A DNA stretch of 35,389 bases, taken from contig QKJV01000479.1 of NCBI GenBank assembly GCA_003249165.1, forward strand, positions 1 through 35,389, in the 5' to 3' direction. The DNA is from Desulfobulbaceae bacterium (GTDB taxonomy: Bacteria; Desulfobacterota; Desulfobulbia; Desulfobulbales; SURF-16). The translations under genes were made by a program, and so were the position numbers. The notes beneath the pieces are model-generated. The model was not told where the DNA came from. It searched no databases and saw only the letters and a list, made by a program, of their open reading frames with translations. Positions 1 through 35,389 of this stretch are shown in pieces (the first letter of the stretch is position 1; each line of letters begins with the position of its first letter).

Positions 1-2
1 AA

Positions 3-182
3 AAAAATGGGATTCATTTCTTTCGTCAAGCCATACTTCGGCATAAGAATTTGACGACTACGGAAAGGTACATAAAAAGAATAAATTCTTTGAGACCAGC
101 TTTGCGGGTTTTGTCTGGAAGAAATAAAAAGCCCACAAAAGGAGCCCTCAAAACAAAAAAGGAGTTAACCATTTTTGGCTAA
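3..182 (+). CDS. Tyrosine recombinase/phage integrase, C-terminal fragment (5' end lies outside the window)
   Basis: Manual translation of the open frame from base 3 gives KNGIHFFRQAILRHKNLTTTERYIKRINSLRPALRVLSGRNKKPTKGALKTKKELTIFG*, stop TAA at 180-182. ILRHKNLTTTERYI fits the (L)xHxxxxTTxxY tail with the catalytic Tyr. Lies next to a tRNA 3' end. Confidence 0.75.
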   Translation, partial: KNGIHFFRQAILRHKNLTTTERYIKRINSLRPALRVLSGRNKKPTKGALKTKKELTIFG

Positions 183-188
183 CTCCTT
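154..188 (-). terminator. Rho-independent terminator for the tRNA-Lys/tRNA-Glu unit
   Basis: On the minus strand AAGGAGTTAGCC-AAAAAT-GGTTAACTCCTT is followed by TTTTTTGTTTT. Arms at 159-170 and 177-188, one imperfect pair. Confidence 0.75.
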
Positions 189-200
189 GAATTTTCTTGG

Positions 201-275
201 CGTCCCCAAGGGGATTTGAACCCCTGTTGCCGGCGTGAAAGGCCGGTGTCCTGGACCTGGCTAGACGATGGGGAC
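201..275 (-). tRNA. tRNA-Glu (TTC)
   Basis: Reverse complement GTCCCCATCGTCTAG...CCGGC-CTTTCAC-GCCGG...GGTTCAAATCCCC...TGGGGACG: acceptor stem, anticodon TTC and T-loop all present. Confidence 0.95.
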
Positions 276-282
276 TTCTTGG

Positions 283-355
283 TGGGTCGTGCGCGATTCG
301 AACGCGCGACTCTCTGCTTAAAAGGCAGATACTCTACCGACTGAGTTAACGACCC
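283..355 (-). tRNA. tRNA-Lys (TTT)
   Basis: Reverse complement GGGTCGTTAACTCAGTCGGTAGAGTA...TCTGC-CTTTTAA-GCAGA...GCGCGTTCGAATCGCGC...ACGACCCA; anticodon TTT. Confidence 0.95.
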
Positions 356-370
356 GTCAGAAGAAGCGAT

Positions 371-399
371 TTTTTACATCAGTCGGTATCGTTTGTCAA
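371..399 (-). promoter_or_regulatory. Sigma-70-like promoter of the tRNA unit
   Basis: Minus strand TTGACA (394-399), 17-nt spacer, TAAAAA (371-376), just upstream of tRNA-Lys. Confidence 0.65.
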
Positions 400-474
400 C
401 CCCTTTTAATCTATTTTATTTTTTTTGTCTATATCAGTCGAAATTCCCATGCTTTTTTTCCTCTTGAAAATCCC

Positions 475-503
475 TTGAGATAGCGACGCAGGTCTGCTAT
501 CCT
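475..503 (+). promoter_or_regulatory. Candidate sigma-70 promoter upstream of the rdgC-like gene
   Basis: TTGAGA (475-480), 17-nt spacer, TATCCT (498-503); start codon at 571. Confidence 0.4.
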
Positions 504-570
504 TCGCTCAATAAAATTTAATGAAAATTCTCCAGTCCGGGTAACTTTTTCGTATTCAGGATTTAGACAT

Positions 571-1176
571 ATGGGGCTTTTATCTTCTTCGACGACCTTT
601 GTCCGCTATGCGGTCGAAGGTGAACTGCCGGCTAATTTTCTTGAGTTCGCCACAGAGCGCGTAATGCAGAACGCCTATCGGGATATAGATGATAATTTTG
701 AGGAGCGTTCTGTCGGGTGGGTTTCTGTAATGAACATGTTCGATGCCGCGTTTGAATATGCTTCTTTTTTGGTCGGCGATCATATCGTTCTGACCTTGCG
801 GATTGATGAGCGAAAAGTTGCTCCCAAGGTACTTAAGAAATTTACCTTAAAGGAGGAGGCGCGCTTGCTCAAGGAGAGGCAGATTCCAAAATTGAGCAGA
901 GCTCAGAAGCTTGAAATTAAAGACAATGTAAAACTCATGTTATTGAAGAAAGCGGTGCCGACTCCATCAACATATGATTTATGCTGGAATCTTTCAGAAG
1001 GAACGTTGCTCTTTTTTTCGACCAGTCTGAAGGCCCAGACGGAACTGGAAGACTTTTTCAAAAAAACTTTTGATCTTTCGCTCCGTTTGCAGATTCCCTA
1101 TCTGACGGCGGAGCATCTTCTTAAACCGGAATATCACGACGCCCTTTCCCGGCTTACCCCTGATATCCTGATCTGA
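571..1176 (+). CDS. RdgC-like protein, N-terminal portion (recombination-associated protein family)
   Basis: 201 aa. SVGWVSVMNMFDAAFEYASFLVGDHIVLTLRIDERKVAPKVLKKF and the following Lys/Glu-rich helix resemble RdgC N-terminal and central regions. Confidence 0.6.
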   Translation: MGLLSSSTTFVRYAVEGELPANFLEFATERVMQNAYRDIDDNFEERSVGWVSVMNMFDAAFEYASFLVGDHIVLTLRIDERKVAPKVLKKFTLKEEARLLKERQIPKLSRAQKLEIKDNVKLMLLKKAVPTPSTYDLCWNLSEGTLLFFSTSLKAQTELEDFFKKTFDLSLRLQIPYLTAEHLLKPEYHDALSRLTPDILI

Positions 1177-1186
1177 AAGGAATATT

Positions 1187-1726
1187 ATGGATTTAGTAGA
1201 TCTTATTTTGGAAAAGCGGTTTCTCGGTCAGGAGTTTCTGACTTGGCTCTGGTTCAAGAGTGAGGAGCAAGGAGGGACAGTTCAAGTGCCCGGCGTCGGG
1301 GATGTTCTGTTGGTTTTTGAAAAACATATGCTGTTGGAATATGGTGAGGGTGACGCTTTTGAGAAGATTATCTGTCAGGGGCTGCAGGCCGAACTGAACG
1401 AGGCTCGCACCGGCTTGCGTATGGGAAAAAAACTGGAACAGGCCCGCATTCACCTTGTTCAGGACGAATATGAATGGTACATGACCCTGAAGGCAAGCAT
1501 GCTCGAATTTCGCAGTGTTAAACCCCCAAAAACTCTGGCTGAGGCAGAAGAAGGTGAATCTGAGGAGGCCCTTGAGGGAAGATTACTTGAAAGAATAGGC
1601 ATGCTGGAAACCGCGACCCGGACGGTTGATGAACTGTTTCGTGTTTTTCTTGAAATCAGAACAAGTCCGAGCGGATGGCAGGCAGAGCTGGCGCGTATCC
1701 GGAAATGGATACATAAATCCGCCTGA
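1187..1726 (+). CDS. Uncharacterised protein, possibly the C-terminal half of a split RdgC
   Basis: 179 aa, starts 10 nt after the upstream stop with an AAAGGA Shine-Dalgarno. RLGQEFLTWLWF-like start and an EARTGLRMGKKLEQARIHLVQDEYEWYMTL segment resembling RdgC [28 protein letters not shown]. Confidence 0.45.
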   Translation: MDLVDLILEKRFLGQEFLTWLWFKSEEQGGTVQVPGVGDVLLVFEKHMLLEYGEGDAFEKIICQGLQAELNEARTGLRMGKKLEQARIHLVQDEYEWYMTLKASMLEFRSVKPPKTLAEAEEGESEEALEGRLLERIGMLETATRTVDELFRVFLEIRTSPSGWQAELARIRKWIHKSA

Positions 1727-1870
1727 TCCGCGTTTTCGTGCCAGATAGTGGTGAGTTTTCAAAAACAGCCAATCGAGGAAATGAAGTAACGAAGTTTACC
1801 CGGAAATTCATTTGAATGTCCTGTAAAGACCGACAATTGGGAAAAAATTTCCCTGTGATTATAACTTTAG

Positions 1871-3313
1871 ATGAAGACTATGGAATTTGAAATTGTTATC
1901 GGGCTGGAAGTGCATGCCCAATTGAAAACCAGATCGAAAATTTTCTGCAGTTGCACCACTGAATTCGGCAAACCGCCAAATACCAATACTTGTCCGGTTT
2001 GTCTTGGAATGCCTGGTGTTTTGCCTGTTCTTAACCGACAGGTAGTTGAATATGCTTTGAAAATGGCGATCGCTACTAACAGCAGTATCGGTATGTTTAA
2101 CCAGTTTGCCCGGAAAAACTACTTTTATCCGGATTTGCCTAAAGGATATCAGATTTCTCAGTTTGATCTTCCCATTGCAGAGCATGGTTATGTCGATATT
2201 GAGGTTGATGGAAAACAGCGTCGGATTGGTTTGACCCGCATCCATATGGAAGAAGATGCCGGCAAATTGATTCATGATCATGCCAAGCCGCAGAGTTATG
2301 TTGATCTCAACAGGACTGGTGTTCCGCTGATCGAGATTGTCAGCGAACCCGACATTCGTTCGCCTGAAGAGGCATCAGCCTACCTGAAAAAACTGCATGC
2401 AATACTCCGCTACCTTGATATATGTGACGGTAACATGCAGGAAGGCAGTTTCCGCTGTGACGCCAATATCTCCTTGCGGCCGATAGGGCAAAAGGAATTT
2501 GGAACCCGCACCGAATTAAAGAACATGAACTCGTTCCGAAATGTGCAGCGTGCGCTGGAATATGAGGTTCGACGCCAGCGGGACATTCTGCTTGACGGTG
2601 GCAAGGTGATTCAGGAAACTTTGCTCTGGGATGCCGAACGCAATGTTACAAATTCCATGCGCGGCAAGGAAGAGGCACACGATTACCGATATTTCCCCGA
2701 TCCGGATCTGGTCCCGGTTGTTATTGACGACGATTGGATTAATCGGCTGAAAAATTCGATGCCAGAACTGCCTGATGCCAAAAAACAGCGTTTTATGAGT
2801 GAACTTCAGTTCAACGAGGAAGATGCGGGGGTGCTTACCGGTTCCCGGGAGCTTGCTGACTATTTTGAGTCGGCTTTGAAGCTGTATCCGGATGCCCGAA
2901 TGCTAGGTAACTGGATTAAGACAGAGATGATGCGGGAACTTAAGGGAGAAGACGGCCTGGATATTCGTGCTTTTCCAGTATCTCCAGACAATCTTGCCGG
3001 TTTGCTCTCCTTGATTGATAAGGGAACTATCAGCGGGAAGATCGCCAAAAATGTTTTTGAGGAGATGATGCAGAGCGGCAAGGATGCCCAGACGATCGTC
3101 CAGGAAAAGAACCTTGTTCAGATGAGTGATGCTGGAGATCTGTTGCAGATCGTTCAGCAGATTCTGCAGGATAACCCGCAGCAGGTCGTTGATTTTCAAG
3201 GTGGCAAAACAAAGCTTATGGGCTTTTTTGTCGGCCAGCTTATGCAGAAGACAAAAGGAAAGGCCAACCCGAAGATGGCAAATCAACTTTTTCAGCAGGA
3301 ATTAAACAAATAA
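1871..3313 (+). CDS. gatB: Asp-tRNA(Asn)/Glu-tRNA(Gln) amidotransferase subunit B
   Basis: 480 aa; [65 protein letters not shown]. Confidence 0.97.
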
Positions 3314-3328
3314 TGGGTCAGTAGCCCG

Positions 3329-4054
3329 GTGGACAGCAGGAGAAACCAGCAGGATACAGGAAAAGGACACCGCCAGCGGCTGCGTGAAAAGTTTGCCGTA
3401 AGAGGCATTGATGCCCTCAATGATGATGAAGTTTTGGAACTGCTGCTGACGTTAGGAACACCCAGACGTAACTGTAAGGACACTGCCCGGTCTCTGCTGG
3501 AAAAGTTCGGCAGTCTGGCTGCTGTCCTGGAGGCAACTCCTTTTGAGTTGCGAACGGTTAGCGGCGTCGGGCCACAGAATTCCTTTGCTGTTCATTTCAT
3601 CCAGAGTGTGGCACGTCGCTATCTGCACCAGCGTTTGCGCAACAAAAATTACCTGCGGTCTTCACGGGAGGTAGCGGATTACCTTATCCATTCCATGCGT
3701 GACATAAAAAAAGAGGTCTTCCAGGTAATTTTCCTGGATGCCTCTTTTGCCATTCTCAATACTGAGATTTTGTTTGAGGGAACCTTGTCGGTCAATACAG
3801 TGTACCCACGAGAATTTATCAAGACCATTCTCGATAACCATGCCGCAGCCGTAGTCATTGCCCACAATCATCCATCCGGCAGTCTGACTCCTTCTTCTGC
3901 CGACCGCAGCCTTACCCGTAAACTGCTTCTCGCCTGCTCGTTCATTGATGTGCAACTGCTCGATCATCTCATTATCGGCAGTGGACAGCAACCGTACAGT
4001 TTTGCCGACCACGGCTTGATGGATGAGATCAGGCAAGAATGTCGTTTGTTGTGA
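3329..4054 (+). CDS. radC: RadC family JAB-domain protein
   Basis: 241 aa, GTG start; HNHPSGSLTPSSAD JAB metal motif and an N-terminal HhH-like region. Confidence 0.93.
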   Translation: MDSRRNQQDTGKGHRQRLREKFAVRGIDALNDDEVLELLLTLGTPRRNCKDTARSLLEKFGSLAAVLEATPFELRTVSGVGPQNSFAVHFIQSVARRYLHQRLRNKNYLRSSREVADYLIHSMRDIKKEVFQVIFLDASFAILNTEILFEGTLSVNTVYPREFIKTILDNHAAAVVIAHNHPSGSLTPSSADRSLTRKLLLACSFIDVQLLDHLIIGSGQQPYSFADHGLMDEIRQECRLL

Positions 4055-5202
4055 CAGATCCCTTTGACCAGACGGGGATTTATCTGCACATCCCCTTTTG
4101 CAGGACTAAATGTCTTTATTGTTCCTTTAATTCTTATGCGGGGCGCGAAGATGAGATTTATGCGTATCTGCAGGCACTGGAGCAGCAAATCAAGCGTATG
4201 GCGGCGCATCCCTGGAGCCAGGGGCGGACTTTTTTTTCTCTTTACATTGGAGGAGGTACGCCGACAATCTGTAATCCACGGTTGCTCGGCAAATTGATCG
4301 TAAAGTGTCTGGCAGCATTTCCCTTTTGCGTGGATCCTGAGATTACGGTGGAGTCAAACCCGAATACCTTGTCGTCCGTTCAATTGCAAACCCTTCTTGA
4401 GTCAGGTGTAAATCGGCTCAGTATTGGCGTGCAATCTTTTGCTTCCCAAGAGCTCAAACTGCTTGGCCGCAGCCATACGTCTAAAGAGGCTTGTCAGGCC
4501 TTTTTCATGGCCAGAAATGCTGGGTTTACCAATATCAACCTGGATTTGATGTATGGCCTGCCTCGGCAGACAGTCAATACTTGGCGGCAAAGCCTTGAGA
4601 CGGCTGTGGAGCTTGCTCCTGAGCATTTATCTCTTTATGAGCTGATGGTGGAAGATGGGACTCCCCTCGCCTCTTTGGTTAAAAATAAAGAATGTGTTCT
4701 TCCGCATGAGGATCTGGTTGCGGACATGGAAAATATAACTGCCGAGATTTTGCAAAAAAACGGTTATTGCCGTTATGAAATATCAAATTATGCTCGACCA
4801 GGCTCTATATGCAGGCACAATATCAATTATTGGCAAAATGGTTCCTGGCTCGGATTCGGAGCAGGAGCGGTTGGATCTCTTTCGGGGATGAAGGTGACAA
4901 ACATTCATGATAGCCGCATTTACACAAAAAGAATAAACTGCCGTCTGGAGCCGTTTAGTGAAATTGAATGTTTGTCCCGCCAGGCTCACTTCAGGGAAAC
5001 AGTCATCATGGGACTCAGGATGCTTCAGGGAATCTCTCTGGAGGAAATGGAAAACCGTTTCAGGATCAATCCCGTGCTCTATTACGGCAGAACTCTTCAG
5101 AAGCTGATTGACCGGAAATTACTTGTCCTTGAAAACGGATTTATGCGCTTATCGGATTCGGCTCTGCCGCTTGCCAATCAGGTGCTGCTGCAATTAGTGT
5201 GA
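4039..5202 (+). CDS. hemW: Radical SAM heme chaperone HemW (coproporphyrinogen oxidase-like)
   Basis: 387 aa; YLHIPFCRTKCLYCSF, YIGGGTPT, SIGVQSF, NLDLMYGLPRQT. Overlaps radC by 16 nt. Confidence 0.93.
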   Translation: MSFVVTDPFDQTGIYLHIPFCRTKCLYCSFNSYAGREDEIYAYLQALEQQIKRMAAHPWSQGRTFFSLYIGGGTPTICNPRLLGKLIVKCLAAFPFCVDPEITVESNPNTLSSVQLQTLLESGVNRLSIGVQSFASQELKLLGRSHTSKEACQAFFMARNAGFTNINLDLMYGLPRQTVNTWRQSLETAVELAPEHLSLYELMVEDGTPLASLVKNKECVLPHEDLVADMENITAEILQKNGYCRYEISNYARPGSICRHNINYWQNGSWLGFGAGAVGSLSGMKVTNIHDSRIYTKRINCRLEPFSEIECLSRQAHFRETVIMGLRMLQGISLEEMENRFRINPVLYYGRTLQKLIDRKLLVLENGFMRLSDSALPLANQVLLQLV

Positions 5203-5214
5203 TTCCTGGAAAGG

Positions 5215-6057
5215 TCAGGCGACTATCTGCATGGTGTCTTCCAGCATTACTTCAAGTTCTGCTAAAACAATTTCCTTTAAACGAAGGGCAGCGGATTCTG
5301 GCGTGCTGAACAGGATAATAGAAGGATCATGGTTTATGCCGAGACCGAGCTTGGTGCAGGCTTGGTTGGTAAGTCTGACGAGCATTAGTGGAACATTTTC
5401 CGTATCAAATTCCTGACTATGATGATCTCGAGTAATTTCACAGTAGATTTTGGGCAGGTTCCATTGGGAAAGCAGTTTGTATCCCTGCTCCGCATGGAAT
5501 GAGCGAATAATCTCGTAGCTGAGTTCATAGGAAATCTTGAAGGAATTTTTTTCCGATTCCTGCATAGTGTCTATTACTCTCAAGAGAAAAAGCTTGCCAA
5601 TATCGTGCACCAGCCCGCCGATAAATGCCTCATTATCTTGTTCGTGGTAGTTGAGCCTCCTGGCTAGCCATTGTGAGCCTATTGCACATGCCACGGAGTG
5701 TTTCCAGAGTTTGTTCAGCAGTTTATTGAATCGTTTATCCCTGGCGCGGTAATGAATTCGCTCTGCAGCTATCAGCACGAGTTCACATACCTGCCGGGAG
5801 CCGAGGCGCACAATAGCATCTCTGACCGTTGTAATGACCGATAACCCTCCAAAAAAAGGGGAATTTGCCGCACGTAAGACTTCTGCGACCAGAACCTGAT
5901 CCTGATAGATCAAATGGGTCATCTCTCTGATATCAAAATCTTCGTGGCGCGCCATACGTAATATGCGCATGGAAATTTCATTAAATACTGGCAGTTGGAA
6001 ATTTTCCTTCCGGACAAATTCATTGATTTGGTCGATGAGGGATAGGCCTTGGTCCAT
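5215..6057 (-). CDS. HDOD domain protein
   Basis: 280 aa; LPVFNEISMRILRMARHEDFDIREMTHLIYQDQVLVAEVLRAANSPFFG... GLVHDIGKLFLL. Confidence 0.85.
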   Translation of the reverse strand: MDQGLSLIDQINEFVRKENFQLPVFNEISMRILRMARHEDFDIREMTHLIYQDQVLVAEVLRAANSPFFGGLSVITTVRDAIVRLGSRQVCELVLIAAERIHYRARDKRFNKLLNKLWKHSVACAIGSQWLARRLNYHEQDNEAFIGGLVHDIGKLFLLRVIDTMQESEKNSFKISYELSYEIIRSFHAEQGYKLLSQWNLPKIYCEITRDHHSQEFDTENVPLMLVRLTNQACTKLGLGINHDPSIILFSTPESAALRLKEIVLAELEVMLEDTMQIVA

Positions 6058-7998
6058 TTAGTGCACTCCTAATAGACGTTTGATTTCCGCAAGGGGACGC
6101 GGCCTGTCGAGGCGTGGGAGCTGCCGTATGACCTCATTGAAAGTGGTCATTCCCTGGCTTGCCTTGCAGATACCGTCTTCGAGCAATGTTACCAGACCGG
6201 TAGTCTGGGAACTGATTCTTTTAATTTCATGTGATGTTTTTCGGGCAATGACCGCATCCTTAACCATTTCGCCTGGAATGAGCAGTTCATGGACGGCAAG
6301 TCTGCCCTTGTAGCCGGTATAGCGGCATTTACTGCATCCCCTTCCCCTTTTGAAAACAAGTCCGCTTCCTTCTTTCGAGGTGTAACCGAGCCTGCGCAGT
6401 TCATCCGGGGTCAGCGGGTGATCTTCCACACAATCCGGGCATACTCTGCGAACGAGACGCTGAGCAAGAATGCCGGCAATCGTTGACGCAATGAGAAATG
6501 CTTCAATTTGCATGTCAAGTAGCCTCAGCAGCGCGCCGGTGCTGTCTTCGGTATGAAAAGTCGTTAAAACTTTATGGCCGGTTAGAGCAGCTTCTATGGC
6601 CATCTCAGCGGAAAAACGGTCACGTATTTCGCCGATGACGATAATATCCGGATCCTGGCGCACTATATGTTTCAACGTCTCCTCGAAGGTGACGTTAATT
6701 TTGGGATTTATTGAACACTGGGCTATCCCGTCCAGGACGAATTCGACAGGATCTTCTGCCGTTATAATGCTGCAGTTAGGATTGTTGAGATGGTTGATTG
6801 CGCTGTAAAGTGTACTTGTTTTACCCGATCCGGTGGGGCCAGTAATAATGACAACGCCGCTCGGCGCATCCAGAGCCTCTTCTTCAAAGCGTTGCATAAT
6901 GCGGGGAGCAAATTGTAATTCATCGATTCTCCGTAGCTCTCCCTGACGGCCAAGGAGACGCAAAACGATATTTTCACCATGAATAGTCACATAGATCGAA
7001 ACGCGCAGATCAATCTGCACGTCGAACTCTTCGAAATAGATCCGGCCGTCCTGATGCCGCCGGCGTTCAGCAATGTCGGCACCGGCAAGAATTTTGATTC
7101 GGCTGGATATGCCGGGCGCCATGTCTAGAGGAAATTCTTTGTAGGGAACCAGCACTCCATCCTTCCGGAAGCGGATCTGCAGTTTATCGCGAAGTGGTTC
7201 TACATGAATATCGCTGGCATTTTGTTTGTGCGCTTCCTGCAGGATGCTGTTGACTGCGGCGACAACTGCGTTGTCATTTGAATCGAGCCTTTTGGCCCCC
7301 TTGTCGGCAACGAGACCTTTGGTCTCATATCTGTTCAGTGCCTCAAGTATGGCCCTTTCCTTGGCAATACCGATAATAATCGAGGAACCGAATATTTTTT
7401 TTGCAGCATTTACCTGTTCGTTATTGAGCGGATCGGCAAAGGCCACCAGGATACCGTCTTTCTGATAATGGAGAGGCAGAAATTTGTTTTCGATGTAATT
7501 TTCGATTTTGCCACGTTCAAAAACCTTGGGATCAACCTCGGCGATTGCAGGATCAATATAGGGAAAGCCCAGTTGATAAGAAAGAACGCGCAGCAGATCA
7601 TTTTCATCAATCAGGTTGATATCGACAATAAGCTGCCCGAATTTGGCGTCAGGATGTTCCCGCTGGTTATCAAGAACCATGGAAAGATCAGCTTCGTTAA
7701 TGTATCCCAGCTCAACCAGTAATGAACCAAGTGGGATAGAAACCGGACTGGAACGCAGGGCTTCCTGTACTTGGTCCTTTGTAACATAGTGCAGTTCTTC
7801 CAGGATGCTGAGCAGGGTCCTGTGAGAGGTCAGCTTGGCGTGAACCCGTTGAGCGTAACGTAACTGATCTTCTGTTATAAGCCCTTCCCTGATCAGAAGC
7901 TTGGGAATTTCGTTTCTGTTTGCTGTTGCTACGTTTCTGATCTGCTTATTTGCTTCCGCAGCACGCTCCTTTTCTAACTCGACGCGTACTTTAGCCAT
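6058..7998 (-). CDS. PilB/GspE-like secretion ATPase with MshEN-like N-terminal repeats
   Basis: 646 aa; GPTGSGKTSTLYSAI (Walker A), DPDIIVIGEIRD, CPDCX..CSKC zinc motif, N-terminal LGSLLVELGYINEADLSMVLDNQ repeat; SD GGACAGGAG upstream. Confidence 0.92.
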   Translation of the reverse strand: MAKVRVELEKERAAEANKQIRNVATANRNEIPKLLIREGLITEDQLRYAQRVHAKLTSHRTLLSILEELHYVTKDQVQEALRSSPVSIPLGSLLVELGYINEADLSMVLDNQREHPDAKFGQLIVDINLIDENDLLRVLSYQLGFPYIDPAIAEVDPKVFERGKIENYIENKFLPLHYQKDGILVAFADPLNNEQVNAAKKIFGSSIIIGIAKERAILEALNRYETKGLVADKGAKRLDSNDNAVVAAVNSILQEAHKQNASDIHVEPLRDKLQIRFRKDGVLVPYKEFPLDMAPGISSRIKILAGADIAERRRHQDGRIYFEEFDVQIDLRVSIYVTIHGENIVLRLLGRQGELRRIDELQFAPRIMQRFEEEALDAPSGVVIITGPTGSGKTSTLYSAINHLNNPNCSIITAEDPVEFVLDGIAQCSINPKINVTFEETLKHIVRQDPDIIVIGEIRDRFSAEMAIEAALTGHKVLTTFHTEDSTGALLRLLDMQIEAFLIASTIAGILAQRLVRRVCPDCVEDHPLTPDELRRLGYTSKEGSGLVFKRGRGCSKCRYTGYKGRLAVHELLIPGEMVKDAVIARKTSHEIKRISSQTTGLVTLLEDGICKASQGMTTFNEVIRQLPRLDRPRPLAEIKRLLGVH

Positions 7999-8020
7999 GA
8001 ATTACTCCTGTCCTCACTCG

Positions 8021-11000
8021 TCATATCGGCAGAATGTGTACCTCCAGCTTTACTTCGTGCAGACCGTACAAGAAAAGCCCTTTTCTGCCATCAATAGCCA
8101 CCGGGTCTCCCAACCGGATGACTCTTCCTCCGATTACACAACGTTCCTCAGCCTCATAGACCTGCAGAGCATGACAACCGACAACGCAGGTCTTCTCCAG
8201 ACGCAGGGCAACTACCGAAGCATGTGATGTCTGACCGCCCCGTGCAGTCAACAGCCCATCTGCCTGAGCTATTTCCTTGACATCTTCCGGCACAGTATCC
8301 TGTCGGATAAGGATGAGAGGCATATCGGGATTTTTCTCCCGTAAATCAATTATGTTTTTTTCATTGAAAACTGCCAGTCCGGCAAGTGCACTACCGCTTA
8401 CTCCAATTCCTTTTCCCAGAATGTATTCCGAAAGCTGATCCTCATTTTTGAAAACATAGAAACGTTCCTTTTTCTTGATGGTTATCATGTCCCGTGTCTG
8501 CAGGATATACAGGTCAGAAGATTTGGGGCCCTCAAAGGTGAATTCTATTTCCTGTGGATTCCAGTCTTTCTCATAGACAAGGTTTCTGGCTATCGAAAGG
8601 AGCTCCTTGTATACTTCCGGAGATTTTTTTTCCAAAGAAAAGTCGATTGGCCTGCCGTCAATTTCCGCCTGCTCGACGGAAATGGGGAAGGTTTTGACGA
8701 GACCGCTGACAATATCCTCGCCCTGATCTCCTGGAGCGTAATCTCCCCAGAGGGCAACTCGACGGACCTTGCGATACGGGTGGGCAGTAAAGACAACTCC
8801 ACTGCCACTTTCTGGTCCAAGATTTCCAAATACCATGGCCTGAACAATCGCTGCTGTTCCCCAGGCATGGGAAATGCCCATCAAGCTTCTATACCCCTTT
8901 GTTTTGGGCGCGTTCCACGAGCCAAGAACCATTTCTATGGCACCGATCAATTGCAGCCATGGATCGTCAGGGATGCCGATGCCGAGATTCCTTATTTTTT
9001 TCTGGTAGCTGAGCGCCAATTCTTTCATCTGGGCCGGACTAAACTGACTTTTTACCTTCACGCCATGTTTTGCCTTTGCCTCATTCATCAGTGCCTGGAA
9101 TGTCTCCCGAGGCACGCCCATAGTCATTCCCCAGGATTGGAGAAACCGCCGGAAGTTGTCCCAAGCCAGGTATTCCTTCCCTGGAATTTCAGCAACCGCT
9201 TCAACGATTTCGTTGTTTAAGCCTACGTTATGAATTGTGGCCATCATGCCAGGCATAGAGATGGATGCTCCGCTGCGGACAGAAACCAGCAGAGGGTTAT
9301 CCGGATCTCCGTAACGACCGCCGGCTCTTTCCTCAACCCGATTTAAAGCATACCGAATCTGCTTCATAAACTCATTGCGGGCCATATAGAAACTGTTAAC
9401 GACAGACCAGCAGCGGAAAATTTCCGTGGTGATAATGAAGCCTGGCGGGACAGGTTTGTTATCAGAGGCGAGGAGGCAGAGGTTAAAGCCTTTGTTGCCA
9501 AGCAGAATAAGGTTTTTTGCATGTGCGCTTTTTCTGTTGAACTCGTGAATGGCTTTATCTGGATTATAAGTCATCAGCAGGTCAAGCTGTTTTTCGTCAA
9601 GGAGTTCGCGCTGTCGCTCAAGCACCTGATAAATTCGTGTAATGAAATTATCTAGATGCTGCAGCCCGAATGTTTCGGATATAAGGTCTCGCATGAAGGC
9701 TTCGGACAGCCGATGGATTGACTCCTTCAGACATTGACCGTTTTTGTCGTTTTCATCCTCTTCCCACAGGTTACGGTATTTTGCCAGGAGATTGCCGGAG
9801 CCGATTTGAGGAATGATAATGGACAGATTGTTTTGATGGATGTTGGTGTAATAGGCGTAAATTACGTCTTTCACTCCTTCGGAAAGCCCGCGGAATATGT
9901 CGATGTACTGGGTATATGAAAAACGCTTGATGCCCAGTGAATTGGAAAGCAGGGCCAGATAGGTTTCCAACCGGCGGCTGGTTATTCCGTCGATTTTCAA
10001 GGCGCGAAGATACAGGCGAAGATATTTGATTATCCTGATAAATGTTGCACGGGTGATAAAAGATAGATTCAGCGATGAGGGAAGCCTTTCCAGATAAATA
10101 TTGGCCAGATTTTCCAGTCGAAATGTCAGCCCCAGAGCATCAAACTTTCTTTCACTGTAACGTCCGTAAACAGAAGGAATATCAACAGCAATATGTCTTT
10201 TATAATAGATATCTTCTTTTGCATCGAAAACAGTACTGCTCAGGATAATTGCTTTTAACTGTTCCAGATGATCGAGCAATGCAGTCAGACATTGTACTGT
10301 ATCGCAGATTTCAAGATCGGCGAGCAGTTGCTCCATCTCCGGAAAGCCACTTCCCGCCGCCTGTTCGAGTTGCCGCCGTAATTCCTGGAAACCCAGATTG
10401 TATTTCAGGTCAAGCAATCTGTACATCTGCACCAGTAGTTCGAAACGTCTGACCTCGTGCGGACTGATATCTGTCTGAGAGGCGAGAAAAGCACTGATTT
10501 TCCCTTCATCCCATTTGAGCAGGTCACTTTCTTTTTCGAACTGTTCAAACTTTTTCAGCCTTTTTGTAAGGATATGCTGTTCGTCAATAAAGGGCCCAGA
10601 AGTCTGAATCTGGCTGAGGACTTCGTCAGGAAGAAAGTCCTTGAGAACGCTTTTATCGAGTGTCCGCCAGAACCGGAGAATTGCTTTGATAAAGTCGACA
10701 ATGAGGTTTGAGCTTTCGACGTGACTTTGTTTCCGCAGGAAATGAATGAGCAGGTCTTTGCGCTTATGTATTTCATCAAGCTCGGTAGAGACATCACGTA
10801 AATTCCCCTCTGCCCCGATTTCGTTAAAAAAGACTGGCATGAGCTTGGTGAATTGCTTGACCAGATTATAAACCGGAGCAACAGGGTGATTGAGAAGTCT
10901 ACTGATGTCTCGTTGGAAAAGATCCGTATCCTTGACGCAGGTGCCGGAAAGTTTGAGATTGATGATGAGAGCTGAAAAAAGGGTGGAACACCATTTCGGT

Positions 11001-12289
11001 TCCTGCATGATCAGATTCAGCCAGACACGTATGTTGGCCAGATGCGCTGGATTGGTTATCGGTTGCCAGTCTTGGTCCACCCCGGTGACATTCGCATACT
11101 GAAAACCGAAGCGCACCGTCTCCCAGAGAAAAGTTTCCACCAGTCGGCTGTTTTCCCTGTTAAATACCTCAGTCCCAAGAACCTGAATACACTGCAGCGA
11201 CGTGTGGGGATATCGGCGGACGTTTTCTTTCAGAAGGTGAAGAGTTGTTAGGAGAAAAGACTCTATCTCCTCGAATGTCTGTTTGCGTATGAGGACAATC
11301 AGGCTTCGGTTTATTTCCCGCAGGCTTTCCTCGTGGATAAGATAGAGTCCGGAGGTCCGCATGATCCGGAAAAGAAAAATCAGTTTCCTATTTTCTGAAA
11401 ATCTATCGTCTTCTGTTTTGTTATCTTTACTCTGTTGTTCGGCAAGCTTTTCCGGAATCTCCCTGTAAAGTCGGACTATATCCATATGGGAGGGCAAATC
11501 AAGGAGAGTTCGAAGATTTCGCAGGTCATTGCTGGCTTCAATTGCCTGTAACGAGTTAAGATGCTCTTTTATCTGGTCATGGGAAATCGCGTTGAATAGC
11601 TTGCCGGCATGCCAGTGGTTGCACATATCGGAGCATTCAGCAAGAAACCAAGGGAGAGGATCCTCGACTTCGAGCCAGTAGTTGTAATTGAGCTCCAGAA
11701 TTTTTTTCATCAGATGCGCTGCCGGTTGCAGATTGAAAGAGACCTGCTCCTTCTCACGATATTCGACAAGCAAAAGGAGGATCTTTTTCATTGGATGGTG
11801 CCCTTGGACAACGAGCATGATGATGTGATTTTCCAGAGAATACAGCTTGTCAAAGAGGTTGCTCAACGCGTTTTCGTAATGCTGCAGATCCGTTTTTGCA
11901 CTGTTAATGAGTCGTTCGACATAGGCAAGCATGGATTCGATACAGAGATTGAGCAGTGTTTTGTTCTTTCTGGTTTCATCAATTGCCTGCAGAAAAATTT
12001 CGCAGAAAATACGAAAAGCGGCAGGTCCTTGTTCGGTACGGCAAAAGAGATCTACATTTTTCAATACAAAAGTGCGCAGTTTAGGGATGATGAGATTCCA
12101 GTTACGATATGGATGATGAATTTCATATAGTAAATCATATAAGTTGTTGTGGATCCCTTTATACTCCTTGATGAGATCAAGGAGTATGAGTTTTTCGGGA
12201 TCAATCGTCACATGAGTGACTGCCGTTTCCTGAAGATTGGCCTTTAATGCACTTGATGTTTCACAAAGGCTTGTTTCTTTTTGGCTCAT
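8021..12289 (-). CDS. PEP/pyruvate-binding (PPDK N-terminal ATP-grasp) and phosphohistidine domain protein with a long N-terminal extension
   Basis: 1422 aa; LLGNKGFNLCLLASDNKPVPPGFIITTE, LLVSVRSGASISMPGMMATIHNVGLN, VFGNLGPESGSGVVFTAHP, LLTARGGQTSHASVVA. No PEP-binding barrel after the His domain. Confidence 0.88.
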   Translation of the reverse strand: MSQKETSLCETSSALKANLQETAVTHVTIDPEKLILLDLIKEYKGIHNNLYDLLYEIHHPYRNWNLIIPKLRTFVLKNVDLFCRTEQGPAAFRIFCEIFLQAIDETRKNKTLLNLCIESMLAYVERLINSAKTDLQHYENALSNLFDKLYSLENHIIMLVVQGHHPMKKILLLLVEYREKEQVSFNLQPAAHLMKKILELNYNYWLEVEDPLPWFLAECSDMCNHWHAGKLFNAISHDQIKEHLNSLQAIEASNDLRNLRTLLDLPSHMDIVRLYREIPEKLAEQQSKDNKTEDDRFSENRKLIFLFRIMRTSGLYLIHEESLREINRSLIVLIRKQTFEEIESFLLTTLHLLKENVRRYPHTSLQCIQVLGTEVFNRENSRLVETFLWETVRFGFQYANVTGVDQDWQPITNPAHLANIRVWLNLIMQEPKWCSTLFSALIINLKLSGTCVKDTDLFQRDISRLLNHPVAPVYNLVKQFTKLMPVFFNEIGAEGNLRDVSTELDEIHKRKDLLIHFLRKQSHVESSNLIVDFIKAILRFWRTLDKSVLKDFLPDEVLSQIQTSGPFIDEQHILTKRLKKFEQFEKESDLLKWDEGKISAFLASQTDISPHEVRRFELLVQMYRLLDLKYNLGFQELRRQLEQAAGSGFPEMEQLLADLEICDTVQCLTALLDHLEQLKAIILSSTVFDAKEDIYYKRHIAVDIPSVYGRYSERKFDALGLTFRLENLANIYLERLPSSLNLSFITRATFIRIIKYLRLYLRALKIDGITSRRLETYLALLSNSLGIKRFSYTQYIDIFRGLSEGVKDVIYAYYTNIHQNNLSIIIPQIGSGNLLAKYRNLWEEDENDKNGQCLKESIHRLSEAFMRDLISETFGLQHLDNFITRIYQVLERQRELLDEKQLDLLMTYNPDKAIHEFNRKSAHAKNLILLGNKGFNLCLLASDNKPVPPGFIITTEIFRCWSVVNSFYMARNEFMKQIRYALNRVEERAGGRYGDPDNPLLVSVRSGASISMPGMMATIHNVGLNNEIVEAVAEIPGKEYLAWDNFRRFLQSWGMTMGVPRETFQALMNEAKAKHGVKVKSQFSPAQMKELALSYQKKIRNLGIGIPDDPWLQLIGAIEMVLGSWNAPKTKGYRSLMGISHAWGTAAIVQAMVFGNLGPESGSGVVFTAHPYRKVRRVALWGDYAPGDQGEDIVSGLVKTFPISVEQAEIDGRPIDFSLEKKSPEVYKELLSIARNLVYEKDWNPQEIEFTFEGPKSSDLYILQTRDMITIKKKERFYVFKNEDQLSEYILGKGIGVSGSALAGLAVFNEKNIIDLREKNPDMPLILIRQDTVPEDVKEIAQADGLLTARGGQTSHASVVALRLEKTCVVGCHALQVYEAEERCVIGGRVIRLGDPVAIDGRKGLFLYGLHEVKLEVHILPI

Positions 12290-12359
12290 AGAAGAAATCA
12301 GTGAGTTAAATTAAACCTGCACAAATGATTGCCTGACGTAGAAACATTTTTTCCTCTAC

Positions 12360-12406
12360 TCCAGGGCTGTTGTCATGAAAGTTGTCAAAGCGGCAGCAGC
12401 CCTGGA
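12360..12406. other. Long inverted repeat/hairpin between gapA and the 1422-aa gene
   Basis: tccagggctgttgtc (12360-12374) against ggcagcagccctgga (12392-12406), 17-nt loop; 13 Watson-Crick pairs plus 2 positions that are G.U in + sense and A.C in - sense. No T-tract. Confidence 0.6.
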
Positions 12407-12442
12407 ATATTTCCGCAATCTGCAACGAAAAATTGCTGTGCG

Positions 12443-13447
12443 CTACAGAGGTTTCTGGTTTTCCATGAGAAGGATCAGATCAAGTACTCGATTGGAATAA
12501 CCCCATTCATTATCATACCAACTGAGCACTTTGACCATGTTCCCGATAACTTTGGTTGATATGCTGTCAATTACGGAGGAATGCGGGTTCCCCTGGTAAT
12601 CGATGGAAACCAGAGGTTCTTCCGAGTAACCAAGATAGCGATTGCTGGCCTCTTTCAAAGCTTGATTGACTTCGGTAACAGATGTTTCCTTTTCAACCTC
12701 CATGACAGCGTCTACCAGCGAGACATTCGGGGTTGGAACACGAACTGCCAGGCCGTCAAATTTGCCTTTCAGCTCCGGAATAACCAAAGAAACAGCAGCA
12801 GCAGCTCCTGTTTTAGTTGGAATCATCGACAGCGCCGCGGCCCTCGCCCGTCTTAGGTCATTGTGAGGGAAATCGAGAATCCGCTGGTCATTTGTGTAGG
12901 AATGGACGGTTGTCATCAAGCCTTTTTTGATGCCGAATCGGTCCATAATGACCTTGGCAAAAGGAGCAAGACAGTTAGTGGTACATGATGCGTTGGAGAC
13001 AATATGATGCTGGCTTGCATCATATTCATGTTCGTTGACACCCATGACGATGGTTTTCACATTGCCTTTGGCAGGTGCAGATATGACAATTTTTTTGGCG
13101 CCGGCATCTATATGAGCGCTGGCTTTTTCTCCGTCAGTGAAAAGTCCGGTTGACTCCACCACATAATCGATTCCCATGTCACCCCAGGGAATATCAGCCG
13201 GATTCCTGTGGTTGAAAATGGCAACTTCCTGATCGTCCACGGTAAGACCCTTTGCAGACACCTGGACGTTTTTGTCATAAACTCCCATGATTGAGTCGTA
13301 TTTGAGCAGATGGGCAAGTGTCTCGTGGTTGGTGAGATCATTAATGGCAACCACTTCGATGTCTTTGAATGTAGCATCTTTGCCGATAGCTCTGAATACG
13401 TTTCTGCCGATTCTGCCAAAACCATTAATGCCGATTTTTATAGTCAT
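12443..13447 (-). CDS. gapA: Glyceraldehyde-3-phosphate dehydrogenase, type I
   Basis: 334 aa; IKIGINGFGRIGRNVFRA, SNASCTTNCLAP, TVHSYTNDQ, SWYDNEWGYSNRVLDL. Confidence 0.97.
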   Translation of the reverse strand: MTIKIGINGFGRIGRNVFRAIGKDATFKDIEVVAINDLTNHETLAHLLKYDSIMGVYDKNVQVSAKGLTVDDQEVAIFNHRNPADIPWGDMGIDYVVESTGLFTDGEKASAHIDAGAKKIVISAPAKGNVKTIVMGVNEHEYDASQHHIVSNASCTTNCLAPFAKVIMDRFGIKKGLMTTVHSYTNDQRILDFPHNDLRRARAAALSMIPTKTGAAAAVSLVIPELKGKFDGLAVRVPTPNVSLVDAVMEVEKETSVTEVNQALKEASNRYLGYSEEPLVSIDYQGNPHSSVIDSISTKVIGNMVKVLSWYDNEWGYSNRVLDLILLMENQKPL

Positions 13448-13464
13448 GCCGTCTCCTCAATTAT

Positions 13465-14307
13465 TTACAGTAACTGTGTTAAGGGAATTTTACCCTGTTG
13501 CTTTTCTTGTTTCTTACTCAGTAGCAGCGCCTTTAGTTGACGCGTCCAAAGATCAGCTTCTTTGCATCGCTCATTAACACGCATGGCTTCCTGAAATGCT
13601 CCAAGCGATTTTTCATACCAGTTTCCCTCAAAATAACTCAGCCCTGCAAAGCAATATCCTTTTTCAGGGGCACCGTTAAACATATCTTTAAAAATTTCAT
13701 CGAGTGTTTCTGACCAGAGCTCAACTACCACATTAGGATTTTCAATGAAATATCTGAGCAACAGGAAGTTGTCGGAATACAAGGGAAGGTTGTTTCTCAT
13801 AATAAAACTTGCCCTGCCAAAAAGAATTCCGATATTTTCCAGCTGTTTTGCAGGCTCATGAAAGATTTTTTCCATGAATCGGCGGCATTCCAATCCGCAA
13901 AATTTCCGTATTTCCTGATTCGATCCTTCTTCGGTCCCATTGGTTGGTGGTGCATAATACTCCAAAAGATAAATATTTTCCTTGAGTTTCATGGCCTCAT
14001 GGAAAATAGAGCCGATAATCCAGTCAAGGAGGGGATCATCAACCTTGAAAACGTAACCGCCGTTGCGCCAAAGTAAATGGCAATCATCTTTTAATCGCCA
14101 GAGGCAACCTTTTTTGTTTTCTGTCCCAACCAGTTTTTCAATATCTGCATAAGACACCCTTCCCGTCTCGATATGTTCCCGATAAATCTGAAGGAAAAAT
14201 ATGCTGGAGTGGTAAAATTTTTTAAACATGTCGGTGACAAAATAATCGCGTCGCCGATTGAGCCAGGTGTTTCTGCTGTAATTTTTTTGCTTTTTGCAGC
14301 CAATCAT
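13465..14307 (-). CDS. Uncharacterised protein with a possible C-terminal TPR-like segment
   Basis: 280 aa; 4-nt ATGA overlap with the glgA stop; GYCFAGLSYFEGNWYEKSLGAFQEAMRVNERCKEA looks TPR-like. Confidence 0.7.
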   Translation of the reverse strand: MIGCKKQKNYSRNTWLNRRRDYFVTDMFKKFYHSSIFFLQIYREHIETGRVSYADIEKLVGTENKKGCLWRLKDDCHLLWRNGGYVFKVDDPLLDWIIGSIFHEAMKLKENIYLLEYYAPPTNGTEEGSNQEIRKFCGLECRRFMEKIFHEPAKQLENIGILFGRASFIMRNNLPLYSDNFLLLRYFIENPNVVVELWSETLDEIFKDMFNGAPEKGYCFAGLSYFEGNWYEKSLGAFQEAMRVNERCKEADLWTRQLKALLLSKKQEKQQGKIPLTQLL

Positions 14308-15905
14308 GGTTCTCGGCAGAGCTTAAAAGACTCCTGATAAAGCTTCATATATCGTAGCATAATTTTATCCCAGGTGTAGGAATTATAGATAGTTTCTATA
14401 CTTTCCTTCTGGATGGTCCTGAGATGGTCCGCATCAGTCCTGAACAGCTCCAATACATTTTGCATTGTCTCCATCAGCGCAGCTGCACTATGTTCCTTGT
14501 AGACAAAACCCGTTTTGTTATCCTCGACTTTCACCAGTCCTCCGACATGATGTACGATCGGGATATTTCCGAAAAGCTGGGCAATGTAATCAGTCAATCC
14601 ACAGGGTTCATATTGTGAGGGGATGAGAAAAAAGTCCCCGGCGGCATAAAGCTTGTTGGCCAATTTTTCGTCGTAGCCAAGCAGGATGGTTATTCTGCCT
14701 TGATTTTCTTTTATTTCCGTCAGGGTGATCAGTTCTTTTTCTATCTCTTTAGCCCCTGAACCGAGAATAACTACCTGAAAGCCATCATCTGTCGGCAACA
14801 GGCTTTTAAGAGCATCGACAAGTTTGTCTACCCCTTTTTGGGCGGTAAGACGACCTATCAGTGTGAAAAGCGGGAGATCGGGTCTGTCGTCCAGTGTTCC
14901 GTTTATCCGTATATGACCAAGCTGCTTTGCACGAATGAGGCTGGTCAGCTCCTGGCGGCAGACTTTTTTCCCCTCCAGATCCCCTGATATTGGAGAAAAG
15001 GGTGCGGCAATTCCCAGGATATCAGCCTTTTCAGGGTTGAAATCTTCCGGGTTTATCCCATTTGTTACTCCCTGCAGTGTCACCCCTCTGCCGGCCAAGG
15101 TATGGCCAAGCCAACCGGTGAGTTCGTCATCAGCGGTTTCCCTCAATTCCCGCGCATAGTTTTCACTAACTGTATTCATAATTGCATATGGGGCGGAGGC
15201 AAGAAACGGGTCAAAACAACCGTTAAGCTGATTTTTGCCGATGGTGGCGGATGGCAGCCGTGTTATGGCTTTGGCAAAAGGAAGATCATCCACTTCCTGA
15301 TGATAACCGAGGCCGGCATTGTGAATGGTCACAACCATTCCGGTTTTTCTGAAAAAATGACGAATGCCATCGATCTCTCTGGCCATAACCGGTAACAGGG
15401 CGGCATGCCCGTCCTGGCAATGGATAATATCCGGCCGTTTCCCGCTGTACAGCATGAAATTAAGTGCTGATTTCTGAAGAAGGACATTCATGGCAAAATA
15501 ATCGTAATGCCCGCTGCCGCTGACATGAAGGGGATTTTCCGTTTCATCTTCGGCCGTGTAAGTGTAAACGGCTCTTTTTTCACTGTAACGTCCTGCATCT
15601 ACCAAATAAATAGTCAGGTTTTTTTTGTCCTTCCTCTCTTTCCGTTCCCATATGAGGACATCTTCCCGCCGTTCAACACCGACATAGTTCATGTCCACCT
15701 GAAACGAATAATGCTCCTTAAATCCAGACGATTGTGGATCGATGAAGCCATACATGGGCAGTATTACGGAAACTTTGGCTTTTTTTGCCAGGGCTTCGGC
15801 AAGCTGGCGGCAAACGTCTTTGACTCCACCAGCACCGGCCAAACCATCATATTCCCTGGTGATAATCCATATGTCCTTAATTTTTTCCTGTTTTTTTTCG
15901 CTCAT
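14304..15905 (-). CDS. glgA: Glycogen/starch synthase-like glycosyltransferase (GT5)
   Basis: [20 protein letters not shown]..., [53 protein letters not shown]. Start set to the internal ATG (MSEKK), which overlaps the aroC stop as ATGA; the track start at 15938 is less likely. Confidence 0.88.
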
Positions 15906-16987
15906 ATTTCTTCCATCTCCAGTGACTCGGGTGTCCATTCAATCGTTTGCTGGCGCAAAAGGTGGTCTGCTAAAGTCAGACAGACCATGGCCTCACAAAC
16001 GGGGATTATTCTGGGAATTGCAGAAATATCATGTCTCCCGCCAATTTGAATTTCTACGGATTCGTAGTCGAGGTTGACTGTATTTTGTGGTTTGGCAATT
16101 GAGGGAATGGGTTTTACCGCAACCCGCGCGATAATCGGTTCACCATTTGAAATCCCGGCCAGAATTCCTCCAGCGTTATTGGAACTGAAGCCTTCGGGGG
16201 TCAATGCATCATTATTTTCGGAGCCTGTCATGCGGGCAGCCATGAAGCCTGATCCGATTTCAACCCCTTTGACCGCCCCAATCGACATTAATGCCCCAGC
16301 CAGATCGGCATCTAGTTTATTGAAAACCGGTTCTCCTAATCCAGCCGGGCAGCCTGAGGCGATTATTCCGACGATGCCTCCCAGTGAGTCTCCTTCTCTC
16401 CTGACTGTCTCGACCCTTTCTTCCATCCGGGCGGCCGCTTCGTTATCCGGGCAGAAAAGGCGATTTTCGTTGATTGCGTCTAGATCAAAATCAGCGGCAT
16501 CTATTCCGCCAAGAGAAAGTGTATAGGCAAACACCTCGATTTCATGAAAAGATAACAGTCTTCTCGCGACTGCCCCGGCTGCAACCCGGGCTGCAGTTTC
16601 TCTGGCCGAGGCACGTCCTCCTCCACGATGGTCGCGGATGCCGTATTTCATCAGGTAGGGGTAGTCGCCATGTCCGGGGCGAAAAATGTTTTTGAGATGA
16701 TCATAAGATTTACTGTGGGCATCCTTGTTATAGATAATCAGCGTCAGCGGTGTACCGGTCGTTCTTCCTTCAAAGATTCCCGAAAGAATTTCAACTCTGT
16801 CGGGTTCCTTACGAGGGCTCGTTGCACCACCTGTTCCAGGGCGTCTCCGATCAAGATCCGCCTGGATATGCTCTACGGAAAGCGGAATTCCAGGAGGGCA
16901 TCCATCTATCGTCGCGCCAATAGCTGTCCCGTGAGACTCTCCCCATGTTGTAACCCGGAAAATTTGCCCAAAAGTGTTTCCTGCCAT
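15902..16987 (-). CDS. aroC: Chorismate synthase
   Basis: 361 aa; [88 protein letters not shown]. Confidence 0.97.
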
Positions 16988-17034
16988 ATTTCACCTCATC
17001 CGGACCAGCCGGTAAATTTTTTATCAATTAGATA

Positions 17035-17595
17035 TTATTTGTCAGGTTGTATTTTGTTTTCATTGTCCGCTGACCAAAGATTCAGAATTTCTTCAATTAT
17101 CTGTTCGATGGGTTTTTCCGTATTGACCGCATGATGTGCCCCTTTCCGGTATAGCGGGTCCCTTTCAGCCAGCACAGTAGCTATTTCTTTTATCATGTCA
17201 CTGTTCTCTGTGAGGGCGGGACGCTGACTGGCAGAGAGTGAATCAGCAGACAAACGTTTGCTGATGGTATGGATATCTGCCTGCAGCCAGATTATGAGCG
17301 ACGTTTTCATCAGATCAGCCCAGACTTCTTTATGCATTATTGCCCCCCCACCAGGCGCAATAACAAGATTTTCCCGTTTCACAAGAGATGAGAGATAATT
17401 ACGTTCAAGTGTTCGAAAAAAAGCCCATCCTTTCTTGGCTACTATTTCATTTATGCTGCTCCCCTGTTGTTTTTCAATTTCCAGATCAGTATCAATAAAT
17501 GAAAAAAGCAGTCGATCGGCAAGAATTCGTCCAAGTGAAGTTTTGCCGGTAGCCCGATAGCCTGTCAGGACTATTTTTGTATTTTTTCTTTTCAT
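17035..17595 (-). CDS. aroK: Shikimate kinase
   Basis: 186 aa; IVLTGYRATGKTSLGRILADRL, FIDTDLEIEKQQGSSINEIVAKKGWAFFRTLE, VIAPGGGAI. Confidence 0.92.
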   Translation of the reverse strand: MKRKNTKIVLTGYRATGKTSLGRILADRLLFSFIDTDLEIEKQQGSSINEIVAKKGWAFFRTLERNYLSSLVKRENLVIAPGGGAIMHKEVWADLMKTSLIIWLQADIHTISKRLSADSLSASQRPALTENSDMIKEIATVLAERDPLYRKGAHHAVNTEKPIEQIIEEILNLWSADNENKIQPDK

Positions 17596-17827
17596 ACAGA
17601 TATTTAAGTAATGAGAACCGAAACTGTCAAGGACGGGATGGCATGTAATTAAGAAAAATTAGCTTTTACCCTTTACTTATCATTGAGAATAAATATTTTT
17701 AACGATTAAACATTCTTTTTGATAAAAGTCGATAGATTCCCAAAGTGTGCTTTTTACTCGCTGTTGTTTGATATCAAGTAATATTGCTTGTTTTTTGAGA
17801 GATTATTATAAAAAGGAGGAATAAATA

Positions 17828-18445
17828 ATGACGCATTCATGTACTAAAATGATGAAAGTCGGTGATATGATAGATAATTTTTCTATGGAAACGTATATCC
17901 CCACTGATTTTTCTTTCGGCAGGATTTCTTTCGAAGAGTTAAAAAATCAGGGCAAATGGACGGTTCTTGTCTTTTATCCAGCCGATTTTACCTTTGTCTG
18001 TTCCACTGAGCTTGCTGATTTTGCTGAACTGTATGATGAATTCAAGGCTGCGGGAGCCGAACTTATTGCTGTAAGTACTGATACCCAGTTTACTCATCTA
18101 GCCTGGAAACGGGAGGAAAAATCCCTTGAAAAGGCTCTTTATATCATGGCATCAGATCGTACAGGCAAGGTTTCTAGGATGTTTGGTGTTTATGACCACG
18201 AAACCGGGCTTGCCTTACGGGGAACTTTTATTATCAATCCAGCGGGGACGATTGTGGCCTCGGAAGTTAATTATTATAATGTGGGACGCAGCGCGGCGGA
18301 AACCCTGCGTAAGCTTAAGGCGAGCATTTATGTTGCTGATCATCCGGAACAAGCTTGTCCGGCAAATTGGCAGGAAGGGAATAAGACGCTGACGCCTTCG
18401 GCCAAACTGGTCGGCAAGGTTTATGACGCCTTGAGTGACAGGTAG
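17828..18445 (+). CDS. 2-Cys peroxiredoxin (AhpC/Prx1 class)
   Basis: 205 aa; VVFYPADFTFVCSTEL peroxidatic Cys and HPEQACPANW resolving Cys; strong SD AAAGGAGG. Confidence 0.95.
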   Translation: MTHSCTKMMKVGDMIDNFSMETYIPTDFSFGRISFEELKNQGKWTVLVFYPADFTFVCSTELADFAELYDEFKAAGAELIAVSTDTQFTHLAWKREEKSLEKALYIMASDRTGKVSRMFGVYDHETGLALRGTFIINPAGTIVASEVNYYNVGRSAAETLRKLKASIYVADHPEQACPANWQEGNKTLTPSAKLVGKVYDALSDR

Positions 18446-18450
18446 TTTCT

Positions 18451-18488
18451 AAAACCGCCCGGTATGAATTATCTCTTGCGGTTTTTTT
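18451..18488 (+). terminator. Rho-independent terminator after the peroxiredoxin gene
   Basis: AAAACCGC (18451-18458) ... GCGGTTTTTTT (18478-18488), six nt after the stop. Confidence 0.6.
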
Positions 18489-18601
18489 GATATTCTTAAC
18501 AGGCCCTTTAGAATTGACTAATTGACTTCAATCCTGGAACAGTTTAAAAAATCATCAAATGTTTTCAGCCGATTGCCAATATTTCATGTAGGAGACAAAT
18601 T

Positions 18602-19318
18602 ATGGCCAGCAAGCCCGAAATGATCATTGTTCTAGCAACGCGGAATAAGGGAAAAACGAGAGAATTTCAGGAAATTTTAAAAAATTTTCCCGTTGAGATT
18701 CGGAGCCTGGATGATTTTGGCCCCATCCCGGAAGTGGTGGAGGATGGAAAAACATTTGATGATAATGCATACAAAAAGGCATCATTTACGGCAAAAGTTT
18801 TAGGTATTCCCGCTATTGCCGATGATTCAGGTCTGGTGGTCGAAGCACTCAATGGTGTCCCAGGAGTGCATTCCGCCCGTTATGCAGGACAAAATGCTAC
18901 AGATCAGGATAATATCAACAAACTGTTGAAAGAATTAGAAGGAAAAACAAACCGCAAGGCGGCATTCGAATGTGTCATTTCTATTGCAGTCCCATCCGGA
19001 CCTGCACTTACTTATGAAGGCAGATGTGAAGGTGAAATAATCAATGAACCGCGCGGAGAAGGCGGCTTTGGCTATGATCCGGTTTTTTATTATCCTGAAT
19101 TTGGAAAAACTTTCGCTGAAGCTGATTTGCAGGAAAAAAACAAAGTCAGTCATCGTGGAAAGGCTCTGGCGGAACTTGTTGACGAATTCGATAAAGTGCT
19201 GGCCTGGCTTAAGCAGAGATTGGCTGAAGTGAAACCACCCAAACCCGATCACAGTCAGTTTGAAAATAATGACTGGTCTGAGTCTAAAACTGTTCAAATA
19301 AAAAAAGCTGCTGTGTGA
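18602..19318 (+). CDS. rdgB: XTP/dITP diphosphatase (RdgB/HAM1 family) with a C-terminal extension
   Basis: 238 aa; VLATRNKGKTREFQEIL, DDSGLVVEALNGVPGVHSARYAG, GFGYDPVFYYPEFGKTFAE, KNKVSHRGKAL. Confidence 0.95.
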   Translation: MASKPEMIIVLATRNKGKTREFQEILKNFPVEIRSLDDFGPIPEVVEDGKTFDDNAYKKASFTAKVLGIPAIADDSGLVVEALNGVPGVHSARYAGQNATDQDNINKLLKELEGKTNRKAAFECVISIAVPSGPALTYEGRCEGEIINEPRGEGGFGYDPVFYYPEFGKTFAEADLQEKNKVSHRGKALAELVDEFDKVLAWLKQRLAEVKPPKPDHSQFENNDWSESKTVQIKKAAV

Positions 19319-19337
19319 TTTTCATCCCTGTAGCGTA

Positions 19338-20222
19338 TTAAAGTTCCTTTTCCAGGAGAAAGTCGTAGAAGGCTTTGTAGTGAGCTGGGAGAGTTCTTTT
19401 TTTGTGGCTTGCCAGAAAGAAAGGACGTTTCATTTCCTCCCCAAGCTTCATTTCAACTAATGAGCCGTTGTTTAATTCCTCGGCTATGGCTCTGCGGGAG
19501 AGGATGGATGTGCCGAGACCTGCCTTCAAAGCCTGTTTTATTGCATCGGTCGAGCCCAACACCGCAGCAATATTAATCTTTTTTAGGTTAATCTGCATTT
19601 TATGCAGAAATTCTTCCATGATTTTTCTTGTCCCGGATCCCTCTTCTCTCAGGAGAAAGGGGCTTTCGTATATTTTCTGATTGGTTGCCGTCATATTTGC
19701 CATATATTTAGGTGCTCCGGCAAAGACTAACTCATCATCAAGAAAAGGTGCATAGTTCAACATTTTTGGTTCCATTCTCGCTCCGACTATTGCGAGGAAG
19801 AACTCATGGTTAAACAGCATTTCTGTAATTTTTCCTGTATCGGCTATCACAATTTCAAAGAATACATCAGGGTGCTGACTCCGGAAATCAGCGGCTAGCT
19901 GCGGTAGCATATAGTTGCCGGGAATTGTGCTTGCGCCGATATATAATTTACCTTTGATTTGATGTGAGTTCTTGGCTACCAGATCGTTTATTCTGTCAAG
20001 ATCCTCAATGAGTTGCAGGGCTTTCGGAAAAATAACATCAGCTTCCGAGGTTGGTTCTATTTTTCGTCCCAATCGGTCAAAAAGTAAACAGCCAAGCGAT
20101 TTTTCCAAATTTTTTATATGCTCGCTGATCGTGGGCTGGCTGATATAAAGCTGCTCGGATGCTTTGGAAAAACTCCTGTTTCTATATACAGCGGCGAAGA
20201 TTCGTAATTGATGAATATCCAT
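19338..20222 (-). CDS. LysR family transcriptional regulator
   Basis: 294 aa; MDIHQLRIFAAVYRNRSFSKASEQLYISQPTISEHIKNLEKSLGCLLFDRLGR. Confidence 0.95.
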   Translation of the reverse strand: MDIHQLRIFAAVYRNRSFSKASEQLYISQPTISEHIKNLEKSLGCLLFDRLGRKIEPTSEADVIFPKALQLIEDLDRINDLVAKNSHQIKGKLYIGASTIPGNYMLPQLAADFRSQHPDVFFEIVIADTGKITEMLFNHEFFLAIVGARMEPKMLNYAPFLDDELVFAGAPKYMANMTATNQKIYESPFLLREEGSGTRKIMEEFLHKMQINLKKINIAAVLGSTDAIKQALKAGLGTSILSRRAIAEELNNGSLVEMKLGEEMKRPFFLASHKKRTLPAHYKAFYDFLLEKEL

Positions 20223-20541
20223 GAAGTACTCTTTTTTAATTGAATAGTTACCCGACCTTTTTTTTATTTAGAAACAGAGAAGGTACTGAAAGCAGCAAGT
20301 GGTGGTTTTAAAAAAATCAGGAATTTCCATCCATTGGTCTATAATGAGGAACAGATTTTTTTGTTTTTTTGGAAAACATGGCATGTAATTTAGGTGGAGC
20401 ATTTTCAATGAAAAATTAACATTTTTAAAATGGAAGGTTTTATGGAGGAAGCAAAAAAGAGCCTCATCCTCACGTGTATAGCAATTAACCGGCGGCCGCG
20501 ATTTACAACAACAATATGGAAAATGAGCAATTGTTTTTCTG

Positions 20542-20886
20542 TTAATCATTGAAGCCAAAACGCTCTATAAGTTTGTGTAATGCTTTCCTCTCTTCCAGTG
20601 AAAGGTTGGTAATTTCAAAACCAGTATCATAAAAATCCGGATTGATATCAGGATCGGACCAGAGTGCCTTGCCTGCAAAGTGTATTTCTTGCTCTTGCAA
20701 GGCAGTTTTCGGTAAAATCATTTTGAGAGAATAATTTTTATTTATGGGAATTTTGTTTCTGCTGATTAATTTAATTCCCCTTGTAGTAACATCGACCAGA
20801 TGCCCCAAAAGACTTCCGGACTCAAGATCATAAACTTCAAGATAGTATAGTAAGTGGCGTCGTTTCAGAACTCGTGGCCTACTCAT
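20542..20886 (-). CDS. PilZ domain protein
   Basis: 114 aa; RxxxR-like N-terminus (RVLKRR), HLVDVTTRGIKLIS corresponding to the PilZ D/NxSxxG motif, with Thr at the Ser position. Confidence 0.7.
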   Translation of the reverse strand: MSRPRVLKRRHLLYYLEVYDLESGSLLGHLVDVTTRGIKLISRNKIPINKNYSLKMILPKTALQEQEIHFAGKALWSDPDINPDFYDTGFEITNLSLEERKALHKLIERFGFND

Positions 20887-20936
20887 AATTTAATCCCCGG
20901 GCACGGTGCACCTTTTTGATGTACTCTAAAATAGGT

Positions 20937-21641
20937 TTATTCAGCTTTCTGGGGATTATTGTCGCTGTTTTTCCGACTCTTTTCAACTTTTTCCAACATA
21001 AACCTAACAACATCCTCAATGCTCATCTTCGAAGTATCGACAATAATAGCATTAGCTGCGGGTTGTAGCGGGGCCAGGGATCTGCCGATGTCATCCTGAT
21101 CTCTCTTAATTATTTGCGCAAGAATCTCCAGTTCATTGGCCTGCTGACCTTTTTCACGAAGTTGCAGTGTCCTGCGTCTGGCCCTTTCTTCTGGTTTTGC
21201 ATCAAGAAAAAATTTATATTTGGCGGAGGGGAATACAATAGTCCCGGTATCCCTGCCTTCAGCAACAACACCGCCTTTTTCTCCAATACGGCGTTGCATT
21301 TCGGTTAATTTTGCCCGAACTTCGGGTTGGGCGGAAACTTTAGAGGCGATAAGCCCCATTTCCGCGGTACGGATGGCAAGACTTATATCTTCCTTATCCA
21401 GAATTACCTTGGTGTCTCCCTCGTTTGGAATTAGGTTCAAATTGATGGAATCCAGCATTTTGGCTAAAGCCTGTCCGTTAGAGAGGTCTATTCCAAGCTT
21501 TTGTGCTTTGTAGCCAACAGCCCTGTACATAGCCCCGGTATCGAGATAGGTGAACCCGAGTTTTGCTGCAATAAGTCTGCTGATAGTGCTTTTCCCGCCG
21601 CCGGATGGCCCATCTATTGTAATGATGTCCTGCATCATCAT
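20937..21641 (-). CDS. cmk: Cytidylate kinase
   Basis: 234 aa; IITIDGPSGGGKSTISRLIAAKLGFTYLDTGAMYRAVG, VVAEGRDTGTIVFPSAKYKFFLDA. Confidence 0.96.
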   Translation of the reverse strand: MMMQDIITIDGPSGGGKSTISRLIAAKLGFTYLDTGAMYRAVGYKAQKLGIDLSNGQALAKMLDSINLNLIPNEGDTKVILDKEDISLAIRTAEMGLIASKVSAQPEVRAKLTEMQRRIGEKGGVVAEGRDTGTIVFPSAKYKFFLDAKPEERARRRTLQLREKGQQANELEILAQIIKRDQDDIGRSLAPLQPAANAIIVDTSKMSIEDVVRFMLEKVEKSRKNSDNNPQKAE

Positions 21642-21762
21642 TTTGTAACCTCCAAACAGTGCTCAGGTTTATTTTGAATACTCTGCGAGCAAGAGTTGTA
21701 CAACAGAATGGATTTGGAGCTGAATGCGCTTTTAGAATTTCTCTGGCTGCATATTAATTTTT

Positions 21763-23220
21763 CTAAAGTGCAGGTTTGGTTTTCACCAAGTCCAGTCGTT
21801 GTTCAAGATTAAAGCCGACACGCAGGAGTTTTTCTTCTTGAAAATGAGAAGCTTGAATCTGCAGACCGATTGGCAGGCCTTCACTGCTGATGCCACACGG
21901 GACAGACATGCCGGGAATACCTGCAAGATTCGCTGGAATAGTCAGTGCATCAGAGAGATACATACTCAGTGGGTCGTGGCTTTTTTCTCCTATCTTCCAG
22001 GCCGGGGTTGGGGTGACCGGCGAGATGAGTACATCACATTCCGTAAAAACTTTTTGATAGTCTTTGACTATTAATGTCCGCACCTGGGAAGCCTTTTTGT
22101 AATATGCATCATAATAACCAGAAGAGAGTGCGTAGGTTCCCATTATGATACGTCTTTTTACTTCATTCCCGAAGCCTTTCGACCGGGTTCTCTTGTACAT
22201 ATCCATCAGCGATTCCGCGCCCATATCCCGCATACCATATTTGACACCGTCGTAACGGGCAAGATTGGAGCTCGCTTCAGCTGGAGCTATAATATAGTAG
22301 GCAGCAACGCCATACTCGGTATGCGGCAGCGAAACGGATTTAATCTTTGCCCCGGCTTCCTGCAGTTTTGTCACGCTGTTTCTGACGGCAGCTTCAACCT
22401 CGGGATCTAGTCCGGGACCGAAGTATTCTTTTGGAATGCCGAGAGTCATGCCTTGGAGGCCATCCTGCAGAGCGTCCACGTAGTCCGGTACTGGTTCATT
22501 GACGGAAGTGGAGTCTTTCGGATCATAGCCACTGATTATATTGAGCATAAGGGCACAATCACGGATATCTTTGGTCAGTGGGCCTATTTGATCTAACGAT
22601 GAAGCATATGCCAGCAGGCCAAAACGGGAAACTCGACCATAGGTGGGCTTTAAACCGACGATACCGCAATGAGAGGCAGGCTGCCTGATTGAACCGCCAG
22701 TATCCGAACCCAGTGAAGCAAAACTTTCATCGGCTGAAACGGCAGCGGCGGAGCCACCGCTTGATCCGCCACAGATGTATTCCTGGTTCCATGGGTTTTT
22801 AGGCACACCGTATGCACAGTTCTCATTGGCTGATCCCATGGCGAATTCATCCATGCTCAGTTTGCCGATTATGATCGCCCCGGCTGCCTCAAGCTTCTCG
22901 ATAACCGTCCCGCTATAGGGCGGGATAAAAGGTTCAAGAATTTTTGACCCGCCGGTGGTCCGCATTCCCTTTGTACAGATAACATCTTTGATCGCTAAAG
23001 GCACACCAGAAAGGGGACCGATCTCATCGCAGTCGATTTTTTTGCCTATTTCTTCTGCCCGGCGCAACGCCCCTTCTTTATCGATGGTGATGAATGCGCC
23101 AATTTTTTCCTCCACGGCACCAATTCTGGAAAAAATTGATTCCGTAACCTGTAAAGGGGTAACTTTTTTTTCAGCTAGAAGATCTTTTAATGCATGTATT
23201 GTTAAACTGTGAAAATCCAT
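21763..23220 (-). CDS. gatA: Asp-tRNA(Asn)/Glu-tRNA(Gln) amidotransferase subunit A
   Basis: PLAIKDVICTKGMRTTGGSKIL, GSSGGSAAAVSADESFASLGSDTGGSIRQPASHCG amidase signature. Start set at the internal ATG (MDFHSLTIHALKDLL); track start is 23256. Confidence 0.97.
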   Translation of the reverse strand: MDFHSLTIHALKDLLAEKKVTPLQVTESIFSRIGAVEEKIGAFITIDKEGALRRAEEIGKKIDCDEIGPLSGVPLAIKDVICTKGMRTTGGSKILEPFIPPYSGTVIEKLEAAGAIIIGKLSMDEFAMGSANENCAYGVPKNPWNQEYICGGSSGGSAAAVSADESFASLGSDTGGSIRQPASHCGIVGLKPTYGRVSRFGLLAYASSLDQIGPLTKDIRDCALMLNIISGYDPKDSTSVNEPVPDYVDALQDGLQGMTLGIPKEYFGPGLDPEVEAAVRNSVTKLQEAGAKIKSVSLPHTEYGVAAYYIIAPAEASSNLARYDGVKYGMRDMGAESLMDMYKRTRSKGFGNEVKRRIIMGTYALSSGYYDAYYKKASQVRTLIVKDYQKVFTECDVLISPVTPTPAWKIGEKSHDPLSMYLSDALTIPANLAGIPGMSVPCGISSEGLPIGLQIQASHFQEEKLLRVGFNLEQRLDLVKTKPAL

Positions 23221-23322
23221 ATTTCCCTCAATGAGCCTTTCGTTTTCTGCAGGCAAAACAGATAATATCAGGCGAAGCTTGATGGCATGCTTTCCGAAAA
23301 TTTAAAAAGTGATAAATTAGGG

Positions 23323-23607
23323 TTAAATGATCCGTGGTACGATAAAAGCCTCGCCATCCTGTCTCGGGCCGTTTGCCAGGGATTCTTCACGTGGTAGTGA
23401 TTCCTTTACTTCATCTTCTCTGAATGCATTATGAATCGCCAGGGCATGGGTTGTTGGCTCAATATCACCGGTTTCTATTTCGTTAAGTTTGGCCACATAG
23501 CCAAGTATACGATCCAGTTGGCCTGTTATTTCATTGATTTCCTCTTCAGAGAGTTCAAGACGGGCAAGATGGGCTACTTTAGCAACTTCTTCTTTCGAAA
23601 TGTTCAT
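23323..23607 (-). CDS. gatC: Asp-tRNA(Asn)/Glu-tRNA(Gln) amidotransferase subunit C
   Basis: 94 aa; ISKEEVAKVAHLARLELSEEEINEITGQLDRILGYVAKLNEIETGDIEPTTHA. Confidence 0.96.
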   Translation of the reverse strand: MNISKEEVAKVAHLARLELSEEEINEITGQLDRILGYVAKLNEIETGDIEPTTHALAIHNAFREDEVKESLPREESLANGPRQDGEAFIVPRII

Positions 23608-23734
23608 ATGCCTACAACGGTGTTAAGAATTTTATGAAAATGACTTCTGGAAAGTTACGGTTTGCGCGAGCTATTTTATCAGTAAGATCGCAAATGATAC
23701 GAAAAAAAACAACAGGGTATGCTTGACGTACCAC

Positions 23735-23750
23735 TTAATTTGTAAATTAA
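23735..23750. repeat. Perfect short palindrome ttaatttgtaaattaa
   Basis: 7-2-7 inverted repeat in the gap between HDAC-like and gatC genes. Confidence 0.5.
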
Positions 23751-23760
23751 ACTGAATCTT

Positions 23761-24804
23761 TTACAGTTTCCAATTCTTTTTTGCAATTTTTTGTGCTTCA
23801 TCCAAACCTGGGACGAAGATTGATGAAGAAGCCAATCTTGTAAAGATTTCTTCCTGCAGGTAGCAATTTCCCGCCATTTCATTTAGGACGGCCATAACTC
23901 CGTCTCTTTCGCCTGCTAGATCATATCCGCCCTCAAGCGCCAGAAGCAGTTTCCCTCCACAGAGTTCATCCGCCAAATTGAGCAGCAAACGGGTCATATA
24001 CGCAAATCCGTCAATTGAAACATTCATTGTGCCTAAGGGATCATCCCGAAAAATATCAAAACCGGCAGAAACTATTATCATTTCGGGTTGATATTGCCTG
24101 GCGATCGGAACGAGAACAGAGTTAAAAATTCTGGCGTATGCCGCGTCTCCCTGTCCTCCTGGCAGAGGGACATTGACAGTAAAGCCGAGACCTTTACCTT
24201 TGCCTCTTTCTTTTGCGGCACCTGTCCCAGGGAAATAAGGATATTGGTGGGTGGAAAAATAGAGAACCTGATCAGTGTCATAAAAGCTGTTCTGTGTTCC
24301 GTTGCCGTGATGCAGGTCCCAATCAACAATCAGTATCCTGTTGAGTCTGAGTTCGGAAAGAGCATATTGCGCGGCAATAGCAGTATTGTTGAAAAGACAG
24401 AACCCCATGCTGTGCGTTTTTTCCGCGTGATGTCCTGGAGGACGGACCAGCGCAAAGCAGTTGTCTGCTTCACCTTCGACAAGTAATCTTGTTCCTGCAA
24501 TTAAAGCGCCGGCTGCAAGGCAAGCGGCATCATAGGAACGAGGAGATGTTACTGTATCCGGATCCAGCAGGTCAAAATATTTTTCCGCGGTTGATGCTAC
24601 GCGTTTGATGTGTTCCTCGGTATGAATTAGATGTATATCATCATAACTTGCTGGCTGGAAGGAAGGGAAAATAAATTTTTTTCTTTCTTCCGGTTCGTTG
24701 AGTCTGTCGTAGATGATGCGCAGACGTTCTGCGGATTCCACGTGTCCATAGCCGGTATCATGCTCTAGGAAAAGATCATTCATCATTACGGCTGTTTTAC
24801 GCAT
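23761..24804 (-). CDS. Histone deacetylase family / acetoin-utilisation-like deacetylase
   Basis: 347 aa; RPPGHHAEKTHSMGFCLFNNTAIAA, ILIVDWDLHHGNGTQNSFYDTDQVLYFSTHQYPYFPGTG, SAGFDIFRDDPLG, LEGGYDL. Confidence 0.93.
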   Translation of the reverse strand: MRKTAVMMNDLFLEHDTGYGHVESAERLRIIYDRLNEPEERKKFIFPSFQPASYDDIHLIHTEEHIKRVASTAEKYFDLLDPDTVTSPRSYDAACLAAGALIAGTRLLVEGEADNCFALVRPPGHHAEKTHSMGFCLFNNTAIAAQYALSELRLNRILIVDWDLHHGNGTQNSFYDTDQVLYFSTHQYPYFPGTGAAKERGKGKGLGFTVNVPLPGGQGDAAYARIFNSVLVPIARQYQPEMIIVSAGFDIFRDDPLGTMNVSIDGFAYMTRLLLNLADELCGGKLLLALEGGYDLAGERDGVMAVLNEMAGNCYLQEEIFTRLASSSIFVPGLDEAQKIAKKNWKL

Positions 24805-24807
24805 AGC

Positions 24808-25404
24808 TTATCCGTTACATTGTCTGATTTTATTTTCGGTGACCAGATAGTGCATCTTTATATCGTGCTTCATTAATGGTACCTGATTAATGACTTGCGT
24901 TTCAAACGCCAGGCCAATTCGTATGGCCTGCGGTGCATTATGGGTTAGAAAACGGTCATAATATCCGCCTCCGTAACCTATTCTCCCCCCAGTATGATCA
25001 AAAACACAGCCGGGAACCAAGACAACATCAAGTAGTGCCGGATCAAACTGTTTCGATTTCTCTGCATCAGGTTCCAGTATCCCTTGGTAACCAGGTCTCA
25101 GTTCTTGGCTGGGGTTACCTATTAGGCAGGCAATGAGGATCCTGTCACTTGTGGATGTTCGTGGAGCGTATGTTTCCACATTGATTTGGTGTAACGCCGC
25201 AAAGAGTGAATAAGTTTCGACTTCACAACGAAAATTTACATACAACATAATGTGTTTAGCGTTTTGAACCGGATCGAGATGTAATAATTGTTCATGTATA
25301 AGAAGGCTTTTTGCTGTTCGACATGCGCTTCCGATCCATTCCCTTTCCCTGATTTTCTTGCCGCGTAACAGGCTTTTTTCAAGTATTTTTTTTTCAGCTG
25401 GCAT
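24808..25404 (-). CDS. 5-formyltetrahydrofolate cyclo-ligase
   Basis: 198 aa; VVLVPGCVFDHTGGRIGYGGGYYDRFL, GLAFETQVINQVPLMKHDIKMHYLVTE. Confidence 0.92.
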   Translation of the reverse strand: MPAEKKILEKSLLRGKKIREREWIGSACRTAKSLLIHEQLLHLDPVQNAKHIMLYVNFRCEVETYSLFAALHQINVETYAPRTSTSDRILIACLIGNPSQELRPGYQGILEPDAEKSKQFDPALLDVVLVPGCVFDHTGGRIGYGGGYYDRFLTHNAPQAIRIGLAFETQVINQVPLMKHDIKMHYLVTENKIRQCNG

Positions 25405-26180
25405 TATTGATTCGTGAAGTTAATGAGTTGTCTACAAAACCCTCTGATGAATTTTACTTCGCGGGCGCGTAATCCTATTCGCCCAAGAAAATTCCTGATA
25501 TTGAGCATCCAGTAACCATATTCGTGTTCACGTAAAAAATTCATTCTTCGCAGGGCAAACTCTATCTGTTCATACATTCCTGAAAGCTCGTACGATTGCG
25601 CAAGTTTTAAACTGTTTTTCTCGGTTGCTTTATCACAGTTTCGTTCTAAGATTCCTGTATAGAGTTCGTAGGAGATAATTGCCACGGCTTGCGCCAGATT
25701 CAGCGATGAAAAATTCGCAGTGGGTATTGTGACTATGGCATTGCAGACTTTCAATTCATCATTGGTCAGACCGCAGTCCTCGGGACCAAAAACAAGAGCC
25801 GTTTTGTTAGCGGACAATTTCGGCAGTAGATCATGTATCATTTTTTTGGGGCTGCTAATGAGCCTTCTTTGCCTTCCCTCACGGGCGCTTGTTCCGACGA
25901 TCCAACTAAATTCTGCGATAGCATTCTTTATATCAGCATAAAACTCCATCGTATCGAGTAGGTGGGTGTTATGATGGGTGGCAGTCTTTTTCATCCTTTC
26001 CTGATCAGGGAACTCTTTGCCGACGAGAATAAGCCTGTTGATTCCCATATTCGCAGCTATTCGAGCTGCTGCACCTATATTTTCCGGGTATTTGGGTCGG
26101 ACAAGAACGATCGCTACGTTTCCCATCAAGGAAAAAGCATTATTAATTCCGCCCGTTGTTTCTTCATCGATATTTTTCAT
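25404..26180 (-). CDS. TrmJ/TrmH (SPOUT) family RNA methyltransferase
   Basis: VLVRPKYPENIGAAARIAANMGINRLILVG, ALVFGPEDCGLTNDELKVCNAIVTIPT, SSLNLAQAVAIISYE. Start uncertain: track gives 26243, which would overlap rnr; internal ATG at 26180 preferred. Confidence 0.88.
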   Translation of the reverse strand: MKNIDEETTGGINNAFSLMGNVAIVLVRPKYPENIGAAARIAANMGINRLILVGKEFPDQERMKKTATHHNTHLLDTMEFYADIKNAIAEFSWIVGTSAREGRQRRLISSPKKMIHDLLPKLSANKTALVFGPEDCGLTNDELKVCNAIVTIPTANFSSLNLAQAVAIISYELYTGILERNCDKATEKNSLKLAQSYELSGMYEQIEFALRRMNFLREHEYGYWMLNIRNFLGRIGLRAREVKFIRGFCRQLINFTNQ

Positions 26181-26190
26181 ATTTGGTGAT

Positions 26191-28488
26191 TCAGCCAGCA
26201 GCGATAGATTTTTTCTCACCCTCCATGAGGTGTTCCGTTTCATCCAAAATGAAGTTTATTTTCCTTGATCTTTTGTCAACACTGATCAGTTGGACTTTGA
26301 CCATATTGCCTATTTGAAATTTTTTCCCGCCTTTTTTCCCAATTAAACAGTGTTGTTTTTCTGCAAACTCATAGTTATCGCGTGGTAGATTTTCGATCGC
26401 AATTCCACCACTTATCATTGTCTCTGTTAATTCAATAAAAAGTCCGAATGGGCTCATTCCGGAAATGATGCCATCAAAAGTTTCACCGATCTTGTTTTCC
26501 ATGAAGCGGACCTTAAGTCTTTCAAGCATGTCTCTTTCAGCATCAACGGCTACCCGTTCCCTCTTTGAGAGAAATTCGCCAGCTTCGCGTAGATTCCTAT
26601 CGGATGTTTGTTTGTTTTTTTCTTGCAGAAGAAGCTGTTTTAAACCCCTGTGTACCATTAAATCCGGATAACGCCTGATCGGCGATGTAAAATGGGTATA
26701 AAATTGTGCCGCAAGACCAAAGTGTCCAACGTTTTCCGGTGAGTAACGCGCTTGTTGCATAACACGGAGAATAAGATTGCTGATAAGATACTCACGTGAT
26801 GTATTTTTTGTCTGATTGATCAGACTGTTAAACCATTTTGATGAAATGTTTTCCCTGTTGCGTGGCCCCTCATATCCCAGTGATTGCATAAATTCTGCAA
26901 ACTGTGCAACTTTTAAGGGATCAGGACTTTCATGAATGCGGTAGAGACAAGGGAAGTGTCTCTTCGCAAAGGTTTCCGCTACCGCCTCATTGGCCGCAAG
27001 CATGAACTCTTCAATAATTTTGTGAGATAGATTCCGTTCTCGAAGCTTTATGGCTGTAATTGTATCATTATCTCCAAATTCAACGAAGGGTTCGGGTATA
27101 TCAAACCCCATACTGCCACGGCTTATCCTTTTTTTCTCAAGCGCAACTCCAAGTTCACTCATCCATTTGAGTGGAGTCAGCAGTGGTTTGTTGTTTCTGC
27201 GAATAGCCGGGTCTTTGTCAACAAGAATTTGGCGAACCAATGTGTATGTCAGTCTGTATCTGCTGCGAATTACACTTTTCATGAAGCGAATTTTTTGACG
27301 TGTACCGCTTCGGTCAAAATCGAGTACCGCCGTAAATGCATAACGGTCAACATCGGGCTTTAGGCTGCACAAATTGTTTGACAGCCTTTCCGGCAGCATC
27401 GGAATTACCCCTGTTGGAAAATAAATGCTCGTGCCTCTCTCCCAAGCATCCTTGTCAATATTTGTGCCCGGTTTTACGTAGTGGCTGACATCTGCGATGG
27501 AAACGTACAGTCGAAACCCTTTTTTTGTTTTAATTACACCTACTGCGTCATCGAAATCCCGCGCTGTTTCTCCATCAATTGTCACATGCAATATGTCGCG
27601 CAGATCTTCTCTATTTTCAGTTAATTCAATTTTTTCCTCGAACCCATCTGCTTCCGATAAACTTTCTGGACGAAATACATGCGGTATATCAAATTTGCCG
27701 ATGACCATCATCATTTGCACGTTTGATAAATTCGGGTTACCGAGTACTTTTACTATTCTCCCTTTTGGTTGAATGTTTTCATTGGCACGATCTTGCAATT
27801 CGACAATGACCGCGTCTCCATCATTAGCTTCCAGCGAGCTTTTTTCATCTATTTTTATAGTAAATGGAAACCTGTCATCGTCAGGTATTACCATCCCTCC
27901 GTTATTTCCTTTTGAATATATCCCAGCCAACTCTTTTACAGATCTTTTGATTATACCTATAATTCGTCCCGCAGGTTTACCACGCCTGCTGTCAATAATA
28001 TGGGCCAGGACCAGATCCCCCTGAAGTGCTGTTCCAAGTTCCCTGCCAGCCACAAATATATCTGTTTTTTGGTCCGGATATTCATCACTTTCTATTGGTG
28101 TTATAAACCCGAATCCCCTCGGATTAACTTCTAGTTGCCCTTCAAAAAATTTGCTCTTGTTTATTTTGAAAGTTTTTCTGTTTATTTTAGAAATAAATTT
28201 GTGGTGAAGGAGTTCGTCAAGAATGCTTTCGATTTCCTTTCTTTCACCTTTTGTTGTGATGAGGTTTGCTGTTAAGTCTTTTATCTCCCCTTCTCCTCCC
28301 GATGTATAGAGTTTGGTGAGGATTTGATCGGCAAGTGTAAATGTTTTTTTGAGGCTGTCATTCTTTTCCTTACTCCTCCGGCCTCCTGTTTTGTTTCGCG
28401 TAGATACTTTCCCATGTTTGAATTTATCTACTCTGCGGCGTAATCTATTACCTGTTTTTTTATTTGTTCGGCTTGTTGACATCTGCAC
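26191..28488 (-). CDS. rnr: Ribonuclease R
   Basis: 765 aa; TIDGETARDFDDAVGV, YVSIADVSHYVKPGTNIDKDAWERGTSIYFPTGVIPMLPERLSNNLCSLKP, HFTSPIRRYPDLMVHR, C-terminal S1 domain, basic N-terminal extension. Confidence 0.95.
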   Translation of the reverse strand: MQMSTSRTNKKTGNRLRRRVDKFKHGKVSTRNKTGGRRSKEKNDSLKKTFTLADQILTKLYTSGGEGEIKDLTANLITTKGERKEIESILDELLHHKFISKINRKTFKINKSKFFEGQLEVNPRGFGFITPIESDEYPDQKTDIFVAGRELGTALQGDLVLAHIIDSRRGKPAGRIIGIIKRSVKELAGIYSKGNNGGMVIPDDDRFPFTIKIDEKSSLEANDGDAVIVELQDRANENIQPKGRIVKVLGNPNLSNVQMMMVIGKFDIPHVFRPESLSEADGFEEKIELTENREDLRDILHVTIDGETARDFDDAVGVIKTKKGFRLYVSIADVSHYVKPGTNIDKDAWERGTSIYFPTGVIPMLPERLSNNLCSLKPDVDRYAFTAVLDFDRSGTRQKIRFMKSVIRSRYRLTYTLVRQILVDKDPAIRRNNKPLLTPLKWMSELGVALEKKRISRGSMGFDIPEPFVEFGDNDTITAIKLRERNLSHKIIEEFMLAANEAVAETFAKRHFPCLYRIHESPDPLKVAQFAEFMQSLGYEGPRNRENISSKWFNSLINQTKNTSREYLISNLILRVMQQARYSPENVGHFGLAAQFYTHFTSPIRRYPDLMVHRGLKQLLLQEKNKQTSDRNLREAGEFLSKRERVAVDAERDMLERLKVRFMENKIGETFDGIISGMSPFGLFIELTETMISGGIAIENLPRDNYEFAEKQHCLIGKKGGKKFQIGNMVKVQLISVDKRSRKINFILDETEHLMEGEKKSIAAG

Positions 28489-28608
28489 TCCGGTTTATCA
28501 ATTTTTCTTCTTTCAATTTTGCTAATATAATTTTAATAATAAGAAATGTTTACATCCGTCTTTTAATGACATTACCATTTTAAACCCTAAACTTGAATTG
28601 TTTTTCAT

Positions 28609-30717
28609 ATGTCATCTAACAAATTCGACATAGCAGCCTATTGTGCTCGCATGGAGAAAAACATTGGTGGCCAAGAGGGTAAAGCTGCTCTTTTTTGGAA
28701 AGCTTTGTCTTTTTCAGTCGACGCTCATCAGTATCAAAAAAGAAAATCTGGCGAGGCGTATGTCAGCCATCCTTGCCAGGTGGCTTTGATCCTTGTTGAA
28801 GAATTTGGTGTTAAAGATCCTGTTACCCTGGCTGCGGCAATGCTGCATGATACTATTGAGGATGTCTCCGAAGTCACTTCCGAAACTATAAAATCTATTT
28901 TTGGTACACACGTGGCAGAAATTGTCGATGGGTGTACTAAAATTAGTCATTTTAGTGGAGATCGACAAACTTTTTATAAGCTTGTCCATCGGAAAATTTT
29001 TTCTGGCGCAGCTTCCCGAATAGAAATAATGCTTGTTAAACTTGCCGATCGTTTACATAATTTGCGGACGATGGCTTCTATGCCTAAGCATAAACGTCAG
29101 AAAATCGCGGATGAAACGCTGAGTGTTTATGCACCTATGGCAGGGGTGATGGGTCTTTTTGCTCTTAAACGTGAACTTTATAACCTCGCGTTGGCTTACA
29201 AGTTCCCTCGCCAAAGCCAGAAATTAAAAGCAAATATTCTTCAGTTGCAAAATCATCCAATTGCCCAGGATATTGTTGTTACTTTACGCGAAGCTCTTAA
29301 TGATGCCTGGATATCTCCACGAATACGATTAAAGTCAAAAGGTCTTTGGGCCTATTACGACTTTTCTAGGAATGTTCTTGCTAAGCAGATTGAAAATCCG
29401 CTTGAAATTATAATCGTTGTTGATGATCTTCAGACTTGTTATCGCGCTTTGGGTGTAGTAAATCAGAAATTTCCTCCCATACCACGTACCATTCGTGATT
29501 TTATCGCAAATCCAAAGCCTACCGGTTATCAGAGCATACATGCCCGTGCGAATATTAAGGGGCAAAATTATCTGTTCAAGATCAGAACCGAACAGATGGT
29601 TGATGATGCTAAGAGGGGTATTATCAGTGAATGGTTGACATCAGGTACTGTTCCTTCAAGTTTTGAACAAGATATCCGAGAAATGTTTGGCATCCTTGGT
29701 GCCGAAGTTGACCTTTCATATAGGGATATAATCGCCGCCAGCGGTAAAAAGGAAATTTATACTTACACACCTAAGGGCGAGCGTATTTGTCTTCCCAGTC
29801 AAAGTATTGTTCTTGATTTTGCTTTTAAGGTACATACTGAGGTTGGTCTGCATTGCCAGGCTGCTAAAGTCGGTGCGAAACTTGTCACCCCGAGCCATGT
29901 TCTTAAAGATGGAGATCGTATTAAAATAATTACCCAGGAAAAGCCTGTTAAATTTGATCCAGATATTATTCGTCTTTGTCAGACGCCTCGTGCCCGTTCC
30001 GAGCTTTCCCGGGTTTTTCGAATAAAACGGGAAAGTTTTGCTGCTGAAATTGGTCAGTCACTTGTTCGCCAGGAATTAAAACGTTATGGTGTCCCATTTT
30101 CATTATTGGACTCGGATGAAACTGTTCATATCCTCGATTATTTTGGTAAAAATTCGTTAAATCAGCTTTTTCAGGATGTCGGCCAAGGACAAGTTCGGCT
30201 TAAAGAGTTGATATATGAAATAAAAAATGGCCTTTATGCCGGTAAACAAACGCTTCTACCTCCAACGGGAGCATTAAACAGTATAGAAATTCAAACTCTT
30301 GAGCAGGACTGTGTAAAATTTTCTCAATGTTGTCATCCTTTACCTATTGAAAAAGGTTTACTCGCTTTGCTCAGTGAACGAGGCTTGTCTGTTCACAAAA
30401 AGGAGTGTCCAAAACTTATTGCTTTGAAGTTGCAACGAGAAGATGTCGTTGCTGTTCGCTGGCAGTTAAAAAAAACATTGGTTGAAAAAAATCAGACTTT
30501 ACACATTTTAAGGAATGTGCCACGCAACAGAATTTTTATGCTGCTCAGTGTTGCTCCTGTGTGTATGAAAATTGATGAAGTTATCGCCTTGTCAAAGCGT
30601 CCTGACGTCACTGCCTGGGAAGTAAATTTCGAGGTTGAAAATCTTCAAGGATTAAAAAATATTCTGCATCATTTTTCTAAAAGTAAACTAGAGTTTGAAT
30701 TTGTTCTCGATTATTAA
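28609..30717 (+). CDS. RelA/SpoT homolog (RSH): HD hydrolase, degenerate synthetase-like domain, TGS, Cys-rich and ACT-like C-terminus
   Basis: 702 aa; SGEAYVSHP, AAMLHDTIEDV, LVKLADRLHNLRTM; PKPTGYQSIHARA; TGS IYTYTPKGERICLPSQSIVLDFAFKVHTEVG; SQCCHPLP. Confidence 0.92.
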   Translation: MSSNKFDIAAYCARMEKNIGGQEGKAALFWKALSFSVDAHQYQKRKSGEAYVSHPCQVALILVEEFGVKDPVTLAAAMLHDTIEDVSEVTSETIKSIFGTHVAEIVDGCTKISHFSGDRQTFYKLVHRKIFSGAASRIEIMLVKLADRLHNLRTMASMPKHKRQKIADETLSVYAPMAGVMGLFALKRELYNLALAYKFPRQSQKLKANILQLQNHPIAQDIVVTLREALNDAWISPRIRLKSKGLWAYYDFSRNVLAKQIENPLEIIIVVDDLQTCYRALGVVNQKFPPIPRTIRDFIANPKPTGYQSIHARANIKGQNYLFKIRTEQMVDDAKRGIISEWLTSGTVPSSFEQDIREMFGILGAEVDLSYRDIIAASGKKEIYTYTPKGERICLPSQSIVLDFAFKVHTEVGLHCQAAKVGAKLVTPSHVLKDGDRIKIITQEKPVKFDPDIIRLCQTPRARSELSRVFRIKRESFAAEIGQSLVRQELKRYGVPFSLLDSDETVHILDYFGKNSLNQLFQDVGQGQVRLKELIYEIKNGLYAGKQTLLPPTGALNSIEIQTLEQDCVKFSQCCHPLPIEKGLLALLSERGLSVHKKECPKLIALKLQREDVVAVRWQLKKTLVEKNQTLHILRNVPRNRIFMLLSVAPVCMKIDEVIALSKRPDVTAWEVNFEVENLQGLKNILHHFSKSKLEFEFVLDY

Positions 30718-30732
30718 GTATATTAAGTAAAA

Positions 30733-31419
30733 TCAGAGTTTTATTTCTCCTTCTGCTAAAGCCTTTATTCCTTCCCTATCAATTATTCTTATATTTGCTC
30801 CCTCAATTTCCATCAATCCAAGTTTCGACATTTTAGTCAGAATTCGGGACAATGTTTCGGGTATTGTTCCGAGAAGACTTGCTAGTTGAGATTTCGAAAT
30901 TGTTAGATTAATTGTTTTGTTAGACGTATTTTGGTTACTCTCAAAAAGTATGTATGCCGCAAGCCGGCCCGGTACTTCTTTGAGTGATAATGCTTCTATA
31001 AGATGAGTAAATTGTTTCAGGCGTAGGGAGAGTTCGGCCAGCATGTTTAAGGCCAGGCTTGGTTCACGGGCGATGAGATTAGTGAATTCTCGTCGTGGGA
31101 AGAAAAACAACCTGCTATCTTCCAACGTTGTTGCATTAGCTGGATATGTGCTTCCTGTAAATACTGCCACTTCAGCAAATGGTTCACCCGCCCCCAATAT
31201 ATGGAGTGTTTGTTCTTTTCCATCAAATGACAATTTATATATTTTCACTCTTCCTTTGATTACAATGTAGAATCCATTTGCAATGTCTCCTTCCGCAAAA
31301 ATAGATGTTCCCTTGCGGTACTCCTGGTCCACCACTATCATTGCCAGTTCATCATAGTGTTGATTATTTAAATTGTTAAATAACGGTATTGATTGGATAT
31401 GTTCAGTTATTTTTTTCAT
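30733..31419 (-). CDS. Crp/Fnr family transcriptional regulator
   Basis: 228 aa; cyclic-nucleotide-binding fold GDIANGFYIVIKGRVKIYKLSFDGKEQTLHILGAGEPFAEVAVF; HTH SKSQLASLLGTIPETLSRILTKMSKLGLM; no Cys residues. Confidence 0.93.
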   Translation of the reverse strand: MKKITEHIQSIPLFNNLNNQHYDELAMIVVDQEYRKGTSIFAEGDIANGFYIVIKGRVKIYKLSFDGKEQTLHILGAGEPFAEVAVFTGSTYPANATTLEDSRLFFFPRREFTNLIAREPSLALNMLAELSLRLKQFTHLIEALSLKEVPGRLAAYILFESNQNTSNKTINLTISKSQLASLLGTIPETLSRILTKMSKLGLMEIEGANIRIIDREGIKALAEGEIKL

Positions 31420-32180
31420 TTTAGACTATCAGTCCAGGTAATTGCGCATGCATAATTCTCATATATTGCCGCCCTAATTTTGCTATGGCTCGAATATTTT
31501 TTGGTTGATAAGGTTAATATATATAAATTGTTCTGCTTTTCTATTCTTGTTAGTTCCATTTCCAAAAAACCTGGCTGTTGCATTTCATTATGTTTTTTTT
31601 TCTCCGCTTCTTTTGCTGACCACAATAGTGTTAGAAGTTCTATCCATGTGTATTTTTGCAATTCTTTGCTGAGGATTTCAACTTCATTTTTTTTTATAAA
31701 TTTATTTTGTAATCGTTCAATTTTATTGTTAATTTTTTGTATGTCAATACCGCAATCAGTATACGACGCAAATGCAACCGCCCACTTCTCACTGTGTGAA
31801 ATCGAAATCTTTAGAGGCTTTTTTTCTGTAGTTGATTCATTAAGGTACGGTTTTCCAATTTTGCTTGTGTGTATCGTTATTTTTTCCAATTGGAGGCTAT
31901 TGTCAATTTGCCTGCTATTTTTTTCTAATATCTTTAGAACAGCTTTCTTTGCCGCTATACGTCCCCCCAGCCATTCTGTGATTCTTTTTTCATTCCTGAA
32001 TGAATAAAATATTTTTTTTTCTTCCTCACTCAGATACAGATTGGCTATTTCTTTATTTTTTGTTTCAAAAATTTTTTTATTCAGTATTTCGAGATCTATT
32101 GCCGTTGTCTCCCCATAGATTAATACTTCATCAAATATTTTAAGTTCTTTTTGGACCTCTTCATCCATTTTAGTCAGCAT
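31416..32180 (-). CDS. 4'-phosphopantetheinyl transferase superfamily protein
   Basis: 254 aa; RITEWLGGRIAAKKAVLKIL, ISISHSEKWAVAFASYTDCGIDIQKI, LLTLLWSAKEAEKK. Start could also be M5 (32168). Confidence 0.85.
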   Translation of the reverse strand: MLTKMDEEVQKELKIFDEVLIYGETTAIDLEILNKKIFETKNKEIANLYLSEEEKKIFYSFRNEKRITEWLGGRIAAKKAVLKILEKNSRQIDNSLQLEKITIHTSKIGKPYLNESTTEKKPLKISISHSEKWAVAFASYTDCGIDIQKINNKIERLQNKFIKKNEVEILSKELQKYTWIELLTLLWSAKEAEKKKHNEMQQPGFLEMELTRIEKQNNLYILTLSTKKYSSHSKIRAAIYENYACAITWTDSLK

Positions 32181-32211
32181 AAATTTTTCTCTGTGATTCG
32201 CAGAAATTTAT
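32179..32211. repeat. Inverted repeat ataaattt...aaatttat in the divergent PPTase/cvpA promoter region
   Basis: Arms 32179-32186 and 32204-32211, 17-nt spacer. Confidence 0.4.
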
Positions 32212-32253
32212 ATGTTATCTTTCAATATAAAAATAAGCAGAGGTTATATTTTC

Positions 32254-32817
32254 ATGTCTTTGTTAGATTTTTTAATTGCTTCAATAATATTATTTTTTTT
32301 AATACGTGGTGTATGGATAGGTTTTATTCGCCAATTAGCCTCCCTGTTGGCCCTCATTCTGGCTTTTGTAACTGCTGGAAACTTTTATGGTGAGTCTGCC
32401 GATTTCGTATTTCCATTTATAAAGAATCAGCAGATTGGTTTTTTGCTTGCCTATCTGCTTGTATTTATAGTTACTTTTTTTGCGGTTATTCTTGTTGGCC
32501 AATTGCTGAAGACTATTCTGACAGTATCTTTACTTGGCTGGTTTGATTCTTTATTAGGTGGAGTTTTTGGCCTTGCCAAAGCCTTGTTCATTTCGTGTCT
32601 TCTTTTTATAGGCTTTGCAACCTTTATTTCCGGATCAAGTAATTTTTTTCGTCACTCTTATTTTTATCCCTATCTTAATGAATCAACGACTTTCTTTTTA
32701 TCGCTTGTTAAAGATAAAAAATTACGTGATGGACTGCTTCCAAGGCCCCCGGCAATTTCATCCTTTATTGACACTTCCATAGAATTCAGCAAGGCTCGAC
32801 AGGGGGACTCTCAATAA
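32254..32817 (+). CDS. CvpA family membrane protein
   Basis: MSLLDFLIASIILFFLIRGVWIGFIRQLASLLALILAFVTAGNFY; four hydrophobic segments. Start set to the ATG at 32254 rather than 32212. Confidence 0.88.
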   Translation: MSLLDFLIASIILFFLIRGVWIGFIRQLASLLALILAFVTAGNFYGESADFVFPFIKNQQIGFLLAYLLVFIVTFFAVILVGQLLKTILTVSLLGWFDSLLGGVFGLAKALFISCLLFIGFATFISGSSNFFRHSYFYPYLNESTTFFLSLVKDKKLRDGLLPRPPAISSFIDTSIEFSKARQGDSQ

Positions 32818-33468
32818 ATAGCCTAGCACCATCAATTGATTGATGAGTGTGGTTGTTATTAATCCTTTTTTTTCCCATCTTCGTGCGGAGGTTGTTACGC
32901 TTTGTTCGGTGGTCTTTATTTTCCCCTTTTTACGCAATCGGCATGCAAATTCTAAATCTTCCATTATAGGAATTTCCGCAAAACCATTCATTTTTTTAAA
33001 AAGGGTTCTTTCCAAAAATAATCCTTGATCGCCATATGGAATTTGGAGCAACTGTGACCTCCAGTTGGCAAATTTTGCTATATAGTTCAACCCATTTTTT
33101 TTCGAGGAAAATGACAGTTTGAATGCCCCGGCTATATATTTCTTATTGCTGAGCGTCCTTTGTACTGTTTCTGCATAGTCAGCAGGAAGCCTTGTGTCTG
33201 CATGGAGAAATAAAAGAGTTTCTGCTCTTGCTTCTCGCGCTCCGCAGTTTAATTGTTTCGCTCTTCCTTTAGGGCTATGTATCACCCGAGCTCCTGCCTT
33301 AACTGCTCGATCAATTGTTTTGTCTCTGCTTCCGCCATCAACAACTATTATTTCAACCTTTTCCAAGTTTTGTGCAGAGAGAATAGTTTCTTCTATATAG
33401 TTTTCTTCATTTATTACAGGAATAACTATTGTTATTACTGGGGTATCCTCTAATTTATCGTTTTTCAT
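32758..33468 (-). CDS. GT2-type glycosyltransferase, TIGR04283-like
   Basis: ITIVIPVINEENYIEETILSAQNLEKVEIIVVDGGSRDKTIDRAVKAGARVIHSPKGRAKQLNCGAREARAETLLFLHADTRLP. ATG at 33468 overlaps the upstream stop as ATGA. Confidence 0.9.
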   Translation of the reverse strand: MKNDKLEDTPVITIVIPVINEENYIEETILSAQNLEKVEIIVVDGGSRDKTIDRAVKAGARVIHSPKGRAKQLNCGAREARAETLLFLHADTRLPADYAETVQRTLSNKKYIAGAFKLSFSSKKNGLNYIAKFANWRSQLLQIPYGDQGLFLERTLFKKMNGFAEIPIMEDLEFACRLRKKGKIKTTEQSVTTSARRWEKKGLITTTLINQLMVLGYLLRVPLSSLAEFYGSVNKG

Positions 33469-34130
33469 ATTTGAGCTAACCATTTTGCCAAATCAGAATC
33501 TTCGATAAGCTGCAAGTCTTCCGGACGATCAATATCACCAAATATCGGTAACGCAACCCATGTTTTTTTTTTCTGCGTTACCTTTTCAAGAGTTTGCTTC
33601 AATACCTTTTCCGTACCCCAATCGATATCACTAAATAATTCTCTATGAGCATCTTTGAAACCGATTAAGTAGTAACCTCCATCTAATGTTGGACCGATCA
33701 CAATATCTGAATAATCCAAAAAGTTAAAAGCTTTGCATACGATTTTTTTATTTAGGAATGGACAATCTGTCCCGATTATGATGATTTTTTTGTTATCCGG
33801 TCTAAACTTTTTTGAAACCGCATTATAAAGTTTATCGCCTATTGAGCCTGTTATTTGCTGATACGTTTCGAATGATTTTGGTACCCATTCTTCAATTTTT
33901 TTTCGGTTACCGCCAGAATAATGTATTTCGATGCTTATTTTTTTACCTATAGATAATTCCTTACATTCTTGAAAAATTTTTTCAGCCATTTTTCGATGTA
34001 ATAATGCTGCATTTTCAACCCCTAAAAAGGGAATGAGTCTTGTTTTTGTCACTCCTGCTTCGGGAAAACGGGTAAAAATTATGATGCAATTTTTCCCTGA
34101 TTCGTATTGTTTAGTTTCGGTAATTTTCAT
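33465..34130 (-). CDS. TIGR04282/DUF2064-like glycosyltransferase
   Basis: 221 aa; IIFTRFPEAGVTKTRLIPFLG, QITGSIGDKLYNAV, IIIGTDCPFLNKK, IVIGPTLDGGYYLIGFK. Confidence 0.9.
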   Translation of the reverse strand: MKITETKQYESGKNCIIIFTRFPEAGVTKTRLIPFLGVENAALLHRKMAEKIFQECKELSIGKKISIEIHYSGGNRKKIEEWVPKSFETYQQITGSIGDKLYNAVSKKFRPDNKKIIIIGTDCPFLNKKIVCKAFNFLDYSDIVIGPTLDGGYYLIGFKDAHRELFSDIDWGTEKVLKQTLEKVTQKKKTWVALPIFGDIDRPEDLQLIEDSDLAKWLAQI

Positions 34131-34162
34131 TTTTTTATTTTTAATTTATTTAAATAACTTTT

Positions 34163-34930
34163 ATGCCTCCATCCAAAAAGAAGCCTAACCCAATTTCCTA
34201 TAAAGATCGTAATTATAGAGGCCAGATTATTTCATCTGGTTTGAAATCTTCACGGGTCACCGTCAAGGAGACAGATTTGCTTATCCTAGCCGACACCGAT
34301 GTTACCGAGCAAGCTGTTCACCTCGTTATGGAGTTTCGCAGTCAGCTTGAAGCTTATGCTTACGCACATCCTCTTTTTTTTAGATCACTGCTGCCCCTCG
34401 ATTTTGATCCTTTGGCGCCTCCTATAGTTAAAGAAATGCTTAGAGCTTCCCGTTTTGCTGGAGTCGGGCCCATGGCTGCCGTTGCTGGAGCTATCGCTGA
34501 GATGGTTGGTCGGCAATTACTCAAAATTGCCACGGCAGAGATAATTGTCGAAAACGGCGGTGATATTTTCATGTATCGCAATCAGGACTGTATAGCTGCT
34601 ATTTTTTCAGGTGTATCACCTTTTAGCAACAAAATAGGGATTAAGATAAAACAGTCATTTATGCCACTGGGGGTATGTACTTCTTCTGGGACGGTTGGCC
34701 ATTCATTAAGTTTTGGAACAGCAGATTCAGTTACTGTTCTTGCAACTTCAGTTTCGTTGGCCGATGCGGCAGCTACTCGTTTGGGAAACGAGTTAAAAAC
34801 AGATAAGGATATAAATCATGTGCTAACACTCGCACGGCAATTACCCCATCTGGCCGGTGTTGTCGTTGTTAAAGATAGCCGCATGGGGGTTTGGGGCGCA
34901 ATTGAGCTTTTGCCCCTGAAAGGTTCGTGA
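34163..34930 (+). CDS. UPF0280 family protein
   Basis: 255 aa; VGPMAAVAGAIAEMVGRQLL, IIVENGGDIFMY, GVCTSSGTVGHSLSFGTADSVTVLA, SLADAAATRLGNEL. Confidence 0.88.
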   Translation: MPPSKKKPNPISYKDRNYRGQIISSGLKSSRVTVKETDLLILADTDVTEQAVHLVMEFRSQLEAYAYAHPLFFRSLLPLDFDPLAPPIVKEMLRASRFAGVGPMAAVAGAIAEMVGRQLLKIATAEIIVENGGDIFMYRNQDCIAAIFSGVSPFSNKIGIKIKQSFMPLGVCTSSGTVGHSLSFGTADSVTVLATSVSLADAAATRLGNELKTDKDINHVLTLARQLPHLAGVVVVKDSRMGVWGAIELLPLKGS

Positions 34931-34942
34931 CTTTATCATTAA

Positions 34943-35389
34943 TTATCCAGGATTTTCTGTTATCAGTTCTTTAAAAAATATGATCGATGGATAATTCTTT
35001 GAATATACAACAGGTTTTTGGCTACTTGATTTTGCGACGAAAATTAAATTTGTTATGCCATATTCTTCAGCGCTTGCTAGGACTTGTTCATTATCATCCA
35101 CGAGCAGCGATTTATTTTTGTCGAAGGTAATTATTTGAGCGAGATTTTCCCAGAATTTCGGGTCTTCTTTCGCGATACCAATTTCTTCGGAACAAATTAT
35201 TTTATCGAAGAATCTTTCGATATCGGTGTTTGCCATTTTAATTGCCAATGTTTTACTGTGCGCATTTGTTACTAAATATATTTTTTTACGTAGTGTTTTA
35301 CAAAATTTCAAAAAATCAACTACATACGGGTGTACCTGTATGAGATGGTTCATTTTGGTTTTCATGCCTGCAATATCCAAACCTAGCTC
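34943..35389 (-). CDS. HAD family hydrolase, GMP/IMP nucleotidase (YrfG)-like, 5' end outside the window
   Basis: Frame is open to the edge: ...ELGLDIAGMKTKMNHLIQVHPYVVDFLKF, YLVTNAHSKTLAIKM, FDKIICSEEIGIAKEDPKFW, LLVDDNEQVLASAEEYGI. Track start is an internal TTG. Confidence 0.85.
   Translation of the reverse strand, partial: ELGLDIAGMKTKMNHLIQVHPYVVDFLKFCKTLRKKIYLVTNAHSKTLAIKMANTDIERFFDKIICSEEIGIAKEDPKFWENLAQIITFDKNKSLLVDDNEQVLASAEEYGITNLIFVAKSSSQKPVVYSKNYPSIIFFKELITENPG

Follow-up and report, generated by a model that had tools for sequence, protein, structure and literature searches.

CIMEs are relics flanked by attachment (att) sites, and grounded prophages are reportedly defective prophage remnants. 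Inoviruses integrated with att repeats in tRNA genes are a described kind of element (Roux et al. 2019, PMC6813254). The locus analysed here lies at the left end of the window, i.e. the whole 35,389-nt stretch of DNA under analysis, which is the entire contig C289 of assembly G000, with base 1 at the contig start. It resembles the tRNA-integrated inovirus prophages in that relatives carry, at the same tRNA, Zot/pI, pVI- and pIII-like, Rep, Xis and CI genes together with a tyrosine recombinase and a tRNA repeat, but it differs from them in that the window keeps only the last ~50 integrase codons and the catalytic region is broken. With the integrases of tRNA 3' ends (phrog_1, PF00589) it shares an intact homologue that matches both profiles and a gene that converges on the tRNA 3' end; unlike in those, the last codons and the stop lie inside the tRNA terminator and the att repeat, and the window copy is short by ~17 residues. 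Two relatives, G012 and G141, resemble the grounded-prophage and CIME relics in that what remains at the tRNA is flanked by att sites and lacks a functional integrase, whereas the other att end of the window element was not found in G000. Taken with the evidence below, the first 182 bases of the window are probably the tRNA-side edge, or scar, of a decayed inovirus prophage that once sat in the 3' end of a tRNA-Glu(TTC) gene. The left end of the window is laid out as follows.

1-26, plus strand: disrupted part, either integrase sequence that has lost 10 and 41 nt (51 nt in all) or a join to something unrelated near codon 300 (alignment, shuffle test)
3-182, plus strand: C-terminal remnant of a tyrosine recombinase (integrase) gene, with the catalytic Tyr in TTERYIKRI (translation, match to relative G005)
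27-167, plus strand: clear collinear homology to integrase codons 301-347 in G005 numbering (tblastn/blastn)
148-230, no strand: inferred attachment core, the equivalent of the 83-nt repeat of G005 (comparison with locus L045)
159-188, minus strand: terminator hairpin of the tRNA operon, 13 pairs (sequence)
198-275, minus strand: tRNA-Glu (TTC), intact, CCA at 198-200, the integration target (ARAGORN)
280-355, minus strand: tRNA-Lys (TTT), conserved neighbour of the target tRNA (ARAGORN)
571-1176, plus strand: conserved chromosomal gene, weakly RdgC-like (order kept in same-genus relatives)

The first 182 bases hold an open frame with the ending ILRHKNLTTTERYIKRINSLRPALRVLSGRNKKPTKGALKTKKELTIFG before its stop. 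Read on the plus strand, positions 3-182 are open throughout and encode 59 aa with a TAA stop at 180-182, giving the translation KNGIHFFRQAILRHKNLTTTERYIKRINSLRPALRVLSGRNKKPTKGALKTKKELTIFG, in which the C-terminal box (L/I)(G/R)H...TTxxY with its catalytic Tyr is present as ILRHKNLTTTERYIKRI. Searched alone, the frame gave no integrase match in Pfam and only phrog_1 (integrase, E=0.02) in PHROG; these profile matches are weak because the tail is short, and it is the comparison with relatives that settles its integrase identity. Against the 351-aa integrase that G005 has at this locus, the tail matched at E=8.7e-22 with 82% identity over residues 8-56, its 47-aa core being 85% identical to this intact homologue, and further matches at about E=1e-9 to 1e-11 were obtained in G012, G034, G011 and G018. 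The 47-aa core matched 47 of the 263 genomes of the order at E<=0.01. The lack of a Pfam match for the frame alone would suit a frame that is open by chance, or a gene of another kind beside the tRNA, but the G005 match comes from the orthologous site of a sister genome and, with the 47 matching genomes of the order, rules this alternative out for practical purposes. Compared with relatives, the frame is unambiguously a tyrosine-recombinase C-terminus, and the preliminary description, which had recognised such a tail and its catalytic Tyr from the sequence, is borne out by the 82-85% identity to the C-terminus of the G005 integrase.

The integrase gene of the window ends at the 3' end of tRNA-Glu with the two genes converging, and its frame runs through the terminator hairpin, the DNA of which encodes the last codons and the stop. 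A distance of 18 bp to a tRNA 3' end at 201 had been given earlier; position 201 is the discriminator base, and with the encoded CCA at 198-200 the gap between stop and CCA is 15 nt. The layout of an integrated element, likewise proposed in the preliminary description, is upheld by the convergence of the integrase 3' end on the tRNA-Glu 3' end and by the occupation of the same site in G005. The attachment core suggested at 201-235 proved too narrow, as the G005 repeat corresponds to window positions ~148-230 and takes in the terminator. Beyond this locus, at window positions 1871-3313 and 21763-23607, gatB lies ~20 kb from gatC and gatA frames (the latter two read by eye) on opposite strands.

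The intact counterpart is found in a genome of the same genus, G005 (JACRCD010000039.1, Deltaproteobacteria bacterium NC_groundwater_1637), at the same tRNA-Glu/tRNA-Lys/RdgC-like locus. Its integrase matches PF00589 at 1.2e-14 and phrog_1 at 1.8e-45, and is followed by an Xis-like protein and then a 413-aa Rep-like protein; the element also encodes a Zot/pI ATPase (PF05707 E=4.3e-20; phrog_197 5.5e-41), an Ace-like minor head protein and a 474-aa pIII-like protein, the labels Rep, pVI and pIII being drawn from weak profile hits and gene order. Divergent genes comprise a CI repressor, an Mrr-type nuclease and, near the far end, a RelE/HTH-like pair. The element is bounded by an exact 83-nt direct repeat (L045 4334-4416 and 16723-16805, ~12.4 kb), which spans the tRNA 3' half, the terminator and the integrase stop. 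The G005 element is an inovirus (filamentous phage) prophage. Within it (L045:4383-16805), the Mrr_cat nuclease gene stands beside CI and the RelE/HTH-like pair at the attL end, and these genes may be cargo for defence or addiction that a filamentous phage carries.

The intact relatives suggest how such an element would enter the site. The attP would sit directly beyond the gene of the phage tyrosine recombinase, which would recombine it with the tRNA-Glu 3' half; the tRNA 3' half and the terminator would then be restored by the copy from the phage (attR), and the old tRNA 3' half would be displaced to the far end (attL), 5-13 kb off. The intact integrase at the locus, the paired repeats and the inovirus genes are observed in relatives; the window itself shows a homologous tail, an intact tRNA and a terminator that overlaps the integrase stop.

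Across the order, members of this integrase family occur in many genomes and mostly adjoin tRNA-Glu 3' ends (TTC or CTC), with a few at tRNA-Asp. At least six genomes (G005, G078, G097, G144, G041 and G146) have them in the company of inovirus genes (Zot, Rep, Xis, CI), and in G005, G108, G078, G122, G041 and G146 the 3' end of tRNA-Glu recurs with a perfect 30/30 match at a distance of 4.9-12.8 kb. In other genomes, for example G061, G108 and G233, no Zot was found near an integrase of the same family within the fetched stretch, so the window may have lost an element of another kind; we nonetheless infer that the remnant stems from an inovirus and not from a different element with the same integrase. 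Searches of GTDB contigs and IMG/VR with the integrase returned only G005 itself and nothing viral, and INPHARED phage records gave no match. The comparison with relatives lacking the insertion, as proposed in the preliminary description, was informative: three genomes of the same genus (G001, G003 and G004) keep the tRNA pair and the flanking gene with no detectable integrase tail, so the simplest reading of the tail is that it was inserted and does not belong to the ancestral locus.

As read, the window gene is broken. Clear DNA homology to the G005 gene stops at about nt 900 (codon 300), the initial ~8 residues, KNGIHFFR, are misplaced relative to the rest of the tail, and about 17 codons are missing. 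An HxxR motif in this frame had been named beforehand as bearing on the recombinase reading, and its letters are nominally present as HFFR but do not lie at the conserved distance of ~32 residues before the Tyr: from the HxxR arginine (Arg-II) to the catalytic Tyr there are 15 residues in the window versus 32 in 22 of the 24 family matches. Because of this spacing the integrase is called not intact; as read it cannot be active, and the window has no functional integrase. An exact match of TCTTTCGTCAAG to the G005 gene favours reading bases 1-46 as integrase sequence with two deletions (10 and 41 nt), a match whose chance level is given by the 63 of 20000 shuffles and the 74 of 10018 window 26-mers that reached it. 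The two-deletion reading thereby has moderate support from the alignment; a single (foreign) joint near codon 300 is a possible alternative. The apparent deletion lies no more than 26 nt from the contig end and could be caused by an assembly error, although the break appears to be real and not an error of the contig end.

The G000 assembly is fragmented (3.5 Mb in 497 contigs, completeness about 91%, contamination 6.5%). An island to the left of the window had been proposed earlier, and the contig was to be extended leftwards; this was tried, and no contig of the assembly was found whose end overlaps the window's left edge. The 26-mer from the contig start had no other copy in the assembly with up to 3 mismatches allowed, and the first 60 nt of the window shared no run of 14 nt or more with any fetched contig. 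The full integrase reading frame that was sought was likewise not found in G000, and neither was its N-terminal half with the first catalytic Arg and Lys (no match at E<=1e-20), and DNA of the G005 element was found in G000 only as the window itself and tRNA-like copies. As neither a Zot nor an integrase N-terminus nor a contig end overlapping the window turned up, the left-hand island is possible but unproven.

These results bear on the alternative that an intact, possibly active inovirus prophage lies just to the left, with circular copies or strain variants having broken the contig and the 51-nt gap being an assembly error. Contigs do break near the same tRNA elsewhere, the G018 contig ending 383 nt past the tRNA, and the window frame stays open to base 3 despite its missing codons, with HFFR nominally matching HxxR. 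However, no Zot and no integrase match at that threshold were binned in the ~91% complete assembly, which holds only an unlinked Rep fragment of this kind, and an intact neighbouring prophage is accordingly considered unlikely in comparison with the decayed one. The Rep fragment is located on C60 (L178), a 3.8-kb G000 contig with a frame-broken inovirus-type Rep of the same family as that of G005 and a transposase gene. It is a genuine inovirus-type remnant, but as it is unlinked it was rejected as the rest of the window element; unless C60 is a contaminant, it implies that an inovirus of that type was once present in the assembled organism.

A second copy of the tRNA-Glu 3' end, which the preliminary description had expected of such an element, was found in G005 and five other relatives, and in G000 only at C339:1953-1997 (93% over 45 nt). 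This contig was rejected as the far boundary, since its terminator and flanking genes differ, its similarity to the genus is weak and it is not linkable to the window. The copy (L046:1953-1997) is an orphan tRNA-Glu 3' fragment at a junction beside an IlvY-like regulator, and is possibly the attL of another element or part of a contaminant contig. Two further contigs were considered and set aside: C472, where an integrase is cut by the contig end, carries a different recombinase type with no match to the family, and C316, with the chromosomal genes that flank the far side of the G005 prophage, has no tRNA or att copy.

Remnants at different stages of reduction were found at this tRNA in other genomes, and comparable scars with flanking att sites occur there in other genera. 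In G012, attL and attR are 390 bp apart with the tail alone in between, and beyond the scar lie conserved chromosomal genes that are Fur-, rubrerythrin- and FprA-like by eye; the same neighbours were found in G011, which has no tail at that place. The G018 tail has an internal stop and gaps. In G008 (L062:2540-4883), a 2.3-kb interval between tRNA-Glu copies contains a degraded integrase tail and a toxin-antitoxin-like (AbiE-like) pair, an AbiEii-like nucleotidyltransferase gene with its partner (by eye). In G141 (L180, C28), tRNA-Glu is separated from a further copy of its 3' end, about 1 kb off, by a mini interval that holds the integrase tail together with HTH and RelE-like genes (by eye). 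Beyond that attL copy in G141, a Cas9-like frame was noted, its RuvC-I motif being read by eye.

The tails of the window, G012, G117, G141 and G242, found in several genera, start at codons 298-303 in G005 numbering (at L050:3223, L180:522, L181:7650, L192:105 and window position 26). This pile-up is prone to detection bias: alignments tend to open on the conserved ILRHKN block, and the shortest tails are missed. G117 shows a clean break, its homology to G108 (93% identity) ending abruptly at codon 303; other remnants break at codons 181-288. The shared start near codon 300 is treated here as no more than a lead. It would fit a window that is the end of a non-autonomous, att-flanked mini-element, similar to a CIME or a satellite, which keeps the tail from about codon 300 onwards for its attP arm and relies on an inovirus integrase acting in trans for its movement. 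Besides the five similar starts, the copies of the tRNA-Glu 3' end 0.4-1 kb away in G012 and G141, the HTH/RelE-like genes of G141 and the toxin-antitoxin-like pair of G008 point in this direction, while the bias of the pile-up, the breaks at codons 181-288 and the stops and gaps of G018 fit plain decay, and such a mini-element is regarded as improbable. Put more generally, the last ~150 bp of inovirus integrase genes together with the tRNA terminator might be a portable attP arm for small att-flanked toxin-antitoxin cassettes and for the window element, which inovirus integrases would move in trans; this would explain why tails repeatedly start near codon 300, but it is similarly doubtful.

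The decayed prophage, the preferred reading of the window, is an ordinary kind of element in a lineage where it seems to be little described. At this one site the genomes form a graded series from an intact prophage to a sub-kilobase scar, and the 3' ends of tRNA-Glu and tRNA-Asp in this deltaproteobacterial order are repeatedly occupied by inovirus prophages with an integrase that has no counterpart in the phage records searched. Were cassettes indeed mobilised in trans, inoviruses would have a part in how toxin-antitoxin cassettes spread. For G000 itself, the finding means that a filamentous phage most likely once sat at tRNA-Glu, and nothing more.
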